This document shows positions 1-64,000 of a stretch of 64,000 nt of DNA, in pieces. A program made the position numbers and the translations under genes. Below the pieces are notes generated by a model that was not told the origin of the DNA, did not search any database, and worked only from the letters and a program-made list of their open reading frames with translations. Position 1 is the stretch's first letter. Each line of letters opens with the position of its first letter. The stretch comes from a bacterium. GTDB lineage: Bacteria; Cyanobacteriota; Vampirovibrionia; Gastranaerophilales; Gastranaerophilaceae. The stretch lies in NCBI GenBank assembly GCA_017403285.1, contig JAFQOI010000047.1, positions 1 to 64,000 on the forward strand, read 5' to 3'.

Positions 1-59
1 TTTATATTTAATTTTCATTAAAAAAAAGTCAAAAATTGATTATTTACATTGTTACAAAC

Positions 60-87
60 TAGACTAAAAATATTGTTGATATATAAT
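60..87 (+). promoter_or_regulatory. Possible promoter for the pxpA-yvcK-panBC run
   Basis: A perfect TATAAT lies at 82-87, with a weak TAGACT at 60-65 as the -35 (spacer 16). It is the only good -10 box before the first gene of the co-directional run. The -35 is poor, so this is tentative. Confidence 0.35.
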
Positions 88-135
88 AAAATGAGGAGTA
101 ATAGGACTTATTTTTGATATGCTTGAGGGAAATAT

Positions 136-906
136 ATGACATTAAAACATATAGATTTTAATATAGATGCAGCACAAGGATATGGTCATTTTAAAAATGA
201 AAAAGAAGAAGAACTTCTTGATTATGCAAGTTCAGTAAGCATTTCTTGTGGTTTGCACGCAGGAGATCCTGTGTTAATTAGAGAATATTTATTAAAATGC
301 AAAGAAAAAAATATAACAATTGGTGCACACATTGGATTTAACGATATTGCTGGTTTGGGCTATCGTCCAATGGAATTAAAAGAAGAAGAAATCGAATCAA
401 TTGTTATTTATCAAATTGGTGCTCTTGCAGCATTTGCAAAATCATACAGCTTAACATTGGATTATGTAAGACCACATGGAGCAATGTATAAACTTGCATC
501 TGAAAACGTAGAGTTTTCTAAAGCAATAGCAAAAGCTATCCAAAAATTCGACAAATGGCTCGTATATACAGGGCTAGATAACGAAGTGCTTGAGCAAGTT
601 GCTGTAGAAACAAATATTGTTGTAAATAGAGAATTATTCATTGATAAATTCTATACTCCTGATTTCAAAGTTGATTGGGACAAAAAAGAATACGTTAATA
701 ATGATGATGCATTGAACAGAATCAGAACAGTGCTTTATTCTTCACAAATAAAACTAGGTAATGGTATCTTTATGCCTGTCAAAACAGATACTATACACTT
801 TGATTCAAAAAATCCAAATGCACTTGAATTAATAAAAAAAGCAAATGAAATAATTACTCCTACACCATTCAACTACAACAAAGCAGAATTATCTGGCTGG
901 GTATAA
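136..906 (+). CDS. pxpA: LamB/YcsF family, 5-oxoprolinase subunit A-like
   Basis: This 256-residue protein matches the LamB/YcsF (PxpA) family, whose members take part in ATP-dependent 5-oxoproline hydrolysis with PxpB and PxpC. Visible motifs are CGLHAGDP (about residue 38), GAHIGFND (about 63) and YVRPHGAMY (about 110), in family order and at full length. The N-terminal motif, usually DLNxDxGE, reads DFNIDAAQ here. The D, N and D are kept, but the normally conserved E is Q. PxpB and PxpC genes are not in the window, so the exact substrate is open. The ATG is preceded by GAGGGA at 125-130. The next gene, yvcK, follows after 11 nt. Confidence 0.8.
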   Translation: MTLKHIDFNIDAAQGYGHFKNEKEEELLDYASSVSISCGLHAGDPVLIREYLLKCKEKNITIGAHIGFNDIAGLGYRPMELKEEEIESIVIYQIGALAAFAKSYSLTLDYVRPHGAMYKLASENVEFSKAIAKAIQKFDKWLVYTGLDNEVLEQVAVETNIVVNRELFIDKFYTPDFKVDWDKKEYVNNDDALNRIRTVLYSSQIKLGNGIFMPVKTDTIHFDSKNPNALELIKKANEIITPTPFNYNKAELSGWV

Positions 907-917
907 GGAGATTAAAA

Positions 918-2249
918 GTGAGATTTGGCAAATTATTTAATAAAATACCAAAGGATGCAGGTTGGCTACTACCAGGATTAGAAGTAAAACGTTGGTTTGT
1001 ACTAATTATAATGGGAGCGATTATTGCAGCAGTTGGCTTATGTATAATATCAAACCTAAGACCAGTTTATACCATGATTGATATGATTATGAGAATTACA
1101 CAAATGGTTCCTTCTGAACTTATTGGCTGGTTCTTGATAATCTTAGGTGCAATAATTTTCTGCATCGGCTGGCTCAACACAAATTATTCGATTTTAGATG
1201 TTAAAAATGATAGAAATAGACACGCTGTTCTTGAAGATTTATACAGAAGAAGAAAATTAAACAGAGGTCCTAAAATTGTTGCAATAGGCGGTGGGACCGG
1301 TCTTTCAACAATGTTAAAAGGAATCAAAAAAATAACAAATAATATTACAGCAGTGGTAACCGTAGGTGATGATGGCGGAAGCTCTGGAAAACTTAGAGAA
1401 GACTTCGGCGTATTACCTCCAGGAGATATTAGAAGTTGTATTGCAGCACTTGCGGATGACGAAGAAGATTTAGTACCAAAATTATTTCAATATCGTTTCA
1501 GAGAAGGTGAAGGATTATCTGGACATAGTTTTGGAAACTTGTTTATAACTGCGATGTGTGCAATAACTGGAGATATGGTTAATGCAGTAAAAGAATCATC
1601 TAAGGTTCTTTCAATCAGAGGAAGGGTTTTACCTTCAACTCTTGATGATATGAGACTTGTCGCTGAATTTGAAGATGGAACAATTATAAAAGGGGAATCA
1701 AACATTCCTGAAACAGGAAAAAAAATAAAAAGATTGTTCACTGAACCTGACAATTGTAAACCATTGGAAGATGTTATATGGGCAATACAAGATGCAGATA
1801 TCATTATTCTTGGTCCTGGAAGCTTATACACAAGTGTAGTCCCAAATCTTTTGATAAAAGATATAGCAAAAGCAGTAAATGATGCAAAAGCAAAGAAAAT
1901 TTATGTTTGTAACATTATGACTCAACCTGGAGAAACAGATGGTTTTAGTGTTTCTGACCATATTAAAACAATAATAAACCATACAAAATACAATAAAATT
2001 ATTGATGCAGTACTTGTAAACACAGATTTACCTGAAAAATTAATTGCACCATATAAAGATGCTGGTTCTGTTCCAGTAGTTGTTGATACAAAAGAAATAA
2101 ACAAAATGGGCATAGAAATTGTTCAAAAAAATCTTGTAGAAGACAAACGTTTTGAAGATGGACACTCTTCTTTTGTAAGACATTCTCCTGGGAAATTAGC
2201 AAGAATAATATATTATTGGTACAAAAAGGGTTCAAAGGAAAAACACTAA
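918..2249 (+). CDS. yvcK: YvcK-family (CofD-like) gluconeogenesis factor
   Basis: The 443-residue protein begins at a GTG with AAGGAG at 905-910. Two membrane segments come first (about residues 28-48 and 66-88). The soluble YvcK/CofD-like domain follows, with IVAIGGGTGLS (about 113), TVGDDGGSSGKLRED (about 139) and PPGDIRSC (about 158), which bind a nucleotide sugar in the family. YvcK proteins set carbon flow towards cell-wall precursors and affect morphology. The N-terminal membrane anchor is absent from Bacillus YvcK. The stop overlaps the panB start by one base (TAATG), so the two are probably translationally coupled. Confidence 0.88.
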   Translation: MRFGKLFNKIPKDAGWLLPGLEVKRWFVLIIMGAIIAAVGLCIISNLRPVYTMIDMIMRITQMVPSELIGWFLIILGAIIFCIGWLNTNYSILDVKNDRNRHAVLEDLYRRRKLNRGPKIVAIGGGTGLSTMLKGIKKITNNITAVVTVGDDGGSSGKLREDFGVLPPGDIRSCIAALADDEEDLVPKLFQYRFREGEGLSGHSFGNLFITAMCAITGDMVNAVKESSKVLSIRGRVLPSTLDDMRLVAEFEDGTIIKGESNIPETGKKIKRLFTEPDNCKPLEDVIWAIQDADIIILGPGSLYTSVVPNLLIKDIAKAVNDAKAKKIYVCNIMTQPGETDGFSVSDHIKTIINHTKYNKIIDAVLVNTDLPEKLIAPYKDAGSVPVVVDTKEINKMGIEIVQKNLVEDKRFEDGHSSFVRHSPGKLARIIYYWYKKGSKEKH

Positions 2250-3106
2250 TGACTAATGAAATCATAAAACCAATAACAGCGAGGTATTTTCAAAACCAAA
2301 AACAGGCAAAAGAAAAACTTACAATGCTTACTGCGTATGATTATTCTACTGCAAAATATATTGATGAATGCGGTATTGATTCTATACTTGTTGGCGATTC
2401 TGTCGGAATGACAGTTTTAGGATACGATAGCACTATAAACGTTACAATTGAAGATATGCTCACTTTTACAAAGGCGGTTTCAAGAGGAGTCAAAAGAGCA
2501 CTTGTAATAGCAGATATGCCATTTTTGTCTTACCACGTATCAAAAGAACAAACAATTTTAAACGCTGGAAAATTAATTCAAGCAGGTGCCAAAGCCGTAA
2601 AATTAGAGGGTGCTTCTGATTTTATTCTTGACGAAATTAAACATCTAACAGAATCAGGTATAAATGTTGTAGGACACTTAGGATTTACGCCTCAATATAT
2701 AAACACAATAGGCGGATATTTTGTTCAAGGAAAATCATACGAAAATACATTAAAACTTCTTGAAGCAGCAAAAAAACTTGAAGCAAATGGTGCATTTGCA
2801 CTTGTTTTAGAAATGGTTCCTGAAGAAAGTGCAAAATATATTAGCGAAAACCTAAATATACCAACAATCGGTATCGGAGCAGGAAGATATTGTGATGGAC
2901 AAGTTCTTGTAATTGACGACATTATTGGTAAATATTCATCTCATGTTCCAAAATTTGTAAAACAATATGCAAATGTTAAAGAAACAATGAAAGATGCAAT
3001 ATCAAAATATAACAAAGAAGTAAAAAATGGATTTTTTCCATCACCAGAGTATATTTTTACCTTACAAGAAGAAGAAAGAGCAAAACTTGAAAACACTGTT
3101 GTCTAA
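2249..3106 (+). CDS. panB: 3-methyl-2-oxobutanoate hydroxymethyltransferase
   Basis: PanB transfers a hydroxymethyl group from methylene-tetrahydrofolate to 2-oxoisovalerate, the first committed step of pantothenate synthesis. The 285-residue protein is full length. It shows MLTAYDYSTAKY, the metal-site segment LVGDSVGM, GHLGFTPQ and IGIGAG in order. An in-frame start exists at 2216. The ATG at 2249 is preferred because it overlaps the yvcK stop as TAATG and carries AAAGGAAA upstream. panC follows directly with a short overlap, so the two pathway genes are co-transcribed. Confidence 0.93.
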   Translation: MTNEIIKPITARYFQNQKQAKEKLTMLTAYDYSTAKYIDECGIDSILVGDSVGMTVLGYDSTINVTIEDMLTFTKAVSRGVKRALVIADMPFLSYHVSKEQTILNAGKLIQAGAKAVKLEGASDFILDEIKHLTESGINVVGHLGFTPQYINTIGGYFVQGKSYENTLKLLEAAKKLEANGAFALVLEMVPEESAKYISENLNIPTIGIGAGRYCDGQVLVIDDIIGKYSSHVPKFVKQYANVKETMKDAISKYNKEVKNGFFPSPEYIFTLQEEERAKLENTVV

Positions 3107-3947
3107 TAGCATATTAGAAATCAAAAACAATATAAAGATTTGGAAAAAAAATAATCAAACAATTGGTCTTGTTCCTACAATGGGAGCATTGCACAATGGT
3201 CATGCATCACTTATTAAAAAAGCAAAAGAAACTTGTGACAAAGTAATTGTAAGTATCTTTGTGAACCCCATACAATTTGGACCAAATGAGGATTTTGATA
3301 AATACCCAAGAACTATCGAAAAAGATATGCTTATATGCGAAGAACTTGGAGTAGATATTGTTTTTGCACCAACGGCAACCGAAATGTACGGCAATGGGGT
3401 AAAATTATCTAATACAGAACTTACTTTTGTATGCCCACCATACAACTTGATTGATTGTTTATGTGGAAAAACAAGAACAGGACATTTTGACGGCGTTGCA
3501 ACTGTTGTTCTTAAGTTATTCAATATAACAGAACCTGATTTTGCATTTTTTGGACAAAAAGATGCGCAACAATTGTTCATATTAACAAAAATGGTAAAAG
3601 ATTTAAATTTAAATTTAAAAATCATACCTTGCCCAATAATTAGAGAAGTTGACGGACTTGCACTAAGTTCTAGGAATGCTTATCTTTCTGAAGAAGAAAG
3701 AAAAAATGCATTGACAATTTCAAAAAGTTTAAATCAAATAAAAATATTGTATAATCAAGGAATAAAAGATACAAAAAAACTTTTCGATGCTGCAATTACT
3801 ATCTTGGATAAAAACCTTGAACTTGAATATTTAGAGTTTCGAGATTTTACAACCTTTGAAGAAACAACGGAAGTAAAAGAAAATACCTTAATAGCAATCG
3901 CAGTAAAATGTGGAAAAACGAGGTTAATTGATAACGAAATAGTATAA
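3087..3947 (+). CDS. panC: Pantoate-beta-alanine ligase
   Basis: PanC adenylates pantoate and joins it to beta-alanine to give pantothenate. Family motifs are VPTMGALHNGH (the HIGH-type ATP site), NPIQFGPNEDFDKYPR, FGQKDAQQ and SSRNAYLS (KMSKS-like). The start is uncertain. There is no ATG at the usual distance. TTG codons at 3087 and 3099 give the normal N-terminal length and overlap panB by 20 or 8 nt. The ATG at 3027 would add about 20 residues and overlap panB by 80 nt. I chose 3087, behind GAAAGAG. PanD is not in the window. Confidence 0.88.
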   Translation: MKTLLSNSILEIKNNIKIWKKNNQTIGLVPTMGALHNGHASLIKKAKETCDKVIVSIFVNPIQFGPNEDFDKYPRTIEKDMLICEELGVDIVFAPTATEMYGNGVKLSNTELTFVCPPYNLIDCLCGKTRTGHFDGVATVVLKLFNITEPDFAFFGQKDAQQLFILTKMVKDLNLNLKIIPCPIIREVDGLALSSRNAYLSEEERKNALTISKSLNQIKILYNQGIKDTKKLFDAAITILDKNLELEYLEFRDFTTFEETTEVKENTLIAIAVKCGKTRLIDNEIV

Positions 3948-3948
3948 G

Positions 3949-4941
3949 ATGGCAAGATCAACGACAGTAGCAATTAAAAGAAAAAGATACTCACAAATAA
4001 TGATTTGTGCGGTTGTGTTGCGCTATTTCTTATATTTTTATGCATTTATTTCCTTTATCTTTTGGCTATTAAACTGTTTTGAAGTAGATTGGTTATACCT
4101 GTTCAATCCAGTATTCAGAGCCCCCATTTTATTTGTAAGAAAAATATTAAATTACTATCCGCAAGGCGTTGGTGTTGATTTCTCACTTGCAATCATTGGG
4201 TGTATTTCTGTTGTATTAGGATTTATTGCAAACTGCATTTCTGATGCATTTCAACAAAAATTATATGATATAGAAGAGGAAGAAGAAAGAATAATTGCCC
4301 AAAGAAGAGAGCGAAACAGAAAAGTATCTTCACTTCAATCAAAAGCACCAGAAATTCCTTATGCTGCGCAAAAAACAACGGTACAGGAAAATCCAAAATT
4401 ATTATTTCTTATTTCTCCACAAATCAAGAAAATTAAACGAAAAAAAGATGATTTAGAACTTACTTTAAAAGAAGTTCAAGATTGGAAATTAAGAATAAAC
4501 AAAAAATTACTTGAACAAATTTCTTATTCAAAACCAATACAAAAAGGCTATTATAGAAAAAACTTATTTTTATTGTACGAAAACTTTGATTATGTGGACG
4601 ATTTTGTATATTACATAAAACCAACTCTAGCAACGATTTCCGCAGAATTTAAGAAATACGGAGTATCGGTCAATTTTTGTAGCGTATTAAGTTCTATATC
4701 AAATATATCTTCGACATTAGAGAAAGAATTAGACATAATGGATATCATACTTTCATTAAAGTTTTTTGATGAAATTATGCTAACCCAAAAATTTAAAATA
4801 AATTATGACAACAAAAACATACAACAGTACATATTGAAATTTAAAGGAGAATACAACTTATCCAAAAATCTTACAATTTCAAATAGACAACCATTGTATA
4901 TGTTAGAAGAAAAAAATAGGAAAGGTGACCCAACAAAATGA
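3949..4941 (+). CDS. Uncharacterised membrane protein with two N-terminal TM segments
   Basis: I do not recognise this 330-residue protein. After a basic start (MARSTTVAIKRKRY) it has a hydrophobic segment at about 20-45 and a second at about 82-102. A charged, probably coiled-coil stretch rich in E and R follows at about 105-125, then a mixed soluble domain of about 190 residues. The predicted arrangement is two membrane spans with a cytoplasmic C-terminal domain. It begins one base after the panC stop and ends in a 4-base ATGA overlap with dut, so it belongs to the same operon. No function can be assigned. Confidence 0.7.
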   Translation: MARSTTVAIKRKRYSQIMICAVVLRYFLYFYAFISFIFWLLNCFEVDWLYLFNPVFRAPILFVRKILNYYPQGVGVDFSLAIIGCISVVLGFIANCISDAFQQKLYDIEEEEERIIAQRRERNRKVSSLQSKAPEIPYAAQKTTVQENPKLLFLISPQIKKIKRKKDDLELTLKEVQDWKLRINKKLLEQISYSKPIQKGYYRKNLFLLYENFDYVDDFVYYIKPTLATISAEFKKYGVSVNFCSVLSSISNISSTLEKELDIMDIILSLKFFDEIMLTQKFKINYDNKNIQQYILKFKGEYNLSKNLTISNRQPLYMLEEKNRKGDPTK

Positions 4942-5372
4942 TAATGAAAGTTATAAGAATGGAGCATAATAAACATCTACCTGAATACAAGACTGAAGGG
5001 TCATCAGGAATGGACTTGCATGCGGCAATAGAAAAACCAATAACATTAAAACCATTAGAAAGAGTTTTAGTTCCTACTGGCATAAAAATTGAAATTCCTA
5101 TTGAGTACGAAGCACAAATAAGAGCGAGATCGGGTCTTTCAATAAAACATGGTATTACATTAATAAATGCTGTTGGCACCGTAGATGCAGATTACAGAGG
5201 AGAAGTTTGCGTAGGACTTGTTAACATATCTAATGAAGAATACACAATTAATCCAGAAGATAGAATTGCACAAATGGTTATAGCAAAAGTTGAAAAAGCG
5301 CAAATCGAAGTAACCACAGAACTCGCAGAATCAATTCGTGGAGCAGGTGGATTTGGTTCAACTGGTTTTTAG
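4938..5372 (+). CDS. dut: Deoxyuridine 5'-triphosphate nucleotidohydrolase
   Basis: Trimeric dUTPase hydrolyses dUTP to dUMP and pyrophosphate. It keeps uracil out of DNA and supplies the dTMP pathway. At 144 residues it is typical, and the five motifs are visible: GMDLHA, RARSGLS, GTVDADYRG, DRIAQMV and the C-terminal RGAGGFGSTG loop. The ATG overlaps the upstream stop as ATGA. An in-frame ATG at 4944 is the alternative. The stop codon is interlocked with that of the convergent secG gene (shared TTAG). Confidence 0.94.
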   Translation: MIMKVIRMEHNKHLPEYKTEGSSGMDLHAAIEKPITLKPLERVLVPTGIKIEIPIEYEAQIRARSGLSIKHGITLINAVGTVDADYRGEVCVGLVNISNEEYTINPEDRIAQMVIAKVEKAQIEVTTELAESIRGAGGFGSTGF

Positions 5373-5593
5373 CCAAATAAATGATAACCAGTAATAAAAG
5401 AACAAACTAAAAAGATTGCTGAAAGAACATAAGTCACATGATTTAAGCCTTTTTCAGCACTTTTTTGTGATGAAAATAAATTAGCTGCACCGCCAATTGC
5501 ACCTAAGCCATCACCTTTTGGAGAGTGCAATAATACTAAAAGTATCAATAAAACACCAGTTACGATTTGAATTACCCACATTAATGTTAACAT
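5369..5593 (-). CDS. secG: Preprotein translocase subunit SecG
   Basis: SecG assists the SecYEG channel. This 74-residue protein has the expected two membrane spans (about 5-22 and 53-71) joined by the conserved LLHSPKGDGLG loop and a short AANLFSSQ region. AAGGAAT precedes the ATG. It lies 3 nt after the DUF167 gene on the same strand, so the two are one short operon. Its stop overlaps that of the convergent dut gene by four bases, leaving no room for a terminator. Confidence 0.93.
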   Translation of the reverse strand: MLTLMWVIQIVTGVLLILLVLLHSPKGDGLGAIGGAANLFSSQKSAEKGLNHVTYVLSAIFLVCSFITGYHLFG

Positions 5594-5596
5594 TTT

Positions 5597-5929
5597 TTAT
5601 TCCTTGCTTGTCTTTTTTATTGAGTCTAACACAAACAAAAGTTTTTGTGAAAGGACATCAATTTTTTCATCCCTAATATGAATCTTTTTTAATTTAGATT
5701 TTTCACCAGAAACAATTTGTATTTTGGATTTGTTAACGTCAAAAAAATCACTACAAAACGAAATTAACTCTTTATTAGCTCTATTTTCTATTGGCGGTGA
5801 ACTTATTTTTATTCTTACATATTCTTCATTAAAATCTACTATTTTACTATACGAAGAATTTGGCACTAACTTCGCACATAAAATTACACCATCATTTGTT
5901 TCATATAAAAATTTAAATGATTCATTCAT
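5597..5929 (-). CDS. DUF167/YggU-family protein
   Basis: A 110-residue protein of the DUF167 (YggU) family, function unknown. It has LCAKLVPNSSYSKIV, VRIKISSPPIENRANKELI and VSGEKSKLKKIHI; the middle motif (PPxxxxANxxL) is the family signature. The open frame extends to 6025. The ATG at 5929 is preferred because it gives the family length and lies exactly 6 nt downstream of a perfect TATAAT (minus strand, 5941-5936). No Shine-Dalgarno is visible, so the mRNA is probably leaderless. It is divergent from rel/spoT. Confidence 0.8.
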   Translation of the reverse strand: MNESFKFLYETNDGVILCAKLVPNSSYSKIVDFNEEYVRIKISSPPIENRANKELISFCSDFFDVNKSKIQIVSGEKSKLKKIHIRDEKIDVLSQKLLFVLDSIKKTSKE

Positions 5930-5935
5930 AGAAAA

Positions 5936-5941
5936 ATTATA
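5936..5941 (-). promoter_or_regulatory. -10 box giving a probably leaderless mRNA (DUF167 gene)
   Basis: TATAAT on the minus strand ends 6 nt before the ATG at 5929, so transcription would start at or within a base of the initiator A. The -35 region (TTTCAA at 5964-5959) is weak. Confidence 0.5.
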
Positions 5942-6008
5942 CAATAATTTATCCAGATTTGAAAAATTGAGAAATAAAGTGTAGAATATATACGGGAAAA
6001 ACGAAGTA

Positions 6009-8213
6009 ATGGAACAAGAAAACATATTTCAAGGACTTGAAAAAATTCTAAGAGAACAAAACAGGTCCGAAGAAGATATACAAGAAATTTATAAAGCATA
6101 CTTATTTGCGGCAAAACTACATGCCGGTCAATATCGTGTAAGTGAAGAACCATATATTATTCACCCTGTTGACGTCGCAAAAATTCTTGCAACATTGAAA
6201 GTAGATAAGCACACGTTAATGGCGGCTTTATTGCACGATACAATTGAAGATACAGGAATTACACCCAAACAAGTTGGCGAAGAATTTGGCGAAGATGTAT
6301 TAAATCTTGTTCTTGGAATTACAAAGTTAGACAAATTACAATTCAAATCAAAAGAAGAACGACAAGCAGAAAACTTTCGCCGAATGTTCATTGCAATGGC
6401 AAAAGATGTAAGAGTAATCTTCCTAAAATTAGCAGATAGATTGCACAATATGCGAACTCTTAACTATATGACCCCTGTAAAACAAGTAAGAATTGCTCAA
6501 GAAACCATTGATATTTTTGCACCACTGGCAAATAGATTAGGTATTGGTAGGATAAAAGCAGAATTAGAAGATTTATCACTAAGATATTTAAATCCTGAAA
6601 AATATTTTGAAATAGCGCAACTTGTTGCACAAAAAAAAGTTGAACGTGAAAATACTGTTAAACTACTAATTGATGAAATATCTGACGGATTAAAAAGAAA
6701 TGAAATAACTGCGGAAATAACTGGCAGAGCAAAACATTATTATAGTATTTATAAAAAAATGCAAAGACTAAATGTTGCTTTTAACGATTTATACGATATT
6801 ACTGCAGTTAGAGTCATTGTAGATACAGAGAGACAATGCTATGAAGTTTTAGGCATAATTCACTCATTATTTAAGCCAATCCCCGGAAGATTTAAAGATT
6901 ATATAGCGATGCCAAAAGGTAATGGTTATAAATCATTGCACACATCCGTCCTTGGACCAAAACAAAAACCACTTGAAGTTCAAATCAGAACAAAAGAAAT
7001 GCACAAGATTGCCGAATATGGGGTTGCTGCACACTGGAAATACAAAGAAGCTGGTTCTATAAAAGTTGAATCTGAAGATGATATTAAATTTTCTTGGATG
7101 AATCAAATGATTGAACTAGAAAAAGAAGCATCTAATGCCAACGAATTTGTTGAAAAAGTAAAATTAGACGTATTTAACAATCAAATTTTTGCATTTACTC
7201 CAATGGGAGATATTATTGATTTACCATTAAATGCAACTCCTATAGACTTTGCATTTAGGATTCACTCTGAAGTTGGATGTAGGACAACAGGTGTTTTAAT
7301 CAATGGTAGAATTGCCCAATTAGACACAAAGTTAAACAATGGAGACATTGTAGAATTACTTACGTCAAAAACAGGCACACCCAAACTTCATTGGCTTAAA
7401 TTCTGCGTAACAAAACAAGCGCAATCAAGAATAAGACAATGGTTCAAGAAACATAATCGTGAAGAGCATATGTCTAATGGTAGAAATATGCTTGAACAGG
7501 AACTTACAAAAGCAATATATGAAGAAAACCTTAAAAATGGAAAACTTCTTGAAATAGCAAAAATACTAAACTATGTATCCGTTGATGATTTACTATCCGC
7601 TGTCGGTAATGGAGAAACGACGGTAAGCAAAGTTGTTAGTAAAATCAAAAAACCAGCTAACGAAGAAACTAACAATTTCGTATCATCTAAAAAGAAAAGT
7701 CATTATAAAGATGAAATTGTCGGCTTAGAAGGAATGTTGTACAGTTTTGTAAAATGTTGTTCTCCTGTCCCTGGCGAACACATTGTAGGTGTTGTAACAA
7801 GAGGAAAAGGCGTATCAATTCATAGAATTGACTGTCCTTCATTAGATACTGTGCCAGAAGAAAGATTAATGAGAATTAATTGGAAAGACGGAACAGCAAC
7901 AAATAAAACTTACGTTACGTCTATTAGAATTAGTTGTGCGGACAAACTTGGAATGTTAAAGGACATTTTAATTAAGGCTGCCGATTGTGATACAAACATC
8001 ACCTATGCTAATGTAAAAACTAGTTCAACTAAAAAAGTTGGTATTATTGAACTTGGTGTAGAAGTAAGTAGCATTGACAAACTAAATTTTGTAATAAATG
8101 CATTCCAATCTCTTCCTGATGTACATTCAGTAAAAAGAATACAAATGAATTCAAAAATAAAATCAGACCCAGAATTAAGACAAAAACAAGGGAAACATAA
8201 GAAAAACAAATAA
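6009..8213 (+). CDS. relA/spoT: Bifunctional (p)ppGpp synthetase/hydrolase (Rel/SpoT)
   Basis: This 734-residue RSH protein makes and degrades (p)ppGpp. Domains in order are an HD hydrolase (about 20-180, with HPVDVA and LLHDTIEDT intact), a synthetase (about 230-345, with YDITAVRV, GNGYKSLHT and VQIRT), a TGS domain (about 390-455, FAFTPMGDIIDLP), a helical linker, a conserved cysteine region (VKCCSPVPGE, about 580) and a C-terminal ACT domain (about 640-715). RFKDYIA is the RxKD form found in bifunctional enzymes, rather than the ExDD form of synthetase-only RelA. Both activities are therefore expected. It is divergent from the DUF167-secG pair. Confidence 0.95.
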   Translation: MEQENIFQGLEKILREQNRSEEDIQEIYKAYLFAAKLHAGQYRVSEEPYIIHPVDVAKILATLKVDKHTLMAALLHDTIEDTGITPKQVGEEFGEDVLNLVLGITKLDKLQFKSKEERQAENFRRMFIAMAKDVRVIFLKLADRLHNMRTLNYMTPVKQVRIAQETIDIFAPLANRLGIGRIKAELEDLSLRYLNPEKYFEIAQLVAQKKVERENTVKLLIDEISDGLKRNEITAEITGRAKHYYSIYKKMQRLNVAFNDLYDITAVRVIVDTERQCYEVLGIIHSLFKPIPGRFKDYIAMPKGNGYKSLHTSVLGPKQKPLEVQIRTKEMHKIAEYGVAAHWKYKEAGSIKVESEDDIKFSWMNQMIELEKEASNANEFVEKVKLDVFNNQIFAFTPMGDIIDLPLNATPIDFAFRIHSEVGCRTTGVLINGRIAQLDTKLNNGDIVELLTSKTGTPKLHWLKFCVTKQAQSRIRQWFKKHNREEHMSNGRNMLEQELTKAIYEENLKNGKLLEIAKILNYVSVDDLLSAVGNGETTVSKVVSKIKKPANEETNNFVSSKKKSHYKDEIVGLEGMLYSFVKCCSPVPGEHIVGVVTRGKGVSIHRIDCPSLDTVPEERLMRINWKDGTATNKTYVTSIRISCADKLGMLKDILIKAADCDTNITYANVKTSSTKKVGIIELGVEVSSIDKLNFVINAFQSLPDVHSVKRIQMNSKIKSDPELRQKQGKHKKNK

Positions 8214-8222
8214 TTATTTGTT
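8205..8222. repeat. 18-bp perfect palindrome spanning two convergent stop codons
   Basis: AACAAATAATTATTTGTT is its own reverse complement. Both rel/spoT and the convergent gene end in Asn-Lys-stop across its two halves. It could form a weak AT-only hairpin, but it has no GC-rich stem and is not a convincing terminator. Confidence 0.5.
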
Positions 8223-9080
8223 AATTAGAGTTTTTTCAAATTCGAGGAGAGCATCATTTCCAACCATTTGTTCAAGTGCTGCTCTACATTCAAGGTATTC
8301 TAATTCGAGTTTCGCTTTATTATCTATTGCACTACGATAATAAGCATCTGCGACAAGCAATTGTTCTCTTGTTGAATATATTCCAGAATTATAACGTTCT
8401 TCTCTTGTTTTTAAATTTCTTTCAGCCATCGAAAGCAAATTAAAAGAAGTCATATAATCAAGATATAGATCTATAACTTTCTTTTGCATATTATCGACTT
8501 TTGTAATGAGCACAATCATATCGGCATCAGTAACTTTAGTATATTTGTAGTTTAAATCCTTGTCATTAAAAGAAAGTGAATTTAATAAATGCCCACTAAA
8601 AAGAGCTGCTGTTGCCCCAAAAGGATTACCCATACCCGCACCAGCAATTGAAGATGCGGTAGACAATGGTCGAATAATTTTTTTAACTATTGAATCATCT
8701 GGCTTATCTGCATCTGGATTAGAAAGTTTGTAAAGCGCAAACTTTATAGTCTCACTTCTCATTGCTGCACCAGCCCATAGAATTTGTATATGCCCAAGCA
8801 TATCTTCTTTTTCTATGGTTAATAATTTAGAAATTTCATTAGATAAGTCTTTTAAAGAAGTATCTGCATAAGTTGAATTTCTTATAAATTCTTTTTCATA
8901 CGAAGCAGTTATAGAACTTTGTTTTTCTGTTAAATCAGTTATTCTATATTCTTTTTCAATATTATGCGTAACCCCAAGCCTATATGCAGGTTTCTTCGGC
9001 TCTTTTAAATCGTCTAAATTTACCGCAAATACAGTATTTCCTATTAATAATATCGATATTATATAAACTAATTTTCTCAT
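8214..9080 (-). CDS. Secreted TolC-like helical protein (paralog 1)
   Basis: The 288-residue protein has a signal peptide (MRKLVYIISILLIGNTVFA). It is then largely helical. The last third (YNSGIYSTREQLLVADAY, then LELEYLECRAALEQMVG) resembles the paired helices of outer-membrane efflux (TolC) proteins, which end in a phrase like LxxLxG. It lacks a full TolC length and an evident beta-barrel, so export by a TolC trimer is not established. It overlaps its upstream neighbour by four bases and shares its layout and several motifs, so the pair arose by duplication and is co-expressed. Confidence 0.6.
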   Translation of the reverse strand: MRKLVYIISILLIGNTVFAVNLDDLKEPKKPAYRLGVTHNIEKEYRITDLTEKQSSITASYEKEFIRNSTYADTSLKDLSNEISKLLTIEKEDMLGHIQILWAGAAMRSETIKFALYKLSNPDADKPDDSIVKKIIRPLSTASSIAGAGMGNPFGATAALFSGHLLNSLSFNDKDLNYKYTKVTDADMIVLITKVDNMQKKVIDLYLDYMTSFNLLSMAERNLKTREERYNSGIYSTREQLLVADAYYRSAIDNKAKLELEYLECRAALEQMVGNDALLEFEKTLINK

Positions 9081-9928
9081 TGTTTTATTACTTTTTCTGT
9101 ATTAATAAGCTGGTTTTTAAGCGCATATTGAGACAAGATAAGTCCATCTACAGCCTTTTTTCCAGCAAGACGTTCTAAAGCTAGATAGTATTTTTTAGCT
9201 TCTTGTTCTTGTTTATATTCTTGAAGTTGCATCTCCTCATATAACGCAGAAGAAACAACCAATTCTGTTAAAGAATTTGTTCTAAGCGCATTTGAATAAT
9301 TTTTGTTATACAAAATTATTCTAGAACGAGTATCTTTTAATTTATTTAAAGCACCTTTATAACCATAATATGTAGAAATTATCCTTTCTTGCAGTTCTTC
9401 AATTGTGCCTGCTAGTTGTATTAATTCTGTATCTGTTATTGGAGTAGATGTTGCAGTTGAAGCATCTTTGTTTAAAAAATTATTGGCCAATCTACCAGCT
9501 GAAAATGACGCGGATTGAACCATTGCATTTTGACCTAAAAACATTGGGATATAACTAGCACCATATATCAAAGAAGACAAACTTTTAGCCATTATGGAAG
9601 AATGTAATCTTCTCTGAGATTCTGGGGTATTTAGTTTATTCATCGTAAACTTAATCAAGGTATTATTATCAATTGTCGCTTGCCAAAGAGCATCAATATC
9701 TTTAACTTCTTCTTCTTTTTGCATTCTAATTAATTCTTCAATCGAAGACTTATCTTGAAGAACTAAACTTTTGTTATTTAAGTCTTTTTTATTATTAAGT
9801 ACCAATTCATTTTTAACATCAGGTTCAAGCCTAATAACATCAGGAATAGCAAAGCCTGACGATGGAATAACAAAACTTATCCCCAGCGCAACTATTAAAA
9901 ACTTTCCGAACAATTTTACCAAATACAT
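9077..9928 (-). CDS. Secreted TolC-like helical protein (paralog 2)
   Basis: The 283-residue protein starts with a signal sequence (MYLVKLFGKFLIVALG, ending near GFA). It shows the same plan as the next gene: DALWQATIDNNTLIKFTMNKL, an Ala/Ser-rich middle, then ITDTELIQLAGTIEELQERII and a helical C-terminus ending LALERLAGKKAV. The matching stretches in the partner are LWAGAAMRSETIKFALYKL and VTDADMIVLITKVDNMQKKVI. They probably form a periplasmic or outer-membrane-associated pair. The function is unknown; a TolC-family relation is suggested only by the C-terminal helices. Confidence 0.58.
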   Translation of the reverse strand: MYLVKLFGKFLIVALGISFVIPSSGFAIPDVIRLEPDVKNELVLNNKKDLNNKSLVLQDKSSIEELIRMQKEEEVKDIDALWQATIDNNTLIKFTMNKLNTPESQRRLHSSIMAKSLSSLIYGASYIPMFLGQNAMVQSASFSAGRLANNFLNKDASTATSTPITDTELIQLAGTIEELQERIISTYYGYKGALNKLKDTRSRIILYNKNYSNALRTNSLTELVVSSALYEEMQLQEYKQEQEAKKYYLALERLAGKKAVDGLILSQYALKNQLINTEKVIKQ

Positions 9929-10046
9929 AGCCCTCTACATTATATTTATAACACACAAATAAAACAGATTCCAATTCGCAATAAAATGGAAGTAACAAAA
10001 TTAGAATAATCAATTTTATATTCTTAAAATACAAAAAGAAGTGACA

Positions 10047-10919
10047 TTATTCTGTCACTTCTTCAGTTTTAACTTGTTCTACTTCTTTTTGTTTTTTGCG
10101 TAGTGGCGGTAAAATTTTCTTTGCTCTAAGTTCAGCAAAGAACTGTCCTGTTATATCAACCTGACAAACAGCCATAGGACAATAAATAAGCACAATTATA
10201 AACGTCATTATTACAACAAAAGCATTACTTCCAATAACCTCTTTACTGACCACAGCACCAGTTAATATGCCAATCACTATAAGAGCAAATCCCAAAAGAA
10301 GTATACTCAATATCCTAAGAACTATAGATTTCAATAACCATGTTCCACCCGAAGATCCTGCATTTTTAATAAATTGTAGTGCTTTTGTGTATTGAAACAA
10401 AGATTTAAATTTTAAATTTTGTATAAAATTAAAATACAATCCAAAACCCATAACGGCAGAAAAAATCATATATGCAAAACCCAATATGGAAAAAATAACC
10501 ATAATAACAACATTATTAGGAAATAAACAAATAGGAATACTCACAAAAAGGAGAGGAAGCATCAATACAATAAAAGTCAAAATACCACCCGCAATGTATT
10601 TAAAAGAAGTGAAGACTATTTTACTTATTTTTAGAACCGGATTAGGGAAAACACCCAGTTTTTTATGTATAGCATTATTAGTTGCAACAAGAAAAATTCC
10701 ACTAATTAAAAAGTTTATAATTATAGGAATTAAAAAAAGATAAAAAAGAATCGTTGATAATTCTGTAGAAACTGTTTTCGGATTTCCAGGCTTTAATGCA
10801 TTCATAAAAGCCTCACATAAAAAACTTATTAATAATAGAACAAAACAACATAGTATATTTTTCTTGTCATATTTATCAGAAGTAATATTATCAAACGCTT
10901 TTCTAATACTTATAGTCAT
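10047..10919 (-). CDS. Polytopic membrane protein, DUF4013-like
   Basis: A 290-residue protein with about six hydrophobic segments, arranged as pairs separated by short charged loops, ending in a lysine/glutamate-rich cytoplasmic tail. The layout recalls DUF4013 membrane proteins, but I cannot confirm this. The frame opens at 10934. The ATG at 10919 is chosen because AAAGGATATTCT lies just before it; the first ATG would consume that ribosome site. It stands alone, divergent from the rpmG-rplA cluster. No function is assignable. Confidence 0.65.
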   Translation of the reverse strand: MTISIRKAFDNITSDKYDKKNILCCFVLLLISFLCEAFMNALKPGNPKTVSTELSTILFYLFLIPIIINFLISGIFLVATNNAIHKKLGVFPNPVLKISKIVFTSFKYIAGGILTFIVLMLPLLFVSIPICLFPNNVVIMVIFSILGFAYMIFSAVMGFGLYFNFIQNLKFKSLFQYTKALQFIKNAGSSGGTWLLKSIVLRILSILLLGFALIVIGILTGAVVSKEVIGSNAFVVIMTFIIVLIYCPMAVCQVDITGQFFAELRAKKILPPLRKKQKEVEQVKTEEVTE

Positions 10920-11054
10920 AGAATATCCTTTCATATTTCAACTAAAATAATAATAAAACTTTTGCTATAAAATAAAATGGTACAAACAGTCGATTAATAC
11001 AGTATTTTGCGTTTTGTAAATTTATATTTGAAAAAAAACATGTTTAGTATATTA

Positions 11055-11060
11055 TATAAT
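11055..11060 (+). promoter_or_regulatory. Probable -10 box of the rpmG-tRNA-secE-nusG-rplKA cluster
   Basis: A perfect TATAAT lies about 100 nt before rpmG, within TATTATATAAT. A possible -35 TTGAAA at 11028-11033 has an over-long spacer (21 nt), so only the -10 is well supported. Confidence 0.45.
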
Positions 11061-11163
11061 CAGTGATTTAACAAAAGGAAGTAGAATATAACGAAAAAGG
11101 TGTATTCTATAGTTTTCTATTGAGCATAAACACAAAATTATTTTGACAAGAAAAGGTGAAACA

Positions 11164-11331
11164 ATGGGAATCAAAGGTAAAAATGACAGAATGGTAGTTC
11201 TTGCATGCGAAGAATGCAAAAGAAGAAACTATACAACAGTAAAAAATAAAAAGAACATAAAAGAAAGAATGGAATTAAACAAATATTGTCCATTCTGCCA
11301 AAAACATACAGCACATAAAGAAACAAAATAG
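11164..11331 (+). CDS. rpmG: Large ribosomal subunit protein bL33
   Basis: The 55-residue protein carries two Cys-x-x-Cys pairs (CEEC and CPFC), the zinc-binding form of bL33. [15 protein letters not shown] and the His-Lys rich end are typical. The frame opens earlier at 11143, but ATG 11164 follows AAGGTG at 11153-11158 and gives the normal length. It heads the standard rpmG, tRNA-Trp, secE, nusG, rplK, rplA order. Confidence 0.95.
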
Positions 11332-11341
11332 TTTATAGTGA

Positions 11342-11414
11342 GCGTCCTTAGTTCAGTTGGTAGAACGTCGGTCTCCAAAACCGGATGTCGAGGGTTCGAG
11401 TCCTTCAGGGCGCG
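11342..11414 (+). tRNA. trnW: tRNA-Trp (CCA)
   Basis: The acceptor arm GCGTCCT pairs with AGGGCGC. The anticodon stem TCGGT/ACCGG closes the loop CTCCAAA, with anticodon CCA at 11375-11377. The T arm is GAGGG TTCGAGT CCTTC. The discriminator is G at 11414. The 3' CCA is not encoded, so it must be added enzymatically, unlike tRNA-Lys at 63207. It lies between rpmG and secE, a common location. Confidence 0.96.
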
Positions 11415-11434
11415 AGTTATAAAAGGAAAAATAA

Positions 11435-11644
11435 ATGGGAAAAACTGAAAATACCGAAAATAAAATAATAACATACTTAAAAGGTGTCAAAGCAGAATGG
11501 GGGAAAATTACTTGGCCAGAAAGAAGACAAGTAATTGTTCAAACCATAATTGTATTGGCTGTTGTTATTGTATTCAGTATGTATGTATTTGTTCTTGATA
11601 TTTCATTCAAAGGCATATTGAGTGCCCTCGGTTTAATAAAATAA
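11435..11644 (+). CDS. secE: Preprotein translocase subunit SecE
   Basis: A 69-residue single-span SecE. The amphipathic segment contains KGVKAEWGKITWPERRQV, the family signature, followed by one membrane helix (about 38-60). SecE clamps the SecY channel. AAAAGGAAAA precedes the ATG. It lies between tRNA-Trp and nusG, the usual position. Confidence 0.95.
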   Translation: MGKTENTENKIITYLKGVKAEWGKITWPERRQVIVQTIIVLAVVIVFSMYVFVLDISFKGILSALGLIK

Positions 11645-11667
11645 TTGTAATAAGATAGGATTTACAA

Positions 11668-12327
11668 ATGTCAAAAGATAAACAAGAAATAGTTGAACAC
11701 TTAGCCGATATGGAACTTGGACAAGAAGGAATTTCTAAAAAAGAAGAAATTCTTGCTGAAAAGGATGCTGAGTTTAAAGAAGCTGTGAAAGGTGAAAAAG
11801 CACCTCAAAAAAGATGGTATATTGTTCACACATATTCAGGACATGAAAACAAGGTGAAAGTTAACCTTGAAAAACGTATTGAATATATGAACATGGCTGA
11901 CAAAATTTTCAGAATTGAAGTCCCACAAAAAACCGTTACAAAAATGAAAGACGGAAAAAAGACAGATAGAGAAGAAAAAATCTTCCCAGGATATGTTCTT
12001 GTTGAAATGATAATGGATGACGATTCTTGGTATGTAGTAAGACATACTGCTGGTGTAACAAAATTTGTTGGCTCAGCAAAAAAACCAATTCCTGCAAGAG
12101 ACAGTGAAATAAAAAGAATTATTCATAAAACTCAAAATCAAGTTACTAAAGTTGAACTTGACGTTAAAGCAGGCGATAAAGTTAGAATTATTTCAGGACC
12201 ATTCTCTGAATTTATCGGAGACATTACTGAAGTATATCCTGATAAATCAAAACTTAGAGCAATGGTTTCTATCTTCGGAAGGGAAACTCCTGTTGAGTTA
12301 GAATATAAGCAAATACAAAAAATATAG
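11668..12327 (+). CDS. nusG: Transcription termination/antitermination factor NusG
   Basis: NusG binds RNA polymerase and links it to Rho or the ribosome. The NGN domain starts at about residue 47 (RWYIVHTYSGHENKVK) and includes FPGYVLVEM and VRHTAGVTKFVG. The KOW domain is near the C-terminus (AGDKVRIISGPFSEFIGDI). At 219 residues it has about 45 extra charged residues at the N-terminus, with no recognisable domain. An L1-type mRNA hairpin lies in the gap to rplK. Confidence 0.95.
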   Translation: MSKDKQEIVEHLADMELGQEGISKKEEILAEKDAEFKEAVKGEKAPQKRWYIVHTYSGHENKVKVNLEKRIEYMNMADKIFRIEVPQKTVTKMKDGKKTDREEKIFPGYVLVEMIMDDDSWYVVRHTAGVTKFVGSAKKPIPARDSEIKRIIHKTQNQVTKVELDVKAGDKVRIISGPFSEFIGDITEVYPDKSKLRAMVSIFGRETPVELEYKQIQKI

Positions 12328-12345
12328 TAAAATCACAAGAAAACA

Positions 12346-12376
12346 GTGGAAGGAATGTAAATTCCGCCATTACCAC
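12346..12376 (+). promoter_or_regulatory. L1-binding mRNA hairpin before rplK
   Basis: The transcript folds as GTGG (12346-12349) with CCAC (12373-12376), and GGAAT (12352-12356) with ATTCC (12361-12365) under a GTAA loop. The internal loop is asymmetric, with AA on one side and GCCATTA on the other. Arrangement and bases resemble helix 76 of 23S rRNA, the L1 site (GUGGGAGG ... CCGACC ... UACCAC). L1 is known to repress its own operon through such a mimic. The ribosome site AAAGGAG starts two bases after the stem. Confidence 0.8.
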
Positions 12377-12391
12377 GAAAGGAGATAAAAA

Positions 12392-12817
12392 ATGGCAAAG
12401 AAAGTTGTAGGAAAAATTAAACTACAAATTCAAGCAGGCAAAGCTAATCCATCACCACCAGTTGGTCCAGCGTTAGGCCAACACGGTGTAAATATAATGG
12501 ATTTCTGCAAACAATTTAACGCAAGAACAGAATCACAAGCAGGATACATCATTCCGGTTGTTATCGATGTATACGAAGACAGATCATTCTCATTCGTAAC
12601 AAAATCACCACCGGCTGCTGTATTAATTAAAAAAGCAATCAACCTTTCAAAAGGCAGCGCTGCACCTAACAAAACAAAAGTAGGTCAGATTACACGCGCT
12701 CAATTAGAAGAAATTGCAAAAATAAAAATGGAAGACCTTAACGCAACATCACTAGAAGCTGCTGTTGAAATGATTAAAGGTTCTTGCCGTGCAATGGGCG
12801 TAACAGTTGCTGATTAA
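12392..12817 (+). CDS. rplK: Large ribosomal subunit protein uL11
   Basis: The 141-residue L11 shows the N-terminal [19 protein letters not shown] and a C-terminal rRNA-binding domain ([12 protein letters not shown]-like region, GSCRAMGV). It binds the GTPase-associated centre of 23S rRNA and takes part in factor binding and Rel activation. AAAGGAG lies 7 nt before the ATG. It sits between two L1-type hairpins, so it is probably controlled by L1. Confidence 0.97.
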
Positions 12818-12844
12818 TAGCAAAAAAGATTGGTTACAAAATTA

Positions 12845-12874
12845 GTGGAAGGAGTTTTACTCCGCCATCACCAC
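12845..12874 (+). promoter_or_regulatory. Second L1-binding mRNA hairpin, before rplA
   Basis: GTGG (12845-12848) pairs with CCAC (12871-12874), and GGAGT (12851-12855) with ACTCC (12859-12863). The same asymmetric loop is present (AA opposite GCCATCA). Base changes relative to the first copy are compensated in the upper stem (GGAAT/ATTCC against GGAGT/ACTCC), which supports a conserved RNA structure. AAAAGGAG follows directly. Confidence 0.8.
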
Positions 12875-12888
12875 AAAAGGAGAAAGAA

Positions 12889-13617
12889 ATGTCAAAATTA
12901 ACAAAAAAACAAAAGAAAATAGCAGAAATGATGGAAGGTTTTAATCAACCTTGCGCAAGTGCTATTGACGCTATAAACAAATTACAGGAAATAGCAAAAG
13001 AAACATGTAAATTCAACGAAACAGTTGAATGTCACATGGCATTAGGTATTGAAGTAAAACACGCTGACCAACAAGTTCGTTCAACAACAGTTCTTCCTGC
13101 TGGTTTAGGTAAAACTGTTCGAGTTTGTGTTATCGCAAAAGGTGCAAAAGCAACTGAAGCAAAAGAAGCAGGTGCTGACGAAGCTGGTGCAGAAGAAGTA
13201 ATTGATAAAATTGCTGGTGGTTGGTTTGAATTTGATACTTTAATTGCAACACCTGATTGTATGGGTATGCTTGGTAAATTAGGTCGTGTTTTAGGACCTA
13301 AAGGTTTAATGCCAAACCCAAAAACAGGTACTGTAACTTTAGATGTTGCTAAAGCAGTAAAAGACGCTAAAGCAGGTAAAGTTGAATTCAGAGCAGACAA
13401 ACAAGGTATGATTCACGTTCCAATAGGTAAAATTCAATTCTCTTCTGAAGATTTGATGAAAAACTATGTAACTTTAGCAGATGCTGTTCTAAGAGCAAAA
13501 CCATCATCTTCAAAAGGCGTTTACTTGAAGTCTGTTTACTTAACAACAACAATGGGACCAAGTATCAAGCTTGATAACAAAAACGTTGCTAGTGAAGTAA
13601 AAGAAAATCTTCAATAG
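12889..13617 (+). CDS. rplA: Large ribosomal subunit protein uL1
   Basis: The 242-residue L1 binds helices 76-78 of 23S rRNA (the L1 stalk) and, in bacteria, represses translation of its own operon. Signature segments are [35 protein letters not shown] and [17 protein letters not shown]. The start is ATG after AAAAGGAG. It is the last gene of the cluster; a perfect 13-bp terminator hairpin follows 18 nt later. Confidence 0.97.
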
Positions 13618-13635
13618 TTAAATTCTTAAAAGTAG

Positions 13636-13670
13636 AAAGAGTATACCAATTTTATGGTATACTCTTTTTA
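13636..13670 (+). terminator. Rho-independent terminator after rplA
   Basis: A perfect 13-bp stem (13636-13648 with 13655-13667), a 6-nt loop ATTTTA and a T-run at 13665-13669. It ends the rpmG-rplA transcript. Confidence 0.93.
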
Positions 13671-13688
13671 TATCTTAGGAGAAGAATA

Positions 13689-14351
13689 GTGGCGAATAAA
13701 AGACCATTAAAAGAACGTTTTAAACTTTGGGGTTTAACACAATTAGTTAAATTCTATTTTCATATAGAAAAATATTTAGTTAAATTTAAAAATATTAACT
13801 ATCCAAAGGAACAATGCATATTCTCTCTATGGCATTGCCATCAATTTTTAGTATACGCAGTAGAAGATAAAAGTAAATTTTATGCATTAATAAGCGCATC
13901 TAATGACGGAGAAATAATTTCAAAATCTGCTGCAAGTCTTGGAGTTATGTCAATAAGAGGTTCTTCTAAGAGACGTGGCGTTGCTGCATCTTTAGAATTA
14001 ATCGAAAAAATAAAAGAAGGCAACTATGCAGCAATTATGATAGATGGTCCAAGAGGTCCTGTATTTAAAGCAAAAGATGGAATTATCAACATTGCAAAAA
14101 TAACTGGAGTACCAATTGTTCCTTGTGCTTGGTATTCACCAGAAAAAACTTTTATTTCCTTTAACACATGGGATAAATTTAAAGCTCCATTTGGTCCTTG
14201 CAAAACAATTGCTTTATATGGAGAACCCATTCATATTCCTTCTGAACTAACTAAAGAAGAAATAAAAGAATGGTGCGAGAAAATAGAAGAAAAAATGATG
14301 TCGCTTCAAAAAGACCTTGAAGAAAACTATGACAAATATTTAAACTCATAG
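13689..14351 (+). CDS. DUF374-type lysophospholipid acyltransferase
   Basis: The 220-residue protein matches the DUF374 branch of the acyltransferase superfamily. It shows IFSLWHCHQF near residue 40, RGSSKRRG near 93 and the signature MIDGPRGP near 117, followed by GIINIAKITGVPIVP. Such proteins are thought to add acyl groups to lipid A or phospholipid precursors at the inner membrane; the substrate is unknown. The start is GTG after TAGGAG. It begins just after the rplA terminator, and no clear promoter of its own was found. Confidence 0.78.
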   Translation: MANKRPLKERFKLWGLTQLVKFYFHIEKYLVKFKNINYPKEQCIFSLWHCHQFLVYAVEDKSKFYALISASNDGEIISKSAASLGVMSIRGSSKRRGVAASLELIEKIKEGNYAAIMIDGPRGPVFKAKDGIINIAKITGVPIVPCAWYSPEKTFISFNTWDKFKAPFGPCKTIALYGEPIHIPSELTKEEIKEWCEKIEEKMMSLQKDLEENYDKYLNS

Positions 14352-14360
14352 TTTTTAAGT

Positions 14361-14389
14361 TTGATAACAACTCTCTTTTGATTTATAAT
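14361..14389 (+). promoter_or_regulatory. Promoter giving a leaderless amidase mRNA
   Basis: TTGATA (14361-14366), a 17-nt spacer and TATAAT (14384-14389) make a near-consensus promoter. The predicted start of transcription, seven bases on, is the A of the ATG at 14396. No Shine-Dalgarno is visible. Confidence 0.7.
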
Positions 14390-14395
14390 TTCAAT

Positions 14396-15205
14396 ATGAA
14401 AATAAAGATACTAACAGTGCAACTTGAAGCCATTATTGGGGATATTGAGGCAAATATTCAAAAAGCGAAAAAAATGCTTAAAGAATGTGGCGAAAATACT
14501 GCCGATATCATTATTTTCCCAGAATTGTGGGCAACGGGATGGGATTGCCCAAACTTTCATCTTTATGCTGAAAATATTGAAAATTCAAAAGTTATTACTT
14601 TTTTAAAAACTATTGCTATAACATTTAATTCTATCGTTATTGGGGGAAGTTCTGTATTGAAAAAAAATAACGAAGGCATTAGAAATACCTGCATTGTATT
14701 AGATAGAAACGGCAATATTATCACAACATATGATAAATTTCATTTATTCTCATTAAGAGGGCAGTCAGAAAGTCATTTTCTTGAAGCCGGAGATACACCA
14801 GTTATAGCAAACACTGATATTGGAAGAATCGGTATTTCCACCTGTTACGATGTAAGATTTCCCGAAATGTTTAGGCTGTATGCCTTTAATAATGCCGATA
14901 TAATGATCAATATGGCGGCTTGGCCACTAGATTACATTGAAGAATACAAGATTCTTTGCCAAGCAAGGGCAATTGAAAATCAAACATATTTTATTTGTTC
15001 TTCATTAACTGGCAAAATTAATGAAAACTTTAATTTTGGCGGCAATTCTATGGTTATTGACTTTCATGGAAAAATTATAAATAAACTTGATAGAGAAGAA
15101 AAAGTTTTGACATCTTTCATTGATTTAGGCACAATGAAAGAATATAAAGAACAAATGCCTATTTTAAAGGATACAAAAAAACAATATCAAATATTGGAGA
15201 AATAA
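14396..15205 (+). CDS. Carbon-nitrogen hydrolase (nitrilase/omega-amidase family)
   Basis: This 269-residue enzyme has the family's Glu-Lys-Cys triad in FPELWATG (Glu, about 45), YDKFHLF (Lys, about 112) and STCYDVRFPE (Cys, about 148). The plain one-domain length and DVRFPEMFR resemble omega-amidases and N-carbamoyl-type amidases that hydrolyse small amides; the exact substrate cannot be read. The frame opens at a TTG at 14378, but that codon lies upstream of the -10 box, so the ATG at 14396 is chosen. Its stop overlaps the next start (TAATG). Confidence 0.82.
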   Translation: MKIKILTVQLEAIIGDIEANIQKAKKMLKECGENTADIIIFPELWATGWDCPNFHLYAENIENSKVITFLKTIAITFNSIVIGGSSVLKKNNEGIRNTCIVLDRNGNIITTYDKFHLFSLRGQSESHFLEAGDTPVIANTDIGRIGISTCYDVRFPEMFRLYAFNNADIMINMAAWPLDYIEEYKILCQARAIENQTYFICSSLTGKINENFNFGGNSMVIDFHGKIINKLDREEKVLTSFIDLGTMKEYKEQMPILKDTKKQYQILEK

Positions 15206-16566
15206 TGAAAAATTTATTAAAAACCTTAATTCTATTTACAGTTATGCTAACAATTACCAACAGTTGTTTTGCTTTTACTGCGGGGAAAATAGATAAAATT
15301 ATAGAAAAATCACAACTTGATAGAACAGCAACTGTTGCTATTTCAATAAAAGATGCTACAAGTGGAAAAACAATCTATTCAAGAAATCAAGACAAATTAT
15401 TACATCCAGCATCTACACTAAAAATACCAACAACTTATTTTGCACTAAATACTCTTGGCTATGATTATTTCTTCAAAACACAATTTTATACACATGATAA
15501 TGATTTATACATAAAATTAGGTGCAGACCCTACATTAACAACAACCCAATTACAATATGCATTTAAAGCAATAAAAGAGCAAAATTTAAATTCTTTTGAT
15601 AATTTATACATTGATGACAGCATTGTTGATAAAAAAGAATTTTCACAAGGCTGGATGTGGGATGATGATGTAAATCCATACACACCAAAAGTCAGCGCAT
15701 ATAACCTTGATAACAATGTTATAAAAGTAAATGTAACAGCAATGGCTGACGGCACAATAAAAACTTCTACCACAACAAAATATCCAATGAGTGTTTTTGC
15801 TCACATTAAAAAAAGTGTAGGTTCTAGTTATTATGACATAAATAGATACAATTGGAACAATCCTGAACTTGTTGAAATTTATGCGAATTCTGCTGATATG
15901 AGACCAATTTACGTACCAATTAGCAGCATGAGAAGATATTTTATTTTCAACACTGAAAAAATCTTAGAAGACGAAAGAATAAGCATACAAAAAACATCCT
16001 ATGCCTCAAAATTAGTGCCAGAAGATGCGAAACAAGTATATGAAATTTCAAATTCTATAAAAAATACAATTGCGCCTATTCTTCAAGACAGCAACAATTT
16101 AATGTCAGAAACAATATATAAACTTGCAGGAGGCGACAAATATGGCGCAACAGGGACAGATAATCTTGCTCTTGCCGCAATGACAGAATTTTATAAAGAC
16201 AAAGATATAAAAGTTGAAAATGTGCTTATTAAAGATGGTTGCGGTGTGTCACGAAACAATCTCATTTCCGCCGATTGGATGTCTGATTTATTAATAAAAA
16301 TAAGTAAGAATAAAGATTTTGAGACTTTTAAACAATATATGGCACAACCAGGAGAAGGTACTCTTTCTGAAAGATTGTTTGATTTAAGAGGTGATGTTTG
16401 GTTAAAAACTGGTTCTTTGGCAAATGTAAGTACAATTGCAGGATATATTAAATCAAAAGACGGCAACAATTATGTAATATCTATTTTTACTCAAAATTTT
16501 AAAGAAAATCCAAAAGAAATCAAAAAAATTGAAGATAATATTATCAACATAATTTATAATCGATAA
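15205..16566 (+). CDS. dacB: D-alanyl-D-alanine carboxypeptidase/endopeptidase (PBP4, DacB-like)
   Basis: The 453-residue exported protein has a signal peptide (about 1-24, ending near CFA). The three penicillin-binding motifs of class C low-molecular-weight PBPs are present: Ser-x-x-Lys in HPASTLKIP (about 72), Ser-x-Asn in GVSRNN (about 350) and Lys-Thr-Gly in WLKTGSL (about 396). It would trim or cut peptidoglycan cross-links in the periplasm. It starts within the amidase stop codon (TAATG), so the two are coupled. Confidence 0.88.
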   Translation: MKNLLKTLILFTVMLTITNSCFAFTAGKIDKIIEKSQLDRTATVAISIKDATSGKTIYSRNQDKLLHPASTLKIPTTYFALNTLGYDYFFKTQFYTHDNDLYIKLGADPTLTTTQLQYAFKAIKEQNLNSFDNLYIDDSIVDKKEFSQGWMWDDDVNPYTPKVSAYNLDNNVIKVNVTAMADGTIKTSTTTKYPMSVFAHIKKSVGSSYYDINRYNWNNPELVEIYANSADMRPIYVPISSMRRYFIFNTEKILEDERISIQKTSYASKLVPEDAKQVYEISNSIKNTIAPILQDSNNLMSETIYKLAGGDKYGATGTDNLALAAMTEFYKDKDIKVENVLIKDGCGVSRNNLISADWMSDLLIKISKNKDFETFKQYMAQPGEGTLSERLFDLRGDVWLKTGSLANVSTIAGYIKSKDGNNYVISIFTQNFKENPKEIKKIEDNIINIIYNR

Positions 16567-16634
16567 ATATACTCAGCAAGGTAATTTAGTTTGCCATATT
16601 AAATTGTAAACTTCTATATTAATAGGAGGTTAAT

Positions 16635-17042
16635 ATGGCAGAACGATTAGAACTATACAAATGTAATGTATGCGGAAATATTGTAGAAATAATTCATGGT
16701 GGTGAAGGTACATTAGTATGTTGCTCTCTTCCAATGGAGAAACTAAAAGAGCATAACAATGATGAGGAAATGAAAGAAAAACATGTACCTGTAGTTGTTA
16801 TGGATGGAGACAATAAAATAATTAGAGTTGGAACAATCGAACATCCAATGCAAAAAGAACACTACATAATCTTTATAGAAGCCATTTCTGAAGATAAAAA
16901 ATATTTAAAACGTAAATATCTATGCCCAGAAGAAGCCCCAGAAATGGACATACAAAAATGCAACTACAACAAATTTATTGCAAGGGAGCTATGCAATCTG
17001 CATGGATTATGGACAAATAATTCAATCAAAAAAACTGACTAA
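16635..17042 (+). CDS. dfx: Desulfoferrodoxin (superoxide reductase)
   Basis: Desulfoferrodoxin reduces superoxide to peroxide without making oxygen, a typical defence of anaerobes. The 135-residue protein has an N-terminal desulforedoxin domain (CNVCGN then VCCSLPME, four Cys for the Fe(Cys)4 centre). The reductase domain has the Fe(His)4Cys ligands in KEKHVPVV, EHPMQKEHY and CNLHGLW. A strong AGGAGG lies before the ATG. A separate 2Fe-type N-terminal domain shows it is not the short neelaredoxin form. Confidence 0.93.
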   Translation: MAERLELYKCNVCGNIVEIIHGGEGTLVCCSLPMEKLKEHNNDEEMKEKHVPVVVMDGDNKIIRVGTIEHPMQKEHYIIFIEAISEDKKYLKRKYLCPEEAPEMDIQKCNYNKFIARELCNLHGLWTNNSIKKTD

Positions 17043-17043
17043 A

Positions 17044-18414
17044 TTACTTTTTCATTTCTAGCAATAATTCAACTAACTCTGGATCCCATTTTATGCCAGA
17101 TTCAGATTTTATAATTTCAAGTGCTTTGTCTTTTGACATCGCTTCTCGATACGTTCTATCTGTGGTTATCGCCGTATAAGCATCTGCGATTGCAATAATT
17201 CTTGAACCCAAAGGAATACTTCGTCCTTTTAAGCCTTCAGGTTCACCTTTGCCGTCCCAGCGTTCTTTGTGATAATTAATATATGGAACAACTTCAGAAA
17301 GGAAATTTATACTCATAAGAATGCTAACACCGACATTTGGATGATTTTGAAGTTTTTCCCAATCTTCTTCAGATAATTTTTCTTTTTTGTTAATTAATTC
17401 TTCCGGAAGAGTTATCTTACCTATATTTCTTAATAATGCTGCATAATATATCAAATCTTTTGTTTTTTCATTTAGACCTAGTTCTGTAGAAATTTCACGA
17501 ACTAAATCTGCAACATTTTGAGAATAATTATCTTTAAAACTACTTTTTGCATCAACTGCTTTTGCAAGATGTTCAACAAAAGATTGCTGTTCACTACTTA
17601 AATCACCGATTAAAGATGTTAATTCTGCTCTATTATTTTGAAGTTGTAAAACAGTAACATCATCTTGAGAAATAAGATTTTCTGTTATATCTGTCAACTT
17701 CTCTAAAGTCATAGAAGTTGCAAACAATCTTGCTGTTATGCTCAATAATTGAATAAATTCTTTTGATAATTTTTTCTTTTTATAATTTTCAACTACAATG
17801 ACACCAACTTTTTCAAAGTTATTGTACATTGGCACAGCAATATAATATTTAACTTTATCTTCATTTAGCATTAATATTGAAGGGAAGTTTTCTTCTTTAT
17901 CACAATCTTTAATTTCTATTGTTTTTGTAGTCTTATATGCCTTTGAAACATAACTATCATCATCAAATTTATAGCCTATTTCTGCATCATAGATATCATC
18001 ATTAAATCTTAAAGAAGAACCAACCAAAATCAAGTCATTATCTGTTGTGTCAAGTCCCATCGCATTTTCTTTAGATAAGAATACATGACAAGCATCAATT
18101 TCTAACATTTGTTTAATTGTTTTAGCAATCGCATTATAAATAACATAATCCTCACGGCTACTAAACCCTAATATTTTAAGTGTGTTATCAATAGAGTATA
18201 TTGAAATCAATTCTTTCAATTGATTTTTCAAACTTGATAATTTATCAACTTTTGTTTTACTTATTTTTTGTATAAGTTCATCTGATATCAAGTGTTCTGA
18301 AATAAAATCACCAAGATTAAGCGCAAAAATTTCTTCTAGAGGATCAGACTCCAATGAAATCTCACTTCTTGCAAAAACAGAAACGTTCTTATTCTCTTTT
18401 TTATTATCAGCCAT
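17044..18414 (-). CDS. GAF plus degenerate HD-GYP domain protein
   Basis: The 456-residue protein has a GAF-like region (about 85-230, with IAVPMYNNFEKVGVIVVENY) and a C-terminal HD-GYP domain (about 270-455). HD-GYP enzymes degrade cyclic di-GMP using a His-Asp metal site. Here the key LLHDIGK reads LLRNIGK, so both ligands are lost. The leading HSxxVA is YSQNVA, and GYP is GEP. The HP and ADAY motifs remain. It is therefore probably an inactive c-di-GMP sensor or scaffold. It has its own promoter at 18469-18497 and AAGGATTG before the ATG. Confidence 0.83.
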   Translation of the reverse strand: MADNKKENKNVSVFARSEISLESDPLEEIFALNLGDFISEHLISDELIQKISKTKVDKLSSLKNQLKELISIYSIDNTLKILGFSSREDYVIYNAIAKTIKQMLEIDACHVFLSKENAMGLDTTDNDLILVGSSLRFNDDIYDAEIGYKFDDDSYVSKAYKTTKTIEIKDCDKEENFPSILMLNEDKVKYYIAVPMYNNFEKVGVIVVENYKKKKLSKEFIQLLSITARLFATSMTLEKLTDITENLISQDDVTVLQLQNNRAELTSLIGDLSSEQQSFVEHLAKAVDAKSSFKDNYSQNVADLVREISTELGLNEKTKDLIYYAALLRNIGKITLPEELINKKEKLSEEDWEKLQNHPNVGVSILMSINFLSEVVPYINYHKERWDGKGEPEGLKGRSIPLGSRIIAIADAYTAITTDRTYREAMSKDKALEIIKSESGIKWDPELVELLLEMKK

Positions 18415-18468
18415 CTACAATCCTTATCCGTATTCTAAGATAAAATTCCGATTTTATTAACTACTACC

Positions 18469-18497
18469 ATTATATTTTAAATTATGATTTCATTCAA
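18469..18497 (-). promoter_or_regulatory. Promoter of the HD-GYP-like gene
   Basis: On the minus strand, TTGAAT (18497-18492), a 17-nt spacer and TATAAT (18474-18469). The leader would be about 48 nt. The rest of the 18415-18610 gap holds a further TATAAT-like element and a short TCATAC/GTATGA hairpin at 18558-18573. It has no T-run good enough to be called the queA terminator. Confidence 0.6.
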
Positions 18498-18610
18498 AAT
18501 TTAATAGTCCTTCTATCGACATATTATAACTTAAACTTTAGCGTTTTTAACAAAATTTCATACTAATGTATGAGAAAAAAGTCTAAGTTTTTAAAATCAA
18601 ATAAAGACAA

Positions 18611-19648
18611 CTATCTTATAAACATACAATCGCCATAACTATAAAAACGATAGCGATTTTGAATGGCTTCATTATATGCATTAAAAATATTTTCTTTTGA
18701 CGAAAATGCACTCACCAGCATCAATAGCGTTGATTTTGGCAAATGGAAATTAGTTATCAATTTATCTACAATCTTAAATTCACATCCAGGATACAAAAAA
18801 AGTTCAGAACTATCCTTAACTGCTTTTACACAACCATATTTTTGCATAACAGTTTCAAGTGTTCTAACTGTAGTTGTCCCAACAGCCACAATATTTTTCC
18901 CTTGTCTTTTTGCTTCATTAATAATATCAGCAGTTTCAGGAGTAATTTCAAAACTTTCAGAATCCATTTTATGTTCTAAAATATTTTCACATTTAACAGG
19001 TTTAAACGTACCAAGACCAACATTTAACGTAACAAAACAATGCTTTGTTCCTTTTTTTTCAAGTTTTTCTAATATTTCATTTGTAAAATGTAAACCTGCC
19101 GTAGGTGCAGCAACAGCACCTTCTTTCTGTGCATAAACGGTTTGATATCTTTCAAAATCAAGATTTTTATACTCTTCATTAGTTAATTTTCTTTCAATAT
19201 ATGGTGGAAGTGGAATATTCCCAACTCTATCTAAAATTTCAAAAATATTACCTTCATATAACAAATGAATTTGCCATTTATCATCATCTTTTTTTAACAC
19301 TTCAATTGAAAGCTCGTCAGATACAAAGAGAATCATTCCTTCTTTAACTCTTTTTGATGGCTTAATCAAAGAAATCCATACATCTTTTTGAATTTCTCGC
19401 ACCAAGAAAATTTCTATTAAAGCCCCTGTCTCTTTTTTCGCATAGAGTCTTGCTGGAATAACTTTTGTATCATTCATAACAACAAGATCATCTTCCCCAA
19501 GAAAATCAATTATATCTAAAAAATGCTTATGAATAATTGAACCACTCTGCCTATCGAGCACCATCATCTTTGACATATCCCTTTTTTGTGCGGGGAACTG
19601 TGCAATCAGGTCTTCTGGCAGAGTGTAATCAAATTCTTTTAGTTCCAT
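18611..19648 (-). CDS. queA: S-adenosylmethionine:tRNA ribosyltransferase-isomerase
   Basis: QueA transfers a ribosyl group from SAM to preQ1 at the tRNA wobble position, making epoxyqueuosine. The 345-residue protein begins MELKEFDYTLPEDLIAQFP, the family N-terminus, and contains GAVAAPTAGLHFT, LNVGLGTFKPV, VGTTTVRTLE and TNFHLPKSTLLMLVSAF. The open frame extends 18 codons upstream, but the ATG at 19648 matches the family start and avoids overlap with yidC, which ends 4 nt earlier. It is the last gene of a three-gene run (glycosyltransferase, yidC, queA). Confidence 0.94.
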   Translation of the reverse strand: MELKEFDYTLPEDLIAQFPAQKRDMSKMMVLDRQSGSIIHKHFLDIIDFLGEDDLVVMNDTKVIPARLYAKKETGALIEIFLVREIQKDVWISLIKPSKRVKEGMILFVSDELSIEVLKKDDDKWQIHLLYEGNIFEILDRVGNIPLPPYIERKLTNEEYKNLDFERYQTVYAQKEGAVAAPTAGLHFTNEILEKLEKKGTKHCFVTLNVGLGTFKPVKCENILEHKMDSESFEITPETADIINEAKRQGKNIVAVGTTTVRTLETVMQKYGCVKAVKDSSELFLYPGCEFKIVDKLITNFHLPKSTLLMLVSAFSSKENIFNAYNEAIQNRYRFYSYGDCMFIR

Positions 19649-19652
19649 TTTT

Positions 19653-20705
19653 CTATTCTTTTGGTTTTGTTTCGTGGTAAATTGTTTTTTTATCTTCTTC
19701 AATTTGCAATTGTCTATTTATCATTACAGTTTGAATTATTTGAAAAATATTACTTATAACTAAGTATAATAAAACCCCAGCAGGAATTGGAACTGTAACA
19801 AACATAAAGATAATAAAGATAGGCATAATGTTACCCATCATTTTTTGCATTTGTGCTTGCATTGGGTCTTGTTGAACATTTTTATTTGTTGCCATCATAA
19901 CTTTTTGAGTAGCAAACATTGTTGCAGCAAATAACAATACAAGAATTAAAACATCTTTATGGAATTGGTCTTGAGGTTCTGCTGTTGGGATAGAAGCAAT
20001 CATCATATCACCTCTACGTTCAAACCTAACGTTTTCAACCTCTCTATTTTTAACGTCTTGAATTTCAACTTCAGCCGCAGTCATTTTTTCCACTTCATCA
20101 AAACTCAAACTTTTAAAACTCATATCTTTAATTTTAAATTCAACAGGTTTTCCAGAAGCAATAGTACCTTGTACCTGAAGCGCATCTTTTTCTAGCTTTA
20201 CATCATTAATCTCTTTATCGTCCAAAATCGCTTTAACTTTTTTGAAAACAACAAATTTATCACCAGAAGAAACACTAAATGCACCATCATAAGAAATACC
20301 TGCACTACCTCTTAATGTTGTATCAAGTCTTTTTATGAACAAGAAATCCGAATTTCCTGCTTCAGCAATAAATTGTGGACTTATCAATGCAGCATAAAGA
20401 AGTATAAAAATTGGCATTTGAATTAAAATAGGAAGACATCCAGCCATTGGATTAAATTTGTGTTCCTTATAAAATTCCATCATCTTCTTTTGCATTGTTT
20501 GAGGATCGCTTTTATAACGTTCTTGGATAAGTTTCATCTTTGGTTGAAGCAATTGCATCGCACGCATAGAACGCTGTTGTGATACACCTAATGGCCATAA
20601 AGCGAGTCTAACCAATACTGTTAATGCTATAATTGCAAGCCCATAACTACCTGTAATGTTATTTAAAAACTTCAACAGTTCAACTGTCATTGATGTGAAA
20701 TCCAC
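19653..20705 (-). CDS. yidC: Membrane protein insertase YidC/Oxa1 family
   Basis: YidC inserts membrane proteins, alone or with SecYEG. The 350-residue protein starts at a GTG behind AAGGGAGA. The first core span lies at about 20-40, with the conserved cytoplasmic coiled hairpin (RAMQLLQPKMKLIQERYK) and GCLPILIQMPIFILLY. The last spans include ILVLLFAATMFATQ and VPAGVLLYLVISN-like sequence. Between the second and third core spans is a soluble insert of about 110 residues (about 125-235), rich in beta-type and charged residues, which is not found in short Oxa1-type proteins. The large E. coli N-terminal domain is absent. Confidence 0.92.
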   Translation of the reverse strand: MDFTSMTVELLKFLNNITGSYGLAIIALTVLVRLALWPLGVSQQRSMRAMQLLQPKMKLIQERYKSDPQTMQKKMMEFYKEHKFNPMAGCLPILIQMPIFILLYAALISPQFIAEAGNSDFLFIKRLDTTLRGSAGISYDGAFSVSSGDKFVVFKKVKAILDDKEINDVKLEKDALQVQGTIASGKPVEFKIKDMSFKSLSFDEVEKMTAAEVEIQDVKNREVENVRFERRGDMMIASIPTAEPQDQFHKDVLILVLLFAATMFATQKVMMATNKNVQQDPMQAQMQKMMGNIMPIFIIFMFVTVPIPAGVLLYLVISNIFQIIQTVMINRQLQIEEDKKTIYHETKPKE

Positions 20706-20722
20706 TTTATAATTCTCCCTTC

Positions 20723-22090
20723 TTAAACGCTAGTTAATTGTTCGGCATTTTTATCATTTTTTGTTTGTATTTCTTTATTTTTCATCTTAATTGAAGCAAG
20801 TCCATGACTTGTTTTGCCCCAACTTAAATTATTTTTCATAAATATGATTTTAAAGATAATAAACATTGCAAGTGGGAACCACAATACAACCATATACATT
20901 GCTGTCGCAACAGATTGAAATAAATTATCGATAGGTTTAAGTTTTACATACTTTCTAAGGCTATAGAATAAAGCAACCATAAAGAAAGCACACATTACAC
21001 CAGAAAGTGCTATTGAAGATAAAATCCAATTACTATCCGCTTTAATATATCTAAAACACTGAAAAGCAATTTCAGAAACAACCCAAAATGGAAGTATAAA
21101 TTCTGTTATATAAGCAGTCATATCAAGACTAACACGCAAAGACATATTTTTTGAGAAAAGAACATCTGTAAAATATTCTAAATATCTTCTTATACTACCT
21201 TCAATCCAACGTCTTCTTTGTCTTAAAAGCGGAATATATCTTAAAACACCTTCTTCATAAACACAAACATCAGAACGGAACCTAACGTCCCAACCTTTGA
21301 TTTGCATTTTTGTAGATAAATCAAGGTCATCAGTAATTGTATAAATATTCCAACCACCAACCTCTTCAAGTGCTTTTCTTTTAATAAGTTCTCCGTTTCC
21401 ACGAAGCTCAACTGCCCCTTTAACTGCATCCCTACCCACTTGAAAGTGTGTATCAATTGCCATTTCATTATCTTGACAACGAGTTAAGAAATTTTCTTCT
21501 CTGTTTATAATAACTTTTCTTGCTTGAACTGCTCCAACTTGTTCAGGCTCTAGCGTTGGCATAAGTTCTTTCAAAAAATCCGGTTTAATTCTAGCATCAG
21601 CATCAAATACTAAGATTGCTTCACCTTTTGCAATTTTCATTGCATCATTCAAAACAGCAGATTTTCCTGGAAATGCATCCTTTGCTCTTGAAAAATATTT
21701 TACTTGCGCATATTTTTTTGTTATTTTTTCAAGTTCTATAGCAGTATTATCTTCACTTCTATCGTCAATTATGATTAATTCGTAATTTGGATAATCAAGT
21801 TGCAAAATATTTTCAATGGTTTGTGCAATAACACCTTCTTCATTATGAGCAGGGACCAATATACTTACAAATGGCTTGTAATCATAATTTTTTTCAACAG
21901 GATGTTTAACTTGCTTTCTAATTCTATGCTTATAAGCAATCTGCATATATGCTGTATACAAAGCCATAAACACTAAAATTGTTATAAAAGCACATGGTGT
22001 ATTCATATTATTTTGAAAAAAGTATAAAAGTACCATAAGCACTGATACTATTACCAATAAAACCAATCTTTCTTTCATTAAATATCCCAT
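20723..22090 (-). CDS. Processive family 2 glycosyltransferase, membrane-bound
   Basis: The 455-residue enzyme has two N-terminal spans (about 9-50), a GT2 domain and three to four C-terminal spans. Catalytic motifs are IIDDRSEDNT, the DxD in VFDADARI, TDDLDLSTK and the QxxRW-type RQRRRWIEG. They are arranged as in cellulose, hyaluronan and poly-N-acetylglucosamine synthases. A secreted polysaccharide or cell-envelope glycan is the likely product, but the sugar cannot be told. An alternative ATG at 22078 follows GGATATTT. yidC starts 17 nt downstream. Confidence 0.85.
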   Translation of the reverse strand: MGYLMKERLVLLVIVSVLMVLLYFFQNNMNTPCAFITILVFMALYTAYMQIAYKHRIRKQVKHPVEKNYDYKPFVSILVPAHNEEGVIAQTIENILQLDYPNYELIIIDDRSEDNTAIELEKITKKYAQVKYFSRAKDAFPGKSAVLNDAMKIAKGEAILVFDADARIKPDFLKELMPTLEPEQVGAVQARKVIINREENFLTRCQDNEMAIDTHFQVGRDAVKGAVELRGNGELIKRKALEEVGGWNIYTITDDLDLSTKMQIKGWDVRFRSDVCVYEEGVLRYIPLLRQRRRWIEGSIRRYLEYFTDVLFSKNMSLRVSLDMTAYITEFILPFWVVSEIAFQCFRYIKADSNWILSSIALSGVMCAFFMVALFYSLRKYVKLKPIDNLFQSVATAMYMVVLWFPLAMFIIFKIIFMKNNLSWGKTSHGLASIKMKNKEIQTKNDKNAEQLTSV

Positions 22091-22145
22091 TTCAATCTCA
22101 CTACTTAAGATTTTACCAAAAAAACAAATTTTTTTTGACTAAATA

Positions 22146-22174
22146 TTACTTTTCGTAACCAATAATGATATAAT
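22146..22174 (+). promoter_or_regulatory. Promoter giving a leaderless mRNA (membrane protein-miaA)
   Basis: TTACTT (22146-22151), a 17-nt spacer and TATAAT (22169-22174). The next six bases lead straight to ATG at 22181, so the predicted first transcribed base is the initiator A. No Shine-Dalgarno is present. Confidence 0.6.
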
Positions 22175-22180
22175 TTAAAA

Positions 22181-23035
22181 ATGAAAAAATTAATTCTCAA
22201 ATCATATTCAATATTAAAAGATAATCTTTTGTTTATACAGCCTATTCTAATATATATTTTGTTGATTATGATATCATCACAAAACCTCGTTGAAAAAAGT
22301 ATGGGAATTATCCCTAAAACTACAATGATATTATCGGTGGTATTATTCGCAATAGCAATTACAACAGGATTACTTTATATAAATAAAAAAGCAATCTCTG
22401 ATTATAATCCTGAAGATAGTAATGTTGAAATAGCTAAAAAGAGTATAAAAAACTTTAAAACATTTTTTGCCGGTATTGGAGAATATTTTTCTAAAATAAT
22501 TTCTGGCACAATTTTATATGTAGGAATTTATATGCTTATTTTCTATTTGATAAGCATTTATTTATCACATACAATCGGAATACCGCCAATAAAAACAATA
22601 ATCGAAGAATTTAATAAAATTGAAAACATAGAACAAATAAACGCCTATGCAAATTCTTTTAATAGACAAGAACTAATTGTAATAAATATATGGTCACTTG
22701 TTTTTATCATTGCATCTCTTGTGTTTAAATTTCTTGGTATTCTATATGGCTCTATCTTAATAAGTGAAAAAGATAATATTTTCTTCTGCTTTTTCAAAAT
22801 GATAATTTTCTTTTTGAAAAATCTTTTTCCATCTATATTTATTATTGTCTTTATGATGTTTTTATACTTAACAATTAATCTATTAACTATGGTCATAGGA
22901 ATGAACTCAATTGTATTTGGACTATTCTTTATCTTTATTGCTCTATACTTAAATTATTACATAATACTGGTACTAAATTTTTACAATGAAAGAACAAAAA
23001 CTAATAGCAATAACAGGACCGAGTGCATCGGGTAA
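22181..23035 (+). CDS. Uncharacterised polytopic membrane protein
   Basis: A 284-residue, very hydrophobic protein with about six spans: near 17-34, 45-66, 105-128, 165-185, 205-240 and 245-270. The overall plan is like the membrane protein at 10047-10919, but no clear sequence motif is shared. It overlaps miaA by 50 nt, unusually long for this compact region; its last 16 residues are hydrophilic and coded within miaA. The function is unknown. Confidence 0.65.
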   Translation: MKKLILKSYSILKDNLLFIQPILIYILLIMISSQNLVEKSMGIIPKTTMILSVVLFAIAITTGLLYINKKAISDYNPEDSNVEIAKKSIKNFKTFFAGIGEYFSKIISGTILYVGIYMLIFYLISIYLSHTIGIPPIKTIIEEFNKIENIEQINAYANSFNRQELIVINIWSLVFIIASLVFKFLGILYGSILISEKDNIFFCFFKMIIFFLKNLFPSIFIIVFMMFLYLTINLLTMVIGMNSIVFGLFFIFIALYLNYYIILVLNFYNERTKTNSNNRTECIG

Positions 23036-23897
23036 GAGTAATCTTGCAATTAATGTAGCAAAAGAACTAGATGGCGAAATAATCTCTGTAGATTCTAGAC
23101 AAATTTACAAAGAGCTTAATATTGGCAGTGCAAAACCGACAAAAGAAGAAAAACAAGGTATTGTTCACCATCTTATGGACTTTATTGACATCACAAAAGA
23201 TTATACAGTTGCAGATTTTGCTGATGATGCAAATATAAAAATAAAAGAAATTATAGAAAAAGGAAAAACAGTTATACTCGTTGGAGGGACAGGACTTTAT
23301 TTTAGGGTCTTGCTTCAAGATTTTGACCTACCAAGAGTTGCTCCAAATCAAGAACTAAGAGATAGTCTTAATGAAAAATCCGTTGAAGAATTATATAAAA
23401 TACTAACAAAACTTGATAGCGAAATCGCAAAAAAAATTCACCCAAACAATAAAGTTAAAATTGTAAGAGCACTAGAAGTATGTAAAACATTGGGCATACC
23501 AATGAGCCAAGCACAAAAAAAGAAAGATTCTCCATACAAAGTTCTTTGGACTGGACTTAATAGTGAAAACAGAGATTTCTTATACAAAAGAGCAAATCTC
23601 AGAGTCGACAAAATGTTAGAACAAGGACTTGAAGAGGAAACAAAAAATCTTTTTATGAAATATCCTGAAAATAAAATTTTATTAAATACTATTGGTTATC
23701 AAGAATTATACCCATATTTACAAGGTGATTGTTCTATAGAAACAGCAATAGACCAACTAAAGCAAAACACCAGAAGATATATAAAACGTCAAATAAGTTG
23801 GTTCAATTCTAATAAAGAAATTAACTGGTTCGATATAGAAACTAAATGCCCAGAACAAATAGCGGAAACCATCATTGAAAAATATAAAAAATTGTAA
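22986..23897 (+). CDS. miaA: tRNA dimethylallyltransferase
   Basis: MiaA adds a dimethylallyl group to A37 of tRNAs reading UNN codons. The 303-residue protein has the P-loop GPSASGKS (residues 10-17), VDSRQIYKELNIGSAKP, HHLMDFIDI, GGTGLYFR and the C-terminal NTRRYIKRQISWF. The ATG lies inside the upstream membrane gene. The P-loop position leaves no room for a much later start, so the overlap is real. Confidence 0.95.
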   Translation: MKEQKLIAITGPSASGKSNLAINVAKELDGEIISVDSRQIYKELNIGSAKPTKEEKQGIVHHLMDFIDITKDYTVADFADDANIKIKEIIEKGKTVILVGGTGLYFRVLLQDFDLPRVAPNQELRDSLNEKSVEELYKILTKLDSEIAKKIHPNNKVKIVRALEVCKTLGIPMSQAQKKKDSPYKVLWTGLNSENRDFLYKRANLRVDKMLEQGLEEETKNLFMKYPENKILLNTIGYQELYPYLQGDCSIETAIDQLKQNTRRYIKRQISWFNSNKEINWFDIETKCPEQIAETIIEKYKKL

Positions 23898-23973
23898 AGA
23901 ATATTTTAACAAAATAACAAAATAATAATAGTTCAAGTATTAATACAATGCGTCCCAAACAAAAGGAATAAAA

Positions 23974-24273
23974 ATGAGAGTAAGTTCTTCAAACAATCAC
24001 TCTAAAGGAGTTAATAGACAAATGCTACGTTCTGCGAAAACAGGTGCATTATTAACTGGAGGAATGATTGCCGCATCACAAGCATACCACTGGATTGCGC
24101 AACCAGATACAATGAGGAAAGTGGTTTTGGACAATGGCGGAGCAAAACCTTACCTAAAAAACTTCGCACTTGTAACTCTATTATATTCAGCACTTGGGGC
24201 CGTATTCAGTGCTATTGCTTCGAAAATAGCAGATAAAGTTAGCCCTATTGAAAACCCTAAAGCAGTTAATTAG
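23974..24273 (+). CDS. Small membrane protein, unknown
   Basis: A 99-residue protein with a basic N-terminus (MRVSSSNNHSKGVNRQ) and two hydrophobic stretches, at about 26-42 and 62-84. AAAAGGAATAA lies upstream of the ATG. It is followed by a strong terminator, so it is a separately ended transcript, possibly with its own promoter after miaA. I recognise no family. Confidence 0.6.
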   Translation: MRVSSSNNHSKGVNRQMLRSAKTGALLTGGMIAASQAYHWIAQPDTMRKVVLDNGGAKPYLKNFALVTLLYSALGAVFSAIASKIADKVSPIENPKAVN

Positions 24274-24290
24274 TTTTTTTCATATAATAT

Positions 24291-24314
24291 AAAGCCCCCT
24301 AACGGGGGCTTTTT
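24291..24314. terminator. Bidirectional rho-independent terminator
   Basis: AAAGCCCCC (24291-24299) pairs with GGGGGCTTT (24304-24312) around TAAC, with T-runs on both strands. It serves the small gene before it and the convergent kinase gene after it. Confidence 0.93.
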
Positions 24315-24321
24315 ACATTCT

Positions 24322-25194
24322 CTATTGTTTGGGTTCTGAAAAATTGTTTGTCATTCTATAAACATATTTAATAATTTCTGAGAAATACTCAAGCGATGAT
24401 GCACCATTAATAATAATATCGGCACTTTCTTTTTTCGGGAGTATATATTTCTTAGAAACTTCTCTTACATATTGTAATTGTTTTCTAGCATTTTCCTCAT
24501 TTTGATTTCTTGATGTTTGTGCTCTATATAAGAACCATTTTTCCTGAATTTCTGGAGAAATATCAACATACAATTTAACATCAAATAAATCAGCAACATC
24601 TCCATGCATTGTTGCCATACCTTCAACAACAATTATTTTTTTAGATTTTTTTTCTATTGCTTCAGGAACAACAATTCCTGTTCCATTAACTAAATATTTT
24701 GGGATTCTAACATCCTCACCCTCAGAGAGTTTTTTCAAGTCTCTATATAAAAGATCCAATTGAAAATTGTCAGGAGAATCAACGTCATATCCTGATTCAA
24801 GTAATTTATCAAAAGAACCATGCTTTTTAATAAGAGCAGAAATGTCTTTAAAATAATTGTCAGCACTTAAAATTTCGATGGGCATATCATACATATCTGT
24901 TACTTGTTTAATCGTATTGCAGATTGTTGATTTACCACTAGCCGACTCCCCTGTAATTCCAATCAATATACGTTTATTAGGCATATCAATCAATCTTCGA
25001 GTAAAATGGACAAGGAAATTATCCTTAACCCTTTGGAAAATCGGCGTTTCACTGCGTCTATCATAATTTAATATTTTATTAAATTTAGAATATAGATAAA
25101 ACGCAAGAAACTCCCTTCCTGACTTGGTTGAGAAATCCGGCTTTAGTATTTTTTCAATGTTTCTATTTTCTTCTTTTTCTAACAGGAAATTCAT
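24322..25194 (-). CDS. udk: Uridine kinase-like P-loop kinase
   Basis: The 290-residue protein has a helical N-terminal extension of about 70 residues. The kinase domain follows, with P-loop GITGESASGKST (about 78-89), LSADNYFKD (about 110), DSPDNFQLDLL (about 138) and the Walker B-like VVEGMATMHG (about 190). This fits the uridine kinase/phosphoribulokinase family. The residue pattern is closer to uridine kinase, but the substrate is not certain. It stands alone on the minus strand. Confidence 0.75.
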   Translation of the reverse strand: MNFLLEKEENRNIEKILKPDFSTKSGREFLAFYLYSKFNKILNYDRRSETPIFQRVKDNFLVHFTRRLIDMPNKRILIGITGESASGKSTICNTIKQVTDMYDMPIEILSADNYFKDISALIKKHGSFDKLLESGYDVDSPDNFQLDLLYRDLKKLSEGEDVRIPKYLVNGTGIVVPEAIEKKSKKIIVVEGMATMHGDVADLFDVKLYVDISPEIQEKWFLYRAQTSRNQNEENARKQLQYVREVSKKYILPKKESADIIINGASSLEYFSEIIKYVYRMTNNFSEPKQ

Positions 25195-25359
25195 ACTTCT
25201 AGAAAAATCCGTAAATATTTATTTTTGTCATTTGGTAACGATATTTTACATTAAACTTTCGTAGAATAAAACAATTAATTATAAAAGGTAATGAAAAACT
25301 TAACATTATTCTTCAAAATATAGATAGATTAACTATTTTAGTTTTGGAAGGAATAGAAA

Positions 25360-25608
25360 ATGGGAAATAGAATTATTTTAATTTTAGTTTTTACAATTTT
25401 GTCTATAAATCATGCTTTTGCTGATTGCTACACTGGATTTGCTTGTTCTATCAAAGATTTAGAAAAACAAAAAAATGAGGAAACAAATAAAAACATAGAA
25501 ATTTTCAAAAAATATCTTAATCAGAAAAACGCCCGCAATAACATCATTACGAGGGGAACTATTATAAAAAACTATAATGATTTATTCTTTTTTAACACAA
25601 TTCTTTAA
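25360..25608 (+). CDS. Small secreted protein, unknown
   Basis: An 82-residue protein with a clear signal peptide (MGNRIILILVFTILSINHAFA) and a short mature part. The mature part starts DCYTGFACSIKDLEKQ, with two cysteines 7 residues apart that could form a disulfide, and continues as a Lys/Asn-rich helix. GGAAGGAAT precedes the ATG. Its 3' end overlaps the convergent phosphohexomutase gene by 17 nt. I recognise no family. Confidence 0.6.
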   Translation: MGNRIILILVFTILSINHAFADCYTGFACSIKDLEKQKNEETNKNIEIFKKYLNQKNARNNIITRGTIIKNYNDLFFFNTIL

Positions 25609-26971
25609 CACTATTTTGAAGTTCAAGAAGTTTTTCTTCCTTGTCTGTTTCAAAATATATTCTTAAAAGCGGTTCTGTGCCGCTTTTTCTTATTAAAATA
25701 GAACTTCCCTCATTAAGATATAATTTTAATCCATCAATAGAGTTTGTTTTCTCAATAGAATACGAGCCAATATTTTTATACGTGCTAAATTTTTTAATTA
25801 TTTTATCTTGTTCTTCTTTTGAAGCAAGTTTTAAATCAACACGATTATTTATAAAATTACGATTTACAGTCTTTTTTAAATCTTCTTGCAAAACAAATAA
25901 AGGACGCTTAAAATCTGCCATTGCCTCCATTATCAATAGATTTGCAATAATTCCATCTTTTTCTGGAATATGACCTTTTATACTTAATCCACCAGACTCT
26001 TCACCAGCAATGATGATATCATCTTTCCTCATAATAGAACCAAGCCATTTAAAACCAACTGCGGTTTCAACAACATCAATATTTTCTAATTTAGCAACTA
26101 AATCTAACATTGAACTAGCGCCAACTGTTTTAGCAAGTTTCCCTGATAATTTTTTATTTTGAATAAGATGCTTTAGTAAAATTGCAATAATTTCATTTGC
26201 ACTTACAAATTCCCCTTTTTCATTAAAACATCCAAATCTATCACCATCACCATCATTACTTAAACCAATTAAGCCTGTTTTTTGACACTCAGCTTTCAAT
26301 GTTGGCAAATATTTTTCTTTAGGATCAGGCATAAAACCACCAAAAGTAATATCTCGTTCCATATTAAAACACTCATTTTCAATGCAATATGAATTAAGAA
26401 TTTTTTCAAACAATTTTGCTGCAGCGCCATGGTGTCCATCATAATTTATTTTTATGCCTGCAGTCTTTATTTTTTCAAAATTTATAATTGTCTTAATGTG
26501 CTCAACATAATCTTCATCAAAAGAAACTTTTTTATATTCCTTTCTCCCTTCAGAAGTAATAAATTTATTTTCTAGTTCAGCAACTATTTTTTTTATCATT
26601 TCATCTTCAGCAGGACCGCCATATTCTGGAATAAATTTTATACCAAGATATTCAGGAGGATTATGTGAAGCAGTAAGCATTATTGCATAAGCATTTCTTT
26701 TCAATGCTGCATATGCCAAAACGGGTGTTGCCGTTATTTTGTCTGCGACTTCAACGTCAAAACCAAATCTTGCTAACTTTTCTGCGATATAAAATGCAAA
26801 CTCATCCGCTTTATTTCTTGGATCATAACCAATAATTATTTTTTTATCGTATTTTGATTCATTATGCACATATATTGCAATTGCATTAATAACTTTATCT
26901 GTATTCTCAAAAGTAAAATCATCCCCTAAAATAGCACGCCAGCCATCTGTTCCAAAGTTTATTTTTGACAT
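25592..26971 (-). CDS. Phosphoglucomutase/phosphomannomutase family protein
   Basis: The 459-residue enzyme interconverts hexose 1- and 6-phosphates. The four functional loops are visible: the active-site serine in TASHNPPEYLG (about 96), the metal loop DGDGDR (about 235), the sugar loop GEESGG (about 318) and the phosphate loop RKSGTEPLLRIY (about 428). The frame also allows a TTG one codon earlier, but the ATG at 26971 has AAGGA upstream. Glucose or mannose preference cannot be read. Confidence 0.88.
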   Translation of the reverse strand: MSKINFGTDGWRAILGDDFTFENTDKVINAIAIYVHNESKYDKKIIIGYDPRNKADEFAFYIAEKLARFGFDVEVADKITATPVLAYAALKRNAYAIMLTASHNPPEYLGIKFIPEYGGPAEDEMIKKIVAELENKFITSEGRKEYKKVSFDEDYVEHIKTIINFEKIKTAGIKINYDGHHGAAAKLFEKILNSYCIENECFNMERDITFGGFMPDPKEKYLPTLKAECQKTGLIGLSNDGDGDRFGCFNEKGEFVSANEIIAILLKHLIQNKKLSGKLAKTVGASSMLDLVAKLENIDVVETAVGFKWLGSIMRKDDIIIAGEESGGLSIKGHIPEKDGIIANLLIMEAMADFKRPLFVLQEDLKKTVNRNFINNRVDLKLASKEEQDKIIKKFSTYKNIGSYSIEKTNSIDGLKLYLNEGSSILIRKSGTEPLLRIYFETDKEEKLLELQNSVKELC

Positions 26972-27034
26972 CAACTAATCCTTTTTTATTTTTTTGTGTA
27001 CAATAATTTTATATAAGAAGTAAAGGTTTAGCAA

Positions 27035-27889
27035 ATGTCTAACAATTATTTGGAAAATATATATTACTTGGGTCCAAATGGCTCAAATGCCCATAATGCT
27101 ATGCTTAAATTCTTAGAATTATCAAAAATAAATGTTGAAAATAAAACTGCTAAAAAAAGTATTAAATCTGCTCTAGAGGTTTTAGAAAATAATACATCTT
27201 CAATTTGTGTCTTACCCATAGAAAATTCAATAGAAGGCATCGTAAGAGAAACTATTGGGAATTTTTTAAATTTGAACGATGAGAAAATCCAAATTCAAGG
27301 CGAAATAACATTGCCAATAAAACACATGCTGCTTTCATCAACACAAAACAAATCAACAATAAGGAAAATATATTCCCATCCCCAAGCGCTAGCTCAATGT
27401 AGCAAATATTTATATGAAAAATTTCCAGATGCAGAATTGAAAGAGGTTTCATCAACAAGTTATGCTGCACAAAAAGTTTCTCAAGAAAATGATGAAACCA
27501 TTGCAGCAATTGCAAACGAAACTTGTGCAGAATTATTTAATTTAAATATTTTAGAAACAGATATTAATGATGAACCAGACAATAAAACTCGTTTTTATAT
27601 TTTAGGTAGAAATATTGAAAACAATGAAAATACTGGGAAAACGGCAATAATACTTTCAACAAAAAACCATCCCGGAGCCCTTTGTAGTGTTCTACAAATA
27701 TTATCAAATCATAATATTAACTTAACATACCTAGATTCTAGACCATCAAAAAAGAAACTAGGAGAATATTTATTTTTTATGGAATTAGATGGATTAAAAA
27801 AAGAAAAAAGAGTTCAAGAAGCACTTGATGAATTAATGACACATGTTGATTTCATTAGGATTTTGGGTTCATTTAAAATATACAACTAA
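27035..27889 (+). CDS. pheA: Prephenate dehydratase
   Basis: PheA converts prephenate to phenylpyruvate for phenylalanine synthesis. The 284-residue protein is the stand-alone form, a dehydratase domain (about 5-190) plus a C-terminal ACT domain (about 205-280). Landmarks are YLGPNGSNAH, LPIENSIEGIV, the catalytic NKTRFYIL, and in ACT LDSRPSKKKLGEY, the phenylalanine-binding ESRP-type motif. Feedback inhibition is therefore expected. AAAGGT lies before the ATG. It is followed immediately by a terminator. Confidence 0.93.
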   Translation: MSNNYLENIYYLGPNGSNAHNAMLKFLELSKINVENKTAKKSIKSALEVLENNTSSICVLPIENSIEGIVRETIGNFLNLNDEKIQIQGEITLPIKHMLLSSTQNKSTIRKIYSHPQALAQCSKYLYEKFPDAELKEVSSTSYAAQKVSQENDETIAAIANETCAELFNLNILETDINDEPDNKTRFYILGRNIENNENTGKTAIILSTKNHPGALCSVLQILSNHNINLTYLDSRPSKKKLGEYLFFMELDGLKKEKRVQEALDELMTHVDFIRILGSFKIYN

Positions 27890-27925
27890 AAAGAGAGGAA
27901 CCTAAAAAGTTCCTCTCTTTTTTAA
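27890..27925. terminator. Bidirectional terminator after pheA
   Basis: A 12-bp stem (27890-27901 with 27909-27920) and a 7-nt loop, with T-run on the plus strand and an A-run that gives a T-run on the minus strand. It serves pheA and the convergent small gene. Confidence 0.9.
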
Positions 27926-27935
27926 GCAAATTTAA

Positions 27936-28388
27936 TTATAGAAATTTTTCTGGATTAATTCTTGCTTCAACTTTGTCAGCAAGTGTGCTAACAAAATTCA
28001 TCACTCTTCCAGGAATTGCTTTAATTTTTGCAACTAAGCCAGAATCTTTTATTTTTGCAAAATTTTCTTTAACATTAGCAACAAGAGAAGAATCTTTAAC
28101 TTTAGCAATACCTTCTTTAGCTTTTCCCATTAATTTTGAATTTTGTACTTTTTCTGCTTGAGCTTTTACAAAATCTTGAACTTTGCTAAATTTACGACCC
28201 AATGATTCCATAAACTTAAAGCCTGCTAATTTTTCTTTAACTGCGTTTTTTAAGGCACTTAATTTACCTGTTTTAGAAAGATAAACTACAGTTCCAGCAA
28301 CTGCTGCAGTAGTGACAACTGCCTTTGCAACTTTTCTTGCTGAACTTGGTCTTTCTGTTCCTGCTGGATTTACTGGATGCACGTACAT
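27936..28388 (-). CDS. Small basic alanine/lysine-rich protein (A)
   Basis: A 150-residue protein, unrecognised. A short polar N-terminus (MYVHPVNPAGTERPSS) leads to one hydrophobic stretch (about 22-40, AVVTTAAVAGTVVYL). A long amphipathic helical tail follows with degenerate repeats of the form KAKEGIAKVKDSSLVANVKENFAKIKDSGL-like units (given here only in outline; about 85-125). AGGAG precedes the ATG. Gene layout and hydrophobic stretch resemble the neighbouring gene at 28649, so the two are probably distant paralogs. Confidence 0.55.
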   Translation of the reverse strand: MYVHPVNPAGTERPSSARKVAKAVVTTAAVAGTVVYLSKTGKLSALKNAVKEKLAGFKFMESLGRKFSKVQDFVKAQAEKVQNSKLMGKAKEGIAKVKDSSLVANVKENFAKIKDSGLVAKIKAIPGRVMNFVSTLADKVEARINPEKFL

Positions 28389-28585
28389 TTTATATTCACT
28401 CCTAAATTACTATTCACCTAATCTCGTAAAATCTATAAATGATAAAAGTTGCTATCTACCCACTGTCATGTTACATAAACTTTACAATTATATTCTAATA
28501 CAAATAATAATTAATTTGTACCCTTTTATGGCTATTGTTACAAAATAAAAATTTCAAAAATTAGATATTGAAAAAGAAATACATT

Positions 28586-28620
28586 ACAAAAAAAAGAAAC
28601 CAACTATGGTTTCTTTTTTT
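28586..28620. terminator. Terminator between the two small minus-strand genes
   Basis: AAAGAAACCA (28593-28602) pairs with TGGTTTCTTT (28607-28616) around ACTA. The long A-run before it gives a T-run on the minus strand, ending the transcript of the gene at 28649-29056. The T-run on the plus strand would also stop plus-strand reading. Confidence 0.85.
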
Positions 28621-28648
28621 GAGGTAATTAAATTAAAATTTAATTAGA

Positions 28649-29056
28649 TTATGCAACAACTTCTGCCGCTTCTTCAGCGAGATTATTTGCAGAACCTGAA
28701 ATTTTTGCCCAGAGTGATTTACCAAGGCCTATCGCTTTTCCTGCATATTCTTTTACAGTATTACCTACTGTATCAAGCAAGCCTGCGCCTTTTCTTAAAA
28801 TTGATCCTTCTTTTGTCATATTAACCAATTTTTGTGTCAATCCAAATTTAGAAGATAAACCAAGTGCTGTTGCTACAACTGCTGCTGTTACAAGAACACC
28901 TTTAATAAATTTACCTACACCACCTTTTTTCCCAGAAATTGGAGAAGATGCATTTGGATCTGCTTTTACACTGAATGTTTGGGGCTGTCTTATTCTATCA
29001 GCAAAACTTGATTGTGATGCTGCTGCTGTACTACGAAAACTTACTGGTGCTATCAT
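28649..29056 (-). CDS. Small alanine/glycine-rich protein (B) with SFRS tag
   Basis: A 135-residue protein, unrecognised. The N-terminus MIAPVSFRSTAAA carries a short SFR(S) motif also seen at the start of two unrelated proteins here (at 57641 and 63656). A polar linker, a basic patch (GKKGGVGKF) and one hydrophobic stretch (about 51-70) follow, then amphipathic helices rich in A, G, K and E. AAGGAGG lies before the ATG. Its terminator is at 28586-28620. Confidence 0.55.
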   Translation of the reverse strand: MIAPVSFRSTAAASQSSFADRIRQPQTFSVKADPNASSPISGKKGGVGKFIKGVLVTAAVVATALGLSSKFGLTQKLVNMTKEGSILRKGAGLLDTVGNTVKEYAGKAIGLGKSLWAKISGSANNLAEEAAEVVA

Positions 29057-29225
29057 ATAATTACCTCCTTATACTTTTTGGTATTTTCATAAAACATATG
29101 ATTTTTTTAAATTGATATTTTAAACTTGCAACTTAATATATTGTTACAATTTATCTTAATTCTTGGAATATTTTTTTTTGAATTGCCATCTAGATAAATA
29201 GAGGACTTTTATATTGGAGAGAGAT

Positions 29226-32200
29226 ATGGCAATGAGAAACATTATAGAACTTGAAATAGATGAAAAAGCAAGAAGTTACGCGAAAATTTATTCATCTTTA
29301 ATCACAAATGAATTTCAAAGAAAAAGAGCCTATGCTTCTATTACAGCCTTATACGCTCTTTCTAATTTAATTTCAAAAACTAAAAACACAGTCCAAAAGG
29401 CAATGACTATATTTAGGAATCCTGCAATTAACGAAAAGTATGAGGTTTCTGATATTTATATTAACGATTGGCACATTGATGTTCGTGTAATGACTGATGG
29501 CGATGCATTTATGGTTCCAAGAATACATGAAGAATTTTCAATTGAACCTGATTTTTATGCCGTTGTAAAAGTAGATTCATCTCTTCAAAATGCTGAATTA
29601 TTAGGTTTCGCAAGCCCAAAAAGAATGACAAAAAACCCTTTGGATTATCATTATTTTAGTGTTGATAATTCTTTTCTCATTGGCTATGACGAATTTATTG
29701 AAATTATACAAGACAAAAAACCTTTAAAATTAAGTAAAGATGACCACCAATTCTTCCTTGAAAATTATTTAAGTTTAATTGATAAGGAAATTGACGAAGT
29801 TTCATTAAAAAGAATTTTGAAACATTTATTCCTATGTCCTGAATGTAGAGCAGAATTTTGTTGCTTCACTGGTTTTGAAATGGTCAATTGCAATTTGGGG
29901 AAATACCCAGAACTATTAGAAGACCAAACTTTAGATATTATTGGAGCACAAGCCGTTGAAGATGAAGAATATCAAGGTAAAGAAGAAACAATTTACTTCG
30001 ATAAGAATGAAGAAATTTTAGACACTCAAGAAGAAGAAGAGGAAGAAGAAGACAATTCTACGGAAGAAGAAGAAAAAGAAGAAGAAACACAAGAAGAAGA
30101 GCCACAGCAAGAAGAAGAACAAATAATTACCACAGAAGAAACGACTGTAGATACAGTGGTTGAGGAGGAAATAGAAACTCAACATAAAGAAGAAAGTGTT
30201 TCAGATATTCTTGATGAATTATTTAATATAAGTGATGATGATGATGAACCAGAATTCAATATAATTCCTGAAGATATAATTGTTCCGGATGATATAGAAG
30301 AAGCTGATCTTTCTGAGATAAGTAACGAACTTGAAATAATTGATGATGAAGAAGAAAATAGCGAACAAAAAGAAACATCATTAGAAGACGAAGAAATTGA
30401 AATTTTCGAAGATATAGAAGATGAAGATCTTTCTGACATCAGTGATGAACTTGAGTTAATTGAAGATGATGAAATAGAAAATGATGAGCAAGAAACTGAT
30501 TCGGTTGCAGAAAGTGAAAATATTGAAAACATCGAAGATGAAGAAGAACATTCTGTAACTGATGATGAGATGACGGATCTTGTCGAACCAAATAGCGAAC
30601 TTTCCATAATTGAAGATGAAATGACAGACCTTGCTGAGCCAGATAGCGAACTTTCCGTAATTGAAGATGAAATGACAGACCTTGCTGAGCCAGATAGCGA
30701 ACTTTCCATAATTGAAGATGAAATGACAGACCTTGCTGATTCAAACGGAGAAATTGCATTAATTGAAGATGAGTCTGTGGAAATTAATGATAGTGAGGAA
30801 GAAATTTCTTTAATTGAAAATACTGATGACAATCTTCTTGAAGAAAACGAAGAATTAGCATTGCTCGAAGAAGACGTTGATGTTGAATTAGAGTCAATTG
30901 ATGAAGTTGAAATTCTTGAAGAAACGCCAAAAGAAACAATTGATAAAGTAATTGTTGATTATGACGAAAGCGGCGAACCAATATATTCATATATAACAAA
31001 CGTAAATACAGAAAACAATATTGAAGAAATTGAAGAAGTTGAACTTGATGATATAAATCAAATCGACACTATAGAAGAAGAAAACGAAGAAATTTTAGAA
31101 TATGAAGAAAAATCCAGAACTGATGAAGAATATTCTATAGAAGATGAAATTTCTAACGATGAAAACAAAAATGAATATGATTTAGAAGATGAAGATGAAG
31201 TTGAAACCATCGAAGAAGAATTTATCCAAGATGGCAATGAAGAAGAATTAATAGATGAAGAATATGAAGACAATGAAGAATATGTGGATGAATTTGATGA
31301 ATATTCAGTAGAAGATAACGAAGAAACTAATGAAGAATATTCTATAGAAGATGAATTTTCTGATGATGAAAACGACAGAATAAGTGCCCAATCAGTCTTA
31401 AACCAATATAATCCTGAAGACGATGAAACAGAAGACGAACAAGATTATAGTGACGAAACTTCGGAAGGAAATTCTGAGGAAGAAGAATACACTGACACCG
31501 AAGATGATGAAGAATATTCAGATGAAGATGATGATGAAGAATATTCAGATGAAGATGATGATGAAGAATATTCAGATGAAGATGATGATGAAGAATATTC
31601 AATAGATGAAATACCAGAAACTGTACAAAAGGGTTCATCTAAAAAAACACTTATCTCAATAAGTATAGCATTTGTCGTCATTGCATTTATCGCAACAGCA
31701 ATTACGATAATGATAAATAGAGCGATTAATGATGAAAATAAAGCACCTGCTCCGCAAAGACAAACACAAGAACAACTTGCTAATAAAGCTACATCAGATG
31801 AGTTATTCCAAAGCGTTGATGATAATGATGTCTTTGCACAACTTGGTTATACACAACCAGAAACAGAAGAAAACGCGCCTCAAACTACTGATGTAACACA
31901 AGAAAGTGAAGTCCCAAGTGCGCCTCCAATAGTAGATGAACAACCACCGGTAGCAGTTGAACCACCTGTAGCAAGCGAAACTCCTGTTGTTCCAGAAAAT
32001 CCTATTACAACTGAAACCAACACTACAAAACCGCTTACAGAAAAAGATTTATTAACAAAAGGACCAACTAACGACCTTAATAAAGTAATGGCGGATGCAT
32101 TTTCTGATCAAGGACAACTAGTAACATCTATCAAGGGGCTCAATTGGATGTGCTCACCAAGTTTATTCAGTGACCCAGAATTTAAGGCATATTTACAAAA

Positions 32201-32471
32201 TCTTGATAAATCACTAAAAGTGAATGTAAATTCTAACCTATTAAATTCAACAACAACACCGACAAACAACTCTATAACTTATAAAATGGCAATCGACAAT
32301 CAAGGAAACTTGTTAAAGATACAAGCTGCAAGTTCTACTGGTTCTGAAGAACTGGATAGCATTGTGTTACAAAGTATTAAAGAAACTTTAGTATTGCAAA
32401 AAACCCAAATAATAAGTAATAGTCAACAAAAAGCGGATAAATATTTATTACAAGTAGTAATAAAATTCTAA
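29226..32471 (+). CDS. Large membrane protein: conserved N-domain, acidic repeat linker, TM, TonB-like C-terminus
   Basis: A 1081-residue protein. The N-terminal domain (about 1-240; WHIDVRVMTDGDAFMVPR, and a Cys cluster LFLCPECRAEFCC) resembles cyanobacterial DUF1822-type proteins, with low confidence. A linker of about 560 residues rich in Asp and Glu follows, with two sets of tandem repeats (30567-30770, 31506-31601). One membrane span lies at about 806-830. A Pro/Glu/Gln-rich stalk then leads to a C-terminal domain (about 960-1081; ITYKMAIDNQGNLLKIQ, SSTGSEELDSIVLQSIK) like the TonB C-terminus. The ATG follows GGAGAG; a TTG at 29214 is the alternative. It heads a three-gene run. Confidence 0.7.
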   Translation: MAMRNIIELEIDEKARSYAKIYSSLITNEFQRKRAYASITALYALSNLISKTKNTVQKAMTIFRNPAINEKYEVSDIYINDWHIDVRVMTDGDAFMVPRIHEEFSIEPDFYAVVKVDSSLQNAELLGFASPKRMTKNPLDYHYFSVDNSFLIGYDEFIEIIQDKKPLKLSKDDHQFFLENYLSLIDKEIDEVSLKRILKHLFLCPECRAEFCCFTGFEMVNCNLGKYPELLEDQTLDIIGAQAVEDEEYQGKEETIYFDKNEEILDTQEEEEEEEDNSTEEEEKEEETQEEEPQQEEEQIITTEETTVDTVVEEEIETQHKEESVSDILDELFNISDDDDEPEFNIIPEDIIVPDDIEEADLSEISNELEIIDDEEENSEQKETSLEDEEIEIFEDIEDEDLSDISDELELIEDDEIENDEQETDSVAESENIENIEDEEEHSVTDDEMTDLVEPNSELSIIEDEMTDLAEPDSELSVIEDEMTDLAEPDSELSIIEDEMTDLADSNGEIALIEDESVEINDSEEEISLIENTDDNLLEENEELALLEEDVDVELESIDEVEILEETPKETIDKVIVDYDESGEPIYSYITNVNTENNIEEIEEVELDDINQIDTIEEENEEILEYEEKSRTDEEYSIEDEISNDENKNEYDLEDEDEVETIEEEFIQDGNEEELIDEEYEDNEEYVDEFDEYSVEDNEETNEEYSIEDEFSDDENDRISAQSVLNQYNPEDDETEDEQDYSDETSEGNSEEEEYTDTEDDEEYSDEDDDEEYSDEDDDEEYSDEDDDEEYSIDEIPETVQKGSSKKTLISISIAFVVIAFIATAITIMINRAINDENKAPAPQRQTQEQLANKATSDELFQSVDDNDVFAQLGYTQPETEENAPQTTDVTQESEVPSAPPIVDEQPPVAVEPPVASETPVVPENPITTETNTTKPLTEKDLLTKGPTNDLNKVMADAFSDQGQLVTSIKGLNWMCSPSLFSDPEFKAYLQNLDKSLKVNVNSNLLNSTTTPTNNSITYKMAIDNQGNLLKIQAASSTGSEELDSIVLQSIKETLVLQKTQIISNSQQKADKYLLQVVIKF
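30567..30770 (+). repeat. Four tandem 51-bp coding repeats
   Basis: Units start at 30567, 30618, 30669 and 30720. Each codes 17 residues of the form EMTDLAEPDSELSVIED. The two middle units are nearly identical at DNA level; the outer ones have diverged. The unit is a multiple of three, so copy-number change would keep the frame. Confidence 0.9.
31506..31601 (+). repeat. Tandem 27-bp coding repeats
   Basis: Three full copies and a partial fourth of a 27-bp unit coding DEEYSDEDD, starting at 31506, 31533, 31560 and 31587. The full copies are identical, suggesting recent slippage expansion. They lie about 40 residues before the membrane span. Confidence 0.9.
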
Positions 32472-32519
32472 TTTGTGATATTATATTGTATGGGTATGCG
32501 AGATTAGAGAAATATACTT

Positions 32520-33101
32520 GTGCTTTTAGTTGAAGAACAGAGGGCTTTAATAGAAAAAATAGTCAAGGCGGACAAAAATTATTCCGGCAATGAAGATTTG
32601 CTTGAAGATTTTTGCAGTGAAGCATTTCAAAAATCTTACATGATATTTAATTCATCATCAAATATTAATAAGATAGAAAGTTATGTTGCAAAAGTTGTTC
32701 ACACTTCAATTATTGGGGTACTCAAAAATTCAGGCAGAGTAAGACGTTCTAGTGAACGCTATGTGCCAACAAAAGAAGTTGTCGTGCCAGATTTTTCTCC
32801 TAAAACAGTTTCAAAGATAGTTGGGCGCGAATTCGTTCTTGATTTTCCAGATCCAAAAGAGAGCGTTGAAGAGGTTTTAATCACTAAAGATTGCCTTCAA
32901 AGAATTTCTGATGCTGTTTGTGTAATTCACAAAGAAGTTCCAGGTCAAATGTTTCTTGATATTTTCCATAAAAGATATGTTCAAGGACTTAAACAATCAG
33001 AGATTGCTGAAGCTTTAGAATTATCTCAATCAGAAGTAAGCAAAAGGCTTATGCACCTTTCAAAATTAATAAGTAACTTTCTCGAAAATGGTCAAAGTTA
33101 G
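32520..33101 (+). CDS. Sigma-70-like (ECF-type) transcription factor
   Basis: The 193-residue protein starts at a GTG with only a weak ribosome site. The first half has sigma region 2-like features (LLEDFCSEAFQKSYMIF, then NKIESYVAKVVHTSIIGVLK). The C-terminal end carries a region 4-type helix-turn-helix (FHKRYVQGLKQSEIAEALEL then SQSEVSKRLMHLSKLI). It is probably an RNA polymerase sigma factor of ECF type. It lies between the large acidic membrane protein and a zinc-ribbon ATPase, with gaps of 48 and 8 nt, so membrane-derived control by a neighbour is plausible but not shown. Confidence 0.75.
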   Translation: MLLVEEQRALIEKIVKADKNYSGNEDLLEDFCSEAFQKSYMIFNSSSNINKIESYVAKVVHTSIIGVLKNSGRVRRSSERYVPTKEVVVPDFSPKTVSKIVGREFVLDFPDPKESVEEVLITKDCLQRISDAVCVIHKEVPGQMFLDIFHKRYVQGLKQSEIAEALELSQSEVSKRLMHLSKLISNFLENGQS

Positions 33102-33109
33102 GATTTGCA

Positions 33110-36100
33110 ATGAAATGTCGTAAATGCGGAACATCATTACCTGACAATTCAATCAGATGCGCTAATTGTGGCATAAAGGTTAATATGATATGCCCAGAGT
33201 GTAATAAAATTACGCCATTTGGAGAAACTCATTGTGTAAACTGTGGTTTTGAATTAATTAAATTTTGCCCTGTTTGCAATAGTGCAAACGTTCATACGGC
33301 ATCAGAATGCAGAAAATGCAATACTTCTTTTCCCAAAAATACAGAACAAAAAATTGTTGAATCACGAGAAAACACAATCACGCAAACAATTGAACAAGAA
33401 GAACTATATACAGAAGAAGAAGCAGAAATTGTTGAACCCATTTGTGCATCTTCACAACCACAAAACATTGATATTGAAGAAAATTATTCAGATGTGGAAG
33501 TTGAAGAAGAAATTGAACTTTCTGAAGATGATATGGAATTAGAAGACGATGATTTTCAAGATATAGAAGATGACGAAAATCAAGAATTGATTCAAGTAGA
33601 AGAAGAATTAGAAGAAAATACAGAAGAAATCAAAAATAATGTTGCTGATTTTCAAGAAGATACCCAAATAGATGAGGAAGAAATCAGCGATGAAGCAGAA
33701 GTTAAAGCAGTTGAAGAAGAAAGCATTGAAGAAGAACCATCATCTCAATATATAATTCAATACGCTGCCGTTACAAAAACAATTAGGACTATTAAAAAAT
33801 CTATCGATAAACATATCATTGCCATAAATGGAGCAGAAGGCGCAGGCAAAACCGCCGTAATCAATCAAGTTCGCAATATGTTGGTTAATGATGGTTATTT
33901 ATGTTTATGCGGAAGTTGTACTCCTTTATCACAAATTACAAGTTTTGGATTTTTCCAAGATGCCTTGTTAAGAATGATTGGATTACCACCATACATAAAT
34001 AGTACAGAAGCATTTTTGCGTGATTTCAAAAAAAGCGAATTAAACAATATTTTTAATTTCTTGCAACCCCACGAATTATCGTTGTTTATAAATATGCTAT
34101 ACCCAGCACAAAAAGATAACTTTGAGAACATTCTTGAAAACAAACAACTAATGTTTTCTATCATCGAAAAAGTTATAAAAACATTCCTTACAAATTCCAA
34201 TATAGCAATAATAATTGATAATTTTGATTTATTAGATGGTGCTTCATATGATTTTATTTCATATATGGCAAACAAAAATTTCTTCAATAACAGATTAAAA
34301 CTACTTGTTGCATACCAAGAAGCAAAACCAATTCAACATTATTTTGATTCATCAATAAAAGATGATAGCATCTTTACAACAATAAATATTGAAAAACTTG
34401 AATCACAAGAATTAATTGACACTATAAATACTTCTATAGGGTTAAATCTTACTGAGATTATTCCTGCAGAATATTTGGAAGAAATCATTGAACGTGCTGA
34501 TGGAAACGCAATAAAACTTGAACAAAATATCGCATACCTATTTGATTTGAACTATATACAAGTAAATAACGAAGAAATTATTATTAATGAAGAGAATAAA
34601 CCAGAAAAAGAACCTCAATCTTTTGATGAATTAATAAAATTCAGACTGAATACGCTTCCTGCGGAGGTTAAAAATGTACTTTATTTGGCTTCAATTATGG
34701 GTTATCGTTTTGCAACAAATATTTTATGCAATGCCGCACCAATGCAAGGTAAAAAAGCATTAAATATTCTTGATTTATTAAGACAAGAATTATTCGTTGT
34801 TGCAGTTGATGACTTTACTTGTGAATTCAAAAATCTAACAATCTGGAAGTACATATATAAAGAAGCGAAATTAGATCCCCTATTTAAAGACAACTCTGAA
34901 AGATTATATTCAATATTAAAATCACGAGTTCTATCAAGTAATATACAAAAACTTATTTCTTGTGCTGAAGCTCTTAGCAAGGAAGAAGAATTCGTCATAT
35001 GGCAAGATACCGCAAACATAACTGCAAAACTTGGTGATACAAACCTATACGTTATTGCGCAAAAACAATGCTTAAAAATTCTTGAGGAAAATAATCTTCC
35101 AAATGCAGATAATGTAAGAGAAATAATATACGAACAAATAGGTAAATTATTAAGCACAAAATCTCCAAATGAAGCAGTAAGTTATCTTGCAAATGTACTT
35201 GATGCAAAAATAAAAGCGGGTGAGATTAACAAAATCATAGATATTTCTGGTTATTTTATAAACAGTTGTTACCTCACAGGAAATTATTTTGGAGTTAAAG
35301 AAGCAGTTGATGCTATTCTCTCGAATCTTGATACAATCGGCGCTAAAATTTCTAACATTGATTTAGTTCTCATCAAGACAAGAAAACTAAATGCGCTTTT
35401 AAATATAGGAAATACTGAAGAAGTAATTAATCTTATAAAAGATGAGATTCTTGATGAGCTAAATCAGGAAATGACAGAAAAACATATTGATACAAGTTAT
35501 AAAAACATACTAACAGAAGCGTGGCTTTTATCAAATATAACTCTCGCAAAAGCATATTTAATGCAAGGTAGACAAGATGCATTATCAATTATTAATTCTA
35601 TCAAAGAATTTATTGGTAATAGTAAAAATCAATATGAATACTATGCTACTCAAATTGATATAATAGAAGCATTTGCGCATACAATACAGGGGGAAATTAG
35701 TTTATCAAATGAAATTTTGAATGCTATTGTTGAACGCCATAGCGAAAAACCAATGGATAAAAAATTATTATGCGAACTAAATCTTGTAAGTATAATAAAT
35801 AGAGTGTTTAACAATCAAACTCAAAATTTAAAAGATGACTTATTTGAACTTGCTGCATTTGCAAATAATATAAACGAACACTTTATAAAAAATATAGTCA
35901 AATTAATCTTAGGATACGTTATAAAAGAAGATGGCGATGCTATAAAAGCATTAAGCATTTATAATGAACAAATCACATATTTTGCAAAAGAAAAAGTTGC
36001 AATTGGGGCATTGCTTTCTTGGGCATTAATTGTTAAAGCTAGTATTGATAATAATGATATTGATATGGCTCTAAATACAGCTATAAAAGCATTTGAAATT

Positions 36101-36469
36101 GCAGAAAGTCCCAAAATTTACAATTTCTTCTTTATGATATATTTCCAAAAATATATTGCAGAAATATACAGAATTAAAGGTGATTTAGTTGCAGTAAAAA
36201 TGTATTTAGAAAAAGCATTACTAATAGCAAAACAAAATAACTTAAAGTATCAATTACTTCAACTTTATATTGAATATGCAAAATATGCAGAAAGCTATAT
36301 GAAAACAAATCAAACATACAGCGAAGAACACGTCAAACTTACATTAGATATGTATAATAAAGCATTAGCAATTGCAAAAGAATTAAAAATTGCTCATTTA
36401 ATAGAAAAAACGAACAAAGAACATAATAATTTTAAGAGATATTGTCAGTTAAACTCCATTGAAATCTAA
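33110..36469 (+). CDS. Zinc-ribbon, P-loop ATPase and TPR protein
   Basis: A 1119-residue protein. Residues 1-75 hold four zinc-ribbon half-sites: CRKCG and CANCG, CPECN and CVNCG, CPVCN and CRKCN. About 85-215 is an acidic Glu/Asp-rich linker like that of the gene two upstream. An AAA/NACHT-like ATPase follows, with Walker A NGAEGAGKT (about 242) and Walker B AIIIDNFDLLD (about 366). The rest (about 520-1119) is helical TPR-like repeats. The plan is that of STAND signal ATPases. It is 8 nt after the sigma-like gene and convergent with nrdG, sharing a 4-base stop overlap. Confidence 0.78.
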   Translation: MKCRKCGTSLPDNSIRCANCGIKVNMICPECNKITPFGETHCVNCGFELIKFCPVCNSANVHTASECRKCNTSFPKNTEQKIVESRENTITQTIEQEELYTEEEAEIVEPICASSQPQNIDIEENYSDVEVEEEIELSEDDMELEDDDFQDIEDDENQELIQVEEELEENTEEIKNNVADFQEDTQIDEEEISDEAEVKAVEEESIEEEPSSQYIIQYAAVTKTIRTIKKSIDKHIIAINGAEGAGKTAVINQVRNMLVNDGYLCLCGSCTPLSQITSFGFFQDALLRMIGLPPYINSTEAFLRDFKKSELNNIFNFLQPHELSLFINMLYPAQKDNFENILENKQLMFSIIEKVIKTFLTNSNIAIIIDNFDLLDGASYDFISYMANKNFFNNRLKLLVAYQEAKPIQHYFDSSIKDDSIFTTINIEKLESQELIDTINTSIGLNLTEIIPAEYLEEIIERADGNAIKLEQNIAYLFDLNYIQVNNEEIIINEENKPEKEPQSFDELIKFRLNTLPAEVKNVLYLASIMGYRFATNILCNAAPMQGKKALNILDLLRQELFVVAVDDFTCEFKNLTIWKYIYKEAKLDPLFKDNSERLYSILKSRVLSSNIQKLISCAEALSKEEEFVIWQDTANITAKLGDTNLYVIAQKQCLKILEENNLPNADNVREIIYEQIGKLLSTKSPNEAVSYLANVLDAKIKAGEINKIIDISGYFINSCYLTGNYFGVKEAVDAILSNLDTIGAKISNIDLVLIKTRKLNALLNIGNTEEVINLIKDEILDELNQEMTEKHIDTSYKNILTEAWLLSNITLAKAYLMQGRQDALSIINSIKEFIGNSKNQYEYYATQIDIIEAFAHTIQGEISLSNEILNAIVERHSEKPMDKKLLCELNLVSIINRVFNNQTQNLKDDLFELAAFANNINEHFIKNIVKLILGYVIKEDGDAIKALSIYNEQITYFAKEKVAIGALLSWALIVKASIDNNDIDMALNTAIKAFEIAESPKIYNFFFMIYFQKYIAEIYRIKGDLVAVKMYLEKALLIAKQNNLKYQLLQLYIEYAKYAESYMKTNQTYSEEHVKLTLDMYNKALAIAKELKIAHLIEKTNKEHNNFKRYCQLNSIEI

Positions 36470-37161
36470 CGTAACTCTACTTTTTCAATGTTTTCTCTTA
36501 GTTTTTCAATGATATTGTTAAATTCTTCGTTTGTATATGTTTTTTCATTTACAAGAGATGTATCTAGAATCTCTGTTTTAACTTCGAATTTTTGCAAATA
36601 GTATTTTTTAGCACCAGCAATCATTTTCGCAATCTCTTCAAAATCTTGAAAACTTAGTTGAGATTTTAAAATAGTTGTCCTAAATTCATAATCAATCCCA
36701 GATTGCATAACAAGAGAAATACTTTTTTTTATCTTTGCAATATTTATTTTAGAATTTGTTATTTCTTGATATTTGTAAAATGGTGCTTTAATATCCATTG
36801 CAATATAATCAATCAATTTATTTTGCACTAAATCTTCAATTATTTCAGGGTTTGAACCATTCGTATCTAGTTTTACAAGAAATCCAAGTTCTTTAATCTT
36901 CTGAATAAAAAGTTTTAAATCAATTTGAAGGGTTGGTTCACCTCCGGTTACAACGACACCATCTATTTTACCTTGTCTTTTTTTTAAGAAATCAAAGAAC
37001 GACTCTGTTGAAACAGAATCGTCCTTTGATTTTTTTAATAACACTGGGTTATGACAATAACCACATTTAAAGTTACAACCTTGCGTAAATACGATTGCGC
37101 TTATTTTTTCAGGATAATCAATAAGTGATGTTTTTTGAATACCCCCTATTATAAACTGCAT
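36466..37161 (-). CDS. nrdG: Anaerobic ribonucleotide reductase activating protein
   Basis: NrdG is the radical SAM enzyme that puts the glycyl radical on NrdD. The 231-residue protein has the cluster motif CNFKCGYC (about 30-37), VVTGGEPTLQ (about 80) and LDTNGSNPE. The frame opens at a TTG at 37167, but the ATG at 37161 is the better start. It overlaps the end of nrdD by 13 nt, so the two are coupled. The protein belongs to the longer NrdG subtype. Confidence 0.93.
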   Translation of the reverse strand: MQFIIGGIQKTSLIDYPEKISAIVFTQGCNFKCGYCHNPVLLKKSKDDSVSTESFFDFLKKRQGKIDGVVVTGGEPTLQIDLKLFIQKIKELGFLVKLDTNGSNPEIIEDLVQNKLIDYIAMDIKAPFYKYQEITNSKINIAKIKKSISLVMQSGIDYEFRTTILKSQLSFQDFEEIAKMIAGAKKYYLQKFEVKTEILDTSLVNEKTYTNEEFNNIIEKLRENIEKVELR

Positions 37162-39275
37162 TCGCAAGCAATTCTTTCTAAGTTAAAGGTTTTTCTTGCT
37201 TTAAATTCAGCTCTCTTACCTTTATTCCATTGTTGAACAGGTCTGATATAACCAACAATTCTTGAATATACTTCGCATTCACTACCACATTCAGGACAAG
37301 TTTCATGTTCACCTACGATATATCCGTGATTTTCACAAATACTGAATGTTGGAGAGAATGTAAAGTAAGGAAGTCTGTAGTTTGAACATACTTTTCTTAT
37401 TAAATTCTTCATTGTTTCAGTATCAGACATTCTTTCACCTGCAAAAATGTGAACTGTTGTACCACCTGTGTATTTTGTTTGCAATTCATCTTGTAAATCT
37501 AACAATTCAAAAAGGTCATCTGTGTATGTAACAGGCAAATGAGTTGAATTTGAGTAATATGGATCTGCACCATTTTGATATGCTTCTTCATTACTACAAA
37601 TAATTCTTGGCATTTGAGATTTATCAAGTTTTGCAAGTCTATAACTTGTACCTTCAGCAGGAGTTGCTTCTAAATTGAATAAATTTCCTGTTGATACTTG
37701 ATATTCAGTAATTTTATCTCTCATAAAGTCCATTACAGCGATTGCAAATTCTTGACCTTCTGGCGTTTCAAGACCTTTGCCGAACAAATTCAAGCAAGCT
37801 TCGTTCATACCAATTAAACCAATAGTTGAGAAGTGGTTTTTCCAATATACACTATATCTTGCTTTAATATCACGTAAATAGAATTTTGTGTATGGATATA
37901 AATTAGCATCTGTTAATTTTTCCAACAATTTTCTCTTGATTTCCAATGAATTCTTTGCGATTTCCATTCTTTCTTCTAACAATTTCAAGAACTCATTTTT
38001 ATCTTTTGAAAGATAAGCAATTCTTGGTAAGTTCATAGTAACTACACCAATAGAACCAGTAAGAGGATTTGAACCAAATAAGCCACCGCCTCTATATTCA
38101 AGTTGTCTGTTATCAATTCTTAACCTACAACACATAGAACGAGCATCTTCTGGATTCATATCAGAATTAATGAAGTTTGAGAATGAAGGAATACCATATT
38201 TAGCCGTCATTTCCCATAAACCTTCAAGATGTGGATTATCCCAATCAAAGTCTTTAGTAATATTGTATGTAGGAATTGGGAATGTAAATACTCTACCTTC
38301 CGCATCACCTTCCATCATAACTTCAAAGAATGCTTTGTTAATCATATCCATTTCTGGTTGGAATTGTGAATATGTTTCTTCCATAAACTCACCACCAATA
38401 ATAACTGGTTGATCAGCATAATAAGATGGAACATTCAAATCCAAAGTAATATTTGAAAATGGTGTTTGGAAGCCTACACGAGTAGGAACATTCATATTAA
38501 ATACAAACTCTTGAATTGCTTGTTTAACTTGAGAATAATTTAAACCATCATATCTTACAAATGGAGCAAGTAATGTATCAAAGTTAGAGAATGCTTGAGC
38601 ACCCGCTGATTCACCTTGCATTGTATACAAGAAATTAACCATTTGACCAAGCGCTGTTCTAAAGTGTCTTGCAGGTTTGCTTGAAACTTTACCTTTAACA
38701 CCTTTAAACCCTTCCATAAGAAGATCTTTTAAATCCCAACCTACGCAATAAACAGAAATGATGTTTAAATCGTGGATATGAATATCTCCTTTTTGATGCG
38801 CATTTTTGATTTCTTCAGGATATATTTTGTTTAACCAATAATTTTTACTTATATTTGAAGCAATATAATTGTTTAAACCTTGAATAGAATATGACATATT
38901 AGAGTTTTCATTTACTTGCCAATCAAGTTGTTTAAGATAATCATCAACCATATCTATGTTTAAACCAGCAGCGAAATCTCTTATTCTTGTTCTTTGTTCA
39001 CGATAGAGGATGTATGCTTTCGCAGTTGCCGTATAGCCGAAAGAATACAAAGCAAGTTCAACAGCATCTTGAACTTCTTCAACTGTAGGTGCCTTAAGAT
39101 TCGATTCTTTTCTATTGGCAACTTCTTCAGCCATCAAAACTACTTTTTTAGTAACTTTTTGTGCGGCTTTCTCATCAAATTCTTTTGTAACTTTTGCCGC
39201 TTTTAAAATAGCGCTTTCAATTTTCGACGCATCAAAAGAAACAATCGACCCGTCTCTTTTTACTATTTTTTCCAT
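37149..39275 (-). CDS. nrdD: Anaerobic (class III) ribonucleoside-triphosphate reductase
   Basis: NrdD makes deoxynucleotides by glycyl radical chemistry in the absence of oxygen. The 708-residue protein has an N-terminal ATP-cone (about 1-95, KIVKRDGSIVSFDASKI), the catalytic barrel, a C-terminal zinc site (CENHGYI then CPECGSEC) and the glycyl radical loop RIVGYIRPVQQWNKGK (about 676). GAGGAGATG precedes the start. nrdG overlaps its end. A TTTACA-17-TATCAT promoter lies upstream. An aerobic reductase is not in the window. Confidence 0.96.
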   Translation of the reverse strand: MEKIVKRDGSIVSFDASKIESAILKAAKVTKEFDEKAAQKVTKKVVLMAEEVANRKESNLKAPTVEEVQDAVELALYSFGYTATAKAYILYREQRTRIRDFAAGLNIDMVDDYLKQLDWQVNENSNMSYSIQGLNNYIASNISKNYWLNKIYPEEIKNAHQKGDIHIHDLNIISVYCVGWDLKDLLMEGFKGVKGKVSSKPARHFRTALGQMVNFLYTMQGESAGAQAFSNFDTLLAPFVRYDGLNYSQVKQAIQEFVFNMNVPTRVGFQTPFSNITLDLNVPSYYADQPVIIGGEFMEETYSQFQPEMDMINKAFFEVMMEGDAEGRVFTFPIPTYNITKDFDWDNPHLEGLWEMTAKYGIPSFSNFINSDMNPEDARSMCCRLRIDNRQLEYRGGGLFGSNPLTGSIGVVTMNLPRIAYLSKDKNEFLKLLEERMEIAKNSLEIKRKLLEKLTDANLYPYTKFYLRDIKARYSVYWKNHFSTIGLIGMNEACLNLFGKGLETPEGQEFAIAVMDFMRDKITEYQVSTGNLFNLEATPAEGTSYRLAKLDKSQMPRIICSNEEAYQNGADPYYSNSTHLPVTYTDDLFELLDLQDELQTKYTGGTTVHIFAGERMSDTETMKNLIRKVCSNYRLPYFTFSPTFSICENHGYIVGEHETCPECGSECEVYSRIVGYIRPVQQWNKGKRAEFKARKTFNLERIACECSL

Positions 39276-39357
39276 AACATCTCCTCTGTTAATTTTTTAA
39301 TTACACTTCCCCATAGTTTCGGCTTATTAATTTTCCGAAGATAACTTTAGTTTTACC

Positions 39358-39386
39358 ATGATAGATATTTTTTTTTGACATGTAAA
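39358..39386 (-). promoter_or_regulatory. Promoter of nrdD-nrdG
   Basis: Minus strand: TTTACA (39386-39381), a 17-nt spacer and TATCAT (39363-39358). The leader would be about 75 nt and contains a TTCGG/CCGAA hairpin (39318-39339). I saw no convincing pair of NrdR boxes. The remaining bases of the 39276-39547 gap hold nothing I can name. Confidence 0.5.
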
Positions 39387-39547
39387 TACATCAAAAGTAT
39401 ATAAAAAAAATCAATCTTTAGAATGACAAACGCCACAAGGCTTTCCAGCGTTTAAATTTGTGTAACGAATTTGGCATGTATTAACATTTTTTTATATTTA
39501 AAAAAGTCAACTTTTTCAAATAAATAAATTAATATTTCTAGATTAAG

Positions 39548-41539
39548 TTATTTATAGATTTTTCTATATAAATGATATGTTTTGAATATCTTTTTTACAT
39601 AATTATTTGTTTCATCATAAGGAATATTCTCAACAAACTCATCTGGATCAGAATTTTTTGTTTTTAACCATCTATTAACACTACCTTCACCGCCATTATA
39701 TGCAGCAATTACATATAAGTCGTTATTATTAAAACGTTCTTTTAAATATTTTAAATATATACAACCAAGATAGATGTTAACCTTTTCATCTGTTATATCT
39801 TTATCCAATGGAATTTTAAGAGAAAATTTTGAAATTATAAAATTAGCAGTTGCAGGCATTAATTGCATTAAACCTACCGCATTAGTTGAACTTCTAGCAT
39901 TTTTATTAAAATAACTTTCTTCTCTAATCAACGCCATAATTAAATATGGGTCAAGTCTAAATTTTTCACTTGCGGCATTAATTTCATTTATATAATATAA
40001 AGGATATGCTAATTTATATGCAGAACTTATAAACAATGGTTTAACCTCCATTTGTTCTATTGTATCCCTAGCCAATACAACAGACGAAGATTTTTTCCCT
40101 TTTCTTGCTTCAAACCAACTTTCGACAATTTTATTATCATTAAAATCCGCATCAAGCCAAACTGTATAATCGCCTAAAGAAAAAATTGTATTTATAATTT
40201 TTAAATCTTTAATATCTATATCTGAAAGACTAATTGGAAAACCAATTCTTTCTTTATTGCTGATAGAGTCTGTAAGATTAGTTGCCCAAAAATCGTTTCT
40301 TTTATTCAATATAAATTCTGCTCTTATACCATAGTAATTATCAGGAAATCTTGATGTTAGTTTAGAAAGAGTACTTTGTGCCTCTGCAACTTTATTTAAT
40401 TTCATTTGCACTTTGGCAAGCCAAAATATCATTTTAGGCTCTGATTTAACTTTTGTATATTGTTTAATATGCTTCACAGCAAGTTTTTCAGCCTGAGCAT
40501 AATTTCTTTTAGTATAATATTCATACCAAAAAACTTTCCATAAAGATTCTGGTGCATAATCAGAATATGGATATTTTTCTGATATAGATTTATATAATTC
40601 AACTGCTTTATCTTTTGGCAACATGCCTGCCAATTTATACATTACATAATCATTTCCTTTAAGAGAATTTGACTGAGTAATTTTATACATTTGAGTCCAA
40701 TTACGAACTTTTACCCCAGACATATATGAAGTATAAATATCATAAATTTTATGTAATCTTTCAGTATCAGATGTGGAAGAATAAACAACAATACCATTTT
40801 CGATTAATTTTTTTGCAACAACCTTATTTCCAGCATAGTGATTAGCAAGAACTATATAGTCCCAATAATCCGATAAAGGAAGTTTAGAAAAAAATTCAAG
40901 AGAAGCAGAATATTTTTTATTTATGAAATAAGCCTGACCTATAAGTTTTTTATCATTATCATTAAGATTAATTCCAAGAGTAGCGAGTTCTTCAGCACTT
41001 GCAAGTAAACATGTTTTATCTTCAATTTTATCAGTTAAAACACCATCTAAATAACTTCTGAAATAATCTGCTGCTTTATTTTTGTCTTCTTTTTTAAACA
41101 ACAACCCTAAAAAATAATCTTCTTTTAAAGGTTTATCCTTTTTTTCATTTTTTATAATTAAAAATTGTTCCTTTGCTTCATCATATTTTTTTAAATAAAA
41201 ATAACTTTTTGCAAGATTATATCTAGCAGAAGCATTAAAAATATTAGTCGTTGCTTTTTGAAGATACAAATCATATTTCATTGCAGCAGTTGAATAATCG
41301 CCCAAATTTTGAGCACTTTTCGCTTGCTTATAAAGCGCCATAGAATATAATGGGCTAATACGTTTTATTTTTGAATAATTATAATAAGCATTTTGATAAT
41401 CACCATTATTATAAAAATCAGTTCCTTGCTTATAAAAAACAGGTGAATTTTGCGTTATTTTATCATTATAAATCAAGACAGTTATAACACTGGGTATTAT
41501 AACTATTAATGTTATCAATAAATATCTTAAATACTTCAC
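39548..41539 (-). CDS. slt: Soluble lytic murein transglycosylase-like protein
   Basis: The 663-residue exported protein has an N-terminal membrane/signal segment (about 6-24). A long TPR-like superhelix (about 30-480) follows, then a C-terminal SLT domain. Catalytic Glu is in ALIREESYFN (about 545), with SSTNAVGLMQLMPATA and VIAAYNGGEGSVNRW, all family motifs. It cleaves glycan strands of peptidoglycan and leaves anhydro ends. It lies 3 nt after the GGDEF gene, the last in a run gyrB-TPR-GGDEF-slt on the minus strand. Confidence 0.9.
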   Translation of the reverse strand: MKYLRYLLITLIVIIPSVITVLIYNDKITQNSPVFYKQGTDFYNNGDYQNAYYNYSKIKRISPLYSMALYKQAKSAQNLGDYSTAAMKYDLYLQKATTNIFNASARYNLAKSYFYLKKYDEAKEQFLIIKNEKKDKPLKEDYFLGLLFKKEDKNKAADYFRSYLDGVLTDKIEDKTCLLASAEELATLGINLNDNDKKLIGQAYFINKKYSASLEFFSKLPLSDYWDYIVLANHYAGNKVVAKKLIENGIVVYSSTSDTERLHKIYDIYTSYMSGVKVRNWTQMYKITQSNSLKGNDYVMYKLAGMLPKDKAVELYKSISEKYPYSDYAPESLWKVFWYEYYTKRNYAQAEKLAVKHIKQYTKVKSEPKMIFWLAKVQMKLNKVAEAQSTLSKLTSRFPDNYYGIRAEFILNKRNDFWATNLTDSISNKERIGFPISLSDIDIKDLKIINTIFSLGDYTVWLDADFNDNKIVESWFEARKGKKSSSVVLARDTIEQMEVKPLFISSAYKLAYPLYYINEINAASEKFRLDPYLIMALIREESYFNKNARSSTNAVGLMQLMPATANFIISKFSLKIPLDKDITDEKVNIYLGCIYLKYLKERFNNNDLYVIAAYNGGEGSVNRWLKTKNSDPDEFVENIPYDETNNYVKKIFKTYHLYRKIYK

Positions 41540-41542
41540 TTT

Positions 41543-42985
41543 TTAACTCACTATTACTCTATTTCTTCCAGTCGTTTTTGCTTCATAAAGAGCTTTATCC
41601 GCTCTTTGTAAAAATTCTTCAGAACTCATATCACAATCATATTGGCAAACACCAATACTAACAGTAACTTTTAAATATGAGACTTCTTCAACCCCAGCAT
41701 CTTTTATATCTATTTTTGCATCTTCTATAGTTTTTCTAAGCCTTTGAGCAACTAAACTTGCTTCTTTTATCCCTGTTTGAGGCAATATTATAAAAAATTC
41801 TTCGCCACCATATCGACATGCAATATCATATTCTCTTATTTCTTTTTGAATTATGCCTGAAACACTCTTTAAAACACAATCTCCTGCATAATGACCATAG
41901 GTATCATTAATCTTTTTAAAATAATCAACATCAAGCATCATTGCACACAAAGAAATATTATTTCTTTTACTATTTGCTGTTTCTTGCTTTAAACGAATTT
42001 CAAATTGTCGACGATTATTTAAACCAGTAAGAGCATCTAATGTCGCATGTTTCAAGACTTCGGCATACATATTTGCTCTTTGAATTGTTAATCCTGATTG
42101 TCTTGTTAATTGAACCAAGTAATCAACATCTTTTTGCATCAATTTATCAATATTACTATATGCAGCGACTGCACCTAAAAGCTCTGTACCATTTGAAATG
42201 GGGAATATCCCAATTTTTGAATTTTCTGATAATAAATATTCTGTTTTTAAATCAACTTTTTCCAATAAATCATACACGTTTTTATCTTTACAAGCGATTG
42301 GCCACACTAAATCAAATTTATTTTCCTTATATATAAAAATATAAATGAGATGACTAGACATAAATCTATCTATCATTTCGCCAATAATAGGAATAATATA
42401 TGAAAGTTCATATTGACTTTCAATTGTTTTTGCAATATCTTTCATTGCCCTATAAAAATTCAAACTTATTTCCATCTGCTCATTCAATGTATAGTTATTG
42501 ATTGCCCCAGATAATATTTTAGATGCGACATTTATTATTTCTAAAAATTCTCTAGTAAGTACAAGTTCATCAGAAAAATCTAATTTAATAAGTCCAAAAA
42601 CATCAGAATTAGTAATCAGTGGATAATATAAAACATTATCTTCTTCTATATTTGAAAAAATTTCAGATAAATCTATTTCATTCAAAGAACAACTATAATC
42701 TTTTTCGTTAAAATAAAACTTATTTTTTCCTTCCATTGAAAGACAACTAAAAATATAATTAACTGTTCTTATTTGTTCTTCATCATCAAATAATTTCCAA
42801 TTACAAATAAAATCTTTCAAAAGCATATTTTTATTGTCCCAAATGACAATATCAACAGAACGAACACCGAGATAAGTTTTAAATAATCCACTAACTTCAA
42901 TCGTTGTTGTTGAGGGGGAAATTTTTTCAGCAAGCAAATTTGCCAGTCTACTTATAAATTCAATATAATCTTTTTGTTGCATCAT
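41543..42985 (-). CDS. GAF-GGDEF diguanylate cyclase
   Basis: The 480-residue protein has two GAF-like sensor regions (about 30-170 and 185-315) and a C-terminal GGDEF domain (about 325-480) with DALTGLNNRRQFE and the active-site RYGGEEFFIILP. The inhibitory site RxxD is present as REYD five residues before GGEEF. It should make c-di-GMP with product inhibition. The start is MMQQKDY; either of the first two ATGs could serve. It lies one base after the TPR gene. The degenerate HD-GYP protein at 17044 may bind its product. Confidence 0.9.
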   Translation of the reverse strand: MMQQKDYIEFISRLANLLAEKISPSTTTIEVSGLFKTYLGVRSVDIVIWDNKNMLLKDFICNWKLFDDEEQIRTVNYIFSCLSMEGKNKFYFNEKDYSCSLNEIDLSEIFSNIEEDNVLYYPLITNSDVFGLIKLDFSDELVLTREFLEIINVASKILSGAINNYTLNEQMEISLNFYRAMKDIAKTIESQYELSYIIPIIGEMIDRFMSSHLIYIFIYKENKFDLVWPIACKDKNVYDLLEKVDLKTEYLLSENSKIGIFPISNGTELLGAVAAYSNIDKLMQKDVDYLVQLTRQSGLTIQRANMYAEVLKHATLDALTGLNNRRQFEIRLKQETANSKRNNISLCAMMLDVDYFKKINDTYGHYAGDCVLKSVSGIIQKEIREYDIACRYGGEEFFIILPQTGIKEASLVAQRLRKTIEDAKIDIKDAGVEEVSYLKVTVSIGVCQYDCDMSSEEFLQRADKALYEAKTTGRNRVIVS

Positions 42986-42986
42986 A

Positions 42987-44045
42987 CTACTTCTCTTCAG
43001 GTTCTTCTGTATACTTACACTTCAAAAATTCTTTCATATTAACTTCTTTTTGTTTTGAAAGCATAACTTTTCCTTGTGAATAAACGATATCTTCAGCAGG
43101 AACAGAGGTCAAATCAATTCTTTGTAAAAGATATTCATGTCCGCCTTCATTCAAAATTCTGCGTTTAATTTCACTCATAATTCCAAATATATATGTATCT
43201 TTATTCTCTCTAGTAGAAGCATCAATAAGCATTGTTGATTTTTCAAATTCTGCGAGTGCTTCTTTATTTTTTCTCATTGTTCTTAGTAATAGAGCAAAAT
43301 TGTAATGTGCTTCAAAATTTTCAGGATTGATATTTATCGCATTACAATAATTTTTACTTGCATCATTATAATCTCCAAGCAAATGCTCTGTAAGTGCAAG
43401 ATTATAGTAAGTATCAAAATCATTTTCAAGATATTTTAAAGCCTCTAAATATGATTCTCTCGCTTTTTCTAAATATTTAATAGCAAAGGCGGAACGATCT
43501 CCCATATATACTGCTTTACCTCTGTAAGCAAGTCCCATATTATAGTAAGCACGACCTTTATTTATTTTTGTTGTTTTTTTGTTATTGTATACCAATGGAA
43601 TGTCAATTCCATTAGAATTTGTATTTATAATTTTTCCATACTCTTGAATAGCTCTATCATAATCAGCCATTTTTTCTGCCAAAATAATCCCCAAATCCAT
43701 ACGGCAACTAATATAATCTGGACTATACTTTAAAGCATTTTCATACGCATTAACAGCTTCATAATAATTTTCAAAACTAACATAAATATTTCCAAGATTA
43801 CAACTTGCCCCAGAATGTTCGGGATAATGACTCAATGCTGCACGATAAAAATCAACCGCTTTTTGATACTTTCTATTTCTGTAGGCATTATCACCTTTAT
43901 TTACATAATAAAATCCAACACCTTTATTATATTGTTTTACATACCACCCTTTAAAAATAAAAAGCGATAATACAAAGGATAAAAACAATAACAATAAAAT
44001 TATTCTTGTTATTTTTAGTTTTAGAATTTTTATTATTAAATTCAA
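42987..44045 (-). CDS. Membrane-anchored TPR protein
   Basis: The 352-residue protein has one N-terminal membrane segment (about 12-30). Tetratricopeptide repeats cover about 40-285. Repeat cores such as AYRNRKYQKAVDFYRAALSH, AYENALKYSPD and NAININPENFEAHYNFALLL are clear. It is probably a periplasm-facing scaffold; the partners are unknown. It sits between gyrB and the GGDEF gene. Its neighbour slt also has TPR-type repeats. Confidence 0.8.
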   Translation of the reverse strand: MNLIIKILKLKITRIILLLLFLSFVLSLFIFKGWYVKQYNKGVGFYYVNKGDNAYRNRKYQKAVDFYRAALSHYPEHSGASCNLGNIYVSFENYYEAVNAYENALKYSPDYISCRMDLGIILAEKMADYDRAIQEYGKIINTNSNGIDIPLVYNNKKTTKINKGRAYYNMGLAYRGKAVYMGDRSAFAIKYLEKARESYLEALKYLENDFDTYYNLALTEHLLGDYNDASKNYCNAININPENFEAHYNFALLLRTMRKNKEALAEFEKSTMLIDASTRENKDTYIFGIMSEIKRRILNEGGHEYLLQRIDLTSVPAEDIVYSQGKVMLSKQKEVNMKEFLKCKYTEEPEEK

Positions 44046-44071
44046 AATCCTACCTCTTAATTACGGTAAAA

Positions 44072-46582
<2,511 letters not shown>

Positions 46583-46660
46583 TTACAATTTTATCTAGTG
46601 TCATAATTATCACAGGCAATATAATGCTATGATTGGCAAATACTCAGCGATTTAACGGTC

Positions 46661-46689
46661 TTTAAAAGCATTTTCAAAAATGTTATAAT
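46661..46689 (+). promoter_or_regulatory. Promoter giving a leaderless mRNA (histidine phosphatase)
   Basis: TTTAAA (46661-46666), a 17-nt spacer and TATAAT (46684-46689). The ATG at 46696 begins exactly after six further bases. No ribosome site is visible. Confidence 0.55.
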
Positions 46690-46695
46690 AAAACC

Positions 46696-47322
46696 ATGTT
46701 TAAAAGAAAATGCAAAATAACTTTTATAAAACACGGCACAACAATTAACACTGAAGAACGTCGTTTTTTTGATGATGAAAGATTCCCTGCCATAAATGAA
46801 ACTGGAAGAATTGAGATGGAGAACATCTCTGAATGGATTGCCTCTTCCGGAATAAAAACAGATAAAATATATACAAGCCCTGCGCTAAGATGCGTTCAAA
46901 GCACAAGAATATTATCAGATATATACAATCAAGATTTTGAAATACTTTACAATTTTACAAGCCGAAAAAAAGGTATTTTCAACGGATTATCCGTTGAAGA
47001 AATTATGCAGAAATTTCCAAATAAAATTGAACAATTTTATCAAGATGCAGAAAATTACACCCCTGAAAATGCAGAACCTTTAATAGAGTTTAACAAAAGA
47101 ATTAATAATATCATACAAAACATAATAAAGAATAATATTCACAAAAGGCTGATAATAATAACACATGGCGAAATTATACAATCCGCCATTGCGAATGCAA
47201 TTGGTATTCCCTTGAATAACCAATTTAAAATATACATTCCTGCTGGCAGTGCCACTCAAATAAGTTATTTTGAAGATTTCTCAAGTCTTATTTATTCAGG
47301 ATATATTCCAACATTGAGGTAA
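46696..47322 (+). CDS. Histidine phosphatase superfamily protein
   Basis: The 208-residue protein matches the phosphoglycerate mutase-like superfamily. The catalytic motif, usually RHG, reads IKHGTT here. The second arginine motif SPALRCVQST and the second histidine in IITHGEIIQSA are present. The active-site histidines are intact, but the first Arg is Lys, so activity may be altered. GNAT gene follows after one base, so the two are co-transcribed. Confidence 0.78.
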   Translation: MFKRKCKITFIKHGTTINTEERRFFDDERFPAINETGRIEMENISEWIASSGIKTDKIYTSPALRCVQSTRILSDIYNQDFEILYNFTSRKKGIFNGLSVEEIMQKFPNKIEQFYQDAENYTPENAEPLIEFNKRINNIIQNIIKNNIHKRLIIITHGEIIQSAIANAIGIPLNNQFKIYIPAGSATQISYFEDFSSLIYSGYIPTLR

Positions 47323-47323
47323 A

Positions 47324-47815
47324 ATGAATTTTTTAAACATAAAAACAGATAACGAAATAGAAAAAATAGCCTCACTAGCATCAGATATATGGCACGAATA
47401 CTGGCCTAAAATATTGTCTCCCGAGCAAATAGATTATATGATTGCAAAATTTCAGTCATTTAAAGCAATCAAGAAACAAATTGAAGATGAAAAATACATT
47501 TACACCATATTAGAAGAAAATAATAAACAAATTGGATATTTTGGACTTTGCCCAAAAGAAGAATATCTTTTTCTTTCAAAACTATACATAAAAAAAGAAT
47601 ATAGAGGACAAGGTAAAGGTAAAAAGGCATTTGAAGAAATAACAAAAATCGCAAAAAAATACAATAAACTTTCGATAAGATTAACCGTTAACAAATATAA
47701 TTCAAATACAATAAAATCCTACAAAAAATGGGGATTTACGATAACAAACGATGTCATAACAGATATTGGAAATAACTTCGTTATGGATGATTATATAATG
47801 GAATACAAATTATAG
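47324..47815 (+). CDS. GNAT family N-acetyltransferase
   Basis: The 163-residue protein has the GNAT acetyl-CoA site in KEYRGQGKGKKAFEEI (about 88-104, R/Q-x-x-G-x-G/A) and the later SIRLTVNKYNSNTIKSYKKW, where an N-x-x-x-x-x-Y motif is typical. The substrate is unknown. GAGGTAAA precedes the ATG. It overlaps the convergent ZIP transporter gene by 6 nt. Confidence 0.85.
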   Translation: MNFLNIKTDNEIEKIASLASDIWHEYWPKILSPEQIDYMIAKFQSFKAIKKQIEDEKYIYTILEENNKQIGYFGLCPKEEYLFLSKLYIKKEYRGQGKGKKAFEEITKIAKKYNKLSIRLTVNKYNSNTIKSYKKWGFTITNDVITDIGNNFVMDDYIMEYKL

Positions 47816-48595
47816 GAAAATAAGCCCAAAACCCATTATAAGCATACCAGACATAATACCAATAATTACATGGTGATTTTCACCATATTCCCTCGCCAAA
47901 GGAAGAAGCGTATCAAAAGAAATATAAACCATAATACCAGCAACAGCCGCAGTCATTATTCCTATACATTGAGCTGGCATAATAGTTTTTAACAAAATAA
48001 CACCAATTAAACCGCCAACTGGTTCTGAAATTCCAGATAAAAATGTATATAATATTGCTAACCTTTTCTTTCCTGTTGCGTGGAAAACAGGAAGTGCAAT
48101 CGCAATACCCTCAGGAATGTTATGGATAGCAATTGCTATTGCAACTGGAATACCAAGCATTATATCCTGACTTGAAACAAGAAAGGTTGTAATACCTTCA
48201 GGCAAGTTATGCAATGAGACTGCGATTGCAGTGATAAAACCCGCTCTTTGAATTTTTTTTCTTTGTTGAACTTTTGCTGATCTATCTAGAAAATTTGATT
48301 CTATATGATCTGGCACAAAACAGTCAATTGCAATGGCAATTACAATACCAAGAAAAAATCCGCCAAACGCCAATGCTTGAGAGGAAATTTCATTGTAATA
48401 TGAACAAAGCATTTTAGGCGCTTCGTCCATAAGTTCGCTTAAACTTACATAAATCATTACTCCAGCAGAAAAGCCAAGTCCAACAGAAAGTGCTCTCAAG
48501 TTATTTCTTTTGATAAAGAAAGTGACGAAGCCGCCTATTAATGTCGACATCCCTGCTAATAAAGTTAAGACTAAAGGTAATACATATGAATTCAT
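47810..48595 (-). CDS. zupT: ZIP family zinc transporter
   Basis: The 261-residue protein has about eight spans and the two metal-binding signatures HNLPEGIT (about 128) and HNIPEGIA (about 158). This fits the ZupT branch of ZIP transporters, which take up zinc and other divalent metals. A TATAAT lies only 3 nt from the ATG on the minus strand. It has no clear ribosome site, so the start is not fully settled, although the N-terminus matches the family. Confidence 0.9.
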   Translation of the reverse strand: MNSYVLPLVLTLLAGMSTLIGGFVTFFIKRNNLRALSVGLGFSAGVMIYVSLSELMDEAPKMLCSYYNEISSQALAFGGFFLGIVIAIAIDCFVPDHIESNFLDRSAKVQQRKKIQRAGFITAIAVSLHNLPEGITTFLVSSQDIMLGIPVAIAIAIHNIPEGIAIALPVFHATGKKRLAILYTFLSGISEPVGGLIGVILLKTIMPAQCIGIMTAAVAGIMVYISFDTLLPLAREYGENHHVIIGIMSGMLIMGFGLIFL

Positions 48596-48641
48596 AAAAT
48601 TATACTATCACAAAAGTATGTATATTTAACTCAAAATTTTA

Positions 48642-48647
48642 TATAAT
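48642..48647 (+). promoter_or_regulatory. -10 box giving a probably leaderless pilC/gspF-like mRNA
   Basis: TATAAT ends 6 nt before the ATG at 48654. The -35 area (TGTATA at 48619-48624) is weak. Confidence 0.5.
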
Positions 48648-48653
48648 AAAAAT

Positions 48654-49850
48654 ATGAGCAAATTTTTTTATCGAGTAAAAAATATAAATGATGAAACAGA
48701 AACCGGATACATTATTGCACAAGATGTTTCAGATGCCGTAGATAATCTTACATCAAAAGGTTTGACGATTCTTGAACTTTCTCTTTCTGATACTAAAACA
48801 GAAAAAAAACATAGTCATTCAGAAGCATATGCCAGATGCATAATTTTTTCTATAAAAGAAAAATCAGAATTTATAAATGCTTTATTTTTTCAATATAAAT
48901 CTGGACTCCCAATCCAAGAAATTTTTAAATCAATATCCATAACTACTGCTAGTAAAAACCTTCAGATATTGAGTTCTGCTGTATTAAACCAATTAGAACA
49001 AGGAAAATCTTTAAAAGAAGCCTTTTGTAAATATCAAAATGCATTAGGAAAAGCCTATACGATGTTGATATGTGCAGGAGAAGAATCTGGGAAATTAGAT
49101 GAAGTTCTATCCTCTTTAACTGCGAATATTCAAAGGGAAGAAGATGTTAAAAGTAAAATTATTTCATCGCTAACATATCCTGCTTGTATCTTTGTTTTAG
49201 CAATTGCAATTTTTGTTTTCTTTAAATCATTTATTTTTAAGATTTTTGAATCAATGTTTGACGGAATATGCCAAGCACAAATTATGAAATTAATATTTAT
49301 CACAATATTTAATGAAATCGTTGTTTTGGGAATTTTAGCAGGCATCATAATATTCTTAGTAAAAAACAAAAAAGCACAACAACGATTTTTCAGTTTTATA
49401 ACAAAACTCCCAGTAGCATCAAAACTTGTTAAAAATTACTATTTCCAAAACTTCTTTATGGTTCTCGCACTTTCATACGAAGCGGGCATTCCTATAGCAG
49501 ATGCTGTTGAATTAGCAGGAGGGACTATAGGAATAAATGACATCAGAACAAAAATAAAAAAATCATCATTAATGATACAAAAAGGTTGTGAAATAACAAC
49601 AGCAATTATGGTAGCAAATGTTTTTCCTCAACGTACTATTTCACAAATATCAACTGGAGAAAAAGCGGGAGAATTAGACAAGGTTTTAAAAGTAATTTCT
49701 GATGATTACACAAAAAAACTTGAAACTTCGATTGCTGTAATTTCTAAACTTACAGAACCTGCTATTTTAATTTTAATAGGCTGTATGGTTGCATACATAG
49801 TTATTAATTGTTATTCAAAATATTATGAAAGCCTGTTTTCAATGATTTAA
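48654..49850 (+). CDS. Type II secretion/type IV pilus inner-membrane protein (GspF/PilC)
   Basis: The 398-residue protein has the duplicated GspF domain. An N-terminal piece (FFYRVKNINDETETGYI) leads to the first helical bundle (QYKSGLPIQEIFKSI, CAGEESGKLDEVL), then spans, then the second (SYEAGIPIADAVELAGG, STGEKAGELDKVL) and a last span. It is an inner-membrane assembly platform for a pilus or pseudopilus. No other pilus genes are adjacent; a prepilin-like gene is at 62217. The stop is interlocked with that of the GT9 gene. Confidence 0.9.
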   Translation: MSKFFYRVKNINDETETGYIIAQDVSDAVDNLTSKGLTILELSLSDTKTEKKHSHSEAYARCIIFSIKEKSEFINALFFQYKSGLPIQEIFKSISITTASKNLQILSSAVLNQLEQGKSLKEAFCKYQNALGKAYTMLICAGEESGKLDEVLSSLTANIQREEDVKSKIISSLTYPACIFVLAIAIFVFFKSFIFKIFESMFDGICQAQIMKLIFITIFNEIVVLGILAGIIIFLVKNKKAQQRFFSFITKLPVASKLVKNYYFQNFFMVLALSYEAGIPIADAVELAGGTIGINDIRTKIKKSSLMIQKGCEITTAIMVANVFPQRTISQISTGEKAGELDKVLKVISDDYTKKLETSIAVISKLTEPAILILIGCMVAYIVINCYSKYYESLFSMI

Positions 49851-50884
49851 ACTGAAATAATTTTCTCAATTGCTTGTTTAACTTGTTCGACAGTAATTAA
49901 ATTCAGACAAGCTTTATTATTTGGACATTTTTTTCTTAAATAACAAGGCATACAATCTAAATCTGCTTTTAAAGGGATACTACCATCACCTAAAATTTTC
50001 CATTTTTCAAATGGCATTGGTCCATATAAGCCTATAACTTTGGTATTAACTGAAGCAGCCATATGTAACGTGCCAGAGTCATTACCAATTATAAAATCAA
50101 CTCGTTTTAATACGGCAAGACTATCCTTTAAATTAACCTTCCCACACAAATTTACAGGAGGAATAGCCAAATTAACACCATAATTCATGTTCTCATAAAT
50201 CTGTTTGTCAGATGGAGCACCAATAAAAATTACTTGCGCTTTTTTTTCGTCAGACAAATATTTTATTACTTGTGCAAAACGATTTATATCCCAAGTTTTA
50301 TTTGGATTACTAGCGGTTGCACTCACAACAACCTTTATTGCTTCTTCAGATATTTTATTTTCTTCAAAAAGCCTTTGAACTTTTTCTTCACTTTTAACAT
50401 CAATCCAATTTTCAAGATAATTATCTTTTATGCTTATTCCATCTTTTTCAAGAACATCAAGCATACACAAAGCCTCGTGCCTAATATTATCATATTTAAC
50501 TTTTTTAGAAAGGAAAATCCCTCTATTTTCAGTATCATAACCAACACGTTCTTTGATACCAGCAAAAAAACATAATAATGCGCTTGACAATGAACGTTTT
50601 AATACATAGGCTTTATCATATTTTCCTTTTCTCAACTGAGAAACATAATGCCAAAAAGATTGTTTTTTTCCACTTCCATTTTCGTATTTGTGCTTTCTTG
50701 TTGTGTCAAAGTAAATAAAATTATCAACATAAGGACAATTTTCTATTACCTCTCCTGAATTGGGAGCAACTAGCATATCAATCTGACTATCCGGATACGC
50801 ATATCTTAAATTTCTTAAAAATGGAATTGTAAGAATCATATCACCTATAAATCTGTATCTTACAACAAGTATTTTTTTACTCAC
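49847..50884 (-). CDS. Family 9 glycosyltransferase (heptosyltransferase)
   Basis: The 345-residue protein matches GT9 heptosyltransferases of lipopolysaccharide core synthesis. It shows ILVVRYRFIGDMILTIPFLRNL, a middle linker, then IGAPSDKQ, FIGNDSGTLHMAASVNTKVIGLYGP and a C-terminal C-x-P-C (CMPCYLRKKCPNNKAC). The start is GTG after AAGGAAG; a TTG lies one codon earlier. It overlaps lpxK by 8 nt, and with it links lipid A and core formation. Confidence 0.87.
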   Translation of the reverse strand: MSKKILVVRYRFIGDMILTIPFLRNLRYAYPDSQIDMLVAPNSGEVIENCPYVDNFIYFDTTRKHKYENGSGKKQSFWHYVSQLRKGKYDKAYVLKRSLSSALLCFFAGIKERVGYDTENRGIFLSKKVKYDNIRHEALCMLDVLEKDGISIKDNYLENWIDVKSEEKVQRLFEENKISEEAIKVVVSATASNPNKTWDINRFAQVIKYLSDEKKAQVIFIGAPSDKQIYENMNYGVNLAIPPVNLCGKVNLKDSLAVLKRVDFIIGNDSGTLHMAASVNTKVIGLYGPMPFEKWKILGDGSIPLKADLDCMPCYLRKKCPNNKACLNLITVEQVKQAIEKIISV

Positions 50885-51941
50885 CAAAAACTTCCTTTAC
50901 GTCCATATAAGATTTTAATTTAAGAACATAAAAATTAACTGGCATATCAATATCCTTGATAATATCGATTAATTTAACTGCATCTTTTTCTGTTGTTACT
51001 ATATTTACAATGTTTTCTTCTTGCGCATATTCAATTATTTTAGCGACATCATTTCTATCATAAATATGATGATCTTCAAACTCAAGAACAGCTACTAATT
51101 TATGATCTTGTTTTAAGAAATCATAAAAGCCTTCTGGCTGCCCTATTGCTGAAAATGCCATAACCTTACTTCCCAAAGGAAGTTGTTCATTAGAATTAAT
51201 ATTATAAATTCCAGATGGCTCCATCTTACATAAATAAATATCTTTATTATATTTTTCTTTAAGAAAATCGCAGAATTTAAGTGTTTTTTCTGTATTAAAT
51301 CCCTTATTTACAACAACAATCTTCTTTGCTCTTTCAATTGAAGAAAGATTTTCTCTCAATGGACCAGCAGGAAGCACATTACCATTTCCAAATTTATTCT
51401 TTGCATCAACAAGAACAACATCTAAATCACGTTTAATTTTTCTGTGTTGAAAAGCATCATCAAGAATTATCACATCTGGTGAATACTTTTTCATCAAGAA
51501 TTTTTCTGCCTTAATCCTACTTTTACAAGTAACCACATAAGCACCCTTACAGTTATTAGCAAGCATTACAGGCTCATCTCCAGCAACAGATGCTTTGAAT
51601 TGACTACCAGAACCATCAGAAATAAGGTTAGGTTCATTATTGGAAAGTTTTGCACCATATCCCCTTGAAATTATTGCAACTTTCTTATTTTTAGAAAGAA
51701 AATATTTCGCTGCTTCTATTGTGAATGGAGTTTTCCCAACTCCACCTGTTGTAAGATTTCCAACAGATACAACAAATGCTTTTGAACCATATGAGCGTAA
51801 GATTTTTTTATCGTACATTTTATTTCTTAAAATAGACACTACATTATAAAAGAGGCTAAAAAACTTTAATGCAAAATATGCGCTCTTTTCATATATATTT
51901 AAATCTTTTTTGTAGTGTATTCTTGATATAAAAAGTTTCAT
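50877..51941 (-). CDS. lpxK: Tetraacyldisaccharide 4'-kinase
   Basis: LpxK phosphorylates the lipid A disaccharide at position 4'. The 354-residue protein has the N-terminal membrane-associated helix, the P-loop-type VSVGNLTTGGVGKTP (about 57-71), ISRGYGAK, DDAFQHR (catalytic Asp region, about 145) and VTTEKDAVKL near the end. It shows the cell makes a lipid A-type outer leaflet. It lies 7 nt downstream of mlaD in the same orientation. Confidence 0.93.
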   Translation of the reverse strand: MKLFISRIHYKKDLNIYEKSAYFALKFFSLFYNVVSILRNKMYDKKILRSYGSKAFVVSVGNLTTGGVGKTPFTIEAAKYFLSKNKKVAIISRGYGAKLSNNEPNLISDGSGSQFKASVAGDEPVMLANNCKGAYVVTCKSRIKAEKFLMKKYSPDVIILDDAFQHRKIKRDLDVVLVDAKNKFGNGNVLPAGPLRENLSSIERAKKIVVVNKGFNTEKTLKFCDFLKEKYNKDIYLCKMEPSGIYNINSNEQLPLGSKVMAFSAIGQPEGFYDFLKQDHKLVAVLEFEDHHIYDRNDVAKIIEYAQEENIVNIVTTEKDAVKLIDIIKDIDMPVNFYVLKLKSYMDVKEVFGE

Positions 51942-51948
51942 ATTAAAC

Positions 51949-53307
51949 CTAGAACAATAATCTAAACAATAAGAATCTCTTATTTAATTTTTCAGAAAAT
52001 TTTCTAAGATTTTCTGAAGTAGCATTTATATCATCCATTGTTTGTTTAAGCTTTTCTTCATCCTCTGTTGCATAGTTAACAGTATCTAAAGTAATTGTTA
52101 ACTTATCAAGAGCAGTATTCAACTTAACAACAGAATCTTTTATATTTTTCTTTAAATTTGCATCCTTTGACATATCATTTATATAACTAGAAAGCTCAGC
52201 AACATTCTTTGCCGTAATTTGAATATTAGTCAATGTATTTTGAGTTTCAGGATTTTCCAAAAGATTTGAAACATTATCAGAAAGTCTTGAGAATGATTTT
52301 GTGGCATTCGCAATGTTTTCAACAAAATCTTTATCCCCAGCAATTTGATTTAAATTATCTGTTAAAGCAATAAGATTTTCGGAAAGGACATTAACCTTAT
52401 CAGAAAGCATTTCAATTTCTGCTTTAGACAAATCAATGAGTTCTTGTGCTTTTGCCATAGTAACATTTGCTTTTTCAGTAAATTCAGTAACATTAATTGC
52501 TGTTTGCTGTAAATCTCTAATAACATCATCAGATAAAAGCATTGAAATTCTTTCATTTGTTTCTATTAAAGACTCAGCGCTTCGATATTGAAGAGCAAGA
52601 AAATCTGCTATTCTCATAGGTTCAATTACCGTATATGGAGAATTAGTTATAGGATATGGTACATCAATATTTCCTTTTGGAATTAATCGCAATTTTTTAT
52701 CACTATCCACACTAACAATAACTCCATCAAGTTGTTCTGGAGTTACCAACCCAGGCAAATCAACAATATACTTAATTTTGTATGAATTTTTTGTTTTGAT
52801 ATTTTCTTTAACTAAAATAGGTAAAGAGTTCGTCTCAACTATTTCAACCTTTTTTATAACGCCAATATCATAATACTTGCCATCAAGTTTCATTTGAACT
52901 TTATCTTCAGCGTGTACAATTTTTGATTTATTACTTTCTGGAATATAAATAACTTTTTCTTTTGGTGGAGTAATTTCAAGGAACTGTTCACCAATAATAC
53001 CAGATTGCTGAATTGAAATTTCAGATGCTCTTGGAATAACCACATTAGGTTCAGTAATAACAAATTTTACATCAACATAACTATCTGCAAAATTTAATTT
53101 TGGTTTTATCTCTTCCACCTGACCAATTCTAACGCCCATCATTTGAACGCCACTACCAGCACGCATACCATTAACATCTTTAAAACTAACTGTTAATCTC
53201 TCTGCGCTTGAAATAGCTTTACCTTTTATCCAAAGTACAGTAAAAACTAATATAATTATTGCTGATAATGCTAATATTCCAACTTTAAATGATGATGAAA
53301 ATTTCAT
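51949..53307 (-). CDS. mlaD: Mce/MlaD-family lipid transport protein
   Basis: The 452-residue protein is anchored by one N-terminal span (about 8-26). The MlaD/Mce domain (about 38-120, with SFKDVNGMRAGSGVQMMGVRIG) follows, then a beta-rich part and a long helical, coiled-coil tail (about 225-430) with many Leu/Asn heptads. It would bridge inner and outer membrane and shuttle lipids with MlaE and MlaF, which lie immediately upstream. The tail is longer than in E. coli MlaD, similar to other Mce proteins. Confidence 0.9.
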   Translation of the reverse strand: MKFSSSFKVGILALSAIIILVFTVLWIKGKAISSAERLTVSFKDVNGMRAGSGVQMMGVRIGQVEEIKPKLNFADSYVDVKFVITEPNVVIPRASEISIQQSGIIGEQFLEITPPKEKVIYIPESNKSKIVHAEDKVQMKLDGKYYDIGVIKKVEIVETNSLPILVKENIKTKNSYKIKYIVDLPGLVTPEQLDGVIVSVDSDKKLRLIPKGNIDVPYPITNSPYTVIEPMRIADFLALQYRSAESLIETNERISMLLSDDVIRDLQQTAINVTEFTEKANVTMAKAQELIDLSKAEIEMLSDKVNVLSENLIALTDNLNQIAGDKDFVENIANATKSFSRLSDNVSNLLENPETQNTLTNIQITAKNVAELSSYINDMSKDANLKKNIKDSVVKLNTALDKLTITLDTVNYATEDEEKLKQTMDDINATSENLRKFSEKLNKRFLLFRLLF

Positions 53308-53350
53308 TGTCTTTCCTTACCTAATTTCATTTTACAACAAAAATTAAAAA

Positions 53351-54079
53351 CTAAAAACTTGAAGCAGTTATTTTCATAGGACCTTCTGTAGATGCCGATA
53401 CAAACTGTTGTGTATAAGGATTATCTTGTTTTAGAAGGTCAGCAGGAGTACCTCTGAATACAATATGTCCATCATATAGCATAATTACTTTATCTGAACA
53501 TCTTGTTATTGTTGACATTTGGTGAGTAACCACAATTGAAGTTGCTTTTGTTTCCGTTCTTAAACGCAAAATGTAATCTTCAATCACTGTAGATGCAACA
53601 GGGTCTAAACCAGCCGTAGGTTCATCATAAAGAATAAATTGAGGTTTTGTAACAATAGCACGAGCAAGACTAACCCTTTTTTGCATACCACCAGAAAGTT
53701 CATGGGGAAACTTATCTTCAATACCTTCAAGTCCTACTGTTTTTAGACTTCTTGCAACAATTTCTTTTATTTCTGCTTTTGTATATTTACCCTTAAACTC
53801 TTTTCTTTCATTCAATGCAAAAGAAATATTATCTAATACATTCAAAGAATCAAACAAAGCAGAATATTGAAATACCATTGCAACATCGCCATTGCCAATA
53901 TCAATAATTCCAGAATCAGGAGACAAAAGCCCACACAATATTTTAAGTATGGTACTTTTTCCCGAACCACTAAATCCGACAATAGAAAGTATTTCCCCCT
54001 CTTCCACTGTAAAAGAAATATTATCTAATACCTTTTTATTATCGAATACCTTTGTTAAATTTTGAACCTTTATAGCCAT
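53351..54079 (-). CDS. mlaF: ABC transporter ATP-binding protein, MlaF type
   Basis: The 242-residue ATPase drives the Mla lipid transporter. Walker A is GFSGSGKST (about 36), the signature LSGGMQKRVSLARAI (about 133) and Walker B FILYDEPTAGLDP (about 157). The GMQKR form of the signature is typical of the MlaF/MkL group. It is between mlaE and mlaD with short gaps. Confidence 0.93.
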   Translation of the reverse strand: MAIKVQNLTKVFDNKKVLDNISFTVEEGEILSIVGFSGSGKSTILKILCGLLSPDSGIIDIGNGDVAMVFQYSALFDSLNVLDNISFALNERKEFKGKYTKAEIKEIVARSLKTVGLEGIEDKFPHELSGGMQKRVSLARAIVTKPQFILYDEPTAGLDPVASTVIEDYILRLRTETKATSIVVTHQMSTITRCSDKVIMLYDGHIVFRGTPADLLKQDNPYTQQFVSASTEGPMKITASSF

Positions 54080-54093
54080 CTCTTTTTACCTTT

Positions 54094-54906
54094 TTAGACA
54101 TAAAATGCTGCTGCAAATATACAGTCAATAATTACAATTGCAACAAAAGACCAAACAACAGCTTTTGTTGTTGCAATACCTACACCTTTCGCTCCGCCAG
54201 ATGCATCATAACCACAACTTGAACTAATTAAACTTATACAAGCACCAAAACAAGCCGATTTAAATAGCATTATATTAATATCTCTAATATATAACCCTTG
54301 CCAAACAGAAGTTATATAGCAAAGCCAAGTAACATCTTTAGCAGCAAACATTGCAGTTAAACCACCTGTTAATATTCCAACTGTTGAAGAAATAACAACT
54401 ACAAAAGGCATCATTATGAAACCAGCAAGAACTCTTGGTAAGAACAAATATTGAAATGGAGACACCTTAAGTACATTCATTGCATCTATTTGTTCCGTTA
54501 CACGCATTGTTGCAAGTTCACTTGCTTGAGAAGAGCCTATCATTGATATAATTGCGAAACCTGACATTATAACGCCAATTTCTCTAACCATAGTAAGTGC
54601 GACCAAAAGACCTATATAATCTTTCCCGCCTTGTTTTACCATTTCTGGTGCTATTTGCATTGCAAGAATTATTGCAGTCATTGAAACAATAGAAAGCGTG
54701 ATTGGCAAAGAATCAACCGCAAATCTTGAAGATTGTTCCAATAGTTGCTTAAAATTTATTTGAAAAGAAAACAAATATTTTAAAACCTGACAAAATCTAA
54801 ATGAAATATTGCCAAAAGTTTCCAAAAAATCATGCAAATAATGAAGCAACATGTATATTGCTTTATACGTTATCGTTTCTTTAACATATGATTGTAATTT
54901 AGTCAT
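54094..54906 (-). CDS. mlaE: ABC transporter permease, MlaE type
   Basis: The 270-residue permease has about five spans and the MlaE landmarks ALTMVREIGVIMSG (about 113), ASELATMRVTEQIDAM (about 138) and a C-terminal region GYDASGGAKGVG. It forms the inner-membrane dimer for lipid transport with MlaF. It is the first gene of mlaE-mlaF-mlaD-lpxK-GT9. Confidence 0.93.
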   Translation of the reverse strand: MTKLQSYVKETITYKAIYMLLHYLHDFLETFGNISFRFCQVLKYLFSFQINFKQLLEQSSRFAVDSLPITLSIVSMTAIILAMQIAPEMVKQGGKDYIGLLVALTMVREIGVIMSGFAIISMIGSSQASELATMRVTEQIDAMNVLKVSPFQYLFLPRVLAGFIMMPFVVVISSTVGILTGGLTAMFAAKDVTWLCYITSVWQGLYIRDINIMLFKSACFGACISLISSSCGYDASGGAKGVGIATTKAVVWSFVAIVIIDCIFAAAFYV

Positions 54907-54973
54907 TGCTTCTACAATAGTTCACTTACAGAACTATTATAGCCCAATAAATTTTGCATTGCAAAACTACTAC

Positions 54974-55942
54974 TTAACTTTCAAAAAGAAAACATCTAAC
55001 ATTGTGAGATGGGGAAATTTCCTTAAGACTTGGTTTTTCACATTTACATTTTTTAAAAGCATAAGGACATCTCGTATGAAATTTACAACCCTTTGGTGGA
55101 TTTTGGGGAGAAGGAATATCTCCAGATAATAAAATCTTTTTATTTTTTTTATCTTCACTTATAACTGGAACAGCACTCAAAAGTGCTTCTGAATACGGAT
55201 GTTTGTGATTACTAAAAAACTCTTCTTTTGAAGCAATTTCTACAATTTCCCCCAAATACATAACTGCAATTCTATCAGATATATATTTTACAACACTTAA
55301 ATCATGTGAAATAAAAAGCATTGTAAGATTAAGGTGTTTTTTTAAATCAATTAATAAATTAACAATTTGAGCCTGAATACTAACATCCAAAGCACTAACC
55401 GGCTCATCTGCAACTATAAATGAAGGATTAAGAATTATCGCTCTGGCAATAGCAATTCTTTGTCTTTGTCCACCAGAAAATTCATGTGGATATCTATCCA
55501 AAACATCCTCTGACAAGCCTGTAATTTCAAGTATATTTTTTATCCTTAAATTTATTTCATCTTTATCTTTTATCCCATGTATAACAAATGGTTCTTTTAA
55601 TAGATGATATATTTTCATCCTTGGATTAAGACTCATATACGGATTTTGAAAAATCAACTGAGACTGTTTTCTAAATGATTTTAATTCTTTCTTTGTTTTT
55701 TGAAGAATATTTTTTCCATCAAATAAGACTTCACCAGATGTTGGATTTAGTAATTTTAAAATACTATTACCTAAAGTAGATTTTCCGCTACCTGATTCGC
55801 CAACAAGAGCAAGTATTTCATTTTCATAAATATCTATACTCACGTCATTTAAAGCATAAACATACCCTTTTATATTTCCCATAACCCCATCTAAAAGGGG
55901 ATAGTGCATATTTAGATTTTTTATCTCAAAAAGCTTTTTCAT
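54974..55942 (-). CDS. Oligopeptide-type ABC transporter ATP-binding protein (OppF/DppF-like)
   Basis: The 322-residue ATPase has Walker A GESGSGKST (about 50), signature FSGGQRQRIAIARAI (about 156), Walker B FIVADEPVSALDV (about 177) and the C-terminal Opp-type cysteine region KGCKFHTRCPYAFKKCKCEKP (about 285), typical of OppD/OppF. OppA, OppB, OppC and OppD are not near, so its partners are elsewhere or lost. The minus-strand TATAAT box ends 7 nt before the ATG, so the leader is one base at most. Confidence 0.9.
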   Translation of the reverse strand: MKKLFEIKNLNMHYPLLDGVMGNIKGYVYALNDVSIDIYENEILALVGESGSGKSTLGNSILKLLNPTSGEVLFDGKNILQKTKKELKSFRKQSQLIFQNPYMSLNPRMKIYHLLKEPFVIHGIKDKDEINLRIKNILEITGLSEDVLDRYPHEFSGGQRQRIAIARAIILNPSFIVADEPVSALDVSIQAQIVNLLIDLKKHLNLTMLFISHDLSVVKYISDRIAVMYLGEIVEIASKEEFFSNHKHPYSEALLSAVPVISEDKKNKKILLSGDIPSPQNPPKGCKFHTRCPYAFKKCKCEKPSLKEISPSHNVRCFLFES

Positions 55943-55991
55943 AGAAGTAATTATATATTATTTTTTTCTTTTAATTAATAGGTCAATTTAA

Positions 55992-57641
55992 TTAATTAAT
56001 ACGAAAATCACACTTTGCCCATAAATTATCTTTTTCTTGTACAAAATGCTGTTGAAACAAATCCTGTACAGTTGCGCCAAAATATTCAGACCTATTTTTT
56101 AATTTTTTAATAGCAGTTATTTGTGATTTATTAAAATATTTTTCTACGTTCGCAATTTTATAAGTTTTGCGCAAATCAACAGGCTCATTCGTATTAGAAA
56201 GAATTATATATTGAGAAATTTCTTCAAATGATTTACACTCTTCTATCGCTTTTATTATTTTTTGTCTATCTATCACCAGTCCAGAATAATGAATTATCGG
56301 ATTTTTTTGAGGTTTTGTCCTACTAAATAACATATTATCAATTACCATAAAAATTAGCTCTATACCGTTAACATCAGTGAGCATTATTTGCCCATCATCT
56401 TCTTTTATACCAGCAAGAACATTTTTAATATCAAATGAAGAAACTGATGGTTCATCAGAAACTTCTATAGGGTGCCTTATTGCAGAAGCATTAATTGCGA
56501 ATATATCAACAGATGCATCTTTCTTTTTAATTTCAGCCAAAACTGAATCTGTTATAAAATTTGCCAGAAAACTATTTCCCTCTCTAACCCCTTTATCGTC
56601 CAATATTTCAACATCAGGATTATCCGCCCTGACAGAATATATTTTTTCTATATCTTTTGCCAATAACTTATGATAAAAATGGAATAAAGGTCCCCTTCTT
56701 TTATTTTTAGAAGCATCAAAATCAAACAAACGCATTGCATCTATTTGACCATTATCACCAATTTCTATCTTAGCATTTGCAATTTTTTGAAAATCTTTTG
56801 AAAGAGGAATAATAGGTGTTCTATTAACAACTCTAGTTTTAGTTTTATGTTCATGCCCATCAAAGGCAATATCTATATCAGATATTCTCGCTAGATTATC
56901 CGCCAAGTCAGCACCGGCGTGGCTAAGAAAAATAACAATACCATTCGGATTTTCATTTTTAAATTTAGCTATTCTATCGGCACATTCATTTAAAGTGTTT
57001 TGATAATCATCAATTTCAATATTAGCCAATGGTTTATCATTTAAATCAGTCAACGAAATACCATCCAATTCCTTTTGATACATTTTTAAATTAACTGGCA
57101 TAACAGCAAGGAATAAGAGTTTATGTTTTAAATTAGGATTTTTATCGTCCTCAACGTCAATTACTTTTTCATTAAAAATTTTATTTCCACTTATGCTTTT
57201 TGATAAATTATAAGATTCTTCTAAATTTAAATTTGAAGCAATTATATCAGCATCAACCCCAGACAATATTTCATCTAAAAGAAAAACACCTCCATCAAAC
57301 TCGTGATTACCAAGGGTAAAAAGCGTTTTTGTATTTTTAACCAATTCCTTTATTTGTGCAAAAAATTCATTCAACATTGTAAGTTGAAAACCAGCCAAAG
57401 GTTTTTTAGGATCAGTTATATATCCTTTTTTTCCACCATTCATAAACCAATCACCACAAACAGCAATTATATTTGCACAACCTTTGTTTTCGGTATAGAA
57501 AATATCACTCTTTCTTTTTCGCATCTCCTCAAGCGCACTATTAGAAAGAAGCAACTCTCCGTGAGTATCTGATATAGCATTTATGCTCACATAAGCGGCT
57601 TTAAACGATGGTTTAACGCTTTGAATGCTTTGAATATTCAT
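55992..57641 (-). CDS. Metallophosphatase/5'-nucleotidase-like protein
   Basis: The 549-residue protein has the calcineurin-like motifs SDTHGE (about 24), CGDWFMNGG (about 61), GNHEFDGG (about 111) and FLSHAGADL, FDGHEHKT (about 240 and 257), then a 5'-nucleotidase C-terminal-like domain (about 345-520). Such enzymes are usually exported, but no normal signal peptide is seen. Instead the N-terminus MNIQSIQSVKPSFKAAYVS carries the PSFKA tag discussed in the findings. TATTAT ends 6 nt before the ATG, a possible leaderless start. The substrate is unknown. Confidence 0.8.
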   Translation of the reverse strand: MNIQSIQSVKPSFKAAYVSINAISDTHGELLLSNSALEEMRKRKSDIFYTENKGCANIIAVCGDWFMNGGKKGYITDPKKPLAGFQLTMLNEFFAQIKELVKNTKTLFTLGNHEFDGGVFLLDEILSGVDADIIASNLNLEESYNLSKSISGNKIFNEKVIDVEDDKNPNLKHKLLFLAVMPVNLKMYQKELDGISLTDLNDKPLANIEIDDYQNTLNECADRIAKFKNENPNGIVIFLSHAGADLADNLARISDIDIAFDGHEHKTKTRVVNRTPIIPLSKDFQKIANAKIEIGDNGQIDAMRLFDFDASKNKRRGPLFHFYHKLLAKDIEKIYSVRADNPDVEILDDKGVREGNSFLANFITDSVLAEIKKKDASVDIFAINASAIRHPIEVSDEPSVSSFDIKNVLAGIKEDDGQIMLTDVNGIELIFMVIDNMLFSRTKPQKNPIIHYSGLVIDRQKIIKAIEECKSFEEISQYIILSNTNEPVDLRKTYKIANVEKYFNKSQITAIKKLKNRSEYFGATVQDLFQQHFVQEKDNLWAKCDFRIN

Positions 57642-57741
57642 ACTGAAATAATATCTAAAAATAAGTTTTGTTGTTGATTTGATAATTACTTTTTACAAAA
57701 TTTATAAATTTAAACAAAGACAAATTAAATCCTTACGCTAA

Positions 57742-57769
57742 TTACTTTGTCCCTTTTACATGCTATAAT
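57742..57769 (+). promoter_or_regulatory. Promoter of the AI-2E transporter-radical SAM pair
   Basis: An extended -10, TGCTATAAT (57761-57769), with a weak TTACTT (57742-57747) as -35. Unlike the leaderless genes, a ribosome site AAAGGAAA and a leader of about 15 nt come before the ATG. Confidence 0.6.
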
Positions 57770-57790
57770 TTCCCAAAAAGGAAATTCAAT

Positions 57791-58843
57791 ATGTTTTTTA
57801 ATAAAGGAATAAATTTCAAAAATATACTGTTTATATTATTAATAATATTTTTAATTTGGTTTATTGGACAAATACAAAATACTGCACTTTTAGCATTTGG
57901 CTCTTTTGTACTAGCCTGCTCACTTCGACCCATCGTTGATAAACTTGAAAAACATATGAAAAGAGAATTAGCATCTACAATTGTTATAATTGGTGCGATT
58001 TTGGGTTTTCTTTTATTTTTAGTCCCAATTGTAACTATCGCTTTGCAAGAAATTCATCAACTTATTGCAAAAGTCCCACAATTGATAAGTAATACCCTAA
58101 GTTTTTTAAACAACAAAACAATAATGGGGAAAGCAATAATAGAATATATAGATATAAGCGCAATAACAACATCCTCTTCACAATTTGCGTCAGGATTAGT
58201 TAATAAATCTATTAACTTTACTCTTGCAATATTAGAAGTAATAACAATTGTAATAACAATGGGCGTAATTGTATTTTATATGGTTAATGAAAAAAATCTC
58301 ATTAGAAATGCGGTTATAGTAATGTTCCCATCAAAATTAAAATCTCGTGCACAAGAAATTTATACAAATATAGAAAACAAAGTTGGTGGATACGTTATTG
58401 CCCAAGTACTATCAATGTCGACAGTAGCAATATTTACAGCAATAGGATTAATGTTTTTAAATGTAGAATATGCACTACTTTTAGGTTTAATTGCTGGAAT
58501 ATTAGACATTATTCCAATTGTAGGACCTACACTAGCTCTCATTTTGGGATTATTAAGCGCATCACCACATGGTATAATTGTCGTTCTTCTCACATTTGCA
58601 ATATATATGATTGCACAATGGATATCAAACAATTTTATAAGACCCCTCGTATTTGGGAAATTTTTAGATTTACATCCAATAATAATCATTTTCTCATTCC
58701 TCATTGCAGCACAATTTTTAGGTGTATGGGGAGTAATTCTATCGCCAGCAATTGCCGCACTACTACTTATATTGTTTGATGAATTATACCTAAAAACAAT
58801 TAATCCACAAAAGAAAGATAGAGAAGAAGAGATAGAAAAATAA
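57791..58843 (+). CDS. AI-2E family transporter (PerM/TqsA-like)
   Basis: The 350-residue protein has about eight spans in the AI-2E (PerM) layout. N-terminal spans come with LACSLRPIVDKLEKHMKR, an amphipathic middle region (about 85-125), then GGYVIAQVLSMSTVAIF, GLIAGILDIIPIVGPTLALI and a C-terminal half with IRPLVFGKFLDLHPIIIIFSFLI. The family moves small molecules or ions; the exact cargo is unknown. AAAGGAAA precedes the ATG. Its stop overlaps the next start (TAATG). Confidence 0.88.
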   Translation: MFFNKGINFKNILFILLIIFLIWFIGQIQNTALLAFGSFVLACSLRPIVDKLEKHMKRELASTIVIIGAILGFLLFLVPIVTIALQEIHQLIAKVPQLISNTLSFLNNKTIMGKAIIEYIDISAITTSSSQFASGLVNKSINFTLAILEVITIVITMGVIVFYMVNEKNLIRNAVIVMFPSKLKSRAQEIYTNIENKVGGYVIAQVLSMSTVAIFTAIGLMFLNVEYALLLGLIAGILDIIPIVGPTLALILGLLSASPHGIIVVLLTFAIYMIAQWISNNFIRPLVFGKFLDLHPIIIIFSFLIAAQFLGVWGVILSPAIAALLLILFDELYLKTINPQKKDREEEIEK

Positions 58844-60387
58844 TGTCAGAAATATTCTTATATTCAACAGGGGAAAAAACTCAAACAAAATTAAATGTAT
58901 GGTGCGCTTTTCCTGCTATCTATAATTTTGGCATGTCTTCACTAGGCTATCTAACTGTTTTCAAATATATAGATTGTATAAAAAATGTTTTTGCAGAAAG
59001 AATATTCACTGATACAGAAAAAACTCTATTAAGAAGTTCAGAAGTTGATTTGCTTTCTTTTTCCTTTTCTTTTGAATTAGATTATCTTGGTATTTTATCA
59101 ATTTTAGAGAAATACAACATTCCATTTTTATCACAAGATAGAAACGAAAATCATCCTATTATATATGCTGGCGGACCAGTTGTAAGTGCAAATCCTGAGC
59201 CCTTTGCACAATTTTTTGATTTTATTATGGTAGGCGACGCTGAACCAACAATAAAAAAAATAATGGATATATTAATAGAACATAAAGATGAAACAAAAAA
59301 AGAAAAACTTAAAAGATTAAAAGAAATTGATGGCATTTACATTCCATCAATGCCTAATACAGTTAAAAAAATATCAGCAGAACCAAAAGAAAGCACCTAT
59401 ACCCCAATTCTTACAGAAAATAGTTTCTTCCCAAATACATTTATTGTTGAGGTAGAAAGGGGTTGCCCTCAAAACTGTGCATTTTGCCTTACTTCTTTCA
59501 TAAATAATCCTGTCAGATATTTTCCTTATGAAGATATAATCGATAAAATAGAATTAGGACTTAAATATACTAATAAAATCGCATTACTTGGCGCACTTAC
59601 CTGTGCCCACCCACGGATTGATGACATCTCACAATATATAATTGATAAAATAAAATCCGGCATGAAAATTGAAGTTTCAATTTCATCATTAAGAGCAGAT
59701 TATGTTTCGGATAAAACTCTAGAAATGCTACATTTAGCAGGACAAAGAACTGGAACCATCGCAATTGAAGCAGGAACTGAACGATTAAGAAACGTTATTA
59801 ATAAGCGTCTTTCTGACAATAATATTTTGGACTTGGCTGATAAAATGGTTAAACATGGTTTTTCAGGACTGAAAATATATGGAATACTGGGACTTCCAAC
59901 TGAAACAAAAGAAGATTTAGACGCATTTGTTAGCCTATGCAAAAAAATAAAAGAAAAACACAAAGGATTTACTCTTATCCCTAGTTTTTCAACATTTGTG
60001 CCAAAAGCACAAACTCCATTTCAATATGCAAAAAGAGAAGATACAAAAACACTGGAAAAGAAAAATGAATACATTAAAAAAGAATTTGCAAAAATAGGGA
60101 TAAAAGCAAGAACAGGAAGCGCAAAATGGGATTATATACAAGCACTTCTTTCTAGAGGTACAAGCGACTTAACTCCATATCTTATAGATGTTTATAAAAA
60201 TGGTGGCAGTGTTGGTTCATTTAAAAATGTGTACAAAGAATATGTAAAATCAAAAAAACTTCCACCATCTGATGAAATTGCATTAAATGAATTTGCGGAA
60301 AATAAAAATCCGGCATGGGATTTTATAAAATACCCAAAAACTCAAGATACCTTAAACTTCGAATATAAAAGGCTTTTAAACATATAA
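58843..60387 (+). CDS. B12-binding-type radical SAM protein
   Basis: The 514-residue protein has a cobalamin-binding-like N-terminal domain (about 1-165, with DLLSFSFSFELDYLG and VGDAEPTI). The radical SAM domain follows with VERGCPQNCAFC (about 203, the CxxxCxxC cluster site), AIEAGTERLRNVINK and GLKIYGILGLPTE. It belongs to the MiaB-like B12-binding radical SAM superfamily; the substrate is unknown. It overlaps the AI-2E gene start-to-stop and is the last gene before a long non-coding gap. Confidence 0.82.
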   Translation: MSEIFLYSTGEKTQTKLNVWCAFPAIYNFGMSSLGYLTVFKYIDCIKNVFAERIFTDTEKTLLRSSEVDLLSFSFSFELDYLGILSILEKYNIPFLSQDRNENHPIIYAGGPVVSANPEPFAQFFDFIMVGDAEPTIKKIMDILIEHKDETKKEKLKRLKEIDGIYIPSMPNTVKKISAEPKESTYTPILTENSFFPNTFIVEVERGCPQNCAFCLTSFINNPVRYFPYEDIIDKIELGLKYTNKIALLGALTCAHPRIDDISQYIIDKIKSGMKIEVSISSLRADYVSDKTLEMLHLAGQRTGTIAIEAGTERLRNVINKRLSDNNILDLADKMVKHGFSGLKIYGILGLPTETKEDLDAFVSLCKKIKEKHKGFTLIPSFSTFVPKAQTPFQYAKREDTKTLEKKNEYIKKEFAKIGIKARTGSAKWDYIQALLSRGTSDLTPYLIDVYKNGGSVGSFKNVYKEYVKSKKLPPSDEIALNEFAENKNPAWDFIKYPKTQDTLNFEYKRLLNI

Positions 60388-60431
60388 CAAAATTTGTATT
60401 AACAAAAATTAATATTTATTTTTTTGAACAC

Positions 60432-60461
60432 TTGACAAATTATTAATATATGTCATACTAA
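60432..60461 (+). promoter_or_regulatory. Promoter of a small RNA
   Basis: A perfect TTGACA (60432-60437), an 18-nt spacer and TACTAA (60456-60461). Transcription should start near 60468. Confidence 0.6.
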
Positions 60462-60467
60462 TAATGT

Positions 60468-60597
60468 AAGATTTAAGTGTAAGCAAAACACTAAATGAAA
60501 CATTACAACCCCGAACACATATAAACTCCTAAATAATAAACACAAAAGAGACCATTAGGATGCAGAAATAGACCACTTAACCAAGTGGCTTTTTTTT
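60468..60597 (+). ncRNA. Putative structured small RNA or terminator-controlled leader upstream of purA
   Basis: No open frame. A promoter lies just upstream and an intrinsic terminator ends the segment (CCACTT 60573-60578 with AAGTGG 60583-60588, then eight Ts). Two arms can form: AGTGT/ACACT (60476-60480 with 60488-60492) and TCCTAA/TTAGGA (60527-60532 with 60555-60560). A 7-bp pairing TTAAGTG (60473-60479) with CACTTAA (60574-60580) would enclose the RNA and destroy the terminator stem, as in switch-type leaders. It does not match a riboswitch class I know. A free small RNA is equally possible. Confidence 0.5.
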
Positions 60598-60667
60598 GGG
60601 AAAAAATAGATTTTTAGCAAAAAGATTATATTTTTCTCATCAAAAATAAGAAATGCATAACTTTAAG

Positions 60668-60690
60668 TGTTAAAAATACAATTTTTAACA
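60668..60690 (+). other. 10-bp perfect hairpin in the 60388-60877 gap
   Basis: TGTTAAAAAT (60668-60677) pairs with ATTTTTAACA (60681-60690) around ACA. No T-run follows, so it is not a terminator. Apart from this hairpin, the small RNA and the purA promoter, I see nothing else in this 490-nt gap. Confidence 0.5.
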
Positions 60691-60814
60691 GGGAAGTGAG
60701 TTATTTTCGATTATCCACTAGTTATAAAACCTATTTTTCATTTTTTTTGCTAGTAAATTAATTTTTTTTAATTTAGTATCGTAAAATTTTAATCGAGCAT
60801 ACTTAACGATAAGT

Positions 60815-60842
60815 TTCACATGATAATACTTTGTTCTATAAT
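60815..60842 (+). promoter_or_regulatory. purA: Promoter of purA
   Basis: TTCACA (60815-60820), a 16-nt spacer and TATAAT (60837-60842). The leader is about 29 nt and contains AGGAAAGGA. Confidence 0.65.
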
Positions 60843-60877
60843 CAAAAAGTAGAAGTTGTCTTAGGAAAGGACATTTT

Positions 60878-62173
60878 ATGAAAAATACTGTTGTTGTGGG
60901 AGCACAATGGGGGGATGAAGGTAAAGCCAAAATTACCGATTTATTAGCAGAATATGCTGACGTTATCATAAGATATCAAGGCGGTTGCAATGCTGGGCAT
61001 ACAGTTGTTGCTAATAATGAAACATATAAATTTCATCTTATCCCATCCGGGGTATTATACAAAAATAAATTTTGTTTTATAGGTGCAGGAACTGTAATAC
61101 ATCCCGAAACATTTCTTGAAGAAACAAACGAATTAAAAGAAAGAGGAGTTGATCTTTCTTCTTTAAAAATAAGTCCTTTAGCATCAATAACATTACCTTA
61201 TCATATTGATATAGATGGGATTAGTGAAAGTTCTTCAGGAAAGAATAAAATTGGAACAACAAAAAAGGGGATTGGACCGACATATTCAGATAAAATAGGC
61301 AGATACGGACTCAAAATTCAAGATTTATATGATGAAGAAGCATTAAATGAAAGATTAGATGCTATTCTTCCATTAAAAAATAAAATTCTTGAAAAGGTAT
61401 TTGGGACAAAAACATATTCAAAAGAAGAAATGATTGAATATTGTAAAAAATACGCTGAAATTTTTAGACCATACGTATGCAACGAGTGGGTAGACAAACT
61501 TTCTAGTGCGCTAAAAGAAGATAAAAAAATATTATTTGAAGGTGCACAAGGCATTATGCTTGATATCGATTATGGTACATATCCATACGTTACAAGTTCA
61601 AATCCAATAGCAGGCGGTGCTGGTACAGGAAGCGGCATTGGACCAACACATATAGATAACGTTATAGGTGTTACAAAAGCATATATAACAAGAGTTGGAG
61701 AAGGACCATTTATTACCGAACTTACCGACGAAACAGGTGAAAAAATCAGAACAATTGGTGGCGAATTTGGCACAACGACGGGAAGACCAAGACGTTGCGG
61801 TTGGTTCGATGCTGTCTTATCTAGATATTGTGTTTTGGTTGGTGGGCTTACTCAAATGGCAATAACAAAAATAGATGTATTAAACGACTTCGACGAATTA
61901 AAAGTTTGCGTCGCATACAAAGACACTAGAGATGGAAAAATTCACAAAGACTATCCTACAAACATAAATATGCACAAATATTTAGAACCAGTTTATGAAA
62001 CATTCAAAGGATGGAAATCAGATTTATCACAAATTAAAGATATTAAAGATTTCCCAGAAAATGCAAAAATTTATTTAAATAAACTTGAAGAATTAGTAGG
62101 CATTCCAATAAAAATCGTAAGTGTTGGACCAGACAGGGATCAAACTATAATTCTTGAAAATCCATTTGCATAA
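60878..62173 (+). CDS. purA: Adenylosuccinate synthetase
   Basis: PurA joins IMP and aspartate with GTP in the first step to AMP. The 431-residue protein is full length. Motifs are VVGAQWGDEGKAKITD (GTP and IMP site, residues 5-20), GGCNAGHTVV (about 35), GIGPTYSDK (about 135), FEGAQGIMLDIDYGTYP, GEGPF and GRPRRCGWFD. AGGAAAGGA lies before the ATG. It has its own promoter and terminator and is a single-gene unit. Confidence 0.97.
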   Translation: MKNTVVVGAQWGDEGKAKITDLLAEYADVIIRYQGGCNAGHTVVANNETYKFHLIPSGVLYKNKFCFIGAGTVIHPETFLEETNELKERGVDLSSLKISPLASITLPYHIDIDGISESSSGKNKIGTTKKGIGPTYSDKIGRYGLKIQDLYDEEALNERLDAILPLKNKILEKVFGTKTYSKEEMIEYCKKYAEIFRPYVCNEWVDKLSSALKEDKKILFEGAQGIMLDIDYGTYPYVTSSNPIAGGAGTGSGIGPTHIDNVIGVTKAYITRVGEGPFITELTDETGEKIRTIGGEFGTTTGRPRRCGWFDAVLSRYCVLVGGLTQMAITKIDVLNDFDELKVCVAYKDTRDGKIHKDYPTNINMHKYLEPVYETFKGWKSDLSQIKDIKDFPENAKIYLNKLEELVGIPIKIVSVGPDRDQTIILENPFA

Positions 62174-62208
62174 AAAAATCCCTCAGTTGTTTAACTGAGG
62201 GATTTTTA
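62174..62208. terminator. Bidirectional terminator after purA
   Basis: A perfect 15-bp stem (62174-62188 with 62193-62207), loop GTTT. T-runs occur on both strands, so it also ends the convergent prepilin-like transcript. Confidence 0.93.
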
Positions 62209-62216
62209 TTTATATC

Positions 62217-62888
62217 TTAGTGATAATTAACACCTTGATCATCAATAACTTTTGAAGCACATGTGATACCTGCTCTATCACGTCTACAATCGTATGATTT
62301 ATTACCTTTTCCAGCAGGAACAACACCTTTTTTATCAACTATAGCAAAGAAAAAGATATCATAACCATATCTGTTTGGTGGCTTATGTCCATTTATATCA
62401 ACAACGAAAGAGCCATAACAATTTCTAACGTCGTCTACACTTAAACCCTTATCGCCACAAGATATTTTATTTTGCCAACCATAAGAAATACCATCTTTTG
62501 TGATAAGAGAATATGGAAGCAAGAATGATGTAGAAAGACCATCTAATTGAGTAATATCATCTGTAGGGAAACAACCATCTGCTGTTCCATTACATAGTTT
62601 AATTGTATCAACAAACTTTGAAAATTTTTCAAAGAAAACAACATCACCATCTTCTTTTATAAAACTCAAATCTGCAATTGGCAGACCTTCAGCGTATGCT
62701 ATTTTCATAACTCCTTGACCAATAACAGAGTGTGCTTTGTTTACTTTTACAAGTATTTCATGTCTCCCCGTTCCTTGGTTCATCATTGGGACAAGCATAG
62801 CACCTAAAACACCGATAATAACCAATGTCAAAAGTACTTCTGCAAGAGAAAAGCCCTTTTTCGTACCAAAAATTTTCTTTTTTAACAT
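62217..62888 (-). CDS. Prepilin-like secreted protein with type IV N-terminus
   Basis: The 224-residue protein starts at the ATG at 62888 (GGGGAAAT upstream); the open frame continues to 63032 without a supported start. A short basic leader ends KKG, followed by FSLAEVLLTLVIIGV, the classic type III (prepilin) peptidase site with Glu at +5. A pilin-like stalk and a polar C-terminal domain with six Cys follow, probably disulfide bonded. It is a major or minor pseudopilin, probably for the PilC/GspF system at 48654. Confidence 0.85.
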   Translation of the reverse strand: MLKKKIFGTKKGFSLAEVLLTLVIIGVLGAMLVPMMNQGTGRHEILVKVNKAHSVIGQGVMKIAYAEGLPIADLSFIKEDGDVVFFEKFSKFVDTIKLCNGTADGCFPTDDITQLDGLSTSFLLPYSLITKDGISYGWQNKISCGDKGLSVDDVRNCYGSFVVDINGHKPPNRYGYDIFFFAIVDKKGVVPAGKGNKSYDCRRDRAGITCASKVIDDQGVNYH

Positions 62889-63206
62889 ATTTTTTATTTC
62901 CCCACAATATAGTGATATTACAATTCTAATATAAATTTGAACATTTGTATATACGTAGTTTATAGGATATAGAGGAAAATGAACTTTTAAAAATCCAATA
63001 TCGTTATATAAAACGAAGAACAAAATAAACACTCAATCAATACTTATTTATTTCATGACAGACTCTGGTAATTTATCTAATAAATTACCTTTTTCTTTTT
63101 TAATTTAGTGTTGTAATAAAATAAAAATTCAACATTTTTACTTTATTTAAAAAAACCTGTTGACTCTAAAAAATGTTCTTGGTATCTTAATAAAGAAATC
63201 AGACAA
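62889..63206. other. Gene-free gap before tRNA-Lys
   Basis: About 318 nt, very AT-rich. The only element I can support is the tRNA promoter at 63160-63188. The open frame on the minus strand up to 63032 is an upstream extension of the prepilin-like gene without its own start. Confidence 0.5.
63160..63188 (+). promoter_or_regulatory. Promoter of tRNA-Lys
   Basis: TTGACT (63160-63165), a 17-nt spacer and TATCTT (63183-63188). The start would be about 12 nt before the mature tRNA. Confidence 0.65.
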
Positions 63207-63282
63207 GCGTCTGTAGCTCAGCAGGTAGAGCACTCCCCTTTTAAGGGATAGGTCGCGCGTTCGAATCGCGCCAGACGCACCA
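63207..63282 (+). tRNA. trnK: tRNA-Lys (TTT)
   Basis: Acceptor GCGTCTG pairs with CAGACGC. The anticodon stem CTCCC/GGGAT closes CTTTTAA, with anticodon TTT. The T arm is GCGCG TTCGAAT CGCGC. CCA is encoded at 63280-63282, unlike the tRNA-Trp gene. A terminator follows at 63289. The last 19 bases plus four downstream are copied at 63462. Confidence 0.97.
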
Positions 63283-63286
63283 TTTT
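63264..63286 (+). repeat. tRNA-Lys 3' end, copy 1 of a 23-bp direct repeat
   Basis: From the T loop through the encoded CCA and four Ts. The identical 23 bases occur again 198 nt downstream (63462-63484). Similarity extends into the AGAGG that starts the following hairpin, with a small indel. Confidence 0.9.
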
Positions 63287-63288
63287 TT

Positions 63289-63314
63289 AAGAGGTTATCA
63301 AAACCTCTTTTTTT
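63289..63314 (+). terminator. Terminator after tRNA-Lys
   Basis: AAGAGGTT (63289-63296) pairs with AACCTCTT (63302-63309) around ATCAA, then a T-run to 63314. Confidence 0.88.
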
Positions 63315-63461
63315 ATGTCTAAATTTAAATTTTTTTTGCGCGATGAGAACGCAACAAGTTACAACCTTGTTTTTAAGTTCGAACGGAAGTGAGCAGAGGC
63401 TGAAGTAACGAAAATGATAAATTTTCGGCGCGAAACGCCGTTTATAGCGAACAACCAAGAA
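63315..63461. other. Hairpin-rich block between the two tRNA 3' ends
   Basis: No credible gene. This part of the 63283-63655 gap has four possible arms: TTGCG/CGCAA (63336-63354), AACAAG/CTTGTT (63353-63371), CGAAAAT/ATTTTCG (63409-63427) and CGGCG/CGCCG (63426-63440). The last two share two bases and cannot both form fully. It is less AT-rich than its surroundings. Confidence 0.5.
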
Positions 63462-63484
63462 AATCGCGCCAGACGCACCATTTT
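63462..63484 (+). repeat. tRNA-Lys 3' end, copy 2 of a 23-bp direct repeat
   Basis: A perfect copy of 63264-63286, but with no tRNA 5' part before it. Directly after it lies AGAGGAC/GTCTTCT (63485-63502, one G-T pair) and a T-rich stretch, a weaker terminator mirroring that of the true tRNA. The following 150 nt to pepT hold nothing clear. Confidence 0.9.
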
Positions 63485-63655
63485 AGAGGACTTAGGTCTT
63501 CTTTATTGTATTTTAAAAATACGCATAATTCAGAAAATCATTTCTCATTCAAAAGACAATCGAAATTTATAATAAAGAAATATTAACTATTATAAAATAT
63601 TCTAGCAAAATATAAATTAATCATATTTTGTAATAAAAGAGTGAAGGTATTTAAC

Positions 63656-64000
63656 GTGAAAATTAATAGAGAGAACTTAACAAGAAAAAACATTTCTTTT
63701 CAATCACAAAAAAATAGCACTATATCTAATTTAATAAACAAAGATAGAATGGTTGACCATTTTATTAAAATTGCGAGAATTGATACTGGTTCAAACCCAG
63801 AACTAGTTGGGATTAAATCGCCTACAACAAAAGGACAAATCGATTTGGCGCAAGCATTATCTACTGAATTAAAAGAACTAGGCTTAGAAAATGTTGAAAT
63901 TGATGCGTATGGAATTTTAACTGCAACATTACCTTCAAATATAGATGAATCTCCAACCGTTGCATTTATTTCTCATTTAGATACATCGCCAGATGTAAAA
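63656..64000 (+). CDS. pepT: Peptidase T, N-terminal part (cut by the window edge)
   Basis: The first 115 residues of a zinc tripeptidase of the M20 family. The metal site begins in AFISHLDTSPDV at the window end. KIARIDTGSN, SPTTKGQIDLAQ and LKELGLENVEID match the family. It starts at GTG 63656 with GAAGG upstream. This gives about 31 residues more than the family start, which would be ATG 63749. The extension contains KNISFQSQ, the SF tag also seen at 28649 and 57641. Confidence 0.85.
   Translation, partial: MKINRENLTRKNISFQSQKNSTISNLINKDRMVDHFIKIARIDTGSNPELVGIKSPTTKGQIDLAQALSTELKELGLENVEIDAYGILTATLPSNIDESPTVAFISHLDTSPDVK

Follow-up and report, generated by a model that had tools for sequence, protein, structure and literature searches.

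An rtT-like, T-arm-split tail repeat behind a tRNA-Lys gene in Gastranaerophilales, probably a non-autonomous palindromic element

Introduction

The rtT repeats (RttR RNA, Rfam RF00391) have, to our knowledge, stood for decades as a peculiarity of the Escherichia coli tyrT operon, with no agreed function. In E. coli K-12 the units behind tyrV carry three perfect copies of the tRNA tail (AATCCTTCCCCCACCACCA, from tRNA position 58), together with a reverse complement of the T-arm that has a central GA (here termed the anti-T-arm; GAAGGAT-GA-GAAGCTTC, fitting at 14 of 15 positions) and a copy of the T-arm 5' half (AAGGTTCGA). The tyrT-tyrV spacer holds one such unit, with GAAGGGT-GA-GAACCTTC as its anti-T-arm. 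Three 181-bp units annotated as RtT are located behind a tRNA-Ser gene in E. coli 602354, and these possess a tail (AATCCCCCCCTCACCGCCA) and an anti-T-arm (GGGGGAT-GA-GAAGCCCC) fitted to the T-arm of tRNA-Ser; the flank of K-12 serT, employed as a negative control, contains neither a tail copy nor an anti-T-arm.

Other repeats are also relevant to a comparison. REP/RAYT systems combine short structured repeats with Y1 transposases, Rickettsia palindromic elements (RPE) are short palindromic modules found at scattered genomic sites, some of them inserted in frame in protein genes, and direct repeats of tRNA 3' ends are the classic marks of attachment (att) sites. We know of no RPE that copies the 3' end of a local tRNA or carries an anti-T-arm, nor of any rtT-type unit described previously in Gastranaerophilales. 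The literature covered on rtT and on tRNA-linked repeats in this order, in which older papers are thinly represented, holds no description of the anatomy reported below.

Results

The analysed stretch of DNA (the window, 64,000 nucleotides of a Gastranaerophilales genome) carries on its plus strand an intact tRNA-Lys(UUU) gene (63207-63282; ARAGORN and Rfam), the T-arm of which, GCGCG TTCGAAT CGCGC, occupies positions 63255-63271. As the initial annotation had reported, the last 19 bases of this tRNA (positions 58-76) plus TTTT recur perfectly, the two 23-nt copies (63264-63286 and 63462-63484) being 100% identical at a spacing of 198 nt; counted along tRNA-Lys, the repeat starts at A58 in the T-loop. 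A terminator-like hairpin follows each copy, namely AAGAGGTT...AACCTCTT with a T run (63289-63314) and AGAGGAC...GTCTTCT with a T-rich tail (63485-63508), and so the stem which had been described as copied is alike in kind only, since the two sequences differ. The 175 nt between the repeats, already noted to contain stems and no gene, proved to be a structured module, and the open reading frame list of the window offers no real gene within it. A 103-aa minus-strand frame (63147-63458), antisense to the tRNA, bears the 'GAIRTRDLSLKRG' peptide, well known as spurious, and is the familiar antisense-of-tRNA artefact. At gathering score, tRNA was the only Rfam family identified in the window region. 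A hammerhead-like reading of the motif 'GAUGAG...' was ruled out, as the conserved UGA and GAAA are missing.

The module is composed, in order, of an anti-T-arm (GCGCGAT-GA-GAACGC, 63338-63352), which reads as the tRNA-Lys T-arm in reverse complement, save that GA takes the place of the middle TC; a hairpin termed P2 (ACAAG...CTTGT, 63353-63376), present in both the minimum-energy and the centroid structures; a copy of the T-arm 5' half (GTTCGA, 63377-63382), which follows the same rule in other units; and a structured core, core B (63381-63461), comprising P3, tandem-GA internal loops and a P4 hairpin. This core was delineated by alignment, covariation and a covariance model (81 model positions, 82 bits, E 9.8e-18). 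The anti-T-arm fits its own T-arm at 13 of 15 positions, the highest value among all tRNA species, and provides the 5' strands of P1 and P2, P1 being closed by the T-stem strand of the second repeat copy. The minimum-energy fold of the window element corresponds to the predicted junction (GCGCGAU/AUCGCGC, GAAC/GUUC with its hairpin, and the core). Not every relative folds in this manner, and the minimum-energy structure at L111 is less clean than that of the window. The interval 63264-63508 comprises one unit and the start of a second.

In most units, upstream of the core lies the reverse complement of the unit's own tRNA T-arm with its central GA (GATGAGAAC), then a small hairpin and the T-arm 5' half (..TTCGA) abutting the core, and thereafter the T-arm 3' half. 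With these two halves on either side of it, the core interrupts a second T-arm at its loop, and pairing with the anti-T-arm can bring the halves together. The fit of the anti-T-arm averages 12.0 of 15 positions for the own T-arm versus 9.6 of 15 for the T-arms of other species, although these counts are not independent, as T-arms resemble one another and many elements are related by descent; tRNA-Lys loci without a unit score 6-9. A clear anti-T-arm was recognised in 62 elements; in 58 of these, and in 21 of 21 tRNA species, GA stands opposite G57-A58 in place of the TC of a perfect complement. A pattern that is independent of the core (GATGAGAAN{8,28}GGTTCGA) was strongly enriched over a reversed control in the family of the window genome, where most inspected loci have a tRNA gene nearby, while genomes sampled from the phylum's other classes had it at about the control level.

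The window element therefore displays the anatomy of an rtT-type unit, i.e. a tail copy plus a GA-centred anti-T-arm with a T-arm 5' half, and tandem units of approximately 180 bp are found in its relatives. Both systems form tandem units of about 160-200 bp, both contain a perfect copy of the last 19 nt of the tRNA from T-loop position 58/59 while leaving the tRNA intact, both possess an anti-T-arm with the same central GA (GATGAGAA in E. coli) and, ahead of the core, a T-arm 5' half, and both are predicted to close with the same P1 and P2. This bears out the rtT-like tRNA-end repeat that the initial annotation had favoured, as E. coli rtT has the same 58/59 junction, GA-centred anti-T-arm and split T-arm. 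The core, in contrast, is unrelated in sequence and structure: the RtT covariance model did not match the window region, even with hits up to E 10 admitted (E. coli control, 133-138 bits), and the core B model had no match in E. coli. Furthermore, the E. coli units have been seen behind tRNA-Tyr and tRNA-Ser, whereas those of Gastranaerophilales follow at least 22 tRNA species as well as tmRNA, and the tpr protein that is annotated in the K-12 rtT repeat has no counterpart gene in the window unit.

Core B (approximately 80 nt) is a dispersed repeat within the genus. Its structure was set by hand on an alignment of 46 copies, from which the covariance model was built; in this alignment 87% of pairs are standard, 15 of 22 pairs exhibit compensatory changes, and covariation is strong, with 115 double-change cells compared to 28.6 in shuffles, a signal abolished in a control in which the partner strand was slid. 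The model detected core B in 38 of 40 genomes of the genus, in 93 of 117 of the family and in 125 of 146 sampled Gastranaerophilales genomes representing several families, at 0 to 36 copies per genome. In a class-level sample all matches fell within the window's own family, with none in genomes of other orders, and a search of 84,980 species genomes with a core pattern returned 73 stretches, mostly titled Candidatus Gastranaerophilales and many from guts. The window genome holds two copies according to the model, one at the tRNA-Lys locus and one (G000:C102) behind a degenerate tRNA-Val(UAC) remnant, the latter followed by a copy of the 3' end of that tRNA.

Within the genus, most cores follow a tRNA gene of the same strand at a distance of some 60-150 nt, and the tRNAs concerned are of many species. 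Taking the first core behind a tRNA at all loci, 73 distinct elements were obtained, representing 22 tRNA species, while three tandem units lie behind the tmRNA gene in another genus (L268). Since many of the 73 elements share descent, the counts that follow overstate the number of independent events. A copy of the 3' end of the own tRNA was present at 80% identity or more in 58 elements and was perfect in 38; it starts at tRNA position 58/59 and keeps a near-fixed distance from the core end (2 nt in 45 of 58). In 52 of the 73 elements the tail copy is closer to its own tRNA than to that of any other species. That the same arrangement recurs in these tRNA-linked cores places the repeat in the window far beyond chance. 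Mismatches between tail and tRNA amount to 1-2.5% in the T-loop and T-stem, 4.8% in the acceptor strand, 14% at positions 73-76 and 18-32% in the duplicated trailer. This profile indicates that the duplication takes in the trailer and terminator and that the strand closing the junction is the best preserved, the difference between T-stem half and trailer being as a constraint on P1 predicts.

The initial annotation had proposed a comparison of the locus among relatives, in which a block conserved in all would support an RNA. At the tRNA-Lys locus of 30 genus members, in many of which a purA neighbourhood was found, the unit was present in six (the window, L012, L021, L024, L025 and L029), decayed in G014 and absent elsewhere; the outcome is mixed, the block being patchy, like a mobile element, while its structure is conserved where it is present. 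The tail copy tracks the local variant of the acceptor stem, being AGACGC in some members and AAGCGC in others. In L030, an otherwise empty tRNA-Lys site retains the first bases of the unit (GCTCGATGAGAA), which we read as the remnant of a lost unit. No clean pair of empty and filled sites displaying the moment of insertion was found, L030, L346 and L351 each keeping remnants. In the decayed case (L085, G014:C6), approximately 1.4 kb separates tRNA-Lys from a decayed core and tail and encompasses two small helix-turn-helix-type genes and an unassigned 268-aa open reading frame; this stretch is possibly cargo acquired by the unit.

The window has a single unit and the beginning of the next. In relatives, two or three tandem units were observed at tRNA-Gly (162-bp period), tRNA-Leu and tmRNA (L098, L099, L107 and L268), the last units being cut short at varying points. 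The cores themselves are exchangeable: at tRNA-Ser(CGA), the flanking parts are the same in G010 but enclose a different core, and in G035 core B comes first, with that other core after it. Several modules begin with AGCG and end with CAAGACA or a near form.

In other genera, many cores have no tRNA link and reside inside other palindromic repeats or genes. The occurrence of core B in unrelated palindromes and in frame within protein genes suggests a mobile palindromic module. At L221, L224, L281, L217 and L130, core B forms an in-frame part of protein genes, either internal or C-terminal ('ADCEQR...DPFNASNQE'), which recalls the Rickettsia palindromic elements, and at L253-L258 (G158) it is nested in a longer structured repeat ('GCGGATTTTGTGTAGG...CAAAATCCAAGACA') with near-identical copies, several of them at contig ends. 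The likeness to RPE consists of dispersed short palindromic modules and in-frame insertions in protein genes. With REP/RAYT the shared features are short structured repeats and the presence of Y1 transposases in some genus genomes. RAYT-like Y1 transposases were identified in 11 of 40 genus genomes, none of them adjoining a core, and the window genome has none; thus, unlike REP/RAYT, the repeats do not flank a Y1 transposase gene, and the correlation with copy number is weak, core counts being somewhat higher in genomes with such a transposase (one-sided Mann-Whitney p = 0.056). A mobilising enzyme for the unit was not found.

Discussion

We consider that 63264-63508 is an rtT-like, T-arm-split tail repeat, and that it is probably a non-autonomous, locally duplicating palindromic element which leaves the tRNA intact. 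Such a unit begins with the tRNA tail, taken from T-loop position 58, and continues with the terminator, the anti-T-arm, the small hairpin, the T-arm 5' half and an exchangeable core, after which tail and terminator come again, and we infer that it spreads as palindromic DNA with a breakpoint in the T-loop. The element would arrive or duplicate at the T-loop of a tRNA, its insertion would restore the tRNA 3' end with the displaced second tail remaining, and recombination between the direct repeats could then expand or contract the number of units. As RNA or as single-stranded DNA the unit is predicted to fold to a junction, the anti-T-arm pairing with both parts of the split T-arm copy and closing them around the core. 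Transcription may reach the unit by read-through from the tRNA promoter, in which case an rtT-like RNA would be released.

The fit to the local tRNA could be maintained for RNA function rather than mobility, which would count against a DNA element. The unit would then be a selected rtT-type small RNA, released from the tRNA transcript, which would depend on its tail copy and anti-T-arm to fold, to be processed or to act on the tRNA. Strong covariation of the core speaks for this, as do the P1 strand, which is the best-preserved part of the copied tail, the conservation in two phyla of GA opposite G57-A58 and the annotation of the E. coli counterpart as RttR RNA. However, the unit is patchy at orthologous tRNAs (six of 30 tRNA-Lys loci), its cores are interchangeable, copies of the core reside in protein genes and unrelated palindromes, and the window genome has only two of them. 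We give an RNA of this type clearly less than an even chance.

The repeated tRNA 3' end, with the tRNA left intact, is also what is seen at integrase att sites, and the initial annotation had entertained the scar of a tRNA-integrated element, here considered as a tyrosine-integrase element stripped of its genes. An integrase-bearing element does use the same tRNA-Lys in G002 (L126, G002:C5:13000-18000): it spans about 3 kb and encodes a 340-aa tyrosine integrase (PF00589, E 3e-35), a resolvase-domain protein and a Gp49-like (DUF891) protein, and the 1.4 kb of genes between tRNA and core in G014 might be taken in the same sense. The direct repeat of the G002 element (approximately 48 nt), however, starts in the anticodon loop, in contrast to the junction at T-loop position 58 that is common to all tRNA species; moreover, the same small core with matched tails is found behind 22 tRNA species, the mini-elements are without an integrase and the anti-T-arm would be left unexplained. 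An att scar is therefore unlikely, and was rejected on the boundary of the repeat and the 22-species distribution. Decay of a duplicated tRNA-Lys gene would agree with the repetition of the tRNA 3' end only, but no 5' part of a second tRNA was found at any unit-bearing tRNA-Lys locus, the junction lies at 58/59 across species and the sequence upstream of it is core rather than tRNA. A second full tRNA-Lys copy, which the initial annotation had named as a sign of gene decay, was detected in none of the 30 loci; a tRNA pseudogene was rejected on the lack of 5' parts, and we regard such an origin as extremely improbable.

Setting the preferred reading, that of a T-arm-split mobile repeat, beside its E. 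coli counterpart, what was supposed to be an oddity of one species looks like a broad class of element. A more far-reaching and decidedly tentative proposal, which we consider rather doubtful in its full form, would place rtT and the window element together in a single widespread class that targets the tRNA T-loop, in which the T-arm complement would act as a re-programmable guide (as RNA or single-stranded DNA), such that exchangeable cores settle behind many tRNAs and tmRNA and the tRNA 3' end is regenerated. Units of the same anatomy, central GA and T-loop junction included, occur in a distant phylum, where they follow more than 20 tRNA species as well as tmRNA and contain exchangeable cores; this would make rtT a general class with a testable rule. 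The T-arm-split anatomy explains why it is precisely the last 19 nt of the cognate tRNA that each repeat contains, and E. coli rtT offers an easy experimental model for the class.

Among viral contigs, the core B pattern and the Ser-type anti-T-arm each had 0 matches, and a looser anatomy pattern had five, two of which look like chance. In one IMG/VR contig (L383), a tRNA-Ala(GGC) is followed by a T-arm-split unit with a variant of core B and a copy of the tail of that tRNA. A second viral contig (L386) carries E. coli-type rtT itself, and a third (L387) resembles the E. coli tRNA-Ser array.
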